Shown: piece after piece, positions 1 to 64,000 of the stretch
How the letters are laid out: each line of letters begins with the position of its first letter
Position numbering within the stretch: position 1 is the first letter of the stretch
NCBI RefSeq assembly: GCF_001746365.1
Contig: NZ_MJAJ01000047.1
Span: forward strand, 1 to 64,000
Length of the DNA stretch: 64,000 bases
Reading direction: 5' to 3'
From: Streptomyces sp. LUP30
Lineage (GTDB): Bacteria > Actinomycetota > Actinomycetes > Streptomycetales > Streptomycetaceae
Made by a program: the position numbers and the translations under genes
The notes under the pieces: model-generated
The model's database searches: none
Told to the model about the DNA's origin: nothing
What the model saw: only the letters and a program-made list of their open reading frames with translations

Positions 1-16
1 CCGGCGGGCCGGGCAG

Positions 17-988
17 TCAGCGGCGGCCCGCGACGGGGCGCTCGCTCGGGCGGAACCCGCGGGAGGCCTGCTCGGCCCGCACCATCGCGGCGAGTCCGCC
101 GCGCAGATCCATGACGGGCCGGTAGCCGAAGGCGTCCCGCGCGACGGTGATGTCGGCCGCCGTGCGCCGGGCGTCCCCGGGGCGCGCGGGCCCCCGCACG
201 ACGTCGACCGGAGCGGCCAGTTGCCCGAGCAGCTCGATGACCTGGTTCATCGTCACCTCGCAGCCCCCTCCGAGGTTGGCGACCCCGCTCCACCCGGACA
301 GGGCGGCCGCGCGCATGCCGCGTACGACGTCGTCGACATAGGTGAAGTCCCGGCTCTGCCCCCCGTCGCCGTACATCGGGAAGGTCCGGTGCCCGCAGGC
401 GGCCGCGACCAGCCGCGAGAAGGCCATGTCGGGCCGCTGCCGCGGGCCGTAGACGCTGAAGAGCCTCAGGGAGGCCGTCGGGACGCCGAAGACCGTGCGG
501 TAGGTCTCGCACAGCTGCTCCGCGGCCAGCTTGGTGACGCCGTACGGGGAGACGGGTCGGGGCCGCAGGGTCTCCCGGGTCGGGTACGTCTCGGCGTCGC
601 CGTACACCGAGGAGCTGGAGGCGAAGACGAGCCGCCGCAGCCCGGTGTCCCGTGCCGCTTCGAGCACGCGCTGGGTGACGAGGACGTTGCGTTCGAGATA
701 GAGGGGGAAGTCGGCGCCCCACGATCCCCGGACGCCGGGCTGGCCGGCCAGGTGGTAGACCGCGTCCGCCGTCGCGAACAGCGACTCCGGCCGGAACCGC
801 AGCAGGTCTCCCCGGCGGAAGGAGAACCGGTCGCGCCCGAGGACCCGGGCGAGGTTGCGGCGCTTGAGCACGGGGTCGTAGAACTCGGTCAGCGCGTCGA
901 CGCCGATCACCTCGTCCCCGCAGGACAACAGGTGTTCGCACAACCGCGAACCGATGAACCCGGCCGCGCCGGTCACGACGGCACGCAT
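17..988 (-). CDS. NAD-dependent epimerase, UDP-glucuronate 4-epimerase-like
   Basis: 323-residue extended short-chain dehydrogenase acting on a nucleotide sugar. The NAD-binding GxxGFIG motif is at residues 7-13, the catalytic Ser run at 124-127 and YxxxK at Y149/K153. The stretch GPRQRPDMAF at 181-190 is characteristic of UDP-glucuronate 4-epimerases, so UDP-galacturonate supply is the best guess; a dTDP- or UDP-glucose epimerase is the alternative. The ATG overlaps the stop of the upstream sugar transferase gene by the sequence ATGA, so the two are translationally coupled. It is the last gene of the minus-strand exopolysaccharide unit that starts near 3890. A longer open frame continues upstream of this ATG but has no family similarity there. 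Confidence 0.88.
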   Translation of the reverse strand: MRAVVTGAAGFIGSRLCEHLLSCGDEVIGVDALTEFYDPVLKRRNLARVLGRDRFSFRRGDLLRFRPESLFATADAVYHLAGQPGVRGSWGADFPLYLERNVLVTQRVLEAARDTGLRRLVFASSSSVYGDAETYPTRETLRPRPVSPYGVTKLAAEQLCETYRTVFGVPTASLRLFSVYGPRQRPDMAFSRLVAAACGHRTFPMYGDGGQSRDFTYVDDVVRGMRAAALSGWSGVANLGGGCEVTMNQVIELLGQLAAPVDVVRGPARPGDARRTAADITVARDAFGYRPVMDLRGGLAAMVRAEQASRGFRPSERPVAGRR

Positions 989-1695
989 CAGGATCCGCCT
1001 CCTTCGGCACGGCGGGACCGCCTCCGGCGTCCCAGCCCCTCCCCCGTCGCGGCGAGCACATAGAACAGGGTCCTCAGCGTGAGGACCAGCACCCTGGGCA
1101 CCGTGGCATGGCGCAGGAACTCCGCGTCCATCTCGGTGCGCTGGGCGACGAGAACCCGCAGGTAGTACTCCTCGGGATCGGCACGGCCGTCGAGCCGGCG
1201 GGCGTAGGAGCGGGATCGCAGCTGGCACGGCCCGGTCAGGCCGGGGCGGTACCGGAAGACCCAACGGCACTGCGGGGGGTAGCGCTCGGCGAGGTGCGGG
1301 ACCTCGGGACGGGGACCGGCCAGCGTCATGTCCCCCCGCAGCACGTTCCACAGCTGCGGGAGTTCGTCGAGGCTGAGGCGGCGCAGCACGCGGCCCAGAC
1401 CTGTCACGCGCGGATCGTGGTCGCAGGTCACCTCGGGACCGCCGTCGCCCTGTCTCATGCTCCGGAACTTCAGCAGGGTGAACTCGCGGCCGCCGGCCCC
1501 CACACGGGCCTGGCGGAAGAGAACGGGCGCGCCGCTGGTCGCCTCGACCAGGAGCGCGATGAGCGCCAGCAGCGGCAGGAGCAGGACGAGCAGCGTGAGC
1601 GCGAAGGCGATGTCGAGGGTCCGGCGCGCGGGACCGAGCCGTTCGGCACCCATGAGCAGCCGGTCGTCGTGGCGAGCGGTGTCGATGACGTCCAT
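988..1695 (-). CDS. Initiating sugar-1-phosphate transferase (bacterial sugar transferase family)
   Basis: 235-residue polyprenyl-phosphate sugar-1-phosphate transferase of the WcaJ/WbaP catalytic-domain type. It has one hydrophobic segment at about 28-50, then KFRSM (76-80), the acidic DELPQLWNVLRGDM block (110-123) and GPRPE (127-131), which are the family's signature motifs. It should load the first sugar phosphate onto undecaprenyl phosphate at the inner face of the membrane and so start repeat-unit synthesis. I chose the ATG at 1695 because GAGGGGA lies about six bases upstream; an ATG at 1776 is in frame but lacks a ribosome site and lies at the edge of the palindromic promoter element. 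The short form lacks the extra N-terminal membrane domain of WbaP. Confidence 0.9.
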   Translation of the reverse strand: MDVIDTARHDDRLLMGAERLGPARRTLDIAFALTLLVLLLPLLALIALLVEATSGAPVLFRQARVGAGGREFTLLKFRSMRQGDGGPEVTCDHDPRVTGLGRVLRRLSLDELPQLWNVLRGDMTLAGPRPEVPHLAERYPPQCRWVFRYRPGLTGPCQLRSRSYARRLDGRADPEEYYLRVLVAQRTEMDAEFLRHATVPRVLVLTLRTLFYVLAATGEGLGRRRRSRRAEGGGS

Positions 1696-1776
1696 CCGGT
1701 CCCCTCGCCCGGTCCCTGCTCCAGCCTGCTGCCGGGCTGCCGGGGCGCCCTTCGCGGCTTCGTGTTCCCATTCCAC

Positions 1777-1807
1777 GCTGATACTGTACGTTTACATCGT
1801 AAATCGG
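1777..1807. promoter_or_regulatory. Palindromic element, copy 1 (exopolysaccharide locus)
   Basis: A 31-base element shared, at 26 of 31 positions, with 3912-3942. Its core TTTACATCGTAAA (1791-1803) is a dyad. Read on the minus strand it is followed by TACAGT, a plausible -10 hexamer, and lies 82 bases upstream of the sugar transferase start, between that gene and the upstream glycosyltransferase. It is probably an operator or activator site with an internal promoter of the minus-strand unit. Confidence 0.6.
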
Positions 1808-1812
1808 GCAAT

Positions 1813-2820
1813 TCAGAACGCCGGGCCCGCGGAGGTGGCCGCCTCCCGCGCACCGGGCCTGCCCTGTTCGCCCAGCCAGCGCAGGAAACGCCATTGGACG
1901 GCCAGGTTGGCGCGGACGTCGGCGCGCTGCCCGCGCAGCACCGCCGCCGCCAGGCGCGCGACCGGCTCCACGGACAGGCTCAGGGCCGTCAGCATCCACG
2001 CCTCGGGCCGCGTCCAGTGCGCGAACGCGTAGCGGGTCCGGCTGCAGAGCATCAAGTAGTGCCTCCAGGCACCGAGTTGGGAGGAGCTCACCTCCTCGGC
2101 GTGAAAGACGCGCGCCTGGTGCACATGACAGGAGGGCAGCCCGGCCTGCCGGGCCCGCAGCGCGAAGTCGACCTCTTCGAGGTAGAGGAAGTAGCGCTCG
2201 TCGAAGCCCCGCAGTGCGTCGAACAGGGTACGGCGCACCAGGAAGCAGGCGCCGATCACCTGGTCCACGGGGCCCGAGCGGGGCATCTCGCGCGGCCGCA
2301 GATGATGCGGCGGGAAGAGCGAGGGGGCGAGCCGGTCGAGCCCGGTCATCTTCCCCACATAGATGCGCAGACTGGGAAAGCGCGAGCAGGAGATCCGCGG
2401 ACGGCCGTCCTCGTCCACCATCAGCGCCCCGAAGATCCCGTACGCCCCGGCGTCCGGGGTCTGCAGGAACTCACCGAGGACACGCAGCGCGTCCGGATAG
2501 ATTTCGGTGTCCGGATTGAGGAAGAGCAGCAGGCCGGAGTCGCAGAGCGCGGCACCCTGGTTGCAGGCGGCCGCGAAGCCGACATTGCGAGCGTTGCGCA
2601 CCACGTCGAGCGGAATCCCGGGAGTGGCGAGAGCGTCCGGCGAACCGTCGACGGAGGCGTTGTCCACGACGACGACCCGCGCCACCGGCAGCCTGGACCG
2701 GTCGGCCTCGACGATCGAGCGCAGACAGGCACGCAGGTGCCGGCCGGCGTTCCAGTTCACGATCACGATGTCGACGGCCGGCGCGGTCCGTCCGCCCGGC
2801 GGCACGACCGCTTCACTCAT
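1813..2820 (-). CDS. Glycosyltransferase family 2 (rhamnosyltransferase-like)
   Basis: 335-residue cytoplasmic GT-A glycosyltransferase. It opens with a Rossmann strand and VNWNAG near residue 21, has VVVDNAS at 50-56, a NVGFAAACNQG stretch and LFLNPDTEI (the metal/nucleotide site), and a conserved YFLYLEEVDFALR block in the second half. This pattern is that of the WbbL/RfbF-like rhamnosyltransferases, but the sugar cannot be read from sequence. The ATG overlaps the stop of the upstream gene as ATGA, which fixes the start; a longer open frame upstream is not coding. Its product should add one sugar to the lipid-linked repeat unit. Confidence 0.88.
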   Translation of the reverse strand: MSEAVVPPGGRTAPAVDIVIVNWNAGRHLRACLRSIVEADRSRLPVARVVVVDNASVDGSPDALATPGIPLDVVRNARNVGFAAACNQGAALCDSGLLLFLNPDTEIYPDALRVLGEFLQTPDAGAYGIFGALMVDEDGRPRISCSRFPSLRIYVGKMTGLDRLAPSLFPPHHLRPREMPRSGPVDQVIGACFLVRRTLFDALRGFDERYFLYLEEVDFALRARQAGLPSCHVHQARVFHAEEVSSSQLGAWRHYLMLCSRTRYAFAHWTRPEAWMLTALSLSVEPVARLAAAVLRGQRADVRANLAVQWRFLRWLGEQGRPGAREAATSAGPAF

Positions 2821-3890
2821 GACGTCACCGTGCCCAGTTCCATGGCCGCCTCCCAGCGGGGCAGCCAGGCGTCGTACGAATAGCAGGACGCCGCGACCTC
2901 CCGGGCGCCATGTCCCAGCCGCTCCCTCAGGGCCGTCGAGGCGCCGAGCAGACCGAGGATCGCCTCGGTCCAGTCGTCCTGAGTGCAGGCCGCGGGCATG
3001 CCGAAGCGGGCCAGGAGCTCGGCGTTGACGCCCACCGGGCTGGCCACCGCGGGCAGGCCCACGGCCGCGTACTGGAGGAGTTTGTATCCGCACTTGCCCC
3101 GGTTGTAGTCCGTCGGGGCCAGCGGCATCAGTCCCACATCCATGCCGGTGAGGGCGGTTCGCTGCACGTCCGGACTCCAGGCGACCCGGTCCACCATGGG
3201 CTCCAGGGCGCCGAGGGCGGGCGCTCCCGTGCCGACGAGCAACAACCGCGCCCCGGTGCGCCGGTGGACCCGCGCGAGCGCGGGGGCGATCAGCCGCAGG
3301 TACGCCTCGTTGTGGGGCGAACCGATCCAGCCGAGCCGGGGCGGATCGTGCAGCGCGTAGGAGACCTTGGGCGTGTAGTCCTCCAGGGCCACGCAGCTCG
3401 GGATCACCACCACGTCACGGTGGTGCCGGGAGGCCCAGTCCGCGAGGACGGCGTTGCCCGCGATGACCCGGTCCGCGTGACGAACGGCCACCCGTGTCTT
3501 GCCGGCCTTGGGCGCGAGCCGGCGCAGGACACCGCCTTCACCGCGGTCCCACTGCAGGGCGTCGTCGAAGTCGTACACGCCGAAGTCCGCGCTCGCGAGC
3601 AGGCGCCGTTCCCACCAGCCGCGGCTGAGCGGCGAGGCTTCACGGTGCAGCAGCAGCCGCCGGGGGCGGGCGCTCGCGAGCGCGGCCAGCCGGAGTTCGG
3701 CCCGGGCCAGGTTCACCGGGTGGCGGACGAGGCGTGAGGCGGCCGCGTCCGGGAGTGAGAGATAGCTGCCGACGGCGAAGTCGGCGCCGACCCGGTCCAG
3801 CCACTGGAAGACCCGGACCCGGGAACTGCCGGCTCCTCTTCCGTAGGGGGTGACCGCGCAGCGCTCCAGCCGTGGGGGGCGTCGGTCCAT
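2817..3890 (-). CDS. Glycosyltransferase family 4-like protein
   Basis: 357-residue GT-B type glycosyltransferase. The C-terminal donor-binding half carries RLGWIGSPHNEAY, VGTGAP, and GKCGYKLLQYAAVGLPAVASPVG-like residues in which the usual E-x7-E is reduced; the K-LQY-A-GLP-V-S pattern is the recognisable family signature. The N-terminal half (GAGSSRVRVFQWLDRVGA) is of the acceptor-binding type. First gene of the minus-strand exopolysaccharide unit, starting 22 bases from the second copy of the palindromic element, and overlapping the next gene by ATGA. The ribosome site is weak. Substrate unknown. Confidence 0.82.
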   Translation of the reverse strand: MDRRPPRLERCAVTPYGRGAGSSRVRVFQWLDRVGADFAVGSYLSLPDAAASRLVRHPVNLARAELRLAALASARPRRLLLHREASPLSRGWWERRLLASADFGVYDFDDALQWDRGEGGVLRRLAPKAGKTRVAVRHADRVIAGNAVLADWASRHHRDVVVIPSCVALEDYTPKVSYALHDPPRLGWIGSPHNEAYLRLIAPALARVHRRTGARLLLVGTGAPALGALEPMVDRVAWSPDVQRTALTGMDVGLMPLAPTDYNRGKCGYKLLQYAAVGLPAVASPVGVNAELLARFGMPAACTQDDWTEAILGLLGASTALRERLGHGAREVAASCYSYDAWLPRWEAAMELGTVTS

Positions 3891-3911
3891 GATTCTGCGT
3901 CCCAGCCGTAT

Positions 3912-3942
3912 GCTGATATCGTATGTTTACGGCGTAAATCGG
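3912..3942. promoter_or_regulatory. Palindromic element, copy 2 (divergent exopolysaccharide promoter)
   Basis: Core TTTACGGCGTAAA at 3926-3938 is a perfect dyad around one base. It sits between the divergent starts at 3890 (minus) and 4016 (plus), so one site could control both units. On the minus strand the core is followed by TACGAT, a candidate -10 hexamer matching TACAGT at the same place in copy 1. Confidence 0.65.
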
Positions 3943-4015
3943 TGTGATCTCACTATTGCTCCCCACTTCCGAAGACGTCAAGCGCGGCCCCATCGGCCCG
4001 CGCGGAGGAGCCTCC

Positions 4016-5428
4016 ATGGATCTCCACGACTACATCGACGTGATACGCCAGCGCTGGCGGTTCGTCGTGGTCTGTGTGCTGCTCGGGCTGGCCGGGGCCG
4101 TCGCCGCGACGATCCTGACCCCGCGCACCTACACCGCGACCGCGCAGCTCTTCGTGGCGACCAGGGACCCGAACAGCGCCGCCGCCTACCAGGGCGGCCT
4201 GTTCACCCAGGAGCGCGTCAAGTCCTACACGCGCATCGTCACCAACCCCACGGTGCTGGCCGGGGTCATCTCCGAACTCCAGCTCCGCACGACCCCCGAG
4301 GAGCTCGCGAAGAAGATCAGCGCCCAGGCCCCGCTCGACACGACCCTCGTGGACATCCGGGTCGGCGACGGGTCGCCCTTCCTGGCCCAGGACATCGCCG
4401 ACGAGACGGCCAAGCAGTTCACGAAGTACATCACCGCCGTCGAAGGGTCCCCGGCCGGAGCCCCGCCCCTGGTCAAGGCCAGTGTCGTCGGCGGGTCCCA
4501 GCCGCCCACCACCCCGACCAGTCCCCGTCCCGGGCTGAACATCGCCATCGGCATCCTCGCCGGACTCGCCGTGGGCGTCGGCGGCGCGGTGGTGCGCAAC
4601 TCCCTGGACACCGCGCTCCGTTCGGGACGCGACATCCGCACCCACCTGAACCTGACCACGGTGGGCGTCCTTCCGCCGCCCGATCCCGACCGGCCGAACT
4701 CCTGGCAGTCGTCCGGGCCCACTCCCCGCACGGAGGCACTGAACCAGTTCCGTACCCAGCTGCGATTCGGCGCCGGAGGCAGCCTTCCCGGCTCGCTGCT
4801 GATCGCCGGCGCTCTGCCGGAGGAGGGGCGCACCAGCACCGCGATCGACCTGGCGACCGGCGTGGCCCGCACCGGCCAGAACGTGATCATCCTGGAGGCC
4901 GACCTGCGCCGGCCCCGGCTGGCCGAGGAACTGGGGCTGCCCGCCGGCCCCGGTCTCGTGGGTGTGCTCAGCGGCGAGTGCGCCCTCTACGACGCCCTGC
5001 AGAACTGGGGTGACGCACGGATACGCGTGCTGCCGAGCGGACCGGTCCCCGGCGACCCGAACACACTCCTGTCCTCGTCGGAGATGAAGGCGCTCGTGCG
5101 CTCGCTGGAGTCGGACGGCGGTCTCGTGGTGGTCGACAGTCCCCCGCTGCTCCCGTACGCCGACGCGGTCGCCCTGGCTTCCGTGACCGAGGGCGTGCTC
5201 TTCGTCGTCCGGTCCGGCAGGACCCGCCGAGACGACGCCTCCCGAGCCCTCGACAGCCTCGCCGCGGTCCACGCGCGGGTCCTCGGCGCGGTCCTCACCG
5301 CCGCACCCGCCGGCCGGCGTCCGCGCCGTGCCCCGGACCGGCCGAGCCGCAGCCGGTACGAACGCTCCTCCCCCGCGGGGCGCGCGATGGCACCCGGTGC
5401 GGGAACGCACCGCGACCAGGCCGGGTGA
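4016..5428 (+). CDS. Wzz/Wzc-like polysaccharide co-polymerase with BY-kinase-like ATPase domain
   Basis: 470-residue membrane protein controlling polysaccharide chain length or export. Two membrane segments (about 17-33 and 175-192) bracket a Wzz-type extracytoplasmic domain, and a cytoplasmic P-loop domain follows. In the ATPase domain the Walker A motif reads EEGRTST (269-275) with Arg272 in place of the usual Lys; Walker A' is ILEADLRRP (292-300) and Walker B VVVDSPP (371-377). The C-terminal tail has only one Tyr and no tyrosine cluster, so kinase and autophosphorylation activity are doubtful. The ATG at 4016 follows GGAGGAG by six bases; an upstream ATG at 3944 has no such site. It overlaps the next gene by GTGA. 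Confidence 0.87.
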   Translation: MDLHDYIDVIRQRWRFVVVCVLLGLAGAVAATILTPRTYTATAQLFVATRDPNSAAAYQGGLFTQERVKSYTRIVTNPTVLAGVISELQLRTTPEELAKKISAQAPLDTTLVDIRVGDGSPFLAQDIADETAKQFTKYITAVEGSPAGAPPLVKASVVGGSQPPTTPTSPRPGLNIAIGILAGLAVGVGGAVVRNSLDTALRSGRDIRTHLNLTTVGVLPPPDPDRPNSWQSSGPTPRTEALNQFRTQLRFGAGGSLPGSLLIAGALPEEGRTSTAIDLATGVARTGQNVIILEADLRRPRLAEELGLPAGPGLVGVLSGECALYDALQNWGDARIRVLPSGPVPGDPNTLLSSSEMKALVRSLESDGGLVVVDSPPLLPYADAVALASVTEGVLFVVRSGRTRRDDASRALDSLAAVHARVLGAVLTAAPAGRRPRRAPDRPSRSRYERSSPAGRAMAPGAGTHRDQAG

Positions 5429-6855
5429 GTCGTCGGATGACGCAGCATCAGACCGACATGGCGCTCGTGATGGGCGTCCTCGCGCTGCTCTCGCTGATCC
5501 CGGCGACGATCGCCCTCCGCCGTGCCCGCGCCTTCGGCGACTGGGACCTCACCTCGACGATGATCCTGCTCGTCGGCGTCCTGGCGAACCTGTCGACCAT
5601 CCTCTACGTCGTGCACTCCGGCCGCTCCGAGCGGCTCGACTCGTTGGGCGACGTGGTGATCGGACTGCCCACGTGGGTGAACCAGATCGGGTCGGTGGCC
5701 AACGGCACGATGCTCGTTGCCTGTCTCGCCTTCGCCCTGCACCGGCTGCTGATCGCCCGCGCGAAGGTGCGCGCGGCCCCGCTGATCGCCCTCGCGCTCG
5801 CGTTGCTCCTCACGTTCTCCGACGGCCTGCACGGCCTGGAGCTTCTCGCGCCCCGGCAGCTCGTCCTGCTGGCCGCGCTGCTGGCCGCGGCCGTCGCCCG
5901 TCCCGGACGCCCGGCGTTCGTCGGCGGCGCGGCCGTGGTCCTGCTGACCACGCTGCTCGGCGGGGTCGAAGCCCTGATCCAGCCCGACACCGTCCTGCGG
6001 GAGTGCCGGCCGGACAACCCGTGCGGTGTGCTCGGCATCCTCTACGCGGGTGTCTTCACCAACGAGAACATCTTCAGTCTGCTCCTGGTCGTGGGCATCC
6101 CCTTCGTCTGGCTGGGGCTGCGCGGGCCCGTGCGCATCGTCCTGGCCTTCTACGTCGCCTTCGTGGCCGTCGCCAGCGGCAGCAGGCTGGCCACCGCGAC
6201 CGCCCTCGCCACACTGGCGTTCCTCATCGTGCTGCGCCCCCGACTCCCCGAGGAGGCGAAGCCGGGCGACCGACGGGTCTCGACCGGAAAGCTGCTGCTC
6301 ACCGCGCCGATCCTGGGTGTGGCCGCCGCGGTCGGTCTCATCGCGCCCTTCCACCACCCGGGCCCCGGCACCCTCGGGGACCGCGCCCTCATCTGGGACA
6401 TGGCCAGGGACGAGCTGCACGACGGCACCTGGTTCGGCCTGGGCGGAAAGGCGTGGGCCGCGAAGTACCCCGCAGGCGAGATCCCCGCCGCGGTGTCACC
6501 GTCCCTGCACAACCAGTGGATCGACCTCCTGTTCGCCGGCGGCGTCGTGGCCCTCGCCCTCTTCGTGATGCTGCTCGTCGTGCTGCTGGTGCGGGGCGGG
6601 GCGACCGCCTACCCCGCCGCCGCGAGTGTGCTGCTGCCTGTCCTGCTCACTTCGGTCCTGGAACGCCCCTGGTCGTTCAGCATCAGCAACTCACTGACCT
6701 TCGCCCTGGTCACCGCGGTGTTGGTGCCTACGGCACTGCGTCGAGCAACCGCTGCAGCGGCTCCAGGGTCCGGTTCCAGTCCAGCTGAACTGCCTGCTCG
6801 TACGCCTCGTCGCTCGCCCTCCGCCACCGGTCCGGTGCGCTCAACCCGTCGATGA
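5425..6855 (+). CDS. O-antigen polymerase/ligase-like membrane protein (Wzy-like)
   Basis: 476-residue integral membrane protein with roughly ten hydrophobic segments and a large loop in the second half (HHPGPGTLGDRALIWDMA), then SLHNQWIDLLFAGGVVAL, the arrangement typical of Wzy/WaaL proteins. It would polymerise lipid-linked repeat units on the outer face of the membrane. The GTG start overlaps the upstream stop. The last 40 or so residues are low-complexity and are read from DNA that also encodes the C-terminus of the convergent glycosyltransferase: the two genes overlap tail to tail by 128 bases, so the ends are physically interlocked. Confidence 0.8.
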   Translation: MSRRMTQHQTDMALVMGVLALLSLIPATIALRRARAFGDWDLTSTMILLVGVLANLSTILYVVHSGRSERLDSLGDVVIGLPTWVNQIGSVANGTMLVACLAFALHRLLIARAKVRAAPLIALALALLLTFSDGLHGLELLAPRQLVLLAALLAAAVARPGRPAFVGGAAVVLLTTLLGGVEALIQPDTVLRECRPDNPCGVLGILYAGVFTNENIFSLLLVVGIPFVWLGLRGPVRIVLAFYVAFVAVASGSRLATATALATLAFLIVLRPRLPEEAKPGDRRVSTGKLLLTAPILGVAAAVGLIAPFHHPGPGTLGDRALIWDMARDELHDGTWFGLGGKAWAAKYPAGEIPAAVSPSLHNQWIDLLFAGGVVALALFVMLLVVLLVRGGATAYPAAASVLLPVLLTSVLERPWSFSISNSLTFALVTAVLVPTALRRATAAAAPGSGSSPAELPARTPRRSPSATGPVRSTRR

Positions 6856-7879
6856 CCGAGGCGAACGAGTCCTCCGTGTAGGGCACCGATCCGCGCAGCA
6901 GGTCCAGGTGACGCCGCCAGCCGGGGACGAGGACGGGCAGTCCCTGCGCCAGATAGTGCAGGTGCTTGGCCGAGAATCCCTCACGGCGCAGCAGGTCCGT
7001 GGTGCAGGTGATCAGCCCGAACTGGTACTCCCGCAGGACTTCGGGGGACGCGTAGCCGCGGTAGTCGAGGCCGAGCGCCGGGTCGGGGGGCGGCCCTCCG
7101 TACACATGGATGCCGGGGTACCTCCGGCTCAGCCGGGCGAGCAGCGGGAGGTCGATGAACCGTGAGCTCAGAGAGCCGAGGTAGGCGACGCGCGGCGGCT
7201 CGGCGAAGCGGGCCCGTTCCTTCGCGGGGGTGCATCCCCAGTTGAGCTGGACGAAGTTGCTTCCGCTGATCCCGTAGTGCTCGCGTGCGTAGCGGCCGTA
7301 CGACTCCCAGGAGAAGGAGAGGTTCTCCATCCCGTCCAGGAAGTCCGTCTCCCAGTGCCGGAACCGTGCGTGCTGGCGGTCGGTGAGGCGATGCTCGTAG
7401 AAGACCTCGTCGGCCCACGGGTTGGGGCAGTCGTACAGGGTCCGCGCCGAGGTGCCCGTGGTCAGGACGCCCGAGTCGAAGGGCGTCTCACAGATGACGA
7501 GGTCGAAGTCGTCGAGAGCGAGCTCATCGGCGAGGATGCGCCGCCGCAGCCGGTGGTCGGTCCTGAGCACGTAGTACGAGAAGTGCCTGCGGCCGAACCT
7601 CCAGCGCCTGGTGAGCACCTTGGAGGCGACGTCGTTGGCGTACAGCGCGAGTTTCACGGGGCGCAGGGAACCCGGCAGCATCCGGCCGACGGAGCCCGGC
7701 TCACCGGAGGCCCGCGCCAGGCAGTTGGTGTCGACGAGCCGCACGTCGTGGCCGCGGTCGCGCAGGAACTCCTCGATGGCGCGGGGCTTGACGGTGTTGG
7801 CGAAGCCGTCCAGCTGCGCCAGGATCAGCACGCGCCGCGGCCGGGTGGCGGGTCCGGCCTCTCGCTCGACGGTTGTCAT
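6728..7879 (-). CDS. Glycosyltransferase (GT-B fold, family 4-like)
   Basis: 383-residue glycosyltransferase. It begins RPRRVLILAQLDGFANTVK, with an N-terminal Rossmann domain, a middle CDCPNPWADE-like region and a C-terminal donor domain containing RVAYLGSLSSRFIDLPLL, YGGPPP and HYLAQGLPVLVPGW. The donor sugar is not predictable. The ATG at 7879 is preceded by GGAGGAGACGACG, an excellent ribosome site; the open frame extends further upstream but is not coding. It is the last gene of the minus-strand unit from 13451, 57 bases after the flippase gene, and its 3' end overlaps the convergent polymerase gene. Confidence 0.82.
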   Translation of the reverse strand: MTTVEREAGPATRPRRVLILAQLDGFANTVKPRAIEEFLRDRGHDVRLVDTNCLARASGEPGSVGRMLPGSLRPVKLALYANDVASKVLTRRWRFGRRHFSYYVLRTDHRLRRRILADELALDDFDLVICETPFDSGVLTTGTSARTLYDCPNPWADEVFYEHRLTDRQHARFRHWETDFLDGMENLSFSWESYGRYAREHYGISGSNFVQLNWGCTPAKERARFAEPPRVAYLGSLSSRFIDLPLLARLSRRYPGIHVYGGPPPDPALGLDYRGYASPEVLREYQFGLITCTTDLLRREGFSAKHLHYLAQGLPVLVPGWRRHLDLLRGSVPYTEDSFASVIDGLSAPDRWRRASDEAYEQAVQLDWNRTLEPLQRLLDAVP

Positions 7880-7935
7880 CGTCGTCTCCTCCCTCTGCGG
7901 GGGTTCGGGGAGTTCATCGGGTCGGGTGCGTGGGA

Positions 7936-9540
7936 TCACGGGGTCTCCTCGCCGGGCGTCGCCCGGTCCACGATCCCGGGAAGGAGCAGGGCCCAGGCGA
8001 GCCCGATCGCGGCCAGGACGGGAACGCCGGCCAGCGCCAGGGGCAGGACCCCGTGCCACCCGAGCTGCAGGACAAGCAGGTTGCCGAGGCAGGCCACGAG
8101 CGCCGCCACGAGGGTCACGGGCCACCAGCGTCCGGGCAGTCGCCGGTCCCGCAGTCCCGCCAGCCGCCGGCACAGCACCACGAAGTACACCGAGCCCGCC
8201 GTGATGCCGACGGCGGTCGCGAGGACGACGCCCATGACACCGAACAGCAGGGTCAGCGGCACGGTCAGCGCCAGGTTGACGGCGGTGGAGAACCAGGAGT
8301 AGCGCGTCTCGTGGCCCGGCAGGCCGATGGCGCGGACGAAACAGGTCCGGATGCCGGTCAGGGCGACCTGAACCGAGTAGCCGGCCAGCAGGACCGCGGC
8401 GACGGCACCGCTGAGGGCGAGGCCCCGGCCGAGCCACACCTGGACGGCGAGTCCGACGGAGGCCGTCGTGATCACGCCGTAGGCGAGGACCGCGGGCAGC
8501 CAGCGGGCCTCCAGCACGGGGAACTCCCGCACCGCCCCCGGCAGTCCGCTGCGGGCGAAGACCCGGGTCATCCGGGTGAGGATGGGCGGAAAGCCGTACA
8601 GCGGAAGGCTGCGCAGGCCGGTGGCGGCCTGATAACCCGCCGCGTAGATGCCCACGTACCGCACGGGCAGCATGGCGGCGATCACCAGGGCGTCGATCTC
8701 ACCGTTGAGGAAGACCGTGAAACCGGACAGCTGCATGCGCAGGGCGTAGGCGCCGAAGTCGCGGAGCTCGGCGCGCGGCGGCAGCAGCGGCCGCCGGACC
8801 CGGATGAAGCGTGCCCCCACCAGGAGACCGGCGACGGTCACCAGGAGGTATCTGCCGAGGGTCAGCAGCGCCAGCAGCGGCAGGTCCCCTCCCTCCCTGA
8901 CCAGGACGACCACGCTCACGGCGTACGCCACGCTCGCCCCGACGCTGACCGCGGCCAGCGGGCGGAACCTCGCGTTGGCCTGGAGGAGGGCGATCGCCGA
9001 GTTCGAGGCAAGCGCCAGCGTGAGCAACGGACCGAGGAGCACCAGGAGTTGCTCCGCCTCGCCCTTGAGGTGGTCCGGGACGTCCACCGCGGCGGTGATC
9101 ACGGGCGCGAGCAGCAGGCTCAGACCCGTGACGATCAGACCGAGGAGGAGGAAGGCGGCCAGCGAGCCTGTCACCAGCCGTCCCGTGCTCTCCTTGTCGC
9201 CGTGAGCGCCGTGGAAGGCGTGGAAGCGCGCGAGCGACGCGCCGATGCCGCCGTCGAGCACGGTGAGCGTGGCGAGGAAGACCAGGATCAGCGACCAGAC
9301 GCCGAACCGGTCCAGGCCCAGCCGGTGGATCAGGTACGGGGTGAGGCACAGGTTGGCGACCAGCGGGGCGGCCTGGGCGAGGCCGCTGTAGCCCATGCCC
9401 GAGGAAAGACCCCGCGGCCGCCCGCCCGGCGCCCCCGGTTCCGCGCCGTCCACCGGTGTGCCGTCCGTCCCCTTCTCGTCCCCGGTCGACCGCACGGCGG
9501 GACCTGCCGGAACGCCGCCTGTCTGCTGCCGGGGACGCAT
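7936..9540 (-). CDS. Polysaccharide flippase (Wzx-like, MOP superfamily)
   Basis: 534-residue protein with a 40-residue hydrophilic N-terminus and about 14 hydrophobic segments, beginning GYSGLAQAAPLVANLCLTPYLIHRLG, the usual first helix pair of oligosaccharide flippases. It should turn lipid-linked repeat units across the membrane for the Wzy-like polymerase. It lies nine bases downstream of the LCP gene in the same unit. The start at 9540 has AAGG eight bases upstream; internal ATGs later in the hydrophilic region are alternatives. Confidence 0.86.
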   Translation of the reverse strand: MRPRQQTGGVPAGPAVRSTGDEKGTDGTPVDGAEPGAPGGRPRGLSSGMGYSGLAQAAPLVANLCLTPYLIHRLGLDRFGVWSLILVFLATLTVLDGGIGASLARFHAFHGAHGDKESTGRLVTGSLAAFLLLGLIVTGLSLLLAPVITAAVDVPDHLKGEAEQLLVLLGPLLTLALASNSAIALLQANARFRPLAAVSVGASVAYAVSVVVLVREGGDLPLLALLTLGRYLLVTVAGLLVGARFIRVRRPLLPPRAELRDFGAYALRMQLSGFTVFLNGEIDALVIAAMLPVRYVGIYAAGYQAATGLRSLPLYGFPPILTRMTRVFARSGLPGAVREFPVLEARWLPAVLAYGVITTASVGLAVQVWLGRGLALSGAVAAVLLAGYSVQVALTGIRTCFVRAIGLPGHETRYSWFSTAVNLALTVPLTLLFGVMGVVLATAVGITAGSVYFVVLCRRLAGLRDRRLPGRWWPVTLVAALVACLGNLLVLQLGWHGVLPLALAGVPVLAAIGLAWALLLPGIVDRATPGEETP

Positions 9541-9549
9541 GACCTTGCC

Positions 9550-10599
9550 TCACGGCCCGGTGGCGGGCGTGTGTCCGGTCTCGACCTCGTGCCACAGCGA
9601 CCGCAGCTTCTCCTTGTCGAGGAGCAGGGCGTACTGGCGTCGGATCATCTCGGAGCGGACGATCGGCGCCGTGGAGAAGCGCGCGTCCGAGGCGCTCAGG
9701 TGGCGCAGGCCGAGAACGAGGTTGCGCAGATCGCCGTTGGTCATGCCGCTGTCGACGCTCACGGTGCGGGTGATCGCGTCGAGGGTCCGGCCGGTCGCGA
9801 ACGGGTCGGTGAGGCGGACCCCGCCGCGCACCTGCGCGACCAGGCTGCGCAGGAACTGCTGCTGGCGCTTGATGCGGTCCAGTTCGCCGCCCGGCAGACC
9901 ATGGCGCTGTCGGACGTACGCCAGTGCCTCGTCGCCGTTCATCGTCTGCTTCCCGGCGGTGAAGGCCCGGTGCTGCTCGGGGTCGTAGGCGTTCGCGGGG
10001 ACCGTCACGGGGACACCGCCGACCGCGTCGGTCAGGGACTTGAAGCCGTGCCAGTCGACGACGCCGAAATGGTCGATCCGGGTCCTGGTGAGCTGTTCCA
10101 CGGTCTTGATGAGAAGGGGAGGTCCGCCCCAGGAGAACGCGGCGTTGACCTTCGCGGAGCCGTGGCCCGGGATCGGCACCCAGCTGTCCCTCGGTATGGA
10201 CAGGGTGTAGGCGGTGCGTTCGCCCGGACTCAGGTGGACGAGCATCAGGGTGTCGCTGCGCTGCGCTCCCGGCTTCCACAGGTCCGCCGTCGCGTCGCTC
10301 CCGGTCGTCGGGCGCTTGGAGCGGCTGTCGACACCGGCCAGCAGGAAGGTCGTTCCGTTGTCGTGCCCCTCGGTCTTCTGCGGGCGCCGGTCCTGCGGGA
10401 ACGCGTGGGGGATCCGGGTCACCTGGTCGCCGTAGTGGTTCGTGCCCCACCAGACTCCGCCGGCCAGGAGCCCCAGCAGGGCCAGCAGGGCGACGAGGCC
10501 GCCGATCAGCACGCCGCGCACGACGCGGCGGCGCTTCCGGCCGTTGGAGCCTGGCTCGGGCCTCGGCGGCCACGTGGTCCATTCGCGAGGGGCGGACAT
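9550..10599 (-). CDS. LytR-CpsA-Psr (LCP) family cell-wall polymer ligase
   Basis: 349-residue membrane-anchored enzyme: short cytoplasmic N-terminus, one membrane helix at about 31-52, then an extracytoplasmic LCP domain containing FLLAGVDSR, QRSDTLMLVHL, SIPRDSWVPIPGHG and the DGDEALAYVRQRHG/LDRIKRQQQFL block, all core LCP motifs with the conserved Arg and Asp residues. LCP enzymes move a lipid-linked glycopolymer to peptidoglycan or protein. Its presence suggests that this polysaccharide becomes attached to the cell wall rather than simply released. The ATG overlaps the upstream stop as ATGA. Confidence 0.9.
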   Translation of the reverse strand: MSAPREWTTWPPRPEPGSNGRKRRRVVRGVLIGGLVALLALLGLLAGGVWWGTNHYGDQVTRIPHAFPQDRRPQKTEGHDNGTTFLLAGVDSRSKRPTTGSDATADLWKPGAQRSDTLMLVHLSPGERTAYTLSIPRDSWVPIPGHGSAKVNAAFSWGGPPLLIKTVEQLTRTRIDHFGVVDWHGFKSLTDAVGGVPVTVPANAYDPEQHRAFTAGKQTMNGDEALAYVRQRHGLPGGELDRIKRQQQFLRSLVAQVRGGVRLTDPFATGRTLDAITRTVSVDSGMTNGDLRNLVLGLRHLSASDARFSTAPIVRSEMIRRQYALLLDKEKLRSLWHEVETGHTPATGP

Positions 10600-13451
10600 C
10601 AGAAGTCGTCCGGGTAGGGATCGGCCATGACGGCGGGTGTCTGCCGGCCGGACGCGGATTCCGGGAAGCCGGGGAAGAGCCCGGCCAGCACCCGGCGCAC
10701 CGCGCCGGTGTCGTTGCGCTCGGCGGCGGCGTTCAGGGCGGCCAGCACGGCGGCGAGCGCGGAGGGGTTCTCGCGCGGGGCGGAGGAGGTCGCGGCGAGG
10801 ATCCGCGGATGGGCGGTGTGCGTCTGGTCCTCGTGGGAGGAGAACAGCGTCTCGTTGAGCTTCTCGCCCGGCCGCAGGCCGGTGAAGCGGATGTCCACGT
10901 CCGGCACGTTCAGGGAGCGGGCGAACCTTCGGACCAGGTCGACGATGCGGACGGGACCGCTCATGTCGAGCACGTACACCTCGCCGCCCTCGGCCATGCG
11001 CGCCGCCTCCAGGACGAGTCCGACCGCCTCCTCGACCGTCATGAAGAACCGGGTGACGTCCGGGTGGGTGACGGTCACCGGGGATCCCGATCCCAGCTGC
11101 TCGGCGACGACGGACAGCAGGGACCCCCGGCTGCCCAGCACGTTGCCGAAGCGGACTGCGGTGAAGACGCTTCCCTCGGGGGCGCTGCCCTGGGCGTCGC
11201 TCACGATGAGTTCGGCCAGTCGCTTCGTCGCGCCGAGCACGGACACCGGGTCGGCCGCCTTGTCCGTGGAGATCAGGACGAAGCGTTCGGTACCGGCGGC
11301 GGCCGCGGCCCGGACCAGGTTCTCGGTGCCCCGCACGTTCGACTTCACGCCCTCGCAGGGGTGCCGTTCGAGGAGAGGGAGGTGTTTGTGCGCCGCCGCG
11401 TGGAAGACGGTCTCGGGCCGCAGCTCGCGGAAGATCTGGTCGATCCTGGGACGGTCCCGGATGTCGGAGATGACGATGTCGTCGCTGAGCAGCGCGTCGC
11501 CGTACAGCTCCAGCTGGAGCCGGTGGAGGTTGGACTCGTCGTGATCGAGGAGGAAGAGCCGGCTGGGGCCGAAGGCGCGCACCTGGTGGCACAGCTCGCT
11601 GCCGATGGAGCCGCCGGCGCCGGTCACCAGGACCCGTCTGCCGACGATCGTGGACCGGGCTTCGGGGCTCACCACGTGCATCTCGGTGCGGCCGATCAGC
11701 TGGTGCACGTCCAGGGCCCGCATGTCGCTGCCGACCACGTCCCGGCGCAGGGCGGCGATGAAGGAGGGAAGGTAGCGGACGCTGGCGCCCGTGGCCTCGG
11801 CCTCGCCCACGACGTGGCGGAAACGTTCGCGTCCCAGACCCGGGATGGCCAGGACCACCGCTTCGATGCCGTGGGCGAGCACGGTCTCCCGCACTCCGTC
11901 CACCTCGCCGAGGACAGGCAGTTCACCGATGACGGCGGCTCGGCGCTTGTCGGGGTCGTCGTCGAGGAAGCCGACGGGGTCGAGCCCGAACTGGGGGGTC
12001 CGCGCCAGATCGCGGGCGAGCGCCCGCCCCGCCTCGCCCGCGCCGAGCACGAGCGTGCGCAGACCGGTGGGCCGGGGCGGTTCCGGGGGCGCGGCGGCAG
12101 GGGCGGGCGGGGGCGGGGGCGGGGTGTGCGGCTGGGCGAGGCGGGCCAGTTCGTCGCAGACCCGGTCGACCGCGCTGTCGGCGAGCTCGAGGTGCAGGGG
12201 CAGGGAGAGGAGCTGGGGGAAGAGCGCGTCGGCTCCCGGCAGGCCGCCGGGCGGGATCGTCGCTGTGGCGCGGAAGTAGGGCATGTGATGCAGCGGGATG
12301 AAGTGGACCGAGGTGCCGATGCCGCGTTCGGCGAGCAGTTCGCTCAGCTCGTCCCGGCTCCTGCCGTACTCCGGCGTCACTCGCACGGCGTAGAGGTGGC
12401 AGGCGTGCCGGCCGGGGGTGGGGACATCCAGGGGCTCGATGCCGGGCAAGCTCTCCAGCGCCGCCGTGTAGCGCCGGACGAGTTCGTGGCGGCGCCGCTG
12501 CCAGTCGTCGAGGTGGCGGAGCTGGGCGCGCCCGACGGCGGCCTGGACGTCCGTCATGTTGGCCTTCAGGCCCGGGCCCTCGACGGTGTACCGCCAGCTG
12601 CCGCCCGGCATGTCGCGTCGCCAGGCGTCGGCGGACATCCCGTGGAGCCGGGCCCGGCGGATCCCTTCGGCGAGCTCCGGGTCGTCCGTGGTGACCATGC
12701 CGCCGTCACCGATGGGCAGGTTCTTGGTGGCGTAGAAGCTGAAGCACGTGGCGCGTGACAGGCTGCCCACGGGCCGGTCGCCCACCGCGGTGCCCAGCGC
12801 GTGCGCGGCGTCCTCGATCACCCGCGTGAGCGGAAGCTGCGCGGCCTCGGCAAGGGCTGTCACCGGGGCGGGGGCTCCCGCGTAGTGCAGCACCATCATC
12901 GCGTGGGGACATCCGCAGGCTCTGGCCGCGCGGGAGACGGTGGCCTGGTCGGCCATGGCGGTGCGCGGGTCGACGTCGACCAGGACGGGCTGGAGTCCCG
13001 CGTGCAGGACGGCCTGGGCGGCGCCGCAGAACGTCACGGCCGGCAGCAGGACCTTGCCGCCGGGCGGCAGGCCGAGGCCGCGCAGCGCCAGCTCCAGGGC
13101 GGCCGTGCACGAGCTGACGGCGACTGCGCGTTCGGCCTCGACGTAGGCCGCGAACTCCTTCTCGAAAAGCCCGGTCTCGTTTCCGGTGGTCACCCAGCCC
13201 GAGGCGAAGACACGCTGGACAGCGCTGCGTGCCTCCCGGCTGATATGCGTGACGGCGAACGGAACGTCCGGTTCTCCCGCGTGTTCGCGCGGACCGGAGG
13301 CGGGGTGCGGTGCTTCGTGCTCGCGCGGTCCGGCGCCGGGGCGCGGCTCTGGGGAATCGCCCGGACCGGCGCGGTGGTGGGAGCTCCCGTTCCGGGCGTC
13401 CCGGGCCGTTCCCCCCGGCGGCTTGCGGGGCCGCGTCCGTCCGACTGTCAT
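10599..13451 (-). CDS. DegT aminotransferase fused to a CapD/PglF-type UDP-sugar 4,6-dehydratase
   Basis: 950-residue two-enzyme fusion. After 60 low-complexity residues comes a DegT/DnrJ/EryC1 PLP-dependent aminotransferase (about 65-440, PLP lysine K243 in SFYATKNLPIGDGG). A proline-rich linker (443-462) leads to a CapD/FlaA1-type module: a CoA-like Rossmann domain (465-600) and a 4,6-dehydratase domain with GAGGSIGSE (611-619), STDKAADP (728-735) and ATKR (741-744). The membrane helices that precede this module in WbpM or PglF are absent. The pair would convert UDP-GlcNAc to a 4-amino-4,6-dideoxy sugar, a bacillosamine-type precursor. I chose ATG 13451, preceded by GGGAGCAGGAG; an ATG at 13505 touches the palindromic element. 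Confidence 0.88.
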   Translation of the reverse strand: MTVGRTRPRKPPGGTARDARNGSSHHRAGPGDSPEPRPGAGPREHEAPHPASGPREHAGEPDVPFAVTHISREARSAVQRVFASGWVTTGNETGLFEKEFAAYVEAERAVAVSSCTAALELALRGLGLPPGGKVLLPAVTFCGAAQAVLHAGLQPVLVDVDPRTAMADQATVSRAARACGCPHAMMVLHYAGAPAPVTALAEAAQLPLTRVIEDAAHALGTAVGDRPVGSLSRATCFSFYATKNLPIGDGGMVTTDDPELAEGIRRARLHGMSADAWRRDMPGGSWRYTVEGPGLKANMTDVQAAVGRAQLRHLDDWQRRRHELVRRYTAALESLPGIEPLDVPTPGRHACHLYAVRVTPEYGRSRDELSELLAERGIGTSVHFIPLHHMPYFRATATIPPGGLPGADALFPQLLSLPLHLELADSAVDRVCDELARLAQPHTPPPPPPAPAAAPPEPPRPTGLRTLVLGAGEAGRALARDLARTPQFGLDPVGFLDDDPDKRRAAVIGELPVLGEVDGVRETVLAHGIEAVVLAIPGLGRERFRHVVGEAEATGASVRYLPSFIAALRRDVVGSDMRALDVHQLIGRTEMHVVSPEARSTIVGRRVLVTGAGGSIGSELCHQVRAFGPSRLFLLDHDESNLHRLQLELYGDALLSDDIVISDIRDRPRIDQIFRELRPETVFHAAAHKHLPLLERHPCEGVKSNVRGTENLVRAAAAAGTERFVLISTDKAADPVSVLGATKRLAELIVSDAQGSAPEGSVFTAVRFGNVLGSRGSLLSVVAEQLGSGSPVTVTHPDVTRFFMTVEEAVGLVLEAARMAEGGEVYVLDMSGPVRIVDLVRRFARSLNVPDVDIRFTGLRPGEKLNETLFSSHEDQTHTAHPRILAATSSAPRENPSALAAVLAALNAAAERNDTGAVRRVLAGLFPGFPESASGRQTPAVMADPYPDDF

Positions 13452-13511
13452 CTCCTGCTCCCCGGTGCCGACTCCGCTGGGGAAGAATGGCGACGTCACA
13501 TTCATCCGAAT

Positions 13512-13537
13512 GGCGTAAGTTTACGCCGTATAGATAC
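13512..13537. promoter_or_regulatory. Palindromic element, copy 3, with a 16-base perfect dyad
   Basis: GGCGTAAGTTTACGCC at 13512-13527 is a perfect inverted repeat (seven-base arms around GT). It overlaps TTTACGCCGTATA at 13520-13532, the same core as copies 1 and 2 with two changes at the end. It lies between the aminotransferase/dehydratase gene (minus) and the TetR gene (plus), so TetR protein from 13610 is one candidate binder. Confidence 0.6.
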
Positions 13538-13609
13538 ACCTTGCCCCCGTAGCTGCATAGAGTCAACACGAGCAGGATCTCGGGCGGGCGGGCCGTACGG
13601 AGGACAGGC

Positions 13610-14359
13610 ATGGCCAAGGAACGTACGCGGGGCAAGGACGGCGAGGCCCCCGCACCGGCGCGGCGCGCGAGCGATCGGGGCCACTACGGGCGGCTGAGCC
13701 GCGAACTGGTGCTCGCCACCGCCCTGGACCTGGTGGACGAGGAGGGCCTCTCCGCACTGAGCATGCGCCGGCTCGGCGCCCGGCTCGGCGTCGAGGCCAT
13801 GGCGCTGTACCGCTACGCGGAGGGCAAGGACGCCCTGCTGGACGGACTGGTCGAGGCTCTCTACCTCGAACTGGTCGAGCGGCTGTCCGCCGGTTCCCCG
13901 CCGGAGGGCGCCACCCCGCCGGACCCGGCCGCGTGGCGCGGCGAACTCCACCGGATCGCCCGGGCGACCTACGAGGTCTGCCTGGCCCATCCCCAGGCCG
14001 TGCCGCTGCTCACCACGCGCATGCTCGCCGTTCCGCTCGCCAGGAGGCCCCTCGCCGTGCTGAAGGAACACGAGCGGGTGCTCGCGCTGCTCCGGGACGC
14101 GGGGCTCGGCCCGGACCGCACCGCGGCGGTCTTCCGCGCCTTCACCGGCTGGGTTCTCGGCTACGTCGCCGTGGAGCTGCGCGCCATGGTGGACAACCCC
14201 GAGGAGGAGGACCCCGCCTTCCGTCTGGGACTGCACCGGATGCCGCCCCAGGAGCTGCCCCGGCTCCGCGAGAGCGCCGCGACGCTCGCCGAGCGGGGTG
14301 GCCCGGAGGGCCTGGAGGCCGGCCTGGACGCCCTGCTGGACCGCTTCGCGACGGACTGA
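13610..14359 (+). CDS. TetR-family regulator (TetR_C-like C-terminal domain)
   Basis: 249-residue DNA-binding repressor. The helix-turn-helix lies at about 25-75 (ALDLVDEEGLSALSMRRLGARLGVEAMALYRYAEGKDALLDGL) after a basic 20-residue N-terminus. The C-terminal ligand domain resembles that of the tetracycline-repressor type (TRMLAVPLARRPLAV, FRAFTGWVLGYVAVEL). GGAGG seven bases upstream supports the ATG. It is divergent from the exopolysaccharide operon and 230 bases upstream of the GGDEF-EAL fusion in the same direction, so it could control either or both. Ligand unknown. Confidence 0.88.
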   Translation: MAKERTRGKDGEAPAPARRASDRGHYGRLSRELVLATALDLVDEEGLSALSMRRLGARLGVEAMALYRYAEGKDALLDGLVEALYLELVERLSAGSPPEGATPPDPAAWRGELHRIARATYEVCLAHPQAVPLLTTRMLAVPLARRPLAVLKEHERVLALLRDAGLGPDRTAAVFRAFTGWVLGYVAVELRAMVDNPEEEDPAFRLGLHRMPPQELPRLRESAATLAERGGPEGLEAGLDALLDRFATD

Positions 14360-14590
14360 ACCCGGCACGGAGAGACCGGGGCGCCGGGACAGGGGACGCC
14401 GGGACGCCATGACGCCGGGAGGCGAGACGCCGGGACGAGGAATGCCGGAGACCGCCTCGCCCGAACGGCTGAAGATGCACCGGTCCACCCGCCGTGCCTA
14501 CGATCAACAAGGCCCCCGGAACGCGCCGGACGGTCCCGTGCCGTCCGACGCGAGGTTCCTGTGCCGTGCGACGTAGGGAGGCGGTTCGGC

Positions 14591-17500
14591 TTGCTGCGGG
14601 CACCACGCCTCACGGACCTCCTGCCACGGCCACGGCGCCTCGGCGTGTACGGCATCCTGGTCGCGGCCGCCACCGTGGTCTACATGGCGGCCCCCCCGAC
14701 CCGGACCCCGCTGTGGGCCGTCATCGGGCTCGGCGGATTCGCGGCCATGGTCACGGGGATCGTCGTCAACCGCCCGCCCCACCGCTGGCCGTGGCTGCTG
14801 CTGGCCGCGGGGCTGCTGGCGTTCGCGGCGGGCGACACGTCGTACAACGTGATGGAGTCGTACTTCCAGATCAACAACCCGTTCCCGTCCGCCGCCGACG
14901 CCTGCTATCTCGCCTGCTATCCGATGTTCGCCGCCGGCCTCTACGGCCTGGTGCACTACCGCTGGCCGGGCCACGACCTGCCGGGTCTGCTCGACGCCCT
15001 GATCTTCGTGCTGGGTCTGGCTCTGCCCGTCTGGGTCTTCCTGGTGCAGCCGCTCACCCATGAGCCGGGTATGACGTGGCAGCAGCGGGCCATCAGCATC
15101 GCCTACCCGCTCGGCGACGTGCTCGTCCTCGCGATGCTGACCCGCCTCCTGGTGGCGAGCCCCGGCTCCGGCCGTATCCCCGCCCTCCGGCTCCTGGTGC
15201 TGGGAACGGCGGCGCTGCTCACCTTCGACATCGCGTACGGGATCCTCCAGCTCAACGACCTGTGGCAGACCGGGACCCTGCTCGACTGCGGCTGGATCGT
15301 CTTCTACACGGCCTGGGGGCTCGCGGGCCTGCATCCCTCGATGGTGGAACTGGCCCGGCCCGTGGTGCGAGGGGAGTCCCTGCGGCCCACGCGCCGCCGG
15401 CTGATCGCACTCAGCGCGGCCACCCTGGTGGCGCCCGGCATCCTGCTGTACGAGGGGCAGAGCAAGGACACCCAGGATGCCGCCGTGATCGCGGTCTTCT
15501 CCGCGGCCCTCTTCCTGCTGGTGCTCCTGCGGCTCTCCGGGATGGTGGTGGCCCACCGCAGCGCCATGGCCCGCGAACTGGCGCTGGGCACCGCGGCCAC
15601 GTCCCTGGTCGCGGCGGCCAGACCACAGGACGTGGAGCGGGCGTGCGACACCACGGTGAGCACGCTGTTCGGGCCCAAGGTCGCGCACCGGTGTCTCGTC
15701 CTGCCGGCCGAGTACGCGAACGGGCTCGAGACCCGCAGCTCGCATCTGGTGCCCACGACGGAGCTGGGGACGGACATCGCGGGCCGGCTCGGCGGGCTGC
15801 CCAGCACGCTGGTGTGCCCCATGATCCCGCCCGACCAGCCGACCGAGCGGCTGCCGGGCGTGCTGGTGGCGGCGGGTCCCGAGCAGCAGCTCCGGGAGAT
15901 CCAGAGCTCGCTGGAGATCCTCGCCTCGCACGCCGGTCTGGCCGTGGCCCGCATCGCGCTGCGCGAGGAGATCATCCGCAAGGAGAGCGAGGCCTACTTC
16001 CGCACACTGGTGCGCAACGCCTCGGACGTCATCCTCATCGTCGAGGACGACAACACCGTCCGGTACGCGAGCCCGTCCGCTCGTGCCGTCTTCGGCCAGA
16101 TGGAACTCGCCGGGACGCCACTGCCCGAACTGGTGGACTCCAGCGACCGGACACGGGTCGTCAAGGGACTCGCCGCCCTGCGCAAGGGCGGGTCGCCCGA
16201 GACCCACGACCACTGGTGGGTGCTGCGCGACGGGAACCGCATCGAGGTCGAGGTGCGCTGCAGCGACCTGCGCGAGGACCCCACGGTGTCCGGGCTGGTC
16301 ATCACCCTGCGGGACGTGACCGAGCAACGCAGGCTCGAACACGAGCTGACCGAGCGGGCGTTCCACGATCCGCTGACCGGTCTGCCCAACCGGACCCTGC
16401 TCCTGGAACGGATCGAGCGCGCCCTGCTGCGCAGCCGCCGCGGGTCGACGCTCACCTGTCTGCTCTTCATCGACCTCGACGACTTCAAGATGGTCAACGA
16501 CACGATGGGACACTCCACCGGCGACCATCTGCTGAGCGCGGTCGCCGAACGGCTCTCGGGAGCGCTGCGCCGCACGGACACCGCGGCCCGTCTCGGGGGC
16601 GACGAGTTCGCGGTGCTGATGGAGGACGCCAAGAAACCGCTGGACGCCGAACTCCTCGCGGCACAGGTGATCCAGGCGCTCAGCCGGTCCTTCAGCCTGC
16701 GCGAGGGCTCGGTGAGCGTGTCCGCGAGCGTCGGTGTGGCCACCGCCCGGGACAGCACGGACGCCGAGGAACTGCTCGGCCACGCCGACCTGGCCCTCTA
16801 CGCGGCGAAGGCGGCCGGCAAGCGGCAGTGGCGCAGATTCCTCCCCCGGCTGCGGGTGCGGATGGTGGAACGGCACGATCTCCAGGCCCGCCTCGACGGC
16901 GCGGTCGCGCGGTCCGAATTCACCGTGCGCTACCAGCCCGTCGTCGACATCGACGCGGGCGAGGTCGTCGGCTTCGAGGCCCTGGCCCGCTGGCAGTATC
17001 CGCACCACGATCCGGTCCCGCCGGACCAGTTCATCGCCCTCGCCGAGGAGACGGGGCACATCACGCCGCTGGGCGCTTGGGTCCTGGCGACCGCGGCCAC
17101 GGACATCTCCCGGCTCCAGCGGTCGGCCGACGGCGCCGAGCCGCCGTACGTCAGCGTGAACGTCTCCCCCCGCCAGTTCCGCGACAGCGGATTCCTGGAC
17201 AAGGTGCGCAGGGCGCTCCAGACCCCCGGACTCGCCCCGGGGTCGCTCCAGCTGGAGCTCACCGAGACCGTGCTCATGCGCCGGGACGCGCAGGTCCAGG
17301 CGGTGCTGTACTCGCTCAAGGACCTCGGCGTGCACATCGCGGTCGACGACTTCGGCAGCGGCTACTCCTCGCTGCGCTACCTGCGGGACTTCCCCGTCGA
17401 CGTCCTGAAGATCGACAAGACGTTCATCGACGACATCGCGCTGGACACCCGGCAGGTGGCGCTCGTCGAGGGAATCGTCAGCCTCGCCGACACCCTGGGC

Positions 17501-19087
17501 ATCCAGGTGATCGCCGAGGGGATCGAGGACCAGGTGCAGAGGGAGCTCCTGGCCGGTATGGGTTGCCGGTTCGGACAGGGTTTCCTCTTCGCCCGGCCGA
17601 TGACGGTGCAGCAGAGCGAGTTCCTGCTGCGGCAGCGCGACGGGGTTCGCACCCCGGTCGGGTCCGCCGCCGCGACGGCGGAAACGAGGTACGGAATGGA
17701 ACCATCGCAGCCGGCTTCGGCCGACCCGCACAAGAACCCGTCCGCTCCGCCCGACGGCACGTCGCCCGGCGGCACGCACGGCGACCCGCCGGGCGAGAGC
17801 ACGCACGGTGACGACGCCCACGGCGACGGGGGCGGTGACGGCGCCCGGCGCTCAAGACGCTGGCGCGACCTGGAGCATCTGCGGCAGACCAGCCCCATGA
17901 GCGACGCCGTTCTCGACGAGGTGCGAGGCCGGCACATCCGCAGCGGCGACCACTGGATGATCGACTTCGCCTCCTGCAACTACCTCGGCTTCGACTGCGA
18001 TCCGGAGATCATCCAGTCCATCGAACCGGCCGTACGCCGCTGGGGCACCCACCCCAGCTGGTCCCGGCTGATCGGCAGTCCTCGTCTGTATCCCGACATC
18101 GAGGAGCGCCTCGCCGACCTGCTCGGCGCGCCCGACGCGCTGCTGCTCCCCACGGCGACCCTGATCCACGCCTCGGTGATCCCCGTCCTGGCGGGCCAGG
18201 GCCATGTCTTCGTCGAGGCCACGGCACACCGGACCGTGTTCGACGGATGCGTGGGGGCCCGTGGTCAGGGCGCGACGCTGCGCCGTTTCCACGCCGCACG
18301 CCTCGACGAACTGGCGGCCATGCTCGACGCGGCGCCGGCGGATCTGCCCCGGCTCGTCTGCCTGGACGGCGTGAACAGCATGAGCGGGAACATCCCCGAC
18401 CTGCCGAGGCTGGCCGAGGTCTGCAGGCCGCGCAACGCCCTGATGTACATCGACGACGCGCACGGATTCGGCGTCATCGGGGAGCGCAATCCGCACGAGT
18501 CGTGTCCGTACGGGGACCGGGGCAACAGCGTCGTACGGCACACGGGAGAGTCGTACGAGGGGATCGTGCTCGTCGGCGGGTTCTCGAAGGCGTACTCGTC
18601 GCTGCTGGCCTTCCTCGCGCTGCCCACCTCGCTCAAGGACCGCCTCAAGACCGCGGCGGCGCCCTACCTCTACTCGGGCCCGTCGCCCACCGCCTCCCTC
18701 GCCACCGCGCTGGCCGGCCTCGACGTCAACGACCGCCGCGGGGACGACATCCGGGCCGATCTGTACCGCAAGACGGTGCGCGTCCTCGACCACCTCGATG
18801 AGCTCGGGGCGGGCACGCTCAACACGGACCGGCTGCCGATCATCGAGATCCCGCTGGCGGACGCCGACGACCTGGACGCGGTCGGCACGTTCCTGTGGGA
18901 CAACGGCATCTACGTGACCCTGGCGGCCTATCCCCTCGTACCGCGCGACCGCGTCGGTTTCCGGGTCCAGCTGACCGCGCTCAACTCCGACGAGGACGTG
19001 GACCGGCTCAACGACACGCTCACCCGGCTCACCGAGCGCTATCGGCTGCGGCCGAGGGACGGAGTCCGCGATGGCGGTCCTGAATGA
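14591..19087 (+). CDS. GGDEF-EAL c-di-GMP protein fused to an alpha-oxoamine synthase
   Basis: A single uninterrupted frame of 1498 codons. Residues 1-310 hold about nine hydrophobic segments; a GAF-like stretch and a PAS domain (about 465-585) follow. The GGDEF domain (about 589-745) has an intact GGDEF (669-673) and I-site RRTD (660-663). The EAL domain (about 755-1010) keeps EAL (796-798), NVSPRQF, ELTET, DDFGSG (from 919), KIDKTF and AEGIED, so both synthesis and breakdown of c-di-GMP look possible. After a Gly/His/Asp-rich linker (about 1035-1085) comes a PLP-dependent alpha-oxoamine synthase with PLP lysine K1333 in GGFSKAYSS and YIDDAHGFG. TTG 14591 follows GGGAGG; GTG 14561 is an alternative. 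Met1036 (17696) has GAGG upstream and could start a separate 463-residue synthase. Confidence 0.85.
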   Translation: MLRAPRLTDLLPRPRRLGVYGILVAAATVVYMAAPPTRTPLWAVIGLGGFAAMVTGIVVNRPPHRWPWLLLAAGLLAFAAGDTSYNVMESYFQINNPFPSAADACYLACYPMFAAGLYGLVHYRWPGHDLPGLLDALIFVLGLALPVWVFLVQPLTHEPGMTWQQRAISIAYPLGDVLVLAMLTRLLVASPGSGRIPALRLLVLGTAALLTFDIAYGILQLNDLWQTGTLLDCGWIVFYTAWGLAGLHPSMVELARPVVRGESLRPTRRRLIALSAATLVAPGILLYEGQSKDTQDAAVIAVFSAALFLLVLLRLSGMVVAHRSAMARELALGTAATSLVAAARPQDVERACDTTVSTLFGPKVAHRCLVLPAEYANGLETRSSHLVPTTELGTDIAGRLGGLPSTLVCPMIPPDQPTERLPGVLVAAGPEQQLREIQSSLEILASHAGLAVARIALREEIIRKESEAYFRTLVRNASDVILIVEDDNTVRYASPSARAVFGQMELAGTPLPELVDSSDRTRVVKGLAALRKGGSPETHDHWWVLRDGNRIEVEVRCSDLREDPTVSGLVITLRDVTEQRRLEHELTERAFHDPLTGLPNRTLLLERIERALLRSRRGSTLTCLLFIDLDDFKMVNDTMGHSTGDHLLSAVAERLSGALRRTDTAARLGGDEFAVLMEDAKKPLDAELLAAQVIQALSRSFSLREGSVSVSASVGVATARDSTDAEELLGHADLALYAAKAAGKRQWRRFLPRLRVRMVERHDLQARLDGAVARSEFTVRYQPVVDIDAGEVVGFEALARWQYPHHDPVPPDQFIALAEETGHITPLGAWVLATAATDISRLQRSADGAEPPYVSVNVSPRQFRDSGFLDKVRRALQTPGLAPGSLQLELTETVLMRRDAQVQAVLYSLKDLGVHIAVDDFGSGYSSLRYLRDFPVDVLKIDKTFIDDIALDTRQVALVEGIVSLADTLGIQVIAEGIEDQVQRELLAGMGCRFGQGFLFARPMTVQQSEFLLRQRDGVRTPVGSAAATAETRYGMEPSQPASADPHKNPSAPPDGTSPGGTHGDPPGESTHGDDAHGDGGGDGARRSRRWRDLEHLRQTSPMSDAVLDEVRGRHIRSGDHWMIDFASCNYLGFDCDPEIIQSIEPAVRRWGTHPSWSRLIGSPRLYPDIEERLADLLGAPDALLLPTATLIHASVIPVLAGQGHVFVEATAHRTVFDGCVGARGQGATLRRFHAARLDELAAMLDAAPADLPRLVCLDGVNSMSGNIPDLPRLAEVCRPRNALMYIDDAHGFGVIGERNPHESCPYGDRGNSVVRHTGESYEGIVLVGGFSKAYSSLLAFLALPTSLKDRLKTAAAPYLYSGPSPTASLATALAGLDVNDRRGDDIRADLYRKTVRVLDHLDELGAGTLNTDRLPIIEIPLADADDLDAVGTFLWDNGIYVTLAAYPLVPRDRVGFRVQLTALNSDEDVDRLNDTLTRLTERYRLRPRDGVRDGGPE

Positions 19088-19814
19088 CGACGTGAACTGG
19101 GACCGATGGCCGGTCGAGGACTACCTGGCGGAGAACTACCGCGAGTTGCACCCCTCGGACGCGGCGGTCATCGCCCACCACAGCGTGTTCTACCGGGAGT
19201 TCCCGCCGGACGGCGTGGCCCGGTCGGTGGAGATCGGAGCCGGCCCCAACCTGTATCCGCTGATCCTCGCCTCCGCGGCGAGCCGCCGTATCGACGCGGT
19301 GGAGGCGGGCGCCTCCAACGCCGCCTATCTGGAAGGGCAGTTGAACGGGACGCCGGACCGGAGCTGGCTGCCCTTCCACGCCCTGTGCCGCAGCCTCAAT
19401 CCGGACGTCCCCGGGACCCTGGAGGAGGCGCTGTCCTCGGTGCGTCTGGTGCACGGCGACCTGAGGTCCGTCGAGCCGGGGGGTTACCACCTCGCCTCCA
19501 TGCATTTCGTGGCCGAGGGAGCCACCGAGGACTTCGAGGAGTTCAAGGAGTTCTGCCGCCGGTTCGTCCGGTGCGTCGTCCCGGGCGGGCACCTGGTCGC
19601 CGCGTTCATGGAGAACATGCCGACCTACCGGATCGGCGCCGACTCCCGCTGGCCCGGATGCCCGGTGGACACGGACGTCATCACCGAGGTGTTCACCCCG
19701 CTGACCGACCGGCTCACGGTCGGCCGCATTCCGTCGGATCCGACCCTGCCGGACTACGGGGACTCCGGGATGGTCCTGCTCACCGGGGTCGCGGCGGCCG
19801 CTCCCCCGGATTGA
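19071..19814 (+). CDS. SAM-dependent methyltransferase, NNMT/PNMT/SCO2525-like
   Basis: 247-residue small-molecule methyltransferase. The N-terminal part (DWRWP-like, EDYLAENYRELHPSDAAVIAHH) and the SAM-binding loop VEIGAGPNLYPLIL match the NNMT/PNMT/TEMT-type family known in Streptomyces as SCO2525-like. The ATG at 19071 overlaps the end of the upstream fusion gene by 17 bases, and GGAG lies seven bases before it, so the two are coupled. The enzyme probably N-methylates the aminoketone made by the synthase domain, but this is inferred from position only. Confidence 0.8.
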   Translation: MAVLNDDVNWDRWPVEDYLAENYRELHPSDAAVIAHHSVFYREFPPDGVARSVEIGAGPNLYPLILASAASRRIDAVEAGASNAAYLEGQLNGTPDRSWLPFHALCRSLNPDVPGTLEEALSSVRLVHGDLRSVEPGGYHLASMHFVAEGATEDFEEFKEFCRRFVRCVVPGGHLVAAFMENMPTYRIGADSRWPGCPVDTDVITEVFTPLTDRLTVGRIPSDPTLPDYGDSGMVLLTGVAAAAPPD

Positions 19815-19942
19815 GCAAGGGACCGGTGGCCGCCTGCCGCCGGGGACCGGCCGCCGCCCACCCGGCTGTCCTGGGCCGGACGGGCCTGCTCGGTGACCGT
19901 CGACGGCGCGCCGTCGGCGCGTTGTTGTGGCGCCCCACGGGG

Positions 19943-19948
19943 TAGCGT
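19943..19948 (+). promoter_or_regulatory. -10 hexamer TAGCGT of a leaderless gene
   Basis: TAGCGT ends seven bases before the ATG at 19956 and there is no ribosome site, the arrangement expected of a leaderless transcript. TTGTTG at 19922-19927 is a weak -35 candidate with short spacing. Confidence 0.5.
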
Positions 19949-19955
19949 CCTCGAC

Positions 19956-20717
19956 ATGGACATTCGCACCACGGTTGAGCGCGCTCAACGACTCAAGCAG
20001 CTGCACGCCGAGTACAAGCCGCTCGTACTGCCGACCGTCTGGGACGCCTGGTCCGCGCGGACGGCGGCCGGCGCCGGATTCCCCGCGCTCACGATCGGCA
20101 GTCATCCGCTCGCCGACTCCCGCGGAGCCGACGACCACGAGGGGCAGACCTTCGAGGAGGTGCTCGCCGCCGTCAGGCCCATCATCGCGGCGGTCGACGT
20201 TCCCGTCTCCGTGGACCTGGAGGCCGGCTACGGACAAGAACCCTCGGACCTCATCGCCGGACTCACCGAAGTCGGCGGCGTCGGTCTCAACATCGAGGAC
20301 ACCGTCCACTCGGACGGCGGACGCGTGCGCACCACCCAGGAACACGCGAACTACGTCGCCGGCCTGCGCGCGGCCGCTGACGACGCCGGGATCCCGGTCT
20401 GGATCAACGGGCGCACCGACCTCTTCCTCCACGCCGAGGATGCCTCCGCCGTCCTCGGCGAGGCGATCGAACGACTGCATGCCCTGGAGCAGGCCGGCGC
20501 CGACAGTGTCTATCCGGTGGGCATCCAGGACAACGACGACCTGCTGACCGCGGTGACCGGCGCCGTCGGCATCCCGGTGAACTCCACGGCCCATCCCGTC
20601 AAGCACGATCTTGAACGCTTCCGCCGCCTCGGCGTCGGCCGGATCACCTACGGCCCGCTGCTGCAGTTCGCCCTGACGGACGCGATGAAGGACATGCTCG
20701 GGCCGTGGGCGCCCTGA
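19956..20717 (+). CDS. Isocitrate lyase/PEP mutase family protein
   Basis: 253-residue TIM-barrel enzyme of the PEP mutase/isocitrate lyase superfamily. It shows LPTVWDAWSARTAAGAGFPAL, the SVDLEAGYG metal-binding motif, GVGLNIEDTVHSDGG and INGRTDLF. The cysteine loop of true isocitrate and methylisocitrate lyases (KKCGH) is not present, so the reaction is open; oxaloacetate decarboxylase or carbon-carbon lyase activity is possible. It is a stand-alone gene with a leaderless-type promoter, convergent with the PucR-like regulator. The start is set by homology and promoter spacing. Confidence 0.85.
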   Translation: MDIRTTVERAQRLKQLHAEYKPLVLPTVWDAWSARTAAGAGFPALTIGSHPLADSRGADDHEGQTFEEVLAAVRPIIAAVDVPVSVDLEAGYGQEPSDLIAGLTEVGGVGLNIEDTVHSDGGRVRTTQEHANYVAGLRAAADDAGIPVWINGRTDLFLHAEDASAVLGEAIERLHALEQAGADSVYPVGIQDNDDLLTAVTGAVGIPVNSTAHPVKHDLERFRRLGVGRITYGPLLQFALTDAMKDMLGPWAP

Positions 20718-20769
20718 CGACGATTCCCTGACCGCTCGCGGACGCGGTCGTGGGCGGTCGACGTACGCG

Positions 20770-21909
20770 TCAGGCGGCCCGAAGACCGACCGCGAGCGTC
20801 AGTTCCAGGACCCGGTGCGGCGATGCGAGATCCGGAAACAGCTCGCGCAGCTGCGACATCCGGTACCGGACCGTCTGGGGATGGACGAACAACGCCGCCG
20901 CCACCTCCTCCCGCCTGCCCTGGTGCAGCAGCCACGCCCGCAACGTCTCCTCCAGCCGCTCCGCGGTCGCGACAGGCAAGGTCCGCAACGGTGCGAGGGC
21001 TCTGGCCCGCAGGTCTGCGAGCGCGTCCACGTCGGCACTCAGCACCAACTCGGGCAGGTGGTCCTCGGTGTCGCGAATATCGCAGGACAGGGAGCGCGCG
21101 CGTGCGGCCCGTGCGTACGAGGCGGACGCGCGAGTCCACGGCCGGGCCGGCCCGACCACCGCGGCGCGGTCGGTCAGCTGCCGCAAGAGATGTGATCGGT
21201 CGGCGTCGGGGACGAGCAGCACACCGGTGACGTCCGGCAGGTCGTCGAGGACGAGGGTGCTCGGGTCCAGCGTGCGGTAGGCCGGCCGGGCCTGTGCGGC
21301 GGGCAGCAGGACCGCGGTCAGCGTGACCGGAGGCTGCCACCCGGCCCGTTGAGCGGAGGCCAGCAGCACGTCCGGGCTCGCGCCGGCGAGGAGGTCGCGG
21401 GCCAGGTGTTCCAGGTGGCGCTCGTGGGCCCGCCCCAGGGCGGCCAGCTCGTCGGCGTGGCCCGCGGCGCTCGCGGCGGAGAGCTCGTCGATGTAGGCGA
21501 AGGTCAGCTCGGCGAACTTGGCGACCTCGGCGGCGGGCAGACCTGCGGGCACGGCACCCGCCGCCAGGCATCGCCAGGCCACGCGGGCGCCGACGCGGTA
21601 GGCGCTGAGCAGAGCGTCCATCGAACGGCCGTCGCGCACCTCGCCGCGGCCCAGCTCGTAGGCTGCGTCACCGGCGTCGCCGCCTGTGGCGTTCCCGCTC
21701 GCGAGGTCCAGGTAGTGCCCCAAGGCGGTGCGGACGGCTCGGCGGATGGTGCCGCCCATGTGGCCCGAAAGGGCGTTGGCGTACGGGGGAACCTCGTCGA
21801 TGATCGCCTGGACCACCTCGTCGGCGGTGGCCTTCAGCGCGGCCCGAAGAGCGGTGACCGTCGTCTCGTCCAGGGCCAGTTCGCTGGCCCTCCGGATTGC
21901 ATGGCTCAT
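20770..21909 (-). CDS. PucR-type helix-turn-helix regulator
   Basis: 379-residue regulator. The N-terminal two-thirds is helical (RsbRD/GGDEF-like-region of the CdaR/PucR class), and the C-terminus (RLEETLRAWLLHQGRREEVAAALFVHPQTVRYRMSQLRELF) is a PucR C-terminal helix-turn-helix. It is divergent from the ferredoxin reductase/desaturase operon with an 87-base shared control region, a layout typical of such regulators beside desaturase genes in actinomycetes, so it probably senses membrane fluidity or fatty acids. ATG 21909 has AGGGAA eight bases upstream; a TTG 21 bases earlier is less likely. Confidence 0.85.
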   Translation of the reverse strand: MSHAIRRASELALDETTVTALRAALKATADEVVQAIIDEVPPYANALSGHMGGTIRRAVRTALGHYLDLASGNATGGDAGDAAYELGRGEVRDGRSMDALLSAYRVGARVAWRCLAAGAVPAGLPAAEVAKFAELTFAYIDELSAASAAGHADELAALGRAHERHLEHLARDLLAGASPDVLLASAQRAGWQPPVTLTAVLLPAAQARPAYRTLDPSTLVLDDLPDVTGVLLVPDADRSHLLRQLTDRAAVVGPARPWTRASASYARAARARSLSCDIRDTEDHLPELVLSADVDALADLRARALAPLRTLPVATAERLEETLRAWLLHQGRREEVAAALFVHPQTVRYRMSQLRELFPDLASPHRVLELTLAVGLRAA

Positions 21910-21996
21910 GCTTTTGTTCCCTGCGAACAATTCTGCCGAACAGATTCACGTCCTACGGTCAGGACTTTACGCCTTGGGGCACAGCATGCTGAAGTC

Positions 21997-23052
21997 ATGA
22001 CGAGTGCAGCCCTCCGCAGCAGGGCGTGGAAAATGCTGGAGATGGTCACGACGCCGCTGCTGCCGTCGGACTACCTCGACCTGGTCAGCCCGCTGCGTGC
22101 GGGCGCTGACCTGCGTGGGCGCATCGAGGCCGTGCTGCCCGAGACGGATGACGCCGCGACTGTCGTGATCAGACCGGGACGGGGCTGGCGCGGCCACACA
22201 GCCGGTCAGTACGTGCGCGTCGGGGTCGACGTCGACGGGGTGCGCCTGTGGCGTGCCTACTCCATCACCTCGCCGACGAACCGCCAGGACGGCCGCCTCA
22301 CGATCACCGTGAAGGCGATCCCTGACGGCAAGGTCAGCAACCACCTGGTCCGCAGGGCGAAACCGGGCACGCTGATCCAGCTCCACCAGGCGACCGGAGA
22401 CTTCGTGCTTCCGCAGGCCAGGCCCGCCAAGGTGCTCTACCTGACGGCCGGCAGCGGCATCACGCCCGTGATGGGCATGCTCCGCGACAACGAGTTCGAC
22501 GACGTCGTCATGGTCCACTGCGCGCCACAGCCGCGTGACGTGATCTTCCGCAACGAACTGCACGACCTGGTCGCGGGCGAGAAGCTGCGGCTCACCGAGG
22601 TGCACACCGACACAGACGGCATGCTCGACATCGCCCGTCTCGACGAACTCGTGCCCGACTGGGCCGAGCGGGAGACCTGGGCCTGCGGGCCCGCGGGCCT
22701 GCTCGACGCCGCCGAGCAGCACTGGACCGGGCACGGCGTACCAGAGCGCCTGCACACCGAGCGCTTCCGCCCCGGCATCGTCGTCACCGGCGACGGCGGC
22801 GAGGTCACGTTCAGCAGCAGCGGCAAGACCGCCGACGCGGACGGCGCCACGCCGTTGCTGGACATCGGCGAAGAGGCCGGCGTGCTCATGCCCTCCGGGT
22901 GCCGCATGGGCATCTGCTTCGGCTGTGTCACACCCCTCAAGGCGGGCGCCGTCCGCGACCTGCGCACCGGCGCGATCACCGAGGCCGAGCCGGGCGTCCT
23001 CATCCAGACCTGCGTGTCCGCCGCGGCGGGCCCTTGCGACATCGAACGGTAG
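21997..23052 (+). CDS. Ferredoxin reductase, electron donor to the desaturase
   Basis: 351-residue flavoprotein of the FNR/phthalate-dioxygenase-reductase type. The FAD domain has WRAYSITSP, the NAD(P) domain LYLTAGSGITPVMGML and WACGPAGLLDAAEQHW, and the C-terminal plant-type ferredoxin domain carries CRMGICFGC and a later Cys (LIQTCV) for a 2Fe-2S cluster. This matches Rv3230c, the partner of mycobacterial DesA3. It passes electrons from NADPH to the desaturase encoded seven bases downstream. The open frame extends far upstream but similarity begins at this ATG. Confidence 0.9.
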   Translation: MTSAALRSRAWKMLEMVTTPLLPSDYLDLVSPLRAGADLRGRIEAVLPETDDAATVVIRPGRGWRGHTAGQYVRVGVDVDGVRLWRAYSITSPTNRQDGRLTITVKAIPDGKVSNHLVRRAKPGTLIQLHQATGDFVLPQARPAKVLYLTAGSGITPVMGMLRDNEFDDVVMVHCAPQPRDVIFRNELHDLVAGEKLRLTEVHTDTDGMLDIARLDELVPDWAERETWACGPAGLLDAAEQHWTGHGVPERLHTERFRPGIVVTGDGGEVTFSSSGKTADADGATPLLDIGEEAGVLMPSGCRMGICFGCVTPLKAGAVRDLRTGAITEAEPGVLIQTCVSAAAGPCDIER

Positions 23053-23059
23053 GAGCACC

Positions 23060-24178
23060 TTGACCGCCATCGACCCCACCGCCCACCTGACCGCGGAGCA
23101 GATCGAGGAGCTCGGCCGCGAGCTGGACGCGATCCGCGACGAGGTGATCGCCGGCCGCGGCGAGAAGGACGCCGCCTACATCCGTAAGGTCATCTCGGCG
23201 CAGCGCAAGCTCGAGCTGGTCAGCAGGGGCGTGCTGCTGTTCTCGATCTTCCCGCCCGCGTGGCTGATCGGCACCGCCGGGCTGTCCGTGGCGAAGATCA
23301 TGGACAACATGGAGATCGGCCACAACATCCTGCACGGCCAGTGGGACTGGATGCGGGATCCGAAGATCCACTCCACCACCTGGGAGTGGGATCACGTCTC
23401 GCCGTCCGAGCAGTGGAGGCACTCGCACAACGAGCTGCACCACACGTACACCAACGTGATCGGCAAGGACAACGACCTCGGCTACGGCATCATGCGCGTC
23501 GACGAGGACCAGAAGTGGCACCCGTTCCACCTCGGCCAGCCGCTGTGGAACTTCCTCAACGCCTGCTTCTTCGAGTACGGCATCGCGGCGTACGACCTGG
23601 AACTCGGCAAGAACCTGAACAAGCGCCGCCGCAAGAACCCGGAGTTCCGCGCGCGGGCCAGGGCCGTGGGCCGCAAGATCCGCAAGCAGGTGCTCAAGGA
23701 CTACGTGGTCCACCCGCTGCTGTCGGGCCCGTCGTTCCTCACCACGCTCGCCGCCACGTTCACCGCGAACCTGGTCCGCAACGTCTGGTCCCACTCGGTC
23801 ATCATGTGCGGGCACTTCCCCGAGGGCGTGCAGGTCTTCGAGCGCCGGTCGATCAAGGGCGAGACCCGCGGCCAGTGGTACCTGCGCCAGATGATGGGCT
23901 CGGCGAACATCAGCGGCAGCAAGGCCATGCACTTCATGACCGGCAACCTCTCGCACCAGATCGAGCACCACCTGTTCCCCGACCTGCCGAGCAACCGGTA
24001 CGCCGAGGTCGCGGTGAAGGTACGCGCACTGTTCGAGAAGTACGAGCTGGACTACGTCACCGGACCGCTGCCCAAGCAGGTGTTCTCCGCGTGGCACAAG
24101 GTCTTCCGGCTCTCGCTGCCGAACAAGAAGCCCAAGGTCGAAACGCCGGACCGCGAGCTGGAGCTCGTCGCGGCCTGA
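23060..24178 (+). CDS. Acyl-CoA/fatty acid desaturase (DesA3-like)
   Basis: 372-residue membrane di-iron desaturase. The three histidine boxes are visible: HNILHGQWDWM, HSHNELHHTYTN and HQIEHHLFPD, with a further His near QWYLRQMMGSANI. It should introduce a cis double bond into stearoyl/palmitoyl chains, tuning membrane fluidity. The start is TTG at 23060, four bases after AGGAG, directly after the ferredoxin reductase stop; the two form an operon ended by a hairpin at 24194-24223. Confidence 0.9.
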   Translation: MTAIDPTAHLTAEQIEELGRELDAIRDEVIAGRGEKDAAYIRKVISAQRKLELVSRGVLLFSIFPPAWLIGTAGLSVAKIMDNMEIGHNILHGQWDWMRDPKIHSTTWEWDHVSPSEQWRHSHNELHHTYTNVIGKDNDLGYGIMRVDEDQKWHPFHLGQPLWNFLNACFFEYGIAAYDLELGKNLNKRRRKNPEFRARARAVGRKIRKQVLKDYVVHPLLSGPSFLTTLAATFTANLVRNVWSHSVIMCGHFPEGVQVFERRSIKGETRGQWYLRQMMGSANISGSKAMHFMTGNLSHQIEHHLFPDLPSNRYAEVAVKVRALFEKYELDYVTGPLPKQVFSAWHKVFRLSLPNKKPKVETPDRELELVAA

Positions 24179-24193
24179 TCCCCGGTATCGGTC

Positions 24194-24223
24194 GGGCCCA
24201 GAACACGCGGTACCTCTGGGCCC
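24194..24223 (+). terminator. Hairpin after the desaturase operon
   Basis: GGGCCCAGA (24194-24202) pairs perfectly with TCTGGGCCC (24215-24223), loop 12 bases, 16 bases after the desaturase stop. No U-run follows, which is usual in high-GC actinomycetes. Confidence 0.65.
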
Positions 24224-24669
24224 ACCGGGCCCGCATCCGGCGCACGGACGTGCTGCCGCCCGTAGTCGGTCAGAGCAGGCGGTGAACGTGCCGCAGGTGC
24301 GGGGCTGTTCGCCGGACAGGCGCGCCGCCCAGGGCCAGGACGGCAAGTGCGTCGGCGGCGGCCTCCTTGCGGCGGGTGGATTCCTTTCGCGGCCGGCCTC
24401 GCCGGTGCACGTTCCGTGCGGGGTGCGGGGCGACAGCCCCCACGCGACGCGTCGGTAGTAGGGCGTCGCCAACTCTGTTGCGGTTGGCCGTTGCAGTGCC
24501 ACGGCTGCACTTTGGTGCCGTTCACACGGGGCGAAGGTGGTCCACAGGATGGACCAGGTGCACGAAGGCCTCCGGATCCCGAGCACCGCACGCCGCCGGT
24601 GCGTGAGGCGCCCTGCGGGGGAGGCTCAAGCGGCCGATCAGCCACCGCGCGGTGATCAGACGGTGGGTC
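24224..24669. other. Intergenic stretch without a supported gene
   Basis: Between the desaturase terminator and the lipoprotein gene. On the minus strand a short GC3-rich tail ending at the TGA at about 24271 (LAVLALGGAPVRRTAPHLRH) looks like the end of a lost gene, but it has no start and I cannot assign a family. Nothing else seen. Confidence 0.4.
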
Positions 24670-25272
24670 TCAGCCCGTCATAGCGGACTTCTGGCCGGAC
24701 GGGGCGACGGCGTACCACTCCTTCTCCCTGCCCTGGCCATTCGTCTCACCGGCCTTCGTGTCGCCGACGTAGCGGTACAGCGGCCAGCCGGCGAGGGTGA
24801 GCTGCTTCCTGCCCTTCCGATGGACCGTACCGAGAAGGCTCTTCTCAACGCCGGTGGTCTGTATGGAGTCCTGCACCAGAACGGGCACCCACGTCTTCGT
24901 GCACGCACCGGAGCACGTCCACTTGGACGGGCTTGCCTGGTCCCGGTCATAGCGGTAGAGGGTCATCCCCTGGTCGTCGGTGACCACGCTGCCCACGCCC
25001 GTCGTCACCCTCGCCGTCAGCATCGTGGTGAAGGCTGCCTGCCCGCTCCCGGAGTTACGACTTTCAGCCGGCGCCGAGGCGGCCGGTGCCGAAGTGGCCG
25101 GTGCCGAAGTGGCCGGTGTGGAGGTCGCGGGGTCCGATGCGGTCGTCGCAATCGGCGAGACGTCACCGGGGCTCGTGCCGGACGCGCTGTCGCTCGAGAC
25201 GCCGCACGCCGCCAGCAGGAGCGCGGAGGCGAACCCGGCGGCCGAGGCGAGCACGATGCGTTGACGGGTCAC
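24670..25272 (-). CDS. Secreted lipoprotein with COG4315-type repeats (SCO0930-like)
   Basis: 200-residue predicted lipoprotein: signal peptide with lipobox LLLAAC near residue 22, then an Ala/Ser/Thr/Pro spacer of repeated ATSAP-type units, and a C-terminal domain with two copies of the Y-x-[FWY]-x-x-D repeat (TLYRYDRDQASPS and PLYRYVGDTKAGETNGQG). Family members are cell-surface proteins of unknown role. GTG at 25272 follows GAAGGG by eight bases; a longer frame upstream would bury the signal peptide, so I reject it. Confidence 0.85.
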   Translation of the reverse strand: MTRQRIVLASAAGFASALLLAACGVSSDSASGTSPGDVSPIATTASDPATSTPATSAPATSAPAASAPAESRNSGSGQAAFTTMLTARVTTGVGSVVTDDQGMTLYRYDRDQASPSKWTCSGACTKTWVPVLVQDSIQTTGVEKSLLGTVHRKGRKQLTLAGWPLYRYVGDTKAGETNGQGREKEWYAVAPSGQKSAMTG

Positions 25273-25395
25273 AGAGTTGCCCTTCGTCGGGGGTCGCCAA
25301 CTACTTCCTGGCCCCCTAGTACGTCGAGTGACTCCCGCCCTCTCAGCCGCCGCGCTCACATGACGCAGTCTTGACCATCACCGTGCTCGGACTGG

Positions 25396-25572
25396 TCAGC
25401 GCGGGTCGAGGAGAGCCCTCAAGTGCCCGGCCGCATAGCCCTGCCCCAGGAGCCGGGCTTCGGTTCGCTCGCTGATCGTGCGCAGGCGGGCGCCGTCCGC
25501 GTAGCCCGGCGCGCACTCGGAGGCCGCTCCCTTGCGCACGTCGAGTTCCTGGAGCGAGTTGCGGCAGACCCA
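25396..25572 (-). pseudogene. Possible 3' remnant of an unidentified gene
   Basis: The frame ending at the TGA at 25396 reads CRNSLQELDVRKGAASECA and on to HLRALLDPR with strongly GC-rich third positions, as in a true gene, but no start codon exists before the frame loses coding character near 25575. It looks like the tail of a truncated gene. Family not recognised; the rest of 25273-25640 shows nothing. Confidence 0.3.
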
Positions 25573-25640
25573 TGTGGTGGGTCTGGAGCGTCGTCGACGG
25601 TGCCGACGCCCATGAGCCGGGTCGAGATGCCGAAGCGAGG

Positions 25641-26549
25641 TCAGCCCATTCCGGCGCCCTCGAGCTGGAAATGCCAGACGACCACGATCGGGGAGCCGCC
25701 CAAGGCCGCGGCCGACGCTTCCGGGCACCAGTGCAACAGGTCCCAGGACAAATGGGCCGGGAGTGGGTCCGGGGCGAGGCCTGCGTCGAAGGAGTGGCTC
25801 GGGCGACGGGGTTCCTCGCAGTGGCGGACCTGGAAGCCGAGCGGGAGGGCTGCGGCGAGGTAGGCGCTGAGCGGGCGGTGGTATTCGGTGAGGAGGGACG
25901 GCTGGCCGTCCGGGCCGGGCCGGCGGGCCAGGGTCGGCCGGAGATAGGACGTCAGCAGGTGGGCGTCCGAGATCACGAGGTTCCCGCCCGGGCGCAGGAC
26001 ACGTGCGAACTCGGCCAGCACGACGTCCAGATCGGGAACGTGAGTCAGGGCGAGCGCACACACGACGGTGTCGACCGCGTCGTCGGGAAGCGGCAGCTGA
26101 TGCAGATCGGCCTGGTGAAAGTCGACGTCCGGCAGGCCCCTGCGGGCCTGGGCCAGCATCTCGGGCGAGGCATCCACGCCGATCACATCATGGCCGAGTT
26201 CATGCAGGTAGGAGGTGTGGCGGCCGGTCCCGCAGGCCGCGTCCAACGTCTCGCCGACGGGCAGACCGTCCAGGATGCGCCGGACGACGGGCTGCTCGAA
26301 GTCGATCATCTGGTTGCCGGGGGCGTCATAGTGTGGCGCCCACTCCCGGTAGACGTCGGCCGCGCTGATCGCGCCCGGACTCGCCGTGACTCCTTCAGCG
26401 TGCGCGAGTGCGGGCACGTCCAGCAGGGTGCGGATCTCGGCGATCCGGGCCTCGACGAACGCCCGGTCGGCCCTCCCCTCCCTGATGCCGCGCAGCAGAG
26501 CAGCACCCTCGATGCCCAGCAGATATCCCAGGGGGCTCAGATAGGTCAT
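25641..26549 (-). CDS. Class I SAM-dependent methyltransferase
   Basis: 302-residue methyltransferase. The Methyltransf_11-type core begins at about 95: LDAACGTGRHTSYL (motif I), GVDASPEMLAQARRG (motif II acidic residue) and ARVLRPGGNLVISD (motif III). The first 90 residues are helical with YREWAPHYDAPGNQ. Small-molecule substrate unknown. It stands alone; TACCGT lies seven bases before the ATG with no good ribosome site, so the transcript is probably leaderless. Confidence 0.85.
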   Translation of the reverse strand: MTYLSPLGYLLGIEGAALLRGIREGRADRAFVEARIAEIRTLLDVPALAHAEGVTASPGAISAADVYREWAPHYDAPGNQMIDFEQPVVRRILDGLPVGETLDAACGTGRHTSYLHELGHDVIGVDASPEMLAQARRGLPDVDFHQADLHQLPLPDDAVDTVVCALALTHVPDLDVVLAEFARVLRPGGNLVISDAHLLTSYLRPTLARRPGPDGQPSLLTEYHRPLSAYLAAALPLGFQVRHCEEPRRPSHSFDAGLAPDPLPAHLSWDLLHWCPEASAAALGGSPIVVVWHFQLEGAGMG

Positions 26550-26556
26550 CCCTCGG

Positions 26557-26562
26557 ACGGTA
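26557..26562 (-). promoter_or_regulatory. -10 hexamer TACCGT of a leaderless gene
   Basis: On the minus strand TACCGT is followed by seven bases and then the ATG at 26549, fitting a transcript that begins at the start codon. Confidence 0.45.
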
Positions 26563-26689
26563 CGGACTCGCGGTCAGAGGTCTCCACCGGTTTTTCCGGC
26601 GCTTCGAGCGGCCACCAAAGATGGACCGGCTCACCTGCGACCACTGACGAGCCAGACCAGATCACCCGTGGTCAGCCCCGGCCGTTGCT

Positions 26690-27466
26690 TCAGGTGGTGA
26701 GGCCGAGGGCTGCGCCGAGACGGCGAGCCTCGTGGTCGAAGAAGGCTCGGGGGTCGGCGATGATCTCGCGGCGGTGGCCGAAGAGCTCGAAGGAGATGGC
26801 GCCGAGGAGGTAGGTCCAGGCCATGAGGCTGCTCATGACCAGGTCGGCCGGAGTGTCCGGGGGAAGCTCGGCGAGCAGGGGCGCCAGTGACTGTCGGGCG
26901 TCGTCGGGCATCGCGTCCCGGGTGTCGTCGGGCATCGCGGGCCGGGTGTCGTCGGGCATCGCGGGCCGGGTGTCGCCGGCGCGGTGGCTTTCCCGACCGA
27001 GCCGGTCGGTGAAGAGGGCACCGATCAGGTAGGGCAGCCGGGTCGCCTGTGCCACCGTGTCCTGGGGGGCGGCGTAACCCGGTACCGGCGAGCCGTAGAT
27101 CAGGGCGTACTCGTGCGGATGCGCCAGCGCCCAGTCCCGCACCGCGTGGCACACGCCGACCCAGCGCTCCAGCGTGTCCGCCGGCTCAGCGTCCTCCACG
27201 TCCAGCGCGGCGTAGGCGGCTTCGGCGGCGTCGCTCAGAGAGGTGTAGCCGTCCAGGATGAGCGCGGTGAGCAGGGCGTCGCGGCTCGGGAAGTAGCGGT
27301 AGAGCGCGGAAGCGGAGGCCAGGCCGAGCTCCCTGGCGACGGCGCGCAGCGAGAGCGCGGCGGCACCGCTCTCGGCGAGTTGCCCGCGGGCCACCGCCTT
27401 GATCTCCGCGGTGAATTCGATCCGGGCCCGTTCCCGTGCGGTGAGGGGCTTCTGAGGGGTGGACAT
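26690..27466 (-). CDS. TetR-family regulator with WHG-type C-terminal domain
   Basis: 258-residue repressor. N-terminal helix-turn-helix at about 15-60 (GAAALSLRAVARELGLASASALYRYFPSRDALL); the C-terminal domain (WVGVCHAVRDWALAHPHEYALIYGSPVPGYAAP) is of the WHG type. Between residues about 167 and 190 an eight-residue unit PAMPDDTR is repeated three times from a 24-base DNA repeat. It is divergent from the epimerase gene at 27609, and the shared region has two copies of a 15-base dyad that are probably its operators. Confidence 0.87.
   Translation of the reverse strand: MSTPQKPLTARERARIEFTAEIKAVARGQLAESGAAALSLRAVARELGLASASALYRYFPSRDALLTALILDGYTSLSDAAEAAYAALDVEDAEPADTLERWVGVCHAVRDWALAHPHEYALIYGSPVPGYAAPQDTVAQATRLPYLIGALFTDRLGRESHRAGDTRPAMPDDTRPAMPDDTRDAMPDDARQSLAPLLAELPPDTPADLVMSSLMAWTYLLGAISFELFGHRREIIADPRAFFDHEARRLGAALGLTT
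26897..26968. repeat. Three tandem 24-base units inside the TetR gene
   Basis: Units at 26897-26920, 26921-26944 and 26945-26968; the last two are identical. They keep the frame and encode PAMPDDTR-like octapeptides in a loop of the ligand-binding domain, suggesting slippage expansion. Confidence 0.85.
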
Positions 27467-27515
27467 GCGTCCATCCTGGCATGGAGCGACGAAAACGAGA
27501 ACACCGGACGCAAGC

Positions 27516-27530
27516 GAGCACACTGTTCTT
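27516..27530. promoter_or_regulatory. Operator copy (degenerate) for the divergent TetR
   Basis: GAGCACACTGTTCTT differs at two positions from the perfect dyad at 27575-27589. A further half-site GAGAACAC lies at 27497-27504. All are between the TetR start (27466) and the epimerase start (27609). Confidence 0.5.
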
Positions 27531-27574
27531 GACAATCTCGCGGCACTGCGCCAGCCTCTCGGTGTCGACCAAAC

Positions 27575-27589
27575 GAGAACACTGTTCTC
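27575..27589. promoter_or_regulatory. TetR operator, perfect dyad
   Basis: GAGAACACTGTTCTC is a perfect 15-base palindrome (seven-base arms around C), 19 bases before the epimerase start and in the divergent control region. It is the likely binding site of the TetR protein encoded at 26690-27466. Confidence 0.6.
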
Positions 27590-27608
27590 TGAAGCATCGG
27601 AGGAAACC

Positions 27609-28562
27609 GTGAGCAAGCACCTGATCGTCGGCATGGGCCCCATCGGCTCGGCCGCCGCCCGGCTCCTCTCCGCGCGTGGCGAGGAGGTCGTCCTGGTCAG
27701 CCGCTCCGGAGTCACGCCCGCCACAGCCGGTCTGGCCGACCTTCCGGGCATACGGCCCGTGCGTCTGGACGCCACCGACGCCACCGCGCTCGGCGAGTTG
27801 GCCGCCGGGGCGGCCGTGCTCTACAACTGCGCCGGCCCGGCCTACCACCGCTGGGCCACGGACTGGCCCCCGCTCGCTGCCGCCCTGCTGGCCGCCGCCG
27901 AGCGCTCCGGCGCCGTACTGGCCACGGTCAGCAACCTCTACGGATACGGCGCGGTCGCCGCCCCGATGACCGAGGGCACCCCGCTCGATCCCAACTCGGT
28001 GAAAGGTCAGGTACGCGCCCGGATGTGGAAGGACGCACTCGCCCTCCACCAGGCCGGACGGATTCGGACCACCGAGATCCGCAGCTCCAACTACATCGGC
28101 CCGCACGCCGAGAGCCCGCTCGGGGCCCGGGTGGTGCCGCGGCTGCTGGCCGGCCGCAGTGTCCAGGTGCTGCGCAGCGCCGACACCGCCCACAGCTGGA
28201 CCTACACGGAGGACGCCGCTCGGCTGCTGGTCACCGTCGGCGGCGAGGAACGGGCCTGGGGTTGCGCCTGGCACGTTCCCAGCAACCCGCCCCGTACCCA
28301 GCGCGAGGCCGTCGCCGACCTCGCCGAGGCCGCGGGGGTCTCACAGGTCCGGGTCGGCGAGATCCCGACCTTCCTTCTGACGGCGCTGGGCCTGCTCAAC
28401 CCGACCGTGCGGGAGCTGCGCGAGGTCGCCTACCAGTTCGAGCACCCCTTCGTGATGGACTCAGGTGCGGCCACCGCCGCCTTCGACCTCAGACCCACCC
28501 CCTGGACCGAGGTACTCAGCGCCACCGCGGACTCCTACCGAACCCCGAACGCCCACCGTTAG
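27609..28562 (+). CDS. NAD-dependent epimerase/dehydratase family protein
   Basis: 317-residue atypical extended SDR. The nucleotide-binding motif is VGMGPIGSAAARLL (about 6-19), followed by LYNCAGPAYHRW and VSNLYGYG in place of the usual Ser-Tyr region; the typical YxxxK is not obvious, so it may be a binding or regulatory member rather than a classical epimerase. GTG 27609 directly follows GGAGGAAACC. Divergent from and presumably repressed by the TetR at 26690. Confidence 0.82.
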   Translation: MSKHLIVGMGPIGSAAARLLSARGEEVVLVSRSGVTPATAGLADLPGIRPVRLDATDATALGELAAGAAVLYNCAGPAYHRWATDWPPLAAALLAAAERSGAVLATVSNLYGYGAVAAPMTEGTPLDPNSVKGQVRARMWKDALALHQAGRIRTTEIRSSNYIGPHAESPLGARVVPRLLAGRSVQVLRSADTAHSWTYTEDAARLLVTVGGEERAWGCAWHVPSNPPRTQREAVADLAEAAGVSQVRVGEIPTFLLTALGLLNPTVRELREVAYQFEHPFVMDSGAATAAFDLRPTPWTEVLSATADSYRTPNAHR

Positions 28563-28887
28563 GCCTGTTCGAGGTGAGACCACGGGATCGATCGTTCCTC
28601 CCTGGGGAGGATGCCAGGCTGCGGTAGAGGAGCGCGTGACTCACTGATGATCTGGACTCACTGATGATCTGGCCGACGCCGAATCGGAGTTGATCGAGCC
28701 GCACCTGCACTGCGCTGCCGCGGTGATGCACTGATTGAGTGTCTGCGGCGGTGAAGTCGCCAGGAGCGTAACGGCGTCCCCGCCACGGGATGCAGGGCGG
28801 GCCGCCTGGGCGCGGCAACAGTCCTTGACGCTGTGCCCGTACTCAGCGCCTGGCGCATGACGCGGTGTCCAGCAGTTCCTGGACGGC
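28563..28887. other. Intergenic debris between epimerase and hydrolase genes
   Basis: 325 bases with no supported gene. A short plus-strand frame (LTDDLADAESELIEPHL, from about 28660) resembles the N-terminus of IS5-type transposases, but it stops after 25 codons and no more of the element can be followed. Confidence 0.35.
28638..28671. repeat. Direct 17-base duplication
   Basis: GACTCACTGATGATCTG occurs twice head to tail (28638-28654, 28655-28671) at the edge of the possible transposase fragment. Confidence 0.8.
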
Positions 28888-29736
28888 TCAGGAAGACCGC
28901 AGGAATCGAGCGATCTCCGCCGCCACGGCTTCGGGGACGACCGACGGTGCGAAGTGCATCTGGCCGGGAAACGTCGTGCAGGTGACGTGGGACAGTGCGG
29001 CCGCGAGCCGGTCGAGAGTTTCGGGCATCGGCTGCCAGGTGTCGGCGCCCCGCATCAGCAGCGTCGGAACGGTGACCGCGGACCAGCGCTCCACGTCCAC
29101 CGAGTCAGCGGCCATCGATTCGAGGTCACGGCGCCAACCGGGCGCCTCGTCGGGTTCGTTGTCGGATTCGTTGTCGGGTTCGTTGTCGGTGGACTCGCCC
29201 GCATCCATGAGGTCCAGCAGCGCGGCCGGGACGCGGGCCACCTTCTCCGCCAGCAGCCGATCGGCTCGCCGTCGCTCACCGTTCGCCGTCAGTTCCTCGA
29301 ACTCGCCCAATACGGGAGCCAGTTCCTCGCCTGCCGCGTACAGCGGCGGTTCCCACAGCACCAGCGAGCGAATCGGCAGTCCGGCTGTTGCGGCGTGCAG
29401 GGCGACGGTGGCTCCGTAGGACATGCCGACCAGGTGCACCGGGCAGCCGATCTTGGAGATCAGCGCCTCAAGATCCTGCACCTCGTCGGTGAAGCGCTTC
29501 GGTGACCGGCCCGGTCCGCTCGGGGCGTACCCGCGGCGGGCCGGCGTCCAGAGCTCGAAGTGGTCGGCGAGGTGTTCGGCCACCGGCTCCCAGGAATGCA
29601 GTCCACCGCCGGAGCCATGGACCATGACGACAGGTGGCCCCGAGCCGAGGTGTCGATAGCCGATCGCGGTGCCGTCGAAGGACTCGAACGACGCGATGCC
29701 CCCGGAGGACTCTGACAACTCGGTCTCGCTCTGCAT
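28888..29736 (-). CDS. Alpha/beta hydrolase
   Basis: 282-residue alpha/beta-fold hydrolase. VMVHGSGGGLHSW forms the oxyanion-hole region, GMSYGA the nucleophile elbow (Ser), and PGQMHFAP the C-terminal catalytic His; the acid is probably in LMRGADTWQPMP. A run of acidic TDNEPDNESDNEP residues in the lid region comes from imperfect 12-base repeats at about 29155-29195. Substrate unknown. No strong ribosome site at the ATG. Confidence 0.85.
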   Translation of the reverse strand: MQSETELSESSGGIASFESFDGTAIGYRHLGSGPPVVMVHGSGGGLHSWEPVAEHLADHFELWTPARRGYAPSGPGRSPKRFTDEVQDLEALISKIGCPVHLVGMSYGATVALHAATAGLPIRSLVLWEPPLYAAGEELAPVLGEFEELTANGERRRADRLLAEKVARVPAALLDLMDAGESTDNEPDNESDNEPDEAPGWRRDLESMAADSVDVERWSAVTVPTLLMRGADTWQPMPETLDRLAAALSHVTCTTFPGQMHFAPSVVPEAVAAEIARFLRSS

Positions 29737-29840
29737 GCCAGGACCGTTGCACGATCCACCCGGCCCGGTCCACCGGATTTCCGCAGCTCAAGCAGACGGC
29801 TCTCAGCCCGGCCCCGTGATCCGCCGGGCAGGCTGTAACG

Positions 29841-30146
29841 GTGAAGCGGTTCGATTTGACCGACGCGCACTCGGCGCTCCTGGACCGGTTGTCACCTCCT
29901 CCCGGGCGGCCGCGTCGCCCCTCGAAGTGGACCAAGGGCCAGCTCGTCGACGGCATCCCATAGCGGGTGCGGGTCGACGCGGCGCGGCACGGCGCGTGGC
30001 GGGACGTGCCCACGTTCTCCCGCTCCCGGCAGGGTCATGCGCGCGCATCAGCGCACCGCCGGCGCCCGTCGGCAGCCACCCGGTCGACAAGCTCGCCGTC
30101 CGCGGCCTGAGCGCCGTCCACATCACCGCCATCAACGAATGGCTCG
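29841..30146 (+). pseudogene. IS5-family transposase remnant, N-terminus joined to C-terminus
   Basis: From GTG 29841 the frame reads FDLTDAHSALLDRL and RRPSKWTKGQLVDGIP, then an in-frame TAG (29961-29963), then RVRVDAARHGAWRDVP: the N-terminal domain of an IS5-type transposase. Downstream, VDKLAVRGLSAVHITAINEWL at about 30080-30142 is its extreme C-terminus. The whole catalytic DDE middle is missing. No terminal inverted repeats seen. Confidence 0.75.
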
Positions 30147-30165
30147 ACCTACTTCACCACACGGC

Positions 30166-30579
30166 CTACTGGTCGCGCTTGGGCCAGACAGGGCCCTGAT
30201 CGGTCCAGATGACACCCTTGTTGTGGCAGAGGCAGAAGGGGTGGCCGATGGGGTCGGTGTAGACGCGGAAACCGTAGCCCTCGGGGCCGATGCAGTCCCG
30301 CTGCAGGGTGGCGCCGAGGGCGAGGACGCGGCGCTGTTCGTCCTCGATGTCGTCGACTTCGAAGTCGAGGTGGAACTGCTTGGGGTGCTCGCTGTCGGGC
30401 CACCGCGGGGCGCGGTAGTCCTCCACCTGGATGAAGGCCAGTTCGATCTCGCCGAACCGGATACCGGCCCAGTTCTCGTCACTGCCGTCCTTGACCGGGA
30501 GCCCCGTCACCTCGGAGTAGAAGGCTGCCAGCTTCATCGTGTCCGGGCAATCGATGATGAAGTCGGTTAGTCGTAGCAT
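30166..30579 (-). CDS. VOC-family (glyoxalase-like) protein
   Basis: 137-residue VOC protein. It starts RLTDFIIDCPDTMKLAAFYSEVTGLPV and contains PKQFHLDFEVDDIEDEQRRV and GFRVYTDPIGHPFCLC, the standard paired beta-alpha-beta-beta-beta modules with metal-ligand-like His and Glu positions. Role unknown, perhaps a resistance or dioxygenase-like protein. ATG 30579 fits the family start; CAAGAT six bases before it suggests a leaderless transcript. A longer start at 30597 is possible. Confidence 0.84.
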   Translation of the reverse strand: MLRLTDFIIDCPDTMKLAAFYSEVTGLPVKDGSDENWAGIRFGEIELAFIQVEDYRAPRWPDSEHPKQFHLDFEVDDIEDEQRRVLALGATLQRDCIGPEGYGFRVYTDPIGHPFCLCHNKGVIWTDQGPVWPKRDQ

Positions 30580-30850
30580 CCCGCGATCTTGCCACAAGAT
30601 CGAATGAGCTGGACGTCGAGACAGGCCCTGGCAGGGCAGCCAGTTCAGCTTTCGATATCGCCGCAGGGCGCGCAGGAAGCGGCCGGCAGGCGCGCGCAGT
30701 GACAGCGGACTGGGCCTTACCAGCCCGCCTCACCAAATGCTGCCAGACCGCCTCGTACGCCTGGGTCCGCTCCGACGACCTGGGCTTCGCCTCGGCCGAG
30801 ATGTTCCGCAGCTCCAGAACCGGGCCGTAGGCCCTTTTAACTCTGTCCGG

Positions 30851-31621
30851 CTACTGCCGGTGGCGACGCGAGGCCTGCCGTGGTGGCAGAGTCAATGTGA
30901 TTTGTCGAACGAGTTGCTGAAAACATGCGAGGGATGCGAGGGCGGGCAGGGTAGCTCCAGCAATTCCGGTGAAGGTTTTGTCTGCCTGTGCTACGCAGAG
31001 CATTATCGCTACTGAGGAGAAGAGCAGAACGATGAACCACGAGTGTACCGCCCGGCGTTGATGCAGTGCAGTTCGCAGGATGGACAGTGAGGCCACCATC
31101 CAGGGGCCGTACACAAGGAGGGGCCAGGACGGGGCGATACCGGCACCCGTTCCGGACGTGATGTTCTGCAGCGGTCTGTAGGCCACCATGCCGCCGAAAA
31201 CGCTGACCATCGCCACGATGACGGAAACGAGGGCGACGAGGGCGAAGCTGCCGGTCTGCAACCACTTGAGCCGGGCTTTTGGAACCTGCATCTTGCGGTG
31301 CCCGGAAGGAGAGCGCCGGGGCGACGGAAGCTGAGCAGCCAGACCGTCCAACGGGTCCTCGAAGTCGACGCCGGACGGGCGCTCCCTGCGAAGTGGCGGC
31401 ACCCTTGTCGATTGCTCCGCCGGGACAGCTTCCTGGAGGAGATGGGCGAGTTCCTCGACCGGGTCCCAGCCCCCTGTGTCGGGTGCAGTCAGGGGAACAC
31501 CTGCGTAGGCGCTGTCGTCAGACCCCCCGTTCCAGCCGGTCCCTGTCCCTGTCCCGTAGGAGTAGGCATCGGAGTACCACTCACGCTGCCCAGACAGAGA
31601 ATTCACCCAGTCATGATTCAT
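30851..31621 (-). CDS. DUF2637-like membrane protein
   Basis: 256-residue protein with a 110-residue hydrophilic N-terminus (including a GTGTGTG run) and four membrane segments in the C-terminal half: WLQTGSFALVALVSVIVAMV, the PSWPLLVYGPWMVASLSILR block, SWFIVLLFSSVAIMLCVAQ and a final helix before ACFQQLVRQITL. This resembles Streptomyces DUF2637 proteins, of unknown function. Its ATG overlaps the end of the preceding 100-codon gene by 11 bases, so the two are an operon. Confidence 0.72.
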   Translation of the reverse strand: MNHDWVNSLSGQREWYSDAYSYGTGTGTGWNGGSDDSAYAGVPLTAPDTGGWDPVEELAHLLQEAVPAEQSTRVPPLRRERPSGVDFEDPLDGLAAQLPSPRRSPSGHRKMQVPKARLKWLQTGSFALVALVSVIVAMVSVFGGMVAYRPLQNITSGTGAGIAPSWPLLVYGPWMVASLSILRTALHQRRAVHSWFIVLLFSSVAIMLCVAQADKTFTGIAGATLPALASLACFQQLVRQITLTLPPRQASRRHRQ

Positions 31622-31913
31622 GGCATCGTTCCGTCACGCACTGTTCGCGGTCAGAGTTTCCCTGGCCGCTCCACCGAGAGTTGAACTCCTCCTGGATAGC
31701 CTCCAGCAGCCCGAGGAAATCACGTAGCAGCGGCTCGGTAATCCGATGTTCGCACCACACGCCGTCCCCGCTCGCGATACTCTGTTCCGCAAGCGCCGAG
31801 TAAATCGCACCAGCCGACCAAGCGAATTTCCTCACAGTCAGATCAGGGGCCGCAGCTACATTACCCGGCCTTGCGTTGCGTTGCGGGAGGCCGGGAGACG
31901 TTGCTTGTGTCAT
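31611..31913 (-). CDS. Small hypothetical protein upstream of the DUF2637 gene
   Basis: 100-residue soluble protein: variable N-terminus, then TVRKFAWSAGAIYSALAEQ and LLRDFLGLLEAIQEEFNSRW, mostly helical. No family recognised. It overlaps the DUF2637-like gene by 11 bases and is probably cotranscribed and functionally linked with it. AGCGGGAT lies before the ATG. Confidence 0.65.
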   Translation of the reverse strand: MTQATSPGLPQRNARPGNVAAAPDLTVRKFAWSAGAIYSALAEQSIASGDGVWCEHRITEPLLRDFLGLLEAIQEEFNSRWSGQGNSDREQCVTERCHES

Positions 31914-32279
31914 ATCCCGCTAACGGCGCCCCGTCTCCTCCAGATGCGCGGACAGACGAGTGACCGCGACCCCGGTACGGGTGAACATTCCTTGATCAAG
32001 TCCTACCTATCTCACTTCGCACTTTATGAGCCGAGAGGCTTGTCCTCGGATTCGCCAGCGCGGCGAGCAGGCACCTTCCAAGATGGCGCCGAGGATGGCC
32101 GACGGGGAGGTCGCGAGCCCCGACGTCTCGCGGGCGACGATCCGACACCTCCGAAGAGCTGGTTCAGGGGATCGTCGCCTCGCTCGCCTGGCCTCCACAG
32201 CCCGCGCGTCCGACCACTCCGTCCACCCGGCGTCGCCGGCACGTCCGAGCTCGCGATGACGGCTGCCGCACGGCCGACA

Positions 32280-32522
32280 AGCGACCGCGGGGGGGATGCC
32301 CCGCCAGGTAGCCGAGTGCGGTGGCACGGCCCTCCTTCGCACCGCGGCCAGCCGAGCTCTTCAGCCAGGTCCCCTTCGCCACCCTCCTCGGTAAGGCCAT
32401 CGGCGCGGAACGTGCTTGCTCCGGTGGCTACTTCGGCCTAACAAGCCGCGAGGACGTGGCCGGTGCCGCGGTCCTCCAGAACCGTGCGCAGATTCGGGTT
32501 GCCGCTGTGGACCTCGTCAACG
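32280..32522 (-). pseudogene. IS701-like transposase remnant
   Basis: On the minus strand VDEVHSGNPNLRTVLEDRG (about 32460-32522) matches the DEVYG-x-P-x-LR block of IS701-type transposases, followed after a stop by STFRADGL and TWLKSSAGRGAKEGRA in other frames. The order of the pieces is that of the family, but at least one stop and two frameshifts break it. 31914-32279 and 32523-32741 show only further decayed sequence. Confidence 0.65.
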
Positions 32523-32741
32523 GAACGCCGGTTGCGCTAGCGGTCCTCACGACCGGGCCGTCGTCTTGTATGTGATCTCGACTCGGTGGCCAGGTCGAGT
32601 TCTTCCTCGAGGTCGACTGTGGGTGTGTCGCCGTCAGCGGTCTTGGGCGAGGGCGCAGAGCTCGCCAGGGGACTTTGCCCGGCGCTTCCGGCTTGCGCAC
32701 GCTCGCCATCGACTCCACGACCGCCTTGCTGGAGTGTGTGA

Positions 32742-32984
32742 TCAGCTCCGGCAGGCCGAAGGGTCCAAGGCGGGATTCGCAAAGCCGCTGTCGGCCGGGT
32801 TGATCACCCTGCCGGGAGTGACCGACTCGTCCACACGGTTCAGGACTGAGGCGTTCATGGCCACGTCCGCTGCGGGCAGCTGCGTGCCCGGATGCTGGAG
32901 CGTGCGCGGGCCGATGGGGCCCGAGACGCCGACCATCAGGGCGTCCGGGCCGTTCGTCAACTCCGCGTAGCGCCCGCGCACCAC
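32742..32984 (-). CDS. Possible small hypothetical protein or gene fragment
   Basis: From GTG 32984, an 80-codon frame (RGRYAELTNGPDALMVG to ANPALDPSACRS) with coding-like third positions. It lies in the same frame as, and directly after, the stop of the zinc-ribbon gene at 33003, separated only by the TGA and a few codons. It could be a real small gene or the tail of a formerly longer protein. Family not recognised. Confidence 0.3.
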   Translation of the reverse strand: MVRGRYAELTNGPDALMVGVSGPIGPRTLQHPGTQLPAADVAMNASVLNRVDESVTPGRVINPADSGFANPALDPSACRS

Positions 32985-33002
32985 GAGCCCGAGCGCGTGG
33001 CA

Positions 33003-33227
33003 TCAGTCCTTGGCGCGGTGCAGCTGTATCTGCCGATTGACGAAGAGGTGCACGAAACCGCAACGCAGACAGATCAACCCGGTTGCGGTCTCATCCGCCC
33101 AGGCCAAATTGAACAACTCCCCGCCCGTGCTGTTGAGCTTCACCCCCCGTTCGCGGAAGAGATCACTCTTACAGACCTGACACGTGATCCACATCTCTCC
33201 CAGCGAGGCCCGCACCGCTTTGGCCAT
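33003..33227 (-). CDS. Small zinc-ribbon-like protein
   Basis: 74-residue protein with two Cys pairs, CQVC (about 17-20) and CLRC (about 53-56), as in a rubredoxin-like or zinc-ribbon knuckle; the middle is GVKLNSTGGELFNLAW. Probably a metal-binding accessory or nucleic-acid-binding protein. GGGGG six bases before the ATG is a strong ribosome site. Confidence 0.7.
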   Translation of the reverse strand: MAKAVRASLGEMWITCQVCKSDLFRERGVKLNSTGGELFNLAWADETATGLICLRCGFVHLFVNRQIQLHRAKD

Positions 33228-33772
33228 TACATCCCCCTTGCCATGCCCAGCACCGCGGCTGAGCCGTCAGCACTGTGTCGCTCTTGCTCGGGCTACGCTT
33301 GATCATCGCCGTGCAATCCGGTGTTCGGAAAGGCATTTGAGCAAGAACTGAGCACGGGCCGACGCGGGAGTCCCTTCCTCACGGTATGCAGGGCCGCCTC
33401 GGCGCCTGCGGTCGGCAGTCGGGCCTCGGCGCGTTGTGCGTGGCGCTCTCAGCCTCGAGAACGCGACCGGCCTTGGGGAGCGAACGGTCTCGCGCGTACG
33501 CCGAGGACGGCAGACGTGGGATGTGGCGAGGACGCGCAGCCGCCGCCCTTGGGGGGCCTGCGCGCTGGAGAGCCGGACTCCCGCAGGCGGTGAGAAGTGA
33601 TGCCGTGTCATGCCGGATCCAAGGAGATTGACACGGTGCTCCTGTGGCTGGCTGGGGCGCTCAGCGGGCCGGAACGCGTCCCCGCGCCTGCCGTCCGCCT
33701 CGGCCGACCGCCCAGGCGTAGCCGACCTCTCCTTCGTCTCCAGTGGAGCCACAAACCACCGCTCATCAACGG
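33228..33772. other. Gene-poor stretch
   Basis: No frame here has a credible start, ribosome site and protein-like content together. It runs into the decayed aspartic protease and is probably accessory debris. Confidence 0.4.
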
Positions 33773-34040
33773 CTGGATTCCTTCAAGCTCGGTGGCATCG
33801 AACTGCGCGACATCCCCATGGGCTGGTCGTCGACCGAGTCGGGCCAAGATGTCGGTACTGCCGACGACGGCATGATCGGCACGTGGGTCTTCTACTAATT
33901 GCTGACCACCTTCGACTACGCGGGCCGGCAACTGATCCTGCGCCGCCGCACACCCGAATCAGCCGGGAAGGCACGCGCCGCCGCCGCACGGGCAGGCGCG
34001 CAGCCCCTGCCGCTGTGGCCGGCCGACCAATTCCGCACAC
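33773..34040 (+). pseudogene. Retropepsin-like aspartic protease fragment
   Basis: The frame reads FKLGGIELRDIPMGWSS, then DDGMIGTWVFY, an in-frame TAA (33896-33898), and LLTTFDYAGRQLILRRR. This is the C-terminal half of the one-domain aspartyl protease family, where the stop replaces a residue inside the FxxFLTTFDYxxRxLxL block. The active-site DTG half is absent. A dead gene. Confidence 0.6.
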
Positions 34041-34073
34041 CAGGGTCAGCATCGCCGGCAGCGCCGGCGCTCC

Positions 34074-34511
34074 CTACCGCGCGGTGTGGTCGGGATGCCC
34101 CGCAGTGCGTCGAGCCTCCTTCATTTCAGCTTCATAGAGGTGATCACGCCCGTCCGCCAATTCCTCCAGAGCCTGGCGCTCCGCTTTCTTGAAGGGCTCG
34201 TAATACGTGCGGTTGTACTCTTCGATGATCTGGAACGTCCAGTGTCCCGGAATCACGTTACGCCCGATGATCTCTGTCTGAACGCGGTCGGCCCATTCCG
34301 AGTGGCCGGCTTTCCTCAGGAGGTCAGCAGCCCGGTCGAGTTCCAGATCCGCACCCCCCGTCAGCTGATGGAACTCATAGAGGTGCCCGCGCGCGCGTTC
34401 GGTCATTTCCAGGGCTTTGGAGAGGGACCCCAGCGCTTCGACTGTCTCGTCACTGACGCCCTCGGGCCGCCGGTGACCTCGGTCGGGCCCGTCGTGGTTC
34501 GTGCCGTTCAT
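34074..34511 (-). CDS. Conserved actinobacterial hypothetical protein
   Basis: 145-residue, highly charged, helical protein (EALGSLSKALEMTERARGHLYEFHQLTG, IPGHWTFQIIEEYNRTYYEPF, EELADGRDHLYEAEMKEARR). It resembles a family found in many actinomycetes, without known function. The ATG at 34511 follows GGGGGA; a longer frame upstream is not protein-like. Confidence 0.7.
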   Translation of the reverse strand: MNGTNHDGPDRGHRRPEGVSDETVEALGSLSKALEMTERARGHLYEFHQLTGGADLELDRAADLLRKAGHSEWADRVQTEIIGRNVIPGHWTFQIIEEYNRTYYEPFKKAERQALEELADGRDHLYEAEMKEARRTAGHPDHTAR

Positions 34512-34882
34512 GTCGGAAGAGTCCCCCGCGGTCGGCTGCCCATACCGGACTCGGATCGATGCTCGGCTGTGTGGACCACCGCGAGGAGACCTTTTCGGGG
34601 CGGGGACCTTGCCCGCACCGGGCGAAGCGGGCCGCCGCACGGGGGCATACGGGTGGCGGGCGTCGCCGAGCGAGGCGTCCCACGGGGGAGGCGTCGTGAC
34701 CTGTTCGCTGAAGACGTCGGTAGAGCGGTCCGCGCGGACGGAGAAGCCGTCGGCCGATTCGGAACGCGTCCTGGGGGTGGCGCAGCCGCTCGGCCATGAG
34801 GTCGACCTGATGGTGTTCGGCCGCTACGGCTCCCCGCCCGTCTTCAGCCCCTGCCGCTGCGCCCGGAGAGGAGAGTCACGCC
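34512..34882. other. Intergenic stretch
   Basis: 371 bases between the hypothetical gene and the end of the flavin monooxygenase gene. Both strands are open in places but without start, ribosome site or recognisable motif. Nothing supported. Confidence 0.4.
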
Positions 34883-36019
34883 TCATGGCGTGCCCCCGGG
34901 GGCGCCGGTCATCAGGGCGACCACGCTGTGCGGCGCATGGTCGTCGATCATGAGCCCGTAGAAGCCGTCGTCGTCCGCTTCCACATCGGCAACGCGGGAG
35001 AACATGGCCTGTTCGTGCGCGGCGAGGGCGGCCTCCGCATCTCCGGGGTGCGCGGCGAGGGCCCGGCCGAGTTGTGCGCCGTCCTGCATGGCCAGGTTGG
35101 CGCCTTCGCCGTTCGGTGCGCGGAGGTGGGCGGCGTCGCCGAGCAGGGTCACCCCCCGTACGCGGTCCCAGCGGTGTCCGGCCGGCAGGGTGAAGATGGG
35201 GCGCAGGGCCGGCGGGGTGTCGCTGTCGGTGATCAGGGCGGTGAGTTCGGGCGCCCAGCCGTCGAATTCCCCCGCCAACCGCGCGGTGAGGGCGGTGGCA
35301 TCGGTGCTGTCCAGGTCGGCGAACCACTCCTGGGGCTTCTTCAGCTGCGCGTAGGTGTGCAGGGTCCCGCCGCTCTCCCGGTGGGCCAGCAGACCTCTGC
35401 CCGGTGCGACCGCGAACAGTGATCCGGCTCCGACCGCCTCTGCGGAAGCGGCGTGGCGCGTCCCTGCGTCGAAGAGGAACGTCTCCACGCTGCAGACGCC
35501 GAAATACTGCGGAGTGGCCTTCGAGAGCAGCGGCCGTACACGCGAGAAGGCGCCGTCGGCGCCGATGAGCAGGTCCGCGACCGCGGTGGTGTCGTCGGCG
35601 AATGCCACCTGGCGGCGGCCGTCGGCGAGGGCCTGCACGGCGGTGACCTTGTGGCCCCAGCGGACGGTTCCGGCGGGCAGGGAGTCGAGCAGTGTCTGCC
35701 GCAGTGCGCCGCGCGGTACCTCCGGGCGTTCGCCGGTTCCGGTATCGGGCAGATCGAGCAGCACGTTCCCGGCCCGGTCCATGACCCGGTACGCCTCGCG
35801 GCCCGGCAGGACCAGTCTGCGGAACTCCTCGATCAGGCCGGCTGCTTCCAGAGCGGCCTGCCCGCTGTGTGGGTGAAGGTCGAGCAGGCCGCCCTGGCGG
35901 CGGGCATCCGGCGCGGGCTCCGCCTCGTAGACCGTGGCGCGGATGCCGTGCACGTGCAGTACGCGGGCCAGCGTCAGGCCGCCCAGGCCTGCTCCGATGA
36001 TCGTGACAGATGTCGTCAT
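34883..36019 (-). CDS. FAD-dependent monooxygenase, TetX-like
   Basis: 378-residue group A flavoprotein hydroxylase. GAGLGG at 9-14 binds FAD, GLLDLHPHSGQAALEAAGL and ADLLIGADGAFSRVR (the DG motif) follow, and GDAAHLRAPNGEGANLAMQDG is the ribose-binding GD motif. The order and the LDLHPHSGQ segment are those of the TetX/tetracycline-destructase-like branch, but many homologs hydroxylate other aromatics. GGGGAGGAATCC before the ATG is a strong ribosome site. Divergent from a TetR gene with two operator-like dyads between. Confidence 0.88.
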   Translation of the reverse strand: MTTSVTIIGAGLGGLTLARVLHVHGIRATVYEAEPAPDARRQGGLLDLHPHSGQAALEAAGLIEEFRRLVLPGREAYRVMDRAGNVLLDLPDTGTGERPEVPRGALRQTLLDSLPAGTVRWGHKVTAVQALADGRRQVAFADDTTAVADLLIGADGAFSRVRPLLSKATPQYFGVCSVETFLFDAGTRHAASAEAVGAGSLFAVAPGRGLLAHRESGGTLHTYAQLKKPQEWFADLDSTDATALTARLAGEFDGWAPELTALITDSDTPPALRPIFTLPAGHRWDRVRGVTLLGDAAHLRAPNGEGANLAMQDGAQLGRALAAHPGDAEAALAAHEQAMFSRVADVEADDDGFYGLMIDDHAPHSVVALMTGAPGGTP

Positions 36020-36059
36020 GGATTCCTCCCCAGCCCCTTACGGGGGCGCGGCACCCTTG

Positions 36060-36076
36060 TTGGATCGCCGCTCCAA
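36060..36076. promoter_or_regulatory. TetR operator, copy 1
   Basis: TTGGATCGCCGCTCCAA, an imperfect 17-base dyad of form TTGGANCGNCGNTCCAA, 41 bases upstream of the monooxygenase start. Confidence 0.55.
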
Positions 36077-36092
36077 TCACGCTAACACGGAG

Positions 36093-36109
36093 TTGGAGCG
36101 ACGCTCCAT
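36093..36109. promoter_or_regulatory. TetR operator, copy 2
   Basis: TTGGAGCGACGCTCCAT contains the perfect dyad TGGAGCGACGCTCCA (36094-36108), 19 bases before the TetR start. Centres of the two copies are 33 bases apart, three helical turns. Confidence 0.6.
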
Positions 36110-36127
36110 CCGTGCGATGCTGGAGCC

Positions 36128-36814
36128 ATGGTGAAGAGAACGGCGAAGGGATCTGCGCGGGCCCCACGGCGGACGGACAGCCTGTCGAGGGAGCTGATCA
36201 TCCAGACCGCGATCGAGATCCTGGACAGTGGCGGCGAAAAGGCGTTGACGCTGCGCGCCCTCACCGTGCGCCTGAGCACCGGGTACGGGGCGATCTACCA
36301 CCACGTCGCGGACAAGAGCGACCTGCTCGCCACGGCCACCGACGACGTCATCACCGGCCTGCTCTCCGGCGCGGTCGCCGACGCTGACCCCCGCACCGCT
36401 CTGCGCGACCTCGCGCTCGGCCTGTTCGATGCGATCGACGCCCACCCCTGGGTCGGGGCCGAACTCTCCCGCCAACCGTGGCGGCCCACACTGCTGGATT
36501 TCTACGAGAGCATCGGCCGGCTGCTGGACGCCCTCGCCGTTCCGGAAGAGGTGCGCTTCGACGCGGCCGGCGCACTCGTGAACTATGTCCTCGGCGTCGC
36601 CGCGCAGAACGCCGCGAACGCACGGCTGCACGCAGGCGGCGACACGGATCGGGAGAGCTTCCTGGAAAATGCTGCCGCGGAATGGGCACAGATCGATCCC
36701 GACCGCTACCCGTTCGTGCACGCGGCAGCGACTCGACTGGGCGAGCACGACGACCGCGAACAGTTCCTCGTCGGAGTCGACATCTTCCTTGCCGGTATCT
36801 CAGCCCTCCGTTAG
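36128..36814 (+). CDS. TetR-family regulator of the flavin monooxygenase
   Basis: 228-residue repressor. The helix-turn-helix spans about 20-65 (TAIEILDSGGEKALTLRALTVRLSTGYGAIYHHVADKSDLL). The C-terminal domain (GLFDAIDAHPWVGAELSRQPWRP) is helical. GGAG lies just before the ATG. It is divergent from the TetX-like gene and presumably represses both through the paired dyads at 36060-36109; the inducer is probably the monooxygenase substrate. Confidence 0.88.
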   Translation: MVKRTAKGSARAPRRTDSLSRELIIQTAIEILDSGGEKALTLRALTVRLSTGYGAIYHHVADKSDLLATATDDVITGLLSGAVADADPRTALRDLALGLFDAIDAHPWVGAELSRQPWRPTLLDFYESIGRLLDALAVPEEVRFDAAGALVNYVLGVAAQNAANARLHAGGDTDRESFLENAAAEWAQIDPDRYPFVHAAATRLGEHDDREQFLVGVDIFLAGISALR

Positions 36815-36915
36815 CAGGCCACAACGCCGGCCATCCTCACGGCGCCGGCCACGGGAAGAGCGCTGCGCGGGCCGCCCGGCAGCGTGCCGTCCCTGACCCC
36901 GGGTGGCGCGGTCGG

Positions 36916-37386
36916 TCACAGACTCCTAGCGGCGTCGGACAGGGCAAGGCGAGCCGTGATGCGCTTGCCGACCGGCTCCTGCTCGATGACCAGGGCCTCG
37001 CTGACGGCCTCGACGATCTCCAGGCCGTGCTGCCCCACCCGGGAGGGATCGGTAGCCAGGGCGACGGGGACGACGGGGACGCTGTCCCACACGACGACGT
37101 CCACGGCGTGGGCGTTGATGCCGAGTTCCACCAGAACCGGGCCGGGGGCGTACTTGCAGGCGTTGGTGACCAGCTCGCTGATGACCAGCTGGGCCAGGTC
37201 CCTGACGCGGGCGGGCACGGACAGGGGGTAGTCGGTCTCGGCCTGGTCGAGGAAGGCGAGGGCCTGCCGGCGGGCGTCGGCGATACAGCCGTCGTCAACG
37301 CCGAGGGCGTAGCCGGCGCGCACCAGGTGCTCATCGGGCACGGCACCGAGGCCACTCGCGTGCGATCCACCTGGCGCCGCCCTCAT
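36916..37386 (-). CDS. ATP-binding protein, RsbW-type histidine-kinase-like ATPase
   Basis: 156-residue anti-sigma-factor-like ATPase domain. The N-box is ELVTNACKYAPGP (about 75-88), the G1 region VWDSVPVVP (degenerate D-x-G) and the G2 region VGQHGLEIVEAVSE. Such stand-alone GHKL proteins are numerous in Streptomyces and act as serine kinases or anti-sigma factors, often with ANTAR or STAS partners. The degenerate G1 box may lower ATP binding. ATG 37386 chosen; an in-frame GTG at 37407 is possible. Confidence 0.78.
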   Translation of the reverse strand: MRAAPGGSHASGLGAVPDEHLVRAGYALGVDDGCIADARRQALAFLDQAETDYPLSVPARVRDLAQLVISELVTNACKYAPGPVLVELGINAHAVDVVVWDSVPVVPVALATDPSRVGQHGLEIVEAVSEALVIEQEPVGKRITARLALSDAARSL

Positions 37387-37702
37387 TCTGCATTCACGAG
37401 TGCGCACCTACCCGCCATCGCCCCGTGCATGCCCGGCGCATGCTGTCCGGCGCAGTCGACCCGGGGTACGCGGCCCGAGCGGGCGGGGCAGAATCCTTGC
37501 CCGCAGGCCCTGCGGGTACGCCTGCCCCTCACCGGAACGGCAGGACCGCGCGACGCACGACGTGCGGGAGGGCGGGCACCGGTGGTAGATCGAGCGCAGA
37601 TGGTTTCCGCTGAAGGACCGATGAGTTCTGTGGCGACGTCCGGTCCATCCCTGTGACTGCAGCACGTACCGCTCATCACCCCGCGCAGCACAGGAGAACC
37701 AG
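37387..37702. other. Intergenic stretch
   Basis: 316 bases between the divergently transcribed ATPase and DoxX genes. No further gene seen; the promoters of both should lie here but none is clear. Confidence 0.35.
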
Positions 37703-38158
37703 ATGTCCGAGACCACCGCCCCCATCACCTCCGCGGCTTCCGCCCCTGCCCCTGCCCCCGCCTCCGCCGCCCGCGGCCGCCGGGCCCGGATCGCCCTGCG
37801 GACCGTGCAGGTGCTGCTGGCCCTCTTCTACGGCATCGCCAGCGCCCTGCCCAAGCTGATCGCGAACCCCTACGCAGTCGACTCCTTCGAACGGATCGGC
37901 TGGGGCAGCACCGGCATGTACATCATCGGCGCGCTCGAACTCGCCGGTGGTGTGGCCCTTTTGATCCCGGTGCTGCAGTCGGTGGCCGCGGGCGCGCTGA
38001 GCGCGCTGATGGTCGGCGCGTTCGTCGTCCAACTGACCTTCTTCGACGGTGAGAACGCGGCGACCCCGCTGATCCTCATCGTGCCGCTCGTCCTGATCGC
38101 GTGGGTGCGCCGGGACTCCAACAGGGACCTGCTGAACCTGGTACGCCGACGGGTGTGA
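37703..38158 (+). CDS. DoxX-family membrane protein
   Basis: 151-residue protein: 28-residue Ala/Pro-rich N-terminus, then four membrane helices (TVQVLLALFYGIASALPKLI, TGMYIIGALELAGGVALLIP, VAAGALSALMVGAFVVQLTF, ATPLILIVPLVLIAWV). This is the DoxX/DoxD-like four-helix fold, linked to redox stress in actinomycetes. AGGAGA six bases before the ATG sets the start. A 16-bp hairpin follows. Confidence 0.82.
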   Translation: MSETTAPITSAASAPAPAPASAARGRRARIALRTVQVLLALFYGIASALPKLIANPYAVDSFERIGWGSTGMYIIGALELAGGVALLIPVLQSVAAGALSALMVGAFVVQLTFFDGENAATPLILIVPLVLIAWVRRDSNRDLLNLVRRRV

Positions 38159-38176
38159 GCCCCCCTCCCCACGGGA

Positions 38177-38209
38177 AAGGTGGCGTCCGGCCGGGCCGGA
38201 CGCCACCTT
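38177..38209 (+). terminator. Strong hairpin after the DoxX gene
   Basis: AAGGTGGCGTCCGGCC (38177-38192) and its exact complement GGCCGGACGCCACCTT (38194-38209) form a 16-bp stem, flanked by A and T residues that could make it work in both directions for the convergent LuxR gene. Confidence 0.8.
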
Positions 38210-38320
38210 CGCGTGCCCGGCTCAGGGTCAGTCCGGACTGGCTGACGGCGTCCCGCGACCGCGACGGACGCATCAGCCCGATGGCGCAAGCGCCCCCTCG
38301 CGTGTTCCCGCCCGCGGAGG

Positions 38321-39526
38321 TCACGCCGTGCTGAGGGGATGGGCGGCCGTGGCCGAGCGTGGGGGCCAGGCGTGGGGGGCGAGTATGCCGAGGACATAGG
38401 CGCGGGCCACGAGGGCCGGACGGGTCGCGGCGCCCAGCAGGTGCCGCAGGCGGCTGAGGTGGTAATCGAGCGTCTGCCGCGACAGTTTCAGCGAGGCGGC
38501 TATGTCGCTGTTGCTGCTGCCCTGCGCCAGCAGCGACAGGATGCGGATCTGCGCCGCGGTCAGCGGCGGATGCGCCTCGTGGGCGAGGCTCTGATGGGTG
38601 ATCACCGCCCAGACGTGTCGTGCCCGGCTGGCGGAATGGCCGATAGTCGTCAGGTGCAGCTCCGCCCGCCGCTGCAGTCCCTGGGTGTCGACGAGCACGG
38701 CGGTGGTCTCGACACGTCGGGTGCGGCGGGCTATCAGACTGTTCCAGCGGCGGTGCAACCGGTCGAGATCGGGCCCCGGTTCGGGGGCCAGCAGCGTGTG
38801 GGCTCGGCGGCCCACGAGGTCGGTCAGGCCCAGATGGAAGAGTTCGGCGGCCGCCACGCTCGCCTCGATCACCCGCCCGTTCGCCGACAACAGGGCGCAG
38901 GGCAGCCCGCTGTGGTCGCGCAGGGCGCTGAGGTTCTCCTCGGCCTCCTGGCGCTGCTCCGTGGCCCGCAGGTGATCGGTGATGTCCACGTAGATGCCGG
39001 CGATGCACGTACGGGACTGTTCCCGCACCGGGAAACGGTGGCCTACCGCGCGGCCCGTGGTGCCGTCTTGACGCACGTAGCGGAGGGTGTGCCGGACGGG
39101 CGTGCCCCGCGTGAGTATCTGCTGGTCCAGGGCCCGGAACCGGTCGGCGTCGGCCGGGGCGTCGAAGTCCTCGATGTATCTGCCGACCAGTTGCTGCGGC
39201 ACGGTCCCGTAGAGGTGCGCGTAGGCGTGGTTGGCCCACAGGTAGCGCCCTTCGCGGTCCCGGATGAAGGCGGCCGCCGGAGCGAGGTCCACGAGGTCCG
39301 CGAAGGCGGAGTAGCCGCGGGGCACCGCGATCCCTGCTCCTCGCTGCCGCTGGTCCGGGACACGCTGTGGGCCGCGCGGGTCGGCGGGGCCGTCGGCGTC
39401 GTCCGGCTCACCTGTCCGCAAGGGCCCGTGGACGTCCCCCTCCCCCGCCGCCTGCCACGTCTCGTCGACTTCCCTCGAGAACGCGGGAAGGTTCTCGAGC
39501 AGTGCCCTGAGGCTTGGGTCGCCCAC
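38321..39526 (-). CDS. PAS-domain LuxR-family regulator
   Basis: 401-residue regulator. A PAS domain (about 70-190: SAFADLVDLAPAAAFIRDREGRYLWANHAYAHLYG) and a second PAS-like domain (about 205-320) precede a LuxR helix-turn-helix at the C-terminus (PPLTAAQIRILSLLAQGSSNSDIAASL, LSRQTLDYHLSRLRHLLG). GTG 39526 follows GGAGACCGTT; ATG 39607 in frame is the alternative. It is divergent from the ATP-grasp operon and its likely operator is the 22-base dyad at 39723-39744. It probably senses a small molecule or redox state and controls that operon. Confidence 0.82.
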   Translation of the reverse strand: MGDPSLRALLENLPAFSREVDETWQAAGEGDVHGPLRTGEPDDADGPADPRGPQRVPDQRQRGAGIAVPRGYSAFADLVDLAPAAAFIRDREGRYLWANHAYAHLYGTVPQQLVGRYIEDFDAPADADRFRALDQQILTRGTPVRHTLRYVRQDGTTGRAVGHRFPVREQSRTCIAGIYVDITDHLRATEQRQEAEENLSALRDHSGLPCALLSANGRVIEASVAAAELFHLGLTDLVGRRAHTLLAPEPGPDLDRLHRRWNSLIARRTRRVETTAVLVDTQGLQRRAELHLTTIGHSASRARHVWAVITHQSLAHEAHPPLTAAQIRILSLLAQGSSNSDIAASLKLSRQTLDYHLSRLRHLLGAATRPALVARAYVLGILAPHAWPPRSATAAHPLSTA

Positions 39527-39722
39527 AACGGTCTCCGTCCGTATACGACTGGCTGACGCACAGTCACATGACGTTGGATATCCCGCCGGGTACAGCACAA
39601 GCTCCATTCCCGGCCGAGTTGCGGGAAGCGGACGGTGGCCCCCTGCCGCCCTACCGCTCCGGTCGGGCTCCGGTCGGGCTCCGGAGACGAACGTCCGCGG
39701 ATCGTCCGTGAATCGCCCGCGG

Positions 39723-39744
39723 GACTCAGGCATTTGCCTGAGTC
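39723..39744. promoter_or_regulatory. Perfect inverted repeat in the LuxR/ATP-grasp control region
   Basis: Arms GACTCAGGCA (39723-39732) and TGCCTGAGTC (39735-39744) are exact complements around TT. The length suits a LuxR-type dimer. It lies 197 bases from the regulator start and 164 from the ATP-grasp start; the rest of 39527-39907 shows nothing else. Confidence 0.65.
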
Positions 39745-39907
39745 GCGAGCGCTCTCTGCCGCGATACGGGCGGTTACAGCCTGGTCCCCTGGAATGAGGG
39801 AGCGGATACGCCGGACGCTGTGGCCCGCACACGATCCCCGGCCCCGTCACCGCACCGCCGGTGTCGAGGACGGCCCCTGCCGATCAAGTGAATGGAGACG
39901 AGTTTCT

Positions 39908-41281
39908 GTGAGCACGGTGCTGTTGGTGCATGCCAAGGGTGGTCCGCCGCTCGGCCATGTCCTGTCCCGGACGGCTGCGAGGGCGGACGTGCACCTGCTG
40001 GCGCTCAGCGCTCTTCCCTCCGCCGTCGCGGGTTCCGCCGCGAGACTGTGCGCCTCGGTCACGACGCCCGACGACGCGGCCCGCTCCGACCTGGTCTCCC
40101 TGATCGTCTCGCATGCCCGGGAGGTGGGCGCGGACGCCGTGATCACCTTCTCCGAGTACGCGGTCGTCGCGGTCGCCGAGGCCTGCGAGAGGCTCGCTCT
40201 GCCGGGTCCGGGCGCGGCCGCCGCACTCGCGCGCGACAAGCGCCTGATGCGCAGCACCTGGCAGCGCAGCGGCCTGCCGCAGCCCGCGTTCCGCCCCGTC
40301 GCCACGGAGGCCGACCTGCAGGCGGCGGTGAACTCCCTGTCCTGCCCGCTGCTGCTGAAGGCGGCCTGGAGCGCGGGATCCACGGCCCACCAGATCATCG
40401 CCTCCCCCGGCGAGGCGTCCGCCGCCTGGTCCCGCTCGCGCCAGGTCATGCTGGAATCCGCCCAGTTGGGATACGCGGAGCTGCATGTCGCCGAGGCGGG
40501 AGCCGACTTCGTGGTCGAGGAGATCGTCAGCGGCACGGCGGTGGACTGGTTCGAGGAGCCCGGCTGGGGCGACTACCTCAGCGTCGAGGGCGTCGTGGCG
40601 GACGGTGTCTTCCACCCCGTCTGTCTCAGCGGCCGGATGCCCACCATCGAGCCCTTCACCGAACGCGCCGGCATCACCCCCGCCCTGCTCTCGCCGGACG
40701 CGCAGGACCGCGTCGTGGACCTGGCGCGCCGCGCCGTCGACGCGCTGGGCCTGCGCGACTGCGGGACGCACACGGAGATCAAGCTCGGCCCCGACGGCCG
40801 CATGTGGCTCATCGAGACCGCCGCCCGCTTCGGCGGCGCGATGACGGTGCCGCAGATCGAGGAGGTCTTCGAACTGGACCTGGTGGGCATGCTCGTCGAC
40901 CACCTCCTGGGACGCCCGGTCGCCTGGCCGGAGCAGGCTCTGACGCCGGCGCAGGCCCGGGGCGCGGCGGGCTCCCTCGTCGTCCTCGCGGTCGACGGCC
41001 GCGGCGAGGCCTGGCAGGACCGCCGGGTCTGGGACTTCCCCGTGGTCGCGTCGGACGTGCCGCTGAGCCCGGACAGCGAGCTGTCGGTGGTCGCGGAGAG
41101 TTCCCTGCCCGACGGCAGTGTCGTGCCGGTCTACGAGCCCGCCGCGGGCGCCAACACCATGGCGGCCCTGTGCCTGCTCTCCGCCGCCGACCCGCGGACG
41201 GTGCTGCGGGACTTCGAGACCCTGGTGGACGCCCTGCCCCGGGTGCTGCCCACCGCGCAGTCCGAGGAGGTCCCCGCATGA
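39908..41281 (+). CDS. ATP-grasp ligase, L-amino-acid-ligase-like
   Basis: 457-residue ATP-grasp carboxylate-amine/thiol ligase. The N-terminal domain begins STVLLVHAKGGPPLGHV; the ATP-grasp core has LARDKRLMRSTWQRSGLPQPAFRPV, CPLLLKAAWSAGST (ATP-binding lysine), and the metal-ligand segment HTEIKLGPDGRMWLIETAARFGGAM, close to the BacD-type dipeptide ligases. It probably joins an amino acid to a carboxylate. GTG 39908 is preceded by GGAG; the frame upstream is not coding. The stop overlaps the next start as ATGA. Confidence 0.87.
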   Translation: MSTVLLVHAKGGPPLGHVLSRTAARADVHLLALSALPSAVAGSAARLCASVTTPDDAARSDLVSLIVSHAREVGADAVITFSEYAVVAVAEACERLALPGPGAAAALARDKRLMRSTWQRSGLPQPAFRPVATEADLQAAVNSLSCPLLLKAAWSAGSTAHQIIASPGEASAAWSRSRQVMLESAQLGYAELHVAEAGADFVVEEIVSGTAVDWFEEPGWGDYLSVEGVVADGVFHPVCLSGRMPTIEPFTERAGITPALLSPDAQDRVVDLARRAVDALGLRDCGTHTEIKLGPDGRMWLIETAARFGGAMTVPQIEEVFELDLVGMLVDHLLGRPVAWPEQALTPAQARGAAGSLVVLAVDGRGEAWQDRRVWDFPVVASDVPLSPDSELSVVAESSLPDGSVVPVYEPAAGANTMAALCLLSAADPRTVLRDFETLVDALPRVLPTAQSEEVPA

Positions 41282-43287
41282 GCGCCCACCTGGCCACCGG
41301 GGCCGCCGAGCCCGCCGCGGACCGCACGGTCGTCGGCGAGAACCTGTCCCTGCCGCTCTTCCGGACGCTGTCGGGAGTCCTGGCGGGTCATCCCTACCTG
41401 AAGGTCGTCGTCGACCGCGCGGAGAACACCTGGCACCTGCTAGACACCGGAGCGCACCCCTTCCACGTCAACTACGTCGCCACCCGGGTCCTGGGGATGG
41501 ACTTGGCGGCGCTGGACGCGGAGCTGGACGCGTTCAACGCCTCCGTCTACACCGATCCCGAGCGTCGGTTCCTGCTCGGCGTGCTGTCCCTGCACACCGA
41601 GCAGGAGGAGGGCAGGGAGCGGCCGTTCCTCGTCCTGGAGACGACCGAGGCCGACACCATGCACGGCGAACTGCTCGTCTTCTTCTACGAGTTCGTCCGG
41701 GCGCGGGTCGACAGCAGGCTGCCGCTGCTGCTCAAGCCCGCCAACCACGGGCAGGAGGAGGAGCTGTCGGCGATCAGCGAACAGCGTGTGCCCCGCATCC
41801 TGAGTCACGAGCTGTTCGGATCCCGGGAGCGCACACCGCTGAACCCCGGCGAGGCCATCGGACGGCTGCGCTTCTTCCGCACGGCCGAGGAGTACACGGC
41901 GGCGGAGGCCACCAGCTTGGGCTGGGCGGACATCGTGGCGATGCCCTGCCTGCCCGACGACGTCCCGCGCGTCGCCGGCTTCATCAACACCGCGCCGATC
42001 ACCCCCCTTTCGCACACCAACGTCCTCGCCTCCGGCTGGGGCATCCCCAACGCGATCGTCCGCGATCTGGAGCAACTCGTCGACAAGGACGGCCTCGCCG
42101 ACGCGTGGGTGCGCTATCGGGTGGACGAGGACGACATATCCCTGCAGCGCCTCGACCGTGAACCAGACCTGCGGGCGCCGGCCTGGCACCAACAGCGCAT
42201 ACGCCTCGAACCACCGCTGCTGGAAGACGCCCCCGTGCTGTCCCTGCACCGGCTGCGCAGCGCCGACCGCGACCGCTACGGCACGAAGGCGGCCAACCTC
42301 GGCGAGCTGCATCACGTCCTCGACAGCCGCACGGTGGACCTGACCTCCTACTACGGCCGCCCCCGTCCGCCGCGCGAGGACCTCTACGGCCACCTCGCCG
42401 CCCGCCTCGGCCTCAAGACCGCCGACCTCGGGCAACTCCGCGCCCGAGCAGCCGAGTTCGTCGCCGGGGCCGTCGGAGCTCCGGAGGGCGTCGCACTCCC
42501 CTTCGCGCTCCAGCAGCGGTTCCTCGCCTCCTCCCCGGCCCTCCAGCAGGGCATCGGCAAGCTGAAGATGGCGCTCGAACTCGACGCCACCGACGTACTG
42601 GACTCGCTGTGCCTGCACCTGCAGCACCTGATCCGGCACACCCCTGTCCCCGAGTCGGTCACCCGTCAGATCGACCAGGCCTTCCCCGCAGCGGCGGCCT
42701 CGCGCGGACGGCTGGTGGTGCGCTCCTCATCCAACGCCGAGGACCTCCCCGGATTCTCCGCGGCGGGCGTGTACGACTCCGTCACCACCGTCCACGGCAC
42801 AGGTGAACTCCTCGACGCCGTGCGCCAGGTGTGGGCCTCCCTCGTGTCGCCCCGCAGCGTGCGGCTGCGCCACCAGGTCGGCATCTCCCTGGACGACACC
42901 TACATGGGTGTGATCATCCAGGAGTACGTGCCCGCCTCCCTGGGCGGCGTCCTCGTGACCTGCAACCCGACCCGCCGTGAGGACTTCCGCAACGTCTACC
43001 TCAACTGTTCCCCGGGCTCGCCCGAGCAGGTGGTCGACGGGACGGTACTGCCGCAGCAGTACCTGTACAACACCGTGGAGGGCGGCGGCCGTACCGTCGC
43101 GCTGGGCTCGTGGGGCCAGGGGCTGTCCACCGCCGTCCGCGCCCGGCTCGCCGACCTGTCCCTGACCGGACGGCTCCTTCAGTCCCACTTCAGCGGAAGC
43201 GACGTCGACCAGCCCCTCGACATCGAGTGGCTGATGACCGAGCAGGGCGATTTCCGGCTGGTCCAGATCCGCCCCTACTCGCTGTGA
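41278..43287 (+). CDS. PEP synthase/pyruvate dikinase-like phosphotransferase
   Basis: 669-residue dikinase-type protein. Residues about 190-290 hold the swivelling phosphohistidine-like domain with PITPLSHTNVLASGWG (candidate H246). The ATP-grasp PPDK_N-type domain follows from about 332 (DRYGTKAANLGEL), with RLVVRSSSNAEDLPGFSAAG (about 477-496), MGVIIQEYVP and the closing FRLVQIRPYSL. No PEP barrel is present. Domain order His then ATP is like glucan water dikinase, opposite to PEP synthase and rifampin phosphotransferase. It probably transfers the beta-phosphate of ATP to a small substrate, perhaps the ligase product. Coupled to both neighbours. Confidence 0.85.
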   Translation: MSAHLATGAAEPAADRTVVGENLSLPLFRTLSGVLAGHPYLKVVVDRAENTWHLLDTGAHPFHVNYVATRVLGMDLAALDAELDAFNASVYTDPERRFLLGVLSLHTEQEEGRERPFLVLETTEADTMHGELLVFFYEFVRARVDSRLPLLLKPANHGQEEELSAISEQRVPRILSHELFGSRERTPLNPGEAIGRLRFFRTAEEYTAAEATSLGWADIVAMPCLPDDVPRVAGFINTAPITPLSHTNVLASGWGIPNAIVRDLEQLVDKDGLADAWVRYRVDEDDISLQRLDREPDLRAPAWHQQRIRLEPPLLEDAPVLSLHRLRSADRDRYGTKAANLGELHHVLDSRTVDLTSYYGRPRPPREDLYGHLAARLGLKTADLGQLRARAAEFVAGAVGAPEGVALPFALQQRFLASSPALQQGIGKLKMALELDATDVLDSLCLHLQHLIRHTPVPESVTRQIDQAFPAAAASRGRLVVRSSSNAEDLPGFSAAGVYDSVTTVHGTGELLDAVRQVWASLVSPRSVRLRHQVGISLDDTYMGVIIQEYVPASLGGVLVTCNPTRREDFRNVYLNCSPGSPEQVVDGTVLPQQYLYNTVEGGGRTVALGSWGQGLSTAVRARLADLSLTGRLLQSHFSGSDVDQPLDIEWLMTEQGDFRLVQIRPYSL

Positions 43288-44750
43288 GGGCGCGTCCTGC
43301 CCGGCCGCGTCGAGGCACCGGAGGAGCCACGGGCCTGACCGACACCGCCCGTCGGATCATCAGGCTCAACAACGGCTTCCAGCTGCTGTTCAACCTCCTG
43401 TGGTGGATGCCGGTGTTCTATGCCTACCAGAAGGCGGCCGGCCTCTCGGACGGGCAGATCTTCGGCATCCAGAGCATCTACTACGTGGCCTTCTGCCTTC
43501 TGGAGATCCCGACCGGGTTGATCGCCGACCGGATCGGCACCCGCAACTGCCTGCGGGCCGGCGCGGTGGTGATGACGGCCGCGAACCTGGCCCCGGTGGT
43601 CAGCGCCTCCTACACCGGGTTCCTCCTCCACTTCCTTGCCATCGCCGCCGGCCGGTCGCTCACCTCGGGCGCGGCGAGCGCCTACCTGTACGACGGGCTG
43701 CGCGCGGAACGGTGCGACGAGCACTATCTGCGGGCCGAGGGCACCGCGCGAGCTCTGGGGCTCGCGGCGAAGGTGGTGTGCTGGCCCCTGGTCGGGCCGC
43801 TGATGGCGCTCGCGCACCCGGCCCCGTACGTGCTCAGCGCCGCGAGCGCGGCAGGCTCCCTCGTCTGTGCCGTGCTGCTGCCCCGGCTCGCCGGACCGAA
43901 AGCCGGAGCGGACACGGACCGGGGTGACGGCGGGCGTCGGGGCGGCGCCTTCCTGCGGGACGCGGGAACCGCGCTGCGCTGCGTCGCCTCCTCGCCGTGG
44001 CTGGCCCTGGTGATGATGCAGGGCGTGGCGATCTTCACGCTCTCGCGCATCTGCCAGGTCAACCTCTTCCAGCCGATCCTGCTGGACCACGGCATCGGCG
44101 AAGCCTCGCACGGTGGAGTGCTGGCCGCGATGACCGTGGCGGAGGCGGTGGCGTCCGCGCGGCCCCAATGGCTCAGCCGCAGACTGCCACCGGTCGCCTG
44201 GGTGTCCGTCCTCAGTCTCGCGCTGGCGGGCACCCTGGCGGCCATGACCCTCGGCGGGCCATGGGTCGTCGTCCTGCTGCTCTGCCTGTTCGCCGCCGCC
44301 ACCGGGTTCGCGTTCCCCGTCCAGCGCAAACTGGTCAACGACGCGGTCCCCGCGCACGCACCGAGGGCCACCCTGCTGTCGGTCGAGAGCATCGTGGACC
44401 GCGCGGTGTGCGCCCTGGCCGCGATCGCCGCGGGCGCGTACCTGTCGGCCGGGCATCTGGACGCTCTGCTGTGGCACAGCGCGCTGGCCACGGCGGTGCT
44501 GCTCGGGGTCTTCCAACTGCTGCTGCGCAGCGGGGTCGCCCGCGGGGACCGCGACGGGAATCGGGGGGTGCGGCCGCAGCCGGCCGGCCGCGGGGAAGCC
44601 GGCACCGGCAGCGGCGGCAACGCGCTGACGGAGGCGGGCGACGGTGCAACCGACCTGGCGGACGCAGGGGAAGCGAGTGAAGCGGGGAATCCCGGCCGCA
44701 AGGAGGCCCTCGAAGCGGATCACGCCCCGCGGAGGCCACGAACGACCTGA
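43284..44750 (+). CDS. MFS transporter
   Basis: 488-residue major facilitator with about 12 membrane segments. IFGIQSIYYVAFCLLEIPTGLIADRIGTR contains the loop 2-3 motif typical of the family. The C-terminal 75 residues are hydrophilic and low-complexity. The GTG at 43284 overlaps the upstream stop as GTGA; GGAGGAG at 43319-43325 could instead drive a CTG start at about 43336. Last gene of the ATP-grasp/dikinase operon and probably its product exporter or self-resistance pump. Confidence 0.83.
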   Translation: MRARPARPRRGTGGATGLTDTARRIIRLNNGFQLLFNLLWWMPVFYAYQKAAGLSDGQIFGIQSIYYVAFCLLEIPTGLIADRIGTRNCLRAGAVVMTAANLAPVVSASYTGFLLHFLAIAAGRSLTSGAASAYLYDGLRAERCDEHYLRAEGTARALGLAAKVVCWPLVGPLMALAHPAPYVLSAASAAGSLVCAVLLPRLAGPKAGADTDRGDGGRRGGAFLRDAGTALRCVASSPWLALVMMQGVAIFTLSRICQVNLFQPILLDHGIGEASHGGVLAAMTVAEAVASARPQWLSRRLPPVAWVSVLSLALAGTLAAMTLGGPWVVVLLLCLFAAATGFAFPVQRKLVNDAVPAHAPRATLLSVESIVDRAVCALAAIAAGAYLSAGHLDALLWHSALATAVLLGVFQLLLRSGVARGDRDGNRGVRPQPAGRGEAGTGSGGNALTEAGDGATDLADAGEASEAGNPGRKEALEADHAPRRPRTT

Positions 44751-44904
44751 CGGCCCGACGACCGGACCCTTCGGACCCACCGGGCCACCGGGAGATCGGC
44801 CCGCGACCACCGCCGAAACGGGACCCGTGGCGCAGGCGCAGCACCGTCGTCGGTACGCCGCCCTGGATCAGGAGCCTACGACGACGGGCGGCCCCGGCCC
44901 GGTC

Positions 44905-44944
44905 TGTGGCTGTGGCTGGCTGTGGCTGTGGCTGTGGCTGTGGC
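44905..44944. repeat. TGTGGC hexanucleotide repeat
   Basis: Six TGTGGC units, one interrupted by an extra TGGC, just beyond the stop of the HAD gene. A slippage-prone microsatellite in the otherwise unannotated 44751-44948. Confidence 0.85.
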
Positions 44945-44948
44945 GTGT

Positions 44949-45599
44949 TCAAACGAGGCGACGGCCGAGGAGTTCGACCAGTCCCGCCGGCAGGAACGCG
45001 GGCCGCCGCGGCAGACCGACCTGATACGACACGAAGCCCAACGAGGAGGCCACGGACACCTCCTGGGCCGTCTCCGCCTGGTAGACGACTCGGCAGCCGG
45101 CCGAGTCCTCCTTGGCGCGCTGCCACAGGACCGGGGACGGCTTGCGTTCGGCCTCGGTGCGCGGCGTACGGATCCGGTCGCCGAAGTCCGCCCAGGCGAA
45201 GGCCGTCGGGCCCCGCCACGTCGCGTCGACCTCCGTCCGAAGCCGGGCGGCGCGCTCGGCGTCGGTCGCGCCCCAGGAGGGCGGCACATTGGTGATCAGG
45301 CCGACCTTGATGTGGCGTTCCCGCAGAGTCCGCAGGTACGAGGCCGCACCGGGCAGGTAGGTGGTGCTGCCGTCGTCGGCGGTGTGCACCAGGGTCTCCC
45401 CCAGGTCGAAATACACGACGGGACAGGCCCGTTGGCCATGTGCGGGCGTGGGGAGGGCCATACCCGGGCCCTTTCCGTCCGCCTCGGGCGCGGCGAGTCC
45501 GGCGGCCGCGGTCGCCGGCGTGCAGAGGAGCGTCGACACCAGGGCCGCGCTCAGGGCGCGGCCCACACGGGCCGAACTGTTGGAGGCGGATCCGTTCAT
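44949..45599 (-). CDS. Secreted HAD-superfamily hydrolase
   Basis: 216-residue protein with a signal peptide (ALSAALVSTLLCTPATAAAG). The HAD core shows motif I VVYFDLGETL (nucleophile Asp, D-x-G-x-T), LITNVPPSW for motif II (Thr), and ERKPSPVLW with a Lys for motif III. The final acidic motif IV is weak. Export of a HAD hydrolase is unusual. ATG 45599 is preceded by AAGGG at 12 bases; ATG 45611 is in frame and could be the start. Confidence 0.75.
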   Translation of the reverse strand: MNGSASNSSARVGRALSAALVSTLLCTPATAAAGLAAPEADGKGPGMALPTPAHGQRACPVVYFDLGETLVHTADDGSTTYLPGAASYLRTLRERHIKVGLITNVPPSWGATDAERAARLRTEVDATWRGPTAFAWADFGDRIRTPRTEAERKPSPVLWQRAKEDSAGCRVVYQAETAQEVSVASSLGFVSYQVGLPRRPAFLPAGLVELLGRRLV

Positions 45600-45740
45600 G
45601 TGCACCGTCATCCCTTCCCTGTCATAGGCATGACACGCTAACGCTCCTGTGGTCCACCAGGGGGCCGAGCCCACTACTGGCCTGATCCCGCCCCTGGTCC
45701 GGGGCCGGGCCCACCGGCCCTACTGGCCGCGTGCCGGCAG

Positions 45741-45770
45741 GTCGGCTGGTCGGCTGGTCGGCTGGTCGGC
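45741..45770. repeat. CGGCTGGT octanucleotide repeat
   Basis: Three tandem CGGCTGGT units (45743-45766) plus partial units on each side, in a stretch with no gene, next to transposase debris. Confidence 0.85.
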
Positions 45771-45789
45771 GAGCGAACAGTTCGTCAAG

Positions 45790-46176
45790 GTTGTCCGGCG
45801 GGGCCGCCGGGGCCCTTCAGACCTGGCATGCGGTTCGGGCTGCATCGGGATCTGCGGAAGATGCGCCAGGACTTCAGGCGTGCGACGCCGCGTTCGACCG
45901 GTGCCCGTGCCGCCGCCAGGGCCCGGTTGAGGGCCTGCTCGGTGGGGCTGACTTTTGCAGGGGTGTGCGTTTGATCCCCGTGGTCAGCCAGGGGCCACCG
46001 CCCTGGTAGACGAGGCCGTGGCGGCGGTGCTGGTGGGAGTAGTAGGCCCGTCCGTCGCCGACCCGGTCGCACTCGGCGAGCGTGCCGTCCAGCAGGACGA
46101 AGTCCGCGGGGGCCCCGCTCGTTGCGCTCCGGACCGTCACGTGATCGATGGCCAGCTCGAAGAAGATCATCAACAC
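45790..46176 (-). pseudogene. IS5-like transposase remnant (DDE type)
   Basis: On the minus strand FVLLDGTLAECDRVGDGRA and YYSHQHRRHG (about 46030-46115) are followed at once by YQGGGPWLTTGIKR, so roughly 80 residues between the first Asp and second Asp regions are deleted. A frameshift near 45960 then moves to LNRALAAARAPVERGVARLK and SWRIFRRSRCSPNRM, the C-terminus. Dead copy; no terminal repeats found. Confidence 0.72.
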
Positions 46177-46353
46177 GGACTATTCCGGGGCTGATTCGGC
46201 GTCCTGGCGGGCTCCGTCACAACCGACAGCCCTCTACCGCTAGCGCGATGGGGCAGACCTGAAACCCCGTCGCCGCCGCAGCGATCCGATCAGGCGGGAG
46301 GACCGGGATGGGATCCAGCCTGTGAGCGGTGGGCGCGTACTGCCGCTCAGTCG

Positions 46354-46608
46354 GTGACCGCCCTCCCCGTGTCCAGCGACTCGGCGCTGGCCTCATGTTG
46401 GGGTCAACGGGTGACCGGCAGCGCGGGCCATCAGGGGAACAAAACCTGGTGCACCTCGGGACGGTACCGTGAAGTGATCAAGTGCGAGACCCTGGGTGGC
46501 TACCAGTACTGGCACTACGGTCCCTGGGTATGGGCGAGCGCGGAGAGCGTCGCATGGTGCAACATCGGCGACAGGATCGACTCGGACTATACGGAGTGGG
46601 GGGCGTGA
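46354..46608 (+). CDS. Small Cys/Trp/Tyr-rich protein, possibly truncated
   Basis: 84 residues from GTG 46354. The C-terminal part (KTWCTSGRYREVIKCETLGG, YQYWHYGPWVWASAESVAWC, NIGDRIDSDYTEWGA) looks like the mature part of Streptomyces small secreted proteins with two disulfides. No signal peptide precedes it, so the gene may have lost its 5' end to the neighbouring transposon debris. No ribosome site at this GTG. Confidence 0.45.
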   Translation: MTALPVSSDSALASCWGQRVTGSAGHQGNKTWCTSGRYREVIKCETLGGYQYWHYGPWVWASAESVAWCNIGDRIDSDYTEWGA

Positions 46609-46862
46609 GGCTCCTTCCGAGGACGCCCGGTCGGTACGCATCGACCCACGCCGGCGAGCTCTGGGCGATGCCGAGGCGGCGTCCGAGGTCTCCCGCTTGA
46701 CTCCGTCGCCGATCAGGCGGGATGGGTCGGACCCGTTGATCGCGGCTGGCTGCGCAGACCGCCCGACGCCGGTTCACCACCCGCCTGTGACCGGGGGCGC
46801 TGTCGCCCGGAGCGGTCCTGCGCGAGCGTAACCGCGTTGCCCCCGGCGGCCGTTGGAATGGC

Positions 46863-47045
46863 GTGACGGAAACCAAAGGACGCGCCGAGGGCACGAGCAC
46901 GCTTGTCTACCAGTGCCGTCTGCCGCTGTCCCCGCACACCGTCAAGCACCTCGCCGGTCTGCTGCCCGCGCCATCTGAAGGGGATACGGTCGGCCGACGC
47001 GGCGGGCCGGTTCGCCCGAGGGGTCAGCACACCGAACCCGACCGC
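46863..47045 (+). pseudogene. Transposase N-terminal fragment (IS5-like)
   Basis: VYQCRLPLSPHTVKHLAGLL followed, after a frame change, by RHLKGIRS matches the N-terminus of a common Streptomyces IS5-type transposase. The remainder is absent. Different family member from the 45790-46176 copy, or its displaced start. Confidence 0.55.
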
Positions 47046-47073
47046 GTGCCTGGAGCCCAGCTGCGCCGACGGC

Positions 47074-47445
47074 TCAGTGGCCTGCGATCCAGCGCCGGAC
47101 GGCCTCGTTGACGGTGTCGTCGAGGGCGCTCAACGCTTCGACGGCGTGCAGATCTCCCGCCTCGGGCGCGACTCCCGCTCGGATGAGTGCCGCGTGCAGA
47201 TCCAGGCGTCGCCGGTCGGCCGGAGCCATCGCCAAGGGGAGCCGCCGGCCCGGGTCAGGGGCGGGCCACAATGGCTCTTCCTCGGCTGCTCGCGCCTGAG
47301 GCGGCACCCGCCAGTCCTCGTCCCCCCACTGCTCTCCGGACTCCGCCCCGTCCAGAGCCGTCTGCGCGTCGTAACCGCAGCGGTAGGGGTCCATGATCAG
47401 CTCGGGCGCCGTCACGGCGGTCGGTGAGTACTGCCACTTCTGCAT
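47074..47445 (-). CDS. Hypothetical protein
   Basis: 123-residue acidic soluble protein. The C-terminus (RRLDLHAALIRAGVAPEAGDLHAVEALSALDDTVNEAVRRW) is a helical pair seen in several Streptomyces hypothetical proteins; the N-terminus reads QKWQYSPTAVTAPELI. GGAGG five bases before the ATG is a strong ribosome site. No function assignable. Confidence 0.68.
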   Translation of the reverse strand: MQKWQYSPTAVTAPELIMDPYRCGYDAQTALDGAESGEQWGDEDWRVPPQARAAEEEPLWPAPDPGRRLPLAMAPADRRRLDLHAALIRAGVAPEAGDLHAVEALSALDDTVNEAVRRWIAGH

Positions 47446-47649
47446 ACAACCTCCAGCATTCGGCGTTCGCTCGGTGTCCAGGAGGCTGTCTGTCCGGTCG
47501 GCAGTTGCAGGACGGGCAAGGAACCACCCGAACGCCCCCTAACCCATCTCGTCACACCACCGCACCAGGTGATATCAGGGGTCCCGAGCGGCGTCGCGTC
47601 GCGGCCCGCGTCCACGCTCTCATCACCCGGCACACGACCCTCACACCCA

Positions 47650-48021
47650 CTACCGCTCACTTGAGTGGCTCTGATCGGGTGGACTCGCGGGGTCGTCCCG
47701 ACGAGCGTGGCGCTGCACGGTCGCGTCCAGCTTCCGGCTCATCTGCTCCGGCAGAGGCTGACGGCCCAGCGCCCAGCCGATCACCGATTCGGCGACCGTG
47801 AGCAGTTTGACGTTGGTGTGCTGGGACACCTCCCGCAGCACCTCGAACCCGGCGTCCGGCGGGATGCGATGAACCGCGATGAGGACGCCGATGGCCTGGT
47901 CGACAACCGCGTGGGAGTCGACAGCCCGCCGGAGCTGTGCGTTCTCCTGCTCCAGGCAGGCCGCCGAAGGCGTCCCCGGGCCGTCGGGCAGGTCCATCTG
48001 TGCGCGAGAGGACGTCGTCAT
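47650..48021 (-). CDS. ANTAR-domain protein
   Basis: 123-residue protein consisting mostly of an ANTAR RNA-binding domain (LRRAVDSHAVVDQAIGVLIAVHRIPPDAGFEVLREVSQHT, about 28-68, then LLTVAESVIGWALG). ANTAR proteins bind paired hairpins in nascent RNA and prevent termination. No sensor domain is attached, so activity would depend on a partner. ATG 48021 follows GGAGA; a longer frame upstream is not coding. Confidence 0.83.
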   Translation of the reverse strand: MTTSSRAQMDLPDGPGTPSAACLEQENAQLRRAVDSHAVVDQAIGVLIAVHRIPPDAGFEVLREVSQHTNVKLLTVAESVIGWALGRQPLPEQMSRKLDATVQRHARRDDPASPPDQSHSSER

Positions 48022-48471
48022 GACCGGGTCTCCATGCCGGGCGAGGTCTGCTGTCTCCAGTACGCCTGCCCCGCACGGGAACGGCAAGACATCCCGGCGC
48101 ATGACGAAGATCACCGGCGTGGGGGAAAGGCGCTTCGTCGTCCATGGTCGACGAAGAGCCCGCGAGGCTGTTGTCCCAACCCCTCCCCCGCCGAGTCTCC
48201 CTCACAGCCCCGCTCACACCCGGTCCGTTCCGGTGGGGCGGACGGTGCCGGCCGGGAAGCCGGGTCCGGGCGTCATCCTGGCCGAACGCCCTTGCCCGCC
48301 GAGCACCGGGCTCTCGACAGTCGCCTGCGACGAGGCGGCCACTCAACGCCCTGACGTGGCCCTCAAGGCGTCCAGTCCACGAGCATCACCCGATCGGCCC
48401 CCGCCCAGGCGGCGTAAGCCACTCGGGCGGGGTCTCCTGGGAGGAGAAAGGCATCCCCCAAGGAGGCCAAC
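48022..48471. other. Intergenic stretch
   Basis: 450 bases between divergent ANTAR and small-protein genes. No frame has start, ribosome site and protein-like content; no clear ANTAR-type double hairpin was recognised. Confidence 0.35.
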
Positions 48472-48681
48472 ATGTACGAGATGTGCCCTGGGCCCGACAA
48501 GCCCGGAACCGCCATCGTGTGGCACGTCATCGCGAAACAGGCGGCCTTCGCCCTGTGCGGGCAACGGCTAGCCGATCGAACGGAAGGCGCGCAGGTCGAG
48601 CAGGCACGTCACTGCCTCACGTGCATGGACTCCTTCGCCCAGCTCGTCGTGTCCGAGCCACATCGATCGCCCGCTCCGTGA
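48472..48681 (+). CDS. Small Cys-containing protein (zinc-knuckle-like)
   Basis: 69 residues with an ALCGQRL Cys and a HCLTCM pair, similar to short Streptomyces proteins of unknown role that have a C-x(n)-C-x-x-C pattern. AAGGAGG six bases before the ATG is an excellent ribosome site. It is a stand-alone gene. Confidence 0.7.
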   Translation: MYEMCPGPDKPGTAIVWHVIAKQAAFALCGQRLADRTEGAQVEQARHCLTCMDSFAQLVVSEPHRSPAP

Positions 48682-48892
48682 CCCTCCGTCAGCGGCCCCC
48701 ACGAGTTGAGCAGCCATGGCGGACTCCGACGCCGCTGCCCGGGTCCGCCTGACCGCACCCCCTCAGAGTGCGATGCCCCTCTCCTCGGCCGGCGTCGGCA
48801 GGAGGCGGTCCTGGAATGCCTGGTCATGATCGAAGTCCCCCCGGCAGGAGCGGAGTACCGCAGCGAGGAGCAGTCCCCCGCCCGGTCATCCG

Positions 48893-49810
48893 TCAGTCGG
48901 CGGGAAGCAACGGCGTGCCGGCCGCCCGGCCAGGGAGTGCGTCGTCCAGCTGCGCCCGCTCCGCTTCGCTCAGTTGCAGCTCGGTCGCCTTGGCGGAGTC
49001 CTGGATCGAAGCCGGGCGGCCGGCTCCCGGCACCGGGATCACGGCCGGGGAGCGGGCCAGCAGCCAGGCCAGCGCGATCCGCTGCGGGCTGACGCCATGG
49101 TCGGCCGCGATGCGGTGGAAGGCGGTGCCCACGGAAGCCGGTCCGGACGGTCCGTCGAGGGAGCTGCGGGAGATGCCGCCCAGCGGGCTCCAGGGCAGGA
49201 AGGCCAGCCCCAGCTGCGTACTCAGCTGCAGCTCGGGCTCGTTGTCGCGCACGGCGGGCGAGTACTGGTTCTGCACGGAGACGAGCGCGTCGCCGAGGAT
49301 CGCATGCGCCTCGCGGATCTGGCCGGTGGTGACGTTGGAGATCCCGGCGGCACGGATCGTTCCGGCGTCGAGCAACTCGCGCAGCGCCCCCACGGATTCT
49401 GCCCAGGGCACGGCCGGGTCCGGCTTGTGCAACTGGTACAGGCCGATGGCGTCGACTCCCAGACGTTTCCGGGAGTCCTCGGCGGCGCGCTTGAGGTGTG
49501 CGGGAGTGGCGGTGACGGTCCAACTGCCGTCGCCGGGGCGTCCACGACCGCCCTTGGTGGCGACGAGGATCCGGGAGGTGTCGCCACCGTAGGAGGCCAG
49601 GGCTCGAGCGATGAGGAGTTCGTTGTGTCCTCGCTCGTCGGCGTGCCAGTGGTAGCTGTCAGCGGTGTCGATGAGCGTGACCCCGGCGTCCAGGGCGGCG
49701 TGGATGGTGGCAATGGCCCGCTGTTCGTCCGGGCGGTGCTCGATGGACAGCGGCATGGCGCCCAGGCCGACGGCGCTGACGGTGGTGTCTCCGATCGGGC
49801 GGTACTGCAT
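48893..49810 (-). CDS. Aldo/keto reductase
   Basis: 305-residue NADPH-dependent oxidoreductase. The tetrad is visible: Asp and Tyr in LIDTADSYHWH, Lys in LVATKGG and His in LYQLHKPDP. SNVTTGQIREAH and LLARSPAVIPVPGAG are the usual cofactor-binding loops. It starts two bases after the stop of the epimerase gene, so the two form an operon, probably controlled by the divergent LysR at 50834. The substrate is unknown. Confidence 0.88.
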   Translation of the reverse strand: MQYRPIGDTTVSAVGLGAMPLSIEHRPDEQRAIATIHAALDAGVTLIDTADSYHWHADERGHNELLIARALASYGGDTSRILVATKGGRGRPGDGSWTVTATPAHLKRAAEDSRKRLGVDAIGLYQLHKPDPAVPWAESVGALRELLDAGTIRAAGISNVTTGQIREAHAILGDALVSVQNQYSPAVRDNEPELQLSTQLGLAFLPWSPLGGISRSSLDGPSGPASVGTAFHRIAADHGVSPQRIALAWLLARSPAVIPVPGAGRPASIQDSAKATELQLSEAERAQLDDALPGRAAGTPLLPAD

Positions 49811-49812
49811 GG

Positions 49813-50763
49813 TCAGTGTGTTCCTCTGGCGTGGGTGTCGGATGCGTCGAGGGCTTCGGCGACGGCACGGGGAAGCCAGTCGCCGGTGTGGGAGAAGCAG
49901 AAGCCGAGGGCCTTCGCGCGGGCGTTGCTCATGGCGTAATGACGGTCGAAGGAGAACGGCGAGGCCGTCTCGCCCGCGGCGACGCTCCGGTACACGGCCT
50001 TCCGGCCGGTCTGCGCCGCGATCACGGCACCGAGCTCGCGAACGTCGAGCGGGCCGTCGGAGCAGGCGTTGACCGGGCCGGTGGCGTCGGTGCCCGTGGC
50101 CGCCCACAGCAGCAGGTCCGCCAGCTCCTCGTAGTGGATGAAGACCGTGGGCAGCGCCTCGGCGTGCACCAGGATCTCGGTCCCCCGGGTGATGTGCGCG
50201 ATGTAGTGCGCGAGTCGGCCGGTGAAGTCCCGGGCACCGCCACCGAGCACGTGGGCGCTGCGCACGCAGGCGAAGTCGAAGCCGTGATGCCGGGCGAGGA
50301 CGGCTTCTGCCTGGCGCTTGCCCTCGGCGTAGTGGGCCTCCAGGTACGCCGCGTCGTGCCAGGGCAGGTCGATGCGCACCAGCCACGTGGCGGGATCCAC
50401 GATCTCCTCCGGCACCGGAGCGCCGTGCGGGAGGGCAGGCAATCCGGCGGTTGCCGGATCGTAGACCTCGATGGTGGAGGTCATGACGTAGCGCCGGGTG
50501 CGGCCGTTGAAGGCCCGTGCGGCGATGGCGGCCTGCACGGGGGTGTAGCAGACCTGGTCGACGACCACGTCGAAGGTGCGGGTGCCGAGCGCGGCGACCA
50601 GGGCGGCCTCGTCGTCGCGGTCGACGACGAGCTGTTCGACACCGGCCGGTGGCGGGGTCGAGCCGCGGTTGATCACCGTGACCTGATGGCCGGCGGTCCG
50701 CAGGCGCTTCACCAGGTGCTTGCCGAAGTACCGGCTTCCGCCGATCACGCAGATCCTTTGCAT
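49813..50763 (-). CDS. NAD-dependent epimerase/dehydratase
   Basis: 316-residue SDR of the atypical class with GGSRYFGKHLVKRL (8-21) as nucleotide-binding motif, VVDQVCYTPVQAA and a region YVMTSTIEVYDP in which the Ser/Thr-Tyr pair is shifted; this resembles the isoflavone-reductase/CSP41-like branch. ATG 50763 is six bases after CAGGAT and has no ribosome site, pointing to leaderless expression. First gene of a two-gene operon with the aldo/keto reductase. Confidence 0.84.
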   Translation of the reverse strand: MQRICVIGGSRYFGKHLVKRLRTAGHQVTVINRGSTPPPAGVEQLVVDRDDEAALVAALGTRTFDVVVDQVCYTPVQAAIAARAFNGRTRRYVMTSTIEVYDPATAGLPALPHGAPVPEEIVDPATWLVRIDLPWHDAAYLEAHYAEGKRQAEAVLARHHGFDFACVRSAHVLGGGARDFTGRLAHYIAHITRGTEILVHAEALPTVFIHYEELADLLLWAATGTDATGPVNACSDGPLDVRELGAVIAAQTGRKAVYRSVAAGETASPFSFDRHYAMSNARAKALGFCFSHTGDWLPRAVAEALDASDTHARGTH

Positions 50764-50791
50764 GCGCCCATCCTGAGCGCCTACGGTCATC

Positions 50792-50811
50792 AGTAGAAGT
50801 GCCTGCTTACT
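50792..50811. promoter_or_regulatory. LysR-type box
   Basis: AGTAGAAGTGCCTGCTTACT is an imperfect dyad with a T-N11-A-like centre, in the 70-base region between the divergent epimerase (50763) and LysR (50834) genes. Confidence 0.4.
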
Positions 50812-50833
50812 GGATACGTCTTAAGGAAAACTG

Positions 50834-51742
50834 TTGATCGACGTGCAGCGGCTGCGTGTCCTGCGGTCCGTGGCGGAACACGGCAGCTTCAACCAGGCGG
50901 CGGCCGCCCTCCGCCTCACCCCCTCGGCCGTGTCCCAGCACGTCGCTGCCCTGGAGCGCAGCCTCGGCGCCCAGGTCGTGGCCCGCAGCACCCGGGGCGT
51001 CACCCTCACCGCGGCCGGCCGGATCATGGTCGGGGCCGCCGAGTCGGTCGCCGCGGAGCTCGAGCACGCCAAGCAGCAGGTCGACCGGCTGGGCAGCGGT
51101 CGCACCCAGCTCACCATCGCCACCTTCACCAGCGGCGGCCGCCTTCTCCTGCCCGGCGCACTCGCCCACCTCACGGCGGCCCATCCCGACACCGTGGTCC
51201 ACGTCAGGGAGGCCGAGCCGGAAGACGCTCTGCCGCTGGTCCGCCAGGGCTCGGTGGACCTCGCGCTCGCCTACCGCTTCGACGGCCCGCTGCCCGGTCA
51301 GCCGGGCCGAAGGTCCAGTCTGGCGTGGACGGCACTCATGGACGACCCCCTGCACGTCGTCCTGCCCGATGCGCATCCCCTGGCCGGCCGCGAAGCGCTC
51401 GACATCGCCGAACTGGCCGCCGAGCCCTGGGTGCTCGGCTGCCTGAAGAGCGAGACCTATCTGCGCCGCTACGCCGAACGCGCCGGATTCGACCCGGAGG
51501 TGCGCGGCACGACGACCGACTACTTCTTCGCCCGATCGCTCGTCGCTGCGGGCCTGGGGATCTCGCTGATCCCCTCCATCGCGCAGACCCCGCGGATGGC
51601 CGGCCTGCGCACGGTCCCGGTCGCTCCGCCGACCCCGACGCGTCACATCGGCGTTGCCACGATCCGCCGCCGCAACCACCCCCAGGTCAGCACACTGATA
51701 CGGGCTCTCCAAGGGCAGGCGGCGGCGCTGGGCGACGGCTGA
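50834..51742 (+). CDS. LysR-family regulator
   Basis: 302-residue LysR protein. The helix-turn-helix is at about 3-60 (RLRVLRSVAEHGSFNQAAAALRLTPSAVSQHVAALE); the substrate-binding domain follows (QLTIATFTSGGRLLLPGAL). TTG 50834 lies eight bases after AAGGA; GTG 50843 is an alternative. It is divergent from the epimerase/aldo-keto reductase operon and probably activates it. Confidence 0.87.
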   Translation: MIDVQRLRVLRSVAEHGSFNQAAAALRLTPSAVSQHVAALERSLGAQVVARSTRGVTLTAAGRIMVGAAESVAAELEHAKQQVDRLGSGRTQLTIATFTSGGRLLLPGALAHLTAAHPDTVVHVREAEPEDALPLVRQGSVDLALAYRFDGPLPGQPGRRSSLAWTALMDDPLHVVLPDAHPLAGREALDIAELAAEPWVLGCLKSETYLRRYAERAGFDPEVRGTTTDYFFARSLVAAGLGISLIPSIAQTPRMAGLRTVPVAPPTPTRHIGVATIRRRNHPQVSTLIRALQGQAAALGDG

Positions 51743-51988
51743 CCGGGTCGGGAATGCGGGCGCGGCGGGGCGCTCGAGGAACACGGCGCCGAGCGGTCAC
51801 GGCCGCTGACGCTGGAGTGTCCGCCCGGCCGGTGACCGTTCGAACCGTTCCGTATCCCCCCGGTCCGGGACGGGGCGATGAGTTCCGGGTCCGCGAGCGG
51901 TCGGTCATCACAAGCAACGAGTCGAGATGAAGCAGCCCGAAGAGTCACTCGGCCCGTCCACACCCCGTCACGACAGGAGGGCCCGATC

Positions 51989-52597
51989 GTGTCCCGTTCC
52001 GTGCTCTACATGTCCATGTCCCTCGACGGCTTCATCGCCGGTCCCGACGACCGCCCCGGCAACGGCCTCGGAACCGGCGGCGAGCCGCTGCACGCGTGGC
52101 TGTTCGACGGCGATCACGAGGTCCGCGGCGGGGTCGGCGTGCCGGTCGTCCGAACCGCCGCGGCGAGCCTTCCGGTGGTCCACGAGATGTTGGCCACCGG
52201 CGCGGTGCTGACGGGACGGCGTACGTTCGACGCGGCCGGGGGCTGGGGCGGCGACCATCACGAGGGAGTCCCCATCGAGGTGTTCACCCGCTCCGAGCCT
52301 GACGACGATGCTGTCCGGGGCCCCCACGTCCACTACGCCACCGACGGCATCGAGGCGGCCATGGCGCGGGCCAAGAAGGCCGCCGGTGAGCGCAACGTGC
52401 TGGTCCACGGGGCGACGACGGCGCAGCTGGCGCTGCGGGCAGGAGTGCTGGACGAGCTTGCGATCCATCAGGTACCCGTACTGCTCGGCGGCGGCCGGCC
52501 GCTCTTCGGCGCGCTGGGCTCGCCCCGCCCCCTCGAACTCGTCTCCGTCGTCGACGCCCCGGGGGTCACGCACCTGCGATACCGCGTGGTCGGCTGA
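51989..52597 (+). CDS. Dihydrofolate reductase-like (RibD C-terminal family) protein
   Basis: 202-residue reductase-fold protein: VLYMSMSLDGFIAGPDDRPG, TGRRTFDAAGGWGGDH, then LVHGATTAQLALRAGVLDEL and VPVLLGGGRPLFGALG. This is the stand-alone RibD-C family common in actinomycetes; role unknown. AGGAGG before the GTG at 51989 fixes the start. Convergent with the two-component system. Confidence 0.85.
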   Translation: MSRSVLYMSMSLDGFIAGPDDRPGNGLGTGGEPLHAWLFDGDHEVRGGVGVPVVRTAAASLPVVHEMLATGAVLTGRRTFDAAGGWGGDHHEGVPIEVFTRSEPDDDAVRGPHVHYATDGIEAAMARAKKAAGERNVLVHGATTAQLALRAGVLDELAIHQVPVLLGGGRPLFGALGSPRPLELVSVVDAPGVTHLRYRVVG

Positions 52598-52689
52598 GCA
52601 CGCCTGCCGCCGTCCAGAGATCGGGTCACCTGCGCGCAGGGACGCCGCCGCCCGCGTCCGTTCCTCGGCGCTCACCGGCACGTGGCCCG

Positions 52690-53370
52690 TCAGCCGGGGA
52701 GACCTGCCGGTCCCGGTCTCACCAACCCGGTCTCGTAGGCCAGCACCACCGCCTGCGCGCGGCTGCCGAGGTCGAGCTTGGACATGGTGCGGTTCAGATG
52801 CGTCTTGACGGTCGCCTCGCTGATGTACAGACGGTCGGCGATGTCCGTGTTCGACAACCCCTGCGCGATCAGCCGGAGCACCTCCATCTCGCGTGCCGTG
52901 AGGACCGCCAGATCGGCCGGCGGCTCCACGGCCCGGTCACGGGGGGCGAGAGCCGCGATCAGCCTCCTGGTCACGCTCGGCGCGAAGAGTGTGTCGCCGC
53001 CCGCGACCGCTGCCACGGCGGCGAGCAGCCGCTCGGGGCCGGCGTCCTTCAGCAAGAAGCCGGACGCTCCCGCGCGCAGGGCGGCGTACACGTATTCATC
53101 GAGGTCGAAAGTGGTCAGGACCAGGATCCTGGGCGGCGGCCCCGCGCCGTCCGCCCCGGCCAGGATCCGTTCGGTGGCGGTGATGCCGCTCATGTCCGGC
53201 ATGCGGATGTCCATGAGGACGACGTCAGGGCTCGTCTGCGCCGCCAGCTCGACGGCCTCCGCGCCGTCGGCGGCCTCACCGACGACTTCGACGCCGGGCG
53301 CCGCGCGCAACAACCCCACGAGTCCGGCCCGGATCAGGAACTGGTCGTCGACGACAAGCACCCTCGTCAT
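52690..53370 (-). CDS. NarL/LuxR-type response regulator
   Basis: 226-residue response regulator. The receiver domain has DDQ (acidic pair near 8-10), phosphoacceptor Asp in VVLMDIRMPDMSG, TTF and K in FLLKDAG. The LuxR helix-turn-helix is at about 150-210 (LTAREMEVLRLIAQGLSNTDIADRLYISEATVKTHLNRTM). Its ATG overlaps the kinase stop by four bases. It pairs with the histidine kinase just upstream. Confidence 0.92.
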   Translation of the reverse strand: MTRVLVVDDQFLIRAGLVGLLRAAPGVEVVGEAADGAEAVELAAQTSPDVVLMDIRMPDMSGITATERILAGADGAGPPPRILVLTTFDLDEYVYAALRAGASGFLLKDAGPERLLAAVAAVAGGDTLFAPSVTRRLIAALAPRDRAVEPPADLAVLTAREMEVLRLIAQGLSNTDIADRLYISEATVKTHLNRTMSKLDLGSRAQAVVLAYETGLVRPGPAGLPG

Positions 53371-54602
53371 GTGCGTGTCTCGTCCCCCTGAGGCGCGGCC
53401 GACGCCGAGGTGGGCAGCGTCAGCCGGACGCCGAAGCCCCCCTCGGGCCGGGGGCCGATGTCCACCGCCCCGCCGTACAGCCTTGCGCGCTCACGCATGC
53501 CGATCAAGCCGTGTCCCGCGCCCGGGACAATTCTGTCCGGATCCGTAGGCTGTTTCGCGCCGCCGTCGTCCGTGACGGTCACCGACAGCTGCCGCGTTCC
53601 GTAGGCGACCACGACGACCGCCCGCGCCGTACGCGCGTGCTTGAGTACGTTGGTCAGGGCCTCCTGAACCACTCGGTACGCGCACAACTCCACGCCCGGT
53701 GCAAGCGGGCGTGGCCGCCCGGTGACGGTCAGCTCCACCGGCACACCAGCGGCCCGGATGCGTCCGGCCATCTCGTCGAGCCGACCGAGGCCGGGCACGG
53801 AGTCGTACGAAGCCAGACTCCGGCCGTCGCCGTTGTCGTCAGTGCGCAGGACGGCCAGCATGCGGCGCAGCTCCTCCAGCCCCTCCCGGCTGGTGTCGCT
53901 GATCGTGCGCAACGCGTCCTGTGCGGCGCCGGGGTCGGAGCGGAAAACATATCCGGCCATCCCGGCCTGCACGGAGATCACCGACATGTGGTGGGCCACC
54001 ACGTCATGCAGCTCTCGCGCAATGCGGCCCTGCTCCTCGGCGACCGCTCGCCGTGCACGTTCCGCCTGCTCGCGGCGGAGTTGGTCGGTCAGCAGGGCCA
54101 GTTGGTCACCCCGGTCGGCGGACACCTGGGCCGCGTGACCGAACCGGCACATGACCAGAGGGAACACCACCGCCTGCACGGTCACCGTGGACATGGAACT
54201 CGCCTGGGCGCTCAGCCCCGCATAAATCCACACCCCTCCTGTCAGGGCGGCGCAACCCACCGCCGTGCGCAGTGAGCGCGCGGCGGCCACGGTGTAGAGC
54301 GCCAGCATCGGCGCGAGGCAGTTCACCACCGGCCAGTAGCCGGCGGACACGTAAACGGTCCACGCCGTGCATACGACCAGGCAGACGGCGACGGGGGCCC
54401 GGCGGCGGGCGGCGACGGGCAGGTTGACCAGTGCGGTCAGCGCGTAGCCGGTGGAGTCGAGCGGTTCCCAGCCGGGCGGCAGGACCCGCTCGCGCCCGAG
54501 CAGCATGCTCGCCGCTGTGAAAGACAGCGCCAAGCCCACGTCCACCAGCCCTCTGTTCCGCAGCACGCGGGCAGAGTAGACCCGCTCGGCGGGCTCAGGC
54601 AT
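53367..54602 (-). CDS. Sensor histidine kinase (NarL-type partner, DesK-like)
   Basis: 411-residue kinase: five or six membrane segments in the first 175 residues with no large sensor domain, then a HisKA_3 dimerisation region with the phosphorylated His in ARELHDVVAHHMSVI, and a HATPase_c domain with N-box EALTNVLKHA and G-box GHGLIGMRERARLYGG. This is the DesK-like class, which often senses membrane or cell-envelope state. ATG 54602 chosen because the membrane domain begins just after it; no clear ribosome site. Confidence 0.9.
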   Translation of the reverse strand: MPEPAERVYSARVLRNRGLVDVGLALSFTAASMLLGRERVLPPGWEPLDSTGYALTALVNLPVAARRRAPVAVCLVVCTAWTVYVSAGYWPVVNCLAPMLALYTVAAARSLRTAVGCAALTGGVWIYAGLSAQASSMSTVTVQAVVFPLVMCRFGHAAQVSADRGDQLALLTDQLRREQAERARRAVAEEQGRIARELHDVVAHHMSVISVQAGMAGYVFRSDPGAAQDALRTISDTSREGLEELRRMLAVLRTDDNGDGRSLASYDSVPGLGRLDEMAGRIRAAGVPVELTVTGRPRPLAPGVELCAYRVVQEALTNVLKHARTARAVVVVAYGTRQLSVTVTDDGGAKQPTDPDRIVPGAGHGLIGMRERARLYGGAVDIGPRPEGGFGVRLTLPTSASAAPQGDETRT

Positions 54603-54791
54603 CAACCGAACGTTGCCATACGGAAGTTGTACGCAACCGGGCCGGTACGGCGGTGCCGGCTCTACCCGGATTCCGGCAACGGAAGCGAGCCGAACGCGCT
54701 GGTGCACGGCAACGCGTTCGGGACGCCGTCCCGCCCCCGGAGGCTGATGACGCCGAGATCACTCCGGACCCCGGGTCGAAGTAGCGATCGG

Positions 54792-55169
54792 TCAGGAGTA
54801 GCTCAGGTACACGTATGCGTCGCGGGTCCCACCCTCGCTCCAGTTGATGTCCACGCTGCCGGAACTGCCGGGAAGCCCGGAGGCGCACTTCGTCTTGTAG
54901 CGGTAGGCGCCGTTGTCGAAGTTGACTTCGACCTTCACGCAGCCGGGGTAGCCGTTGTTGTGCAGCTTGCCGGTGACACGGACGCCCCAGCCGTAGTGGC
55001 ACTCGATGTAGTCGAACGACCCCTGCCGAAGGCTGATGCCGTGGGTGGCGCAAGGGTTGGCGGCGGTAGCGACGGTCGTGGCCGCGGCGGCCTCGGACGC
55101 CACCGGGCCGGCCATCACGAGAGCCGCGGCAGCCACTGCCGCCGGCGCGAAGCGTTTGATGAGTCTCAT
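54792..55169 (-). CDS. Small secreted protein
   Basis: 125-residue protein with a signal peptide (APAAVAAAALVMAGPVASEA, cleaved near 30) and a beta-rich mature domain with four Cys (NPCATHG, YIECHYGW, YPGCVKV, YKTKCASG) probably in two disulfides. It resembles small Streptomyces extracellular proteins of unknown role. AAGGG nine bases before the ATG. Similar in style to the fragment at 46354-46608. Confidence 0.78.
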   Translation of the reverse strand: MRLIKRFAPAAVAAAALVMAGPVASEAAAATTVATAANPCATHGISLRQGSFDYIECHYGWGVRVTGKLHNNGYPGCVKVEVNFDNGAYRYKTKCASGLPGSSGSVDINWSEGGTRDAYVYLSYS

Positions 55170-55556
55170 GGAATCGCCCTTCAGTCGTCCCACACAAGCA
55201 GGAGGAGTCGGAGGTGGTTCAACGCGTGTTCGCTGTTGATGGGGGAGAGCCTCACAGAATGCTTTCGAACACGCGTACAGCCGACGATTGATGTCCCTGG
55301 TAAACCTGTGCGGTATCTCCCCCCGTCGTCCATCCAGAGCGGTAGAGAGAACCTGACGGTGGCAAGGCCACACCCCACATCAGACGGGGCGACGACACCG
55401 TCCTGATGCCCACCAGCGATGGCGACGAAGGCGGGCCGATCCGACGACCTCTGTGCTGCCTACTTCTTCCGTTCGGGGTACTCGCCCGCTCGTCGGACGG
55501 CCGGGTGCGTACGCAGCGCGGCCTGCGGTGACTACACAGGGACAGGAGGGTCCGCG
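55170..55556. other. Promoter region of the secreted protein and holin genes
   Basis: 387 bases between divergent genes with no further coding sequence; it holds the sigma-B-like promoter at 55458-55481. Confidence 0.45.
55458..55481 (+). promoter_or_regulatory. Sigma-B-like promoter
   Basis: GCCT (55458-55461), 14 bases, GGGTAC (55476-55481) fits the Streptomyces sigma-B consensus G-N-N-T-N14-16-GGGTAC/T. It is 75 bases before the holin/DUF3618 operon, a gene pair often tied to stress. Confidence 0.5.
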
Positions 55557-55958
55557 GTGTCGAGCACACAGTCGCACCAGGAGCCGGTGGGCGAACTGGT
55601 GCAGCGGGCCTCGCAGCAGCTGACCGAGCTGGTGCGAAGCGAACTGAGGTTGGCTCAGGCCGAGATGAAGGAGAAGGGCAAGCGCTACGGCAAGGGCGGC
55701 GGCCTGTTCGGCGGCGCCGGCGTCGTCGGCTTCCTGATGCTGCAGGCGCTGGTCATCACAGCGATCGCGGCCCTGGCGGTGCCCCTGCCGGTGTGGGCGG
55801 CGGCGCTGATCGTCACCGCGGTGCTGGGTGTGATCGCCGCGGTGATGGCCATGAGTGGAAGGAAGCAGGTGGAGCAAGCCGCGCCACCCGCGCCCGAGCA
55901 GACGATCGAGAACGTCAAGGCCGACGTGGCCGAGATCAAGGAGAGTGCCCAGCGATGA
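55557..55958 (+). CDS. Phage-holin-family membrane protein (DUF1469-like)
   Basis: 133-residue protein: N-terminal amphipathic part (VGELVQRASQQLTELVRSELRLAQAEM), two membrane helices (VVGFLMLQALVITAIAALAVPL and VWAAALIVTAVLGVIAAVMAM) and a charged tail. Actinobacterial holin superfamily III; usually a stress-related membrane protein, not a phage gene. GTG 55557 follows AGGAGGG. It overlaps the DUF3618 gene. Confidence 0.83.
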   Translation: MSSTQSHQEPVGELVQRASQQLTELVRSELRLAQAEMKEKGKRYGKGGGLFGGAGVVGFLMLQALVITAIAALAVPLPVWAAALIVTAVLGVIAAVMAMSGRKQVEQAAPPAPEQTIENVKADVAEIKESAQR

Positions 55959-56434
55959 CCCAGCCGCCTCACGACGAGCCCACCGCTTCCAGCCCCGACG
56001 AGCTGCGTGAGCAGGTCGAACAGACCCGCGAAGAGCTCGGTCGGACGGTCGAGGCGCTCGCGGCCAAGACCGACGTCAAGGCACGCGCCCAGGAGAAGGC
56101 CGCCGAGATCAAGGAGCAGGCCGCGGCGAAGGCCGATGAGCTAAAGGACCAGGCCACGGCCAGGGCCGGCGAGCTGAGGACGAAGGCCGCGGAACTGGCG
56201 CACCAGGCACAGGACAGGCTGCCCGACCCGGTCAAGGACACGGCCGCCCAGGTCGCAGGACAGGCCCGCGCGAGGGCGGCCCAGGCCGGACAGATGTGGG
56301 AGAAGAAGGCGCCCGAGCCCGTCCGCCAGAAGACGGCTCAAGGTGCACAGCTGGCGCTGGACAACCGCAAACTGCTGCTGGCGACCGCCGCAGCGGCCGC
56401 AGTCGTGTGGCTGGCCTGCCGCCGGAAGGGGTGA
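55955..56434 (+). CDS. DUF3618-type coiled-coil membrane protein
   Basis: 159-residue protein. The N-terminal DUF3618 motif reads SPDELREQVEQTREELGRTVEALAAKTDVK, then Ala/Lys/Glu-rich coiled-coil repeats (about 45-90), and a single C-terminal membrane helix (LLLATAAAAAVVWLAC). Family members accompany holin-like proteins; function unknown. ATG overlaps the upstream stop. Confidence 0.85.
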   Translation: MTQPPHDEPTASSPDELREQVEQTREELGRTVEALAAKTDVKARAQEKAAEIKEQAAAKADELKDQATARAGELRTKAAELAHQAQDRLPDPVKDTAAQVAGQARARAAQAGQMWEKKAPEPVRQKTAQGAQLALDNRKLLLATAAAAAVVWLACRRKG

Positions 56435-56484
56435 CCCGGCGAAGACATCACGGCTCGTCCAGCGGGCGGCCGCGCCGAGGGACG

Positions 56485-56530
56485 GGAGGACCGGTTCGAC
56501 ATGCACATGCGACATGCACACCGGTCCTCC
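56485..56530 (+). terminator. Hairpin after the holin/DUF3618 operon
   Basis: GGAGGACCGGT (56485-56495) pairs perfectly with ACCGGTCCTCC (56520-56530); the 24-base loop contains GACATGCAC twice. The rest of 56435-56794 shows no gene. Confidence 0.55.
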
Positions 56531-56781
56531 GGTCTCCCGGGGAATCTCATGGCCATGCTCATGAGGTCATGCCGGTTGCCCAGCGCTGACCGCGCGCGCT
56601 ATCACTCCGGCACCGGGAGGTACTTCGCCCCCCGCTTGACGTTCACCGCGCTCGCGTTCGGGTCCATGGGCCGGCGCTCAGCCCGGAAACGATCACCGGA
56701 GTGGTGACGGCCGGTGCCCACGACGGTGGATGTCGCGCGGATCGACTCAACGTCGTCACCCGGCCTGTCAGTTCTCTGGTC

Positions 56782-56787
56782 TAGGGT
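56782..56787 (+). promoter_or_regulatory. -10 hexamer TAGGGT of a leaderless gene
   Basis: Seven bases separate TAGGGT from the ATG at 56795 and no ribosome site exists. Confidence 0.5.
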
Positions 56788-56794
56788 CGCCCGC

Positions 56795-57448
56795 ATGACC
56801 GAGCCCTCCTATCTGACGGCCGTCCGCGAGTCGTACGACACGGTCGCCACCGACTACGTCGAACGCATCCCGCCTCCCGCCGCAATGGACCCCCTGTCAC
56901 GCGCGATGCTGGCGGCGTTCGCCGAACTCGTGCGGACGTCCGGCCCGGGCCCGGTCGCGGACCTGGGATGCGGCCCCGGACGCGTGACGGCGCACCTGGC
57001 CGGACTGGGAGTGCCCGCCTTCGGCGTCGATCTGTCACCGAAGATGATCGCGCTGGCCCGGCACGCCTATCCGAACCTGCGGTTCACCGTGGGCTCGATG
57101 ACCGCGCTGGAGACGAGGGACGCCGAACTCGGCGGCATCCTGGCCTGGTATTCCACCCATCACACACCCCCGCGGTGGCTCCCGGCGGTGTTCGCCGAGT
57201 TCCATCGCACGCTCGCACCCGGCGGCTGCCTGCTCTGGGGAGACTATGTCGGCGACGAACGGCTGCAGCCGACCCGGGGCTACGGCCATCCGGTGTCCTA
57301 CGAGTCGTATCTCCTGCCGCTGGACCGCCTGGTCGGCCTGCTGGAGCGGGCCGGACTCGTCGTCACCGCGAGGCTGGAGCAGGAGCCCGGCGGACGGGCG
57401 AACAGACCGCACGCCTGCCTGCTGGCCCGCAAGCCGGGAAAGCCCTGA
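56795..57448 (+). CDS. Class I SAM-dependent methyltransferase
   Basis: 217-residue methyltransferase. It begins YLTAVRESYDTVATDYVERI; motif I is VADLGCGPGRVTAHL, followed by GVDLSPKMIALAR, then WYSTHHTPPRWLP and LAPGGCLLWGDYVG. This is a common Streptomyces single-domain type of unknown substrate. It is leaderless by promoter spacing, convergent with the MBL hydrolase. Confidence 0.86.
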   Translation: MTEPSYLTAVRESYDTVATDYVERIPPPAAMDPLSRAMLAAFAELVRTSGPGPVADLGCGPGRVTAHLAGLGVPAFGVDLSPKMIALARHAYPNLRFTVGSMTALETRDAELGGILAWYSTHHTPPRWLPAVFAEFHRTLAPGGCLLWGDYVGDERLQPTRGYGHPVSYESYLLPLDRLVGLLERAGLVVTARLEQEPGGRANRPHACLLARKPGKP

Positions 57449-57541
57449 CGGGACTGCCCCTGCGGCGGGGCCGCTCATGTCTGATCGCCGACGGCACGGC
57501 GCGGCGGTCGGGCCACGGGGCCGAGTTCGCGCCGACGCCGG

Positions 57542-58399
57542 TCAGCTGAACGGGGTGATCGTCTCGTAGGGCCTCTGGAAACGCACAGGGATGCCGGACT
57601 CGGCGCTTTTGCGGTCGAGCAGTTCCCTGGTCTTGGCGAAGTCGTCCAGGACCCGTGGCATGGGACGCGGCTTCTTGTCGAGCGACCGTCCGAAGTGATC
57701 CCAGTGCACGGGGATGATGAGACCGGGGCGGATGGCCTCGACGGTGTGGCGCCAGTAGTCGTTCTGGAACCGCGCGGACTGTGCCCCCAGGGCACCGACG
57801 CCGAGGTAGAGCAGATCGACATCCAGGCCGTCGAACTTGTCCGGGACGAAGTTGGCACTCGGGTGGACCAGCATCGTGCCGGTCGGGTGCTCGAAGAGGA
57901 ACGAATAGCAGCCGCCGGTGCGGTACGCACTTGCCTTCACGGGCGGTACGAGCGGCTCGTCGATCCTGCCGGGATATCTGTCGCCCGGACTGTGCACCCC
58001 TTCCAGGACCCGCACCGTGAAGTTCCCGAAGACGTACGTGTCACCGTCGCTGATACGCCTCATCGACTCGTCGCCCAGACCGGTTCCCCGACCGACGTTC
58101 ACCGTCGATTCCGATCCGTGCAGGACGCCGCCGACGCGCTTGACGACCTCGGGAGAGTCCATGACGTGGTCGTGGTGGGAATGGGCCACGAACAGTGCGT
58201 CGAGATGCTCGACACCACCTCGGGACAAGGCGTCGGAGATGCGTCCGGGGTCGGGTGCGATGGGCCGCCCGAGAGCGATGCGCAGCAGGGACGGCCTGGT
58301 GAAGAAGCCGTCGACGAGGATCCCGGTCACTCCGTCGGTGACGTGTATCGAGGACGTTCCGAAGAAGGTTGACCGAACGGACGCTGCATCGACGGGCAT
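57542..58399 (-). CDS. MBL-fold metallo-hydrolase
   Basis: 285-residue metallo-beta-lactamase-fold hydrolase. VAHSHHDHVMD is the first metal-binding motif, then HGSES, VHSPGD and HPSANFVPD, and IPVHWDHFGRSL carries a last His. It resembles the UlaG-like or YycJ-unrelated group that includes N-acyl ethanolamine phosphodiesterase-like enzymes. Substrate unknown. TAGCAT six bases before the ATG points to a leaderless transcript. Confidence 0.86.
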   Translation of the reverse strand: MPVDAASVRSTFFGTSSIHVTDGVTGILVDGFFTRPSLLRIALGRPIAPDPGRISDALSRGGVEHLDALFVAHSHHDHVMDSPEVVKRVGGVLHGSESTVNVGRGTGLGDESMRRISDGDTYVFGNFTVRVLEGVHSPGDRYPGRIDEPLVPPVKASAYRTGGCYSFLFEHPTGTMLVHPSANFVPDKFDGLDVDLLYLGVGALGAQSARFQNDYWRHTVEAIRPGLIIPVHWDHFGRSLDKKPRPMPRVLDDFAKTRELLDRKSAESGIPVRFQRPYETITPFS

Positions 58400-58405
58400 C
58401 GGCCG

Positions 58406-58411
58406 ATGCTA
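58406..58411 (-). promoter_or_regulatory. -10 hexamer TAGCAT of a leaderless gene
   Basis: On the minus strand TAGCAT lies six bases before the ATG at 58399. Confidence 0.45.
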
Positions 58412-58805
58412 CATCCGCGAGACCGGTCGGAGATCTCCGCCGACCTCGGCTCTGCGCCCTCACTCAGACGACCGCCGTCCTCTGCCCTTCATGGTCTCGC
58501 GAGGCGGCTCCGCCCCAGGCGGCCGCCGCCCTGTGGCGCGACCGCCCAAGGGCCGCCTCGCGCTCGCGTCGGGTGGTGACCGGGCAGTCATGGCGTGGTG
58601 GCGCCACCTGGTGACCACCCACAGTCGCCGGAGAGGTGCTCCAGGTGGCCGGGCCGGTTTCTGCGGCACCGCACTCGACGATGCGTGCCCTTCACCACAA
58701 ATTGTCGATTTATGGACAGAGGCCTGCCTATGGTCTCAAGACTGATTGCCCTCTTTCGGCGATCAGCGCAAAGATTCGAAGCCGATGCCATGGGAGAAGC
58801 GGTTG
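58412..58805. other. Control region of the L,D-transpeptidase gene
   Basis: No gene. An AT-rich patch at about 58697-58735 (rare in this window, with TTGTCG and TATGGT) probably holds the promoter; spacing of the two hexamers is too wide to call it firmly. Confidence 0.4.
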
Positions 58806-60044
58806 ATGAGGCTGGGTAAACGACGTACCGGGCTGGTGGCTACGGCCGGCGTACTCGGCGGCGCACTCGCTGTCACGGCCCTCGGCGGCACGAGCAATGC
58901 TGCCACCGGCGGCAACGACGCCGGGAACCACTCGTCGTCGCGGGCGCGGGCGCACCAGGCGAGCGCTCAGGAGGCCTCCGACGCCCGTATCGAGATCACT
59001 CCCGGGCCGGGCTCCCACGGCGTCGGGATCAACGACCCGGTCGGTGCCACCGTCAGTAACGGCAAGCTCACCAAGGTGACCATGACCGCCGTCGCGACCG
59101 GTGCCGAGATCCCGGGCACTCTGTCCGCGGACGGCGCCTCCTGGAAGCCGAACGGCCCGCTGGAACGTGCCACCAAGTACCAGATCACCGCGGAGGCCGC
59201 GGACGCCAAGGGCCGTTCCGCCACAGCCGACGCCACGATCACCACCGTGTCCCCGGCCAACGACTTCATCGGGCACCTCTCCCCCGAGGACGGCTCGACC
59301 GTCGGCGTGGGCATGCCGGTGACGGTCGACTTCGACCAGGCGGTCAGCGACAAGGCCGCCGTGCAGTCGGAGATCCAGGTCAGTTCCAGCAGCGGCCAGC
59401 AGGTCGTCGGTCACTGGTTCAACCGCCACCGCCTGGACTTCCGTCCTGAGACCTACTGGAAGCCCGGCTCCACCGTCACCGTCACGCTCACCAGCCAGGG
59501 CATCCAGAAGACGGTCACGTTCACGATCGGCCGGAGCCAGATCAGCACCGTGGACGCGAAGACCAAGCAGCTGACCGTCGTCCGGGACGGCAAGACGATC
59601 CGGACGATCCCGATCTCGTCGGGCAGCGCCGAGCACCCGACGTACAACGGTCGGATGGTGATCTCCGAGAAATTCAGCCACACCCACATGAACGGTGCGA
59701 GCGTCGGCCTCACGGAGAAGAACGGCAAGCCCTCGTACGACATCAAGGCCGTGCCGCACGCCATGCGTCTGACCGACTCGGGCACGTTCATCCACGGCAA
59801 CTACTGGGGTGCCGACTCTGTCTTCGGCAAGGTCAACACCAGCCACGGCTGCGTAGGCCTGAGGGATGTCAGGGGCGGCGGCGACGCCAGGCAGCCCGCC
59901 GCGTGGTTCTTCGACCACTCGATGATCGGTGACGTCGTGATCGTCAAGAACTCCCAGGACAAAACCATGTTGGCCCCGGGCAACGGACTCAGTGACTGGA
60001 ACATGCCCTGGAGCGAGTGGGTAGCGGGCAGCGCGACCGGCTGA
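58806..60044 (+). CDS. L,D-transpeptidase with Ig-like domain (YkuD)
   Basis: 412-residue exported enzyme. Signal peptide (TGLVATAGVLGGALAVTALG) without a lipobox; an Ig-like domain pair (about 55-245), then the YkuD catalytic domain (about 250-390) with HGNYWGADSVFG and the active-site Cys in SHGCVGLRD. It makes 3-3 cross-links in peptidoglycan and resembles LdtMt2-type enzymes. ATG 58806 has GGGAG upstream; ATG 58785 in frame gives a longer, less typical signal. Confidence 0.88.
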   Translation: MRLGKRRTGLVATAGVLGGALAVTALGGTSNAATGGNDAGNHSSSRARAHQASAQEASDARIEITPGPGSHGVGINDPVGATVSNGKLTKVTMTAVATGAEIPGTLSADGASWKPNGPLERATKYQITAEAADAKGRSATADATITTVSPANDFIGHLSPEDGSTVGVGMPVTVDFDQAVSDKAAVQSEIQVSSSSGQQVVGHWFNRHRLDFRPETYWKPGSTVTVTLTSQGIQKTVTFTIGRSQISTVDAKTKQLTVVRDGKTIRTIPISSGSAEHPTYNGRMVISEKFSHTHMNGASVGLTEKNGKPSYDIKAVPHAMRLTDSGTFIHGNYWGADSVFGKVNTSHGCVGLRDVRGGGDARQPAAWFFDHSMIGDVVIVKNSQDKTMLAPGNGLSDWNMPWSEWVAGSATG

Positions 60045-60230
60045 CGATGTCGCCGATCACCCGGCGGACCGTCGTCGATCTTCTGGTCTCGGCGCCCGTC
60101 GTCCCGCCGACCGGTTCGGACCTGTCGCACGACTCTGGCCGGCCGAAGCCCTCCGCCGATCCGCAGTTCGATCAGAACCAGTCGAGCTGATGGAGATCCA
60201 CGGGGCTTGGCCACCGGCACGATGTGGGCC

Positions 60231-60508
60231 ATGACGCACACCTCCCGCCGCATGTTCGAGCTCCTGGAGCCGATCCGCCTGGTCACCGCCGGGTGATGTA
60301 CGCCGGAATGCGCACGCTTCCGGTGCCGAGCGACCCTGTCGCCCGGCTGTGGCATTCCGCGACCGTGCTGCGCGAGCACCGCGGGGACGGGCATGTCGCC
60401 GCTCTCGTCGGCGCACGCGTCAGCGGTACGGAGGCCCACCTGCTCGACGCGCTGGTCGCAGAGCTCGAACCCATCACCGCGACGCTGGTGGCCGCGGGTT
60501 CGCAGTGA
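60231..60508 (+). pseudogene. Decayed SCO6745-family gene
   Basis: ATG 60231 begins SRRMFELLEPIRLVTAG and stops at TGA 60294-60296. In another frame the next 200 bases read ARLWHSATVLREHRGDGHVA and GTEAHLLDAL, the middle of the SCO6745 family, ending at about 60508. Large deletions and a frame change separate the pieces. 60045-60230 and 60509-60652 show nothing. Confidence 0.65.
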
Positions 60509-60652
60509 GTTCGGGCCCGCGGGCGAGCCGCCTCCGCGAAGATCGATGCAGGTGCGCACGACCTCTCGGAGGTCGTGCGCAGCCGGTTCGCGTCCGACGA
60601 CCGGCCGTGCATGAACCTGGCTCTGCTCATCAGGCTCGTTGGATCGATCATC

Positions 60653-60658
60653 TAGGCT
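60653..60658 (+). promoter_or_regulatory. -10 hexamer TAGGCT of a leaderless gene
   Basis: TAGGCT ends six bases before GTG 60665 with no ribosome site. Confidence 0.45.
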
Positions 60659-60664
60659 GGCGTG

Positions 60665-61513
60665 GTGACTGATGAGCAGGAGCAGGTGCGGCCGTCGGGA
60701 GTGTGGGCCACGTCGGTGGGGGTGGCCCGGGTGCGGGCACTGGAGAGTGAGCGGGAGAACGCGCTGTTCCGCGACCCGTTGGCACAGGCCTTCGCCGCCG
60801 CCGGCGGCCTGTGGCCCTCCTCGCCGCCGCCCGGTGACGAGGCCGCGCGACGCCGTCGGCTGGGCGTGGCGTTCTCCATCGTCATCAGGACGAAGTTCCT
60901 CGACGACCTGTTGCAGCAAGCCTCCGCGTCCGGGATCCGGCAGGTCGTGCTGCTCGGCGCCGGCATGGACAGCCGGGCCTTCCGGATGGACTGGCCCGAG
61001 GGCACCCGGCTGTTCGAGGTCGACACGGCCGCGCCACTGGACTTCAAGGCTTCGGTGCTGCGTCAGGAGCGGGCCGTCGCTCGGTGCGAGCGGATCACCG
61101 TCGCGGTGGATCTGCGTGAGGACTGGCCGGGCGCGCTGGCCGCCGCGGGCCACGACCCAGCCGTGCCGACCGTGTGGATCGCCGAAGGACTGCTGATCTA
61201 TCTGCCCCAGGACGCGGTGGAGTTGCTGCTGGCCCGGATCAGCGCGCAGTCGGCGCCGGGCAGTCGGATGGGGCTGACGTTGGGCTCGCGCGGCGTGATC
61301 GAGCGCTTCGGCGCGGATGCCGTACCGGGGTCGGCGGCGTCCATGTGGGTATCGGAGATGCCCGACGACCCGGTGGGCTGGCTGGCCGGGCACGGCTGGG
61401 AAGCCCACAGCCACACCTTGCGCGAGCGCGCCGCCGCCTACGGCCGTCCGTTCAGCACCGCACCGCAGGGCGAGGAGCAGCCAGGCGGACTGATCTCGGC
61501 GGTCCGCCGGTAG
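60665..61513 (+). CDS. TIGR00027-type SAM-dependent methyltransferase
   Basis: 282-residue methyltransferase of the leucine carboxyl methyltransferase-like family common in actinomycetes. It has WATSVGVARVRALESERENALFRDP near the N-terminus, VVLLGAGMDSRAFRMD as SAM motif I, RLFEVDTAAPLDFKASVL, and TVWIAEGLLIYLPQDAVELLL. GTG 60665 chosen because it is six bases after a -10 hexamer; GTG 60662 immediately before is equivalent. Substrate unknown. Confidence 0.87.
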   Translation: MTDEQEQVRPSGVWATSVGVARVRALESERENALFRDPLAQAFAAAGGLWPSSPPPGDEAARRRRLGVAFSIVIRTKFLDDLLQQASASGIRQVVLLGAGMDSRAFRMDWPEGTRLFEVDTAAPLDFKASVLRQERAVARCERITVAVDLREDWPGALAAAGHDPAVPTVWIAEGLLIYLPQDAVELLLARISAQSAPGSRMGLTLGSRGVIERFGADAVPGSAASMWVSEMPDDPVGWLAGHGWEAHSHTLRERAAAYGRPFSTAPQGEEQPGGLISAVRR

Positions 61514-61674
61514 AGCGCTTCCCTGTTGCCGGGGTGATCGGTTCCTCGAAGTCCGTGCCCCGCTTGCCGGCCGGGCGGCTGACCGACGGGGCGCAAGCCC
61601 GTTCCGTCTCCGCCTCCAGGCCGTCGACCTGGAGGCCAGGTGCGCGCCTGCGGACTGCGGCCACTGCGGCACCG

Positions 61675-62910
61675 TCAGCTCTCGGCAGGTTGCCCTTCGG
61701 GCAGCCGTCGTCCGTCTCGCGCGCCCTTCACGGGTCGGCGGGAACGACCCGCTGCCATCATGGATTTCCAGGATCTGTTGCGCTTGAAGGGCATCTCGAA
61801 GACACGGGAGAACAGCCATGACCCGAACACCGACACCGGCAGGGCCAGGAGGAGCGTGAAGCAGAAGGTGGGCATGCCGGGCGAGACGAAACGCGGGGCC
61901 ACTCGGCGGATCACGACCATGACGATCGGCAAGTGGATCAGGTAGAGGCTGTAGGAGAAGTCGCCGAGGCTCCGGATGGGGCGCGTGGTCAGGAGCCGTA
62001 CGAGGATCGCGGGTCTGCCGGTGGCGACCGCGGCAAGCAGCATCGTCATGGCCGGAGCGACGGCGAGGTCGATCCAGAAATAGTGATGCACCGTCCAGAC
62101 AGAACCCTGTCGGTACCCGAGGGCCAGGACCGGTGCCGCGGCCAGGACGGCGAACCATGCCCACGGCAGGCGTCGAACTCGGTCCGATGCGACGACGATT
62201 GCCGCGCCTATCATGCCTGCGACGAAAACGGGGGCGAGATGGAGAGCGAGCCGGTTGTCGCCCTCCACGGGGTTCGCATGAGCGGCCATCAAGCCGAGAG
62301 CGATCACCGGAAGTGTCACGCACGCGACCACAGCGGTCGCGCTGAATCGGCGCCGGACCAGCAGGAGCAGGGGGAAGAGGACATAGAGTTCGGCCTCCAC
62401 TCCGATCGACCAGAACGCGCCGTTCGGTGTCGGGGCGTGGACCATGTCCTGAGCCACGAGGCCGAACACCACGATCGACGCCCCGGTGGGCGGCCCGAAG
62501 TGTGAAGCCGGCACCAGGAGCCGGGAAATGACCAGGCTCATGGCCAGGGCCGCCCAGTACGGAGGCAGAATGCGCCAGGCGCGTCGGCGCAGGAACTGAG
62601 CGACACCGCCCGACCGCCAGCCGTGACGGGCCGGGGAGATCGCCAGAGAGAACCCCGACAGCACCAGAAAGAAGACGACGGCGAGGCGACCGAACATCAA
62701 TACGTCCAGCCAGGCGGGCGCCGAACTGTGGGGATAGCCGGGAAAGGTGTACAGCCAGCAGTGGAAGAGCACGACGTACAGTGCCGCCAAGCCGCGGAGG
62801 CCGTCCAGACCCAGCACCTGCCGACGGACGGGTGCTCCGCTCGATTCCTCGTCCCGTCCTGGTGGGGACGCCAAAGCCAGAGCGCTGCTCACCGGACGGA
62901 TCGAATCCAC
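61675..62910 (-). CDS. Acyltransferase family 3 (OafA/YrhL-like)
   Basis: 411-residue integral membrane O-acyltransferase with about ten membrane helices. It starts LGLDGLRGLAALYVVLFHCW (catalytic His in the first helix end), then FFLVLSGFSLAISPAR, ILPPYWAAL and GAFWSIGVEAELYVLFPLL, and SYSLYLIHLPIVMVV near the C-terminus. These enzymes move acetyl or similar groups to sugars or antibiotics. Start is uncertain: GTG 62910 or TTG 62922. A longer frame upstream is not protein-like. Confidence 0.85.
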   Translation of the reverse strand: MDSIRPVSSALALASPPGRDEESSGAPVRRQVLGLDGLRGLAALYVVLFHCWLYTFPGYPHSSAPAWLDVLMFGRLAVVFFLVLSGFSLAISPARHGWRSGGVAQFLRRRAWRILPPYWAALAMSLVISRLLVPASHFGPPTGASIVVFGLVAQDMVHAPTPNGAFWSIGVEAELYVLFPLLLLVRRRFSATAVVACVTLPVIALGLMAAHANPVEGDNRLALHLAPVFVAGMIGAAIVVASDRVRRLPWAWFAVLAAAPVLALGYRQGSVWTVHHYFWIDLAVAPAMTMLLAAVATGRPAILVRLLTTRPIRSLGDFSYSLYLIHLPIVMVVIRRVAPRFVSPGMPTFCFTLLLALPVSVFGSWLFSRVFEMPFKRNRSWKSMMAAGRSRRPVKGARDGRRLPEGQPAES

Positions 62911-63107
62911 TGAAATCGTCAACCCTTTCTGCGGACACCGTGTGTCCCGAACACTGCCACCGTCTCGACGGTCGCCGCCCATGCAACCTGCCCTGCGGTG
63001 GGTGCGCGCCCGAGCGTAACTTCGGCGGAACGCCGGGCTTTCGCGGTGCCGCCCACCGTGACTGGTACGTAGCGTCCGGCCGAGCGGTTCAAAGGGATGC
63101 CGGACGG

Positions 63108-63143
63108 CGAAAGCCGGGCGAGGTCTCCCCCGCCCGGCTTTCG
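63108..63143 (-). terminator. Terminator of the catalase gene
   Basis: CGAAAGCCGGGCG (63108-63120) and CGCCCGGCTTTCG (63131-63143) form a 13-bp perfect stem with a 10-base loop, 20 bases beyond the catalase stop. Confidence 0.75.
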
Positions 63144-63162
63144 TCACCTGTGTGTGCCGTGA

Positions 63163-64000
63163 TCAGACTCCGGTGAACCGCTCCCACACTCGGTGCGAGC
63201 CCAGCAGCTCGGTGACCTGCTCCAGAACGGCGGGGCCGGAGTCGCCCAGGACGACGCCGGGCGCCTGAGCGGGCACGCCGGCCGCCTCCAGCACGTTTTC
63301 GCTCAGTGCCCAGGCGCCGATGGCCTTGCCGTGTCGGAACGCCTCGGACAGCAGCAGCGCCACGCGCGGATCCAGGCCCGCCCGCGGGGCGCCGGGGGCG
63401 GCCTTGGCGTCACGGGCGCCGAAGGCGTCCTCGCCGACCATGGGTGTTCCGGCGAGCAGGATGGCGTCGAACTCGACGGAACGCGCCGTGGCGTACGTCC
63501 GCTGGACCGTGACTCCGGCGTCGTCCCCGCCGAGCGTGCCCCCGACGGGGGCGACGATCAGGGGCACCATGCCGCTGTCGAGCACCGACTCCCGTACGGC
63601 GCGGACCTCGTCCAGGTCGCCGTTCCGGGCGGCGACGATCCCGACGACGCGCCCGTCGGTGGGCCAGGTGCGGCCGAGCTGGGACAGCGCCGGACTCGGC
63701 TCGACGTCGGCCGGCGGGACAGTGGGTGCGGGGGCGGGCAGACCCAGACCCGAGGCGACCTGAGCGCACAGCTCCGCGTCGATGTTGGCGAGAACCTGGA
63801 GGGCACGCTCCTTGATGGCCTGCTCGTAGCATTTGCTCAGTTCGAAGGTGTACGCGCCGATGATGTGCTCGCGCTCGACCGGCGTCATGCTGAGCCAGAA
63901 CCGGCGGGGTTGGCTGAAGTGGTCCGCGAAGGACTCCGGCGCCTCCCTGACCTTGGCCGCCTCCGGGACGCGCACCGGCGCCTCGACGAACGCCGCGGTG
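63163..64000 (-). CDS. katE: Large-subunit catalase (KatE type), 3' part only
   Basis: The gene continues past the window edge; only the last 279 codons are here. The upstream part (PESFADHFSQPRRFWLSMTPVEREHIIGAYTFELSKC) is the end of the catalase barrel/helical domain, and residues that follow form the C-terminal class I glutamine amidotransferase-like domain of large-subunit, HPII-type catalases (GRVVGIVAARNGDLDEVRAVRESVLDSGMVPLIVAP, FDAILLAGTP). The heme-binding core lies outside the window. Decomposes hydrogen peroxide in the cytoplasm. Confidence 0.85.
   Translation of the reverse strand, partial: TAAFVEAPVRVPEAAKVREAPESFADHFSQPRRFWLSMTPVEREHIIGAYTFELSKCYEQAIKERALQVLANIDAELCAQVASGLGLPAPAPTVPPADVEPSPALSQLGRTWPTDGRVVGIVAARNGDLDEVRAVRESVLDSGMVPLIVAPVGGTLGGDDAGVTVQRTYATARSVEFDAILLAGTPMVGEDAFGARDAKAAPGAPRAGLDPRVALLLSEAFRHGKAIGAWALSENVLEAAGVPAQAPGVVLGDSGPAVLEQVTELLGSHRVWERFTGV

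Follow-up and report, generated by a model that had tools for sequence, protein, structure and literature searches.

In most of the Streptomyces loci compared here, a membrane protein with domains for making and breaking c-di-GMP continues, in the same reading frame, into an alpha-oxoamine synthase (AOS). In loci outside the order, the sequences point to the N-terminal membrane domain (MEM), rather than c-di-GMP chemistry as such, as the conserved partner of the AOS; the constant pair would be synthase and membrane domain, with a changeable output. We consider it moderately probable that the AOS makes an aminoketone-type signal, that MEM senses the product, and that Streptomyces responds through c-di-GMP, with synthase and receptor united in one protein.

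The AOS does not represent a new enzyme class and the gene has probably been described already, as cdgF; the synthase is apparently a half of this c-di-GMP protein that had gone unrecognised. In the literature searched, which left subscription journals and supplements outside its scope, no description of GGDEF or EAL domains fused to an AOS was found, nor was there a title on such a protein among the papers listed for oxoamine synthases or for CqsA-type quorum sensing in Streptomyces. For the AOS-sensor pairing in several Actinobacteriota families outside the order, no prior description was found either.

The open frame, its domains and its neighbours

The window, i.e., the whole 64,000-nucleotide stretch of DNA analysed, contains one frame on the plus strand that begins at 14561 or 14591 and stays free of stops up to its TGA (19085-19087). 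Both the sequence and Pfam bear out what an earlier note had read in it, namely membrane helices, PAS, GGDEF with an I-site, EAL and AOS in one frame. The likeliest start, as read from the sequence, is TTG 14591, with GGGAGG (14576-14581) 9 nt upstream (element 14576..14593); GTG 14561 is an in-frame alternative, and amino-acid positions of domains are counted from TTG 14591. MEM (14621..15595) is a predicted sensor of about 9-10 helices in the model, with homologs near AOS genes in other classes; D93, D125 and D166 are among the residues invariant in MEM. It is followed by the Pfam domains PAS (15995..16318, aa 469-576), GGDEF (16358..16825, aa 590-745, E 3e-45), with the GGDEF motif at 16595 and the RxxD I-site at 16568 both intact, and EAL (16889..17599, aa 767-1003, E 3e-72). 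A linker that differs in length and sequence among relatives (17621..17845) leads to the AOS (17846..19087; Aminotran_1_2, aa 1124-1475, E 2e-20), whose PLP lysine, K1333, lies at 18587-18589. The internal Met 17696, named earlier as a possible separate start of the synthase, is present, with GAGG 6 nt upstream of its ATG (candidate start 17686..17698), and a methyltransferase gene resembling the NNMT/PNMT/TEMT family (19071..19814, ATG 19071) overlaps the 3' end of the AOS by 17 nt, as had also been noted; all of these features lie on the plus strand. Scans of 13400-20100 found no sigma-70 promoter and one terminator-like site, at chance level.

A frame open by chance is ruled out, judging by the similarity of the AOS, GGDEF and EAL domains in distant loci. 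Compared with the window copies, the AOS is 54-62% identical in 18 of 20 loci outside the order and 41-42% identical in the two most distant, and in those 20 loci GGDEF and EAL are 38-53% and 43-48% identical where matched. The claim that GGDEF, with its I-site, and EAL are intact is confirmed in the window and extends across Streptomyces: the GGDEF motif, the I-site and the checked EAL residues are intact in all 70 matched Streptomyces loci, bar one D to A replacement, and in 13/13 loci of the sister family. Among the 15 matched loci outside the order, GGDEY occurs in two and ETL in one, and in 13 the ELTE motif has Gln in place of its first Glu.

The AOS model (pLDDT 91.9) has the whole-domain fold-type I AOS fold, with the PLP lysine and the His/Asp/His residues of the superfamily in place. 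Among 53 aligned AOSs, the catalytic His, Asp and His are kept in all and the PLP Lys in 52; the exception (L121) has Arg. Locus L121, with this K to R change, has also lost the methyltransferase and has retained the fusion. The best structural match is serine palmitoyltransferase (SPT) 3a2b (Z 47.4 over 382 residues); structures of SPT, BioF and KBL give Z 45-47 (46.8 for the BioF/KBL type) and CqsA gives Z 40. The sequence scores, likewise, are higher for BioF, KBL and SPT (174-115 bits) than for CqsA/LqsA (54 bits). The AOS thus resembles BioF, KBL and SPT in fold and catalytic residues but falls below every curated family cut-off listed: 173.7 vs 426 bits for BioF, 141 bits for SPT (cut-offs 640 and 500), 138 for KBL (460) and 106 for ALAS (339). 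With 54.2 vs 428 bits for the curated CqsA/LqsA model, it sits, by sequence, outside that family. A role in biotin synthesis is ruled out by the failed BioF cut-off together with two other AOS-like genes among the matches listed for the window genome.

The methyltransferase passes the Pfam gathering score of the NNMT/PNMT/TEMT family as a whole protein only, with no single stretch doing so (27.8 vs 25 bits). Its homolog in L217, a locus from a second genus of the Streptomycetaceae, stays under that score (19.2 bits), and the window protein lies below the curated cut-off of the SCO2525 family (124.9 vs 240 bits). Outside the Streptomycetaceae, the methyltransferase was found beside the AOS in none of 37 loci, and the Streptomyces loci L121, L122 and L145 are also without it. 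An exporter of the MFS_3 family adjoins the AOS in 10 of 24 loci outside the order, and a profile made from ten of these exporters scores its members at 644-757 bits. Such an exporter is found near the AOS in only 3/86 Streptomyces loci (L125, L126 and L235); there and in L217 it lies between AOS and methyltransferase, and in L217 exporter and methyltransferase occupy one shared open frame. The exopolysaccharide locus that had been reported next to the fusion stands for the window itself, where polysaccharide genes lie upstream of the fusion gene on the minus strand, but only in part for its relatives: these neighbours (cluster 5) recur in 8 of the 18 Streptomyces loci compared. A fatty acid desaturase gene lies nearby in the window, and an SDR-like oxidoreductase occurs in two outside loci and one Streptomyces locus. 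Inspection of sequences from part of the neighbour clusters that recur showed no sphingolipid gene set.

Fused and split forms in Streptomyces and the probable identity with CdgF

A search of 392 Streptomyces genomes for the AOS (E<=1e-60) was positive in 69, and all 69 loci were read. Together with the named loci L033, L034 and L035 they make 72, with 58 fused, 10 split and 4 unclassifiable. Fifteen of 35 further Streptomyces matches were added, one of which (L223) repeats L035 and the other 14 of which are fused. The resulting 86 loci comprise 72 fused, 10 split and 4 unclassifiable ones, the last being affected by frameshifts (L059), stops in the AOS (L149), fragmentation (L150) or a contig edge (L111); L031, L032 and L036 were left uncounted as they lie on the same contigs as L090, L089 and L137. 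Five named strains (S. populi, S. aureus, S. hilarionis, NBC_00568 and C10-9-1) are among the fused loci. The same domain order, which the earlier note had proposed to look for in other Streptomyces, is therefore the rule among these loci, and the case it had set against its reading, homologs always encoded separately, does not hold. An assembly or frame error, or an accident of a single strain, is refuted by the same counts. In the sister family, 13 of 13 loci consist of two separate genes, the stop of the first overlapping the start of the second (two of these loci, L056 and L057, have identical AOSs), and L217 is split as well.

The join itself is variable. Between the end of EAL and the AOS core, 31 different lengths of 50-147 residues occur in 58 fused loci, and L230 has 164 residues. 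By a crude list of Shine-Dalgarno (SD)-like tetramers, an in-frame start preceded by such a site exists in this stretch in 15/58 and 6/14 fused loci and is missing from 51 of the 72; in those 51 loci, as judged by sequence, it is most likely the fused protein that functions. ATG 17696 is an internal start common to five of the six members of the window clade and is absent from L033. All ten split Streptomyces loci, for their part, have an SD-like site and an ATG at codon -30 to -32, a regularity that speaks for fusion having occurred more than once. Parsimony places six changes of the fused/split labels on a quickly built tree, many of whose forks are weak, or nine fusions if splits are unable to re-arise. 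Taken together, the linker lengths, the pattern of internal starts and the inferred changes indicate that the join has switched its state repeatedly.

The fusion protein is probably CdgF, an identity that rests on gene order in one genome, G015. All eight GGDEF genes of this genome are ordered and spaced like cdgF, cdgA, cdgD, cdgB, cdgE, rmdB, cdgC and rmdA (r 0.9998), and the gene at the place of cdgF is a fusion (L043). CdgF of S. venezuelae (vnz02140/sven0451) has been described as a low-abundance, predicted bifunctional protein with the architecture 10TM-PAS-PAC-GGDEF-EAL (PMC6205966), which, with intact motifs, matches the window protein with its 9-10 modelled helices. CdgF is described there with no mention of an AOS half, and the main text of that paper is free of the words 'aminotransferase', 'synthase' and 'transferase'. 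In S. venezuelae, a cdgF deletion mutant showed no defect in development under the conditions used, and C-terminally FLAG-tagged CdgF was recovered from the membrane fraction only (PMC6205966). If G015 is S. venezuelae or close to it, the tag would sit behind the AOS and its membrane-only location would speak for one chain.

Pairing of AOS and MEM outside the order

Across the phylum, 26 AOS matches were obtained in 396 genomes; without G000 and G119 these leave 24 outside the order, all of which were examined. In 23 of the 24, the AOS has a MEM gene no more than 5 kb away (20 and a further 2 loci read from DNA, and G769 from match positions). The exception is L221 (G781), whose AOS is the least similar; no MEM was found near this AOS, and the MEM of that genome sits on a different contig. 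The layouts vary, with AOS first or MEM first and the genes on the same strand, divergent or convergent, which suggests that the pairing outlives rearrangement.

The output domain attached to MEM differs among the 24 loci: 17 have GGDEF and 7 a histidine kinase, 3 of these having both, and 2 loci are without a call (L169, G769). The MEM-GGDEF loci are L157, L160-L168, L170-L174, L176 and L219, among which L163 and L168 are clipped by contig ends and L174 is frame-broken. The MEM-histidine kinase loci, as assigned by Pfam, are L158, L159, L160, L162, L164, L175 and L218; in the DNA read around the AOS of L158, L159, L175 and L218 no MEM protein other than the kinase was found, and a MEM-GGDEF protein accompanies the kinase in L160, L162 and L164. 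Locus L160, for instance, carries consecutively on one strand AOS, MEM-PAS-histidine kinase, MFS exporter and MEM-PAS-GGDEF-EAL. Since MEM also occurs on histidine kinases in these loci, c-di-GMP would not be the constant element. The earlier suggestion that c-di-GMP state and aminoketone synthesis are linked stands insofar as the Streptomyces fusion is conserved, but the constant partner appears to be MEM, which is joined to a kinase domain in 7/24.

Co-occurrence at the genome level agrees with the pairing: MEM (E<=1e-40) was detected in 26/26 genomes with the AOS (E<=1e-50) and in 36/370 without it (Fisher 6e-24; n=396), a test in which both searches apparently drew on the same genomes and detection is biased by rows from AOS loci in the MEM profile. 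As a control, the 12 AOS paralogs among the matches listed (24-33% identity, six genomes) are all more than 20 kb from any MEM, the shortest distance being 26 kb. With a profile to which these genomes partly contributed, the top-scoring MEM was the copy close to the AOS in 21 of the 22 genomes searched, the exception being a broken gene in G009. MEM copies without an adjacent AOS also exist, such as a distant one in the gene at the CdgC place. Receptors often outnumber synthases. MEM as a known Pfam sensor was dropped, as no family above cut-off was seen and MASE5 was matched weakly in 7/57 members. Foldseek gave no match below E 0.001 for the MEM fold, and the best alignment with 7TM proteins (VIA-align, Z 9.7) shows a likeness at the level of helical bundles only, possibly a common helical arrangement.

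A candidate signalling unit, its alternatives and known systems

In the reading that we prefer, the AOS would convert an acyl thioester and an amino acid into CO2 and an alpha-aminoketone, which the adjoining N-methyltransferase-like enzyme would probably modify and an MFS pump would export in some lineages. The family resemblance of the methyltransferase fits the modification of an amine, and the exporter is in line with release of the product from the cell. MEM would sense the product and, via PAS, shift the balance between c-di-GMP synthesis by GGDEF and its breakdown by EAL; in part of the relatives, this sensor would act on a histidine kinase instead. The fusion would hold synthase and receptor at the membrane in a 1:1 ratio. 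We infer product, ligand and direction of control, and the receptor role of MEM from its context and topology. A synthase and a membrane sensor that are kept together with their output swapped would be organised like an autoinducer synthase with its receptor, and a flow of information from AOS product through sensor to c-di-GMP is likelier than control of the synthase by c-di-GMP. Counting against a signal are the greater closeness of the AOS to BioF, KBL and SPT, the MEM copies without adjacent AOS, locus L221, the loss of PLP lysine and methyltransferase from the still fused L121 and of the methyltransferase from L122 and L145, the rarity of the exporter in Streptomyces, the uninformative MEM fold search, the confinement of the methyltransferase to the Streptomycetaceae among the loci compared, and the phenotype-free cdgF deletion as described for the conditions used.

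The reverse direction is unlikely. The GGDEF-EAL part would then bind or turn over c-di-GMP and control the fused AOS allosterically, restricting synthesis of a metabolite or lipid to either high or low c-di-GMP. This would suit the fusion, the conserved I-site and the overlapping genes of the sister family, whereas the loci with a MEM-kinase only, and those with a kinase as well, speak against it, and a stretch of 50-164 residues of variable sequence would make a poor allosteric coupler. We regard as similarly improbable that the AOS makes a sphingoid-like lipid whose abundance in the membrane is gauged by MEM, as house-keeping feedback and with no signal between cells. The membrane-embedded sensor, the nearness of the AOS fold to SPT and BioF/KBL-type enzymes and the desaturase gene in the window would agree with such lipid sensing, but the exporter beside 10 of 24 outside loci and the lack of a sphingolipid set among the neighbour clusters inspected do not. 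That the window strain makes two proteins from one mRNA, a low level of full-length read-through and an AOS from ATG 17696, is the least likely alternative: the GAGG-preceded ATG in five of six clade members and the split loci of the sister family and of ten Streptomyces, these ten each with their own SD-like site and ATG, are outweighed by L033 of the same clade, by the 51 fused loci in which the crude tetramer list finds no such start and by tagged CdgF in the membrane fraction only, in another species (PMC6205966).

If the AOS product is the MEM ligand, CdgF, and perhaps CdgC as well, would gain a first candidate for its input signal, and AOS-based signalling would extend to the Actinobacteriota with c-di-GMP as output. 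The protein would then be a synthase-receptor fusion, and we know of no other quorum-sensing system with this arrangement. More tentatively, and as something possible rather than probable, the window protein would be a single-chain autoinducer synthase with its own receptor, turning an aminoketone into a c-di-GMP response and derived from an Actinobacteriota signalling family whose receptor acts on either kinases of the histidine type or enzymes of c-di-GMP turnover. CdgC, a cyclase with control over development in S. venezuelae, may then respond to a molecule related to this one. The signalling hypothesis is directly testable in S. venezuelae, for which tagged strains and a cdgF deletion exist (PMC6205966).

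Two other Streptomyces proteins share membrane helices, GGDEF and EAL with the fusion. RmdB differs from it in having 6 or 8 helices and no PAS, with no AOS described. CdgC, at whose place in G015 a distant MEM is found, differs in its degenerate EAL and in having no AOS in the published description (PMC6205966). The closest parallel to the proposed unit lies in CqsA/CqsS and LqsA/LqsS, in which a PLP-dependent synthase with the AOS fold is paired with a membrane receptor driving a histidine kinase, with clusters of both genes in several bacteria (PMC3376566). As in those systems, a synthase gene stands beside a gene for a multi-helix membrane protein, here a putative receptor, in 23/24 outside loci. 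Unlike them, the window protein has GGDEF-EAL rather than a histidine kinase as its output, a kinase being present in 7/24 outside loci, and the system described here joins synthase and putative receptor in one protein, is accompanied in part by an exporter or a methyltransferase, and belongs to the Actinobacteriota.

Genes upstream of the fusion

The TetR-family regulator gene that lies directly 5' of the fusion of a putative receptor with a synthase, on the same strand (13610-14359, +) belongs to a cluster found at four of the 18 Streptomyces loci compared, the window being counted among them. The polysaccharide neighbourhood is conserved in part. Genes for nucleotide-sugar epimerases (cluster 5) occur at eight of these 18 loci and genes for UDP-glucose dehydrogenases (cluster 10) at four, with one member of each cluster checked against Pfam; upstream of the fusion or of the corresponding gene pair, epimerase or UDP-glucose dehydrogenase genes recur at L035, L102, L112, L118, L121, L124, and L145. 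In the window, a DegT/DnrJ/EryC1 aminotransferase and a CoA_binding_3/Polysacc_synt_2 nucleotide-sugar enzyme are encoded in a single frame of 968 aa (10599-13505, −), which further polysaccharide genes adjoin.

Altered orthologs and a second shared frame

At locus L121, the fusion is retained with the PLP lysine of the alpha-oxoamine synthase (AOS) domain replaced by Arg and no methyltransferase adjoining this domain; its synthase half is possibly inactive. Two other orthologs are broken, by frameshifts at L059 (genome G009) and by stops within the AOS domain at L149 (G248). The linker of the L033 ortholog carries a short FGPQKEPAV-like peptide repeat in tandem copies (near 7900-8130). At L217 (G606), from a second genus of Streptomycetaceae, the putative receptor and the AOS are split, whereas an MFS exporter and a methyltransferase share one open frame of 690 residues (oriented 10648-12717), a possible further fusion in the same gene set.

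Membrane domain at the CdgC place

Distant copies of the N-terminal membrane domain are present in genes at the CdgC place, as read from gene order, in genomes G015 (C1:5603613-5604434, E 4e-27) and G000 (C49:40271-40894, E 7e-24). Because of this shared domain, CdgF, with which the fusion very likely corresponds, and CdgC of S. venezuelae may sense related ligands.
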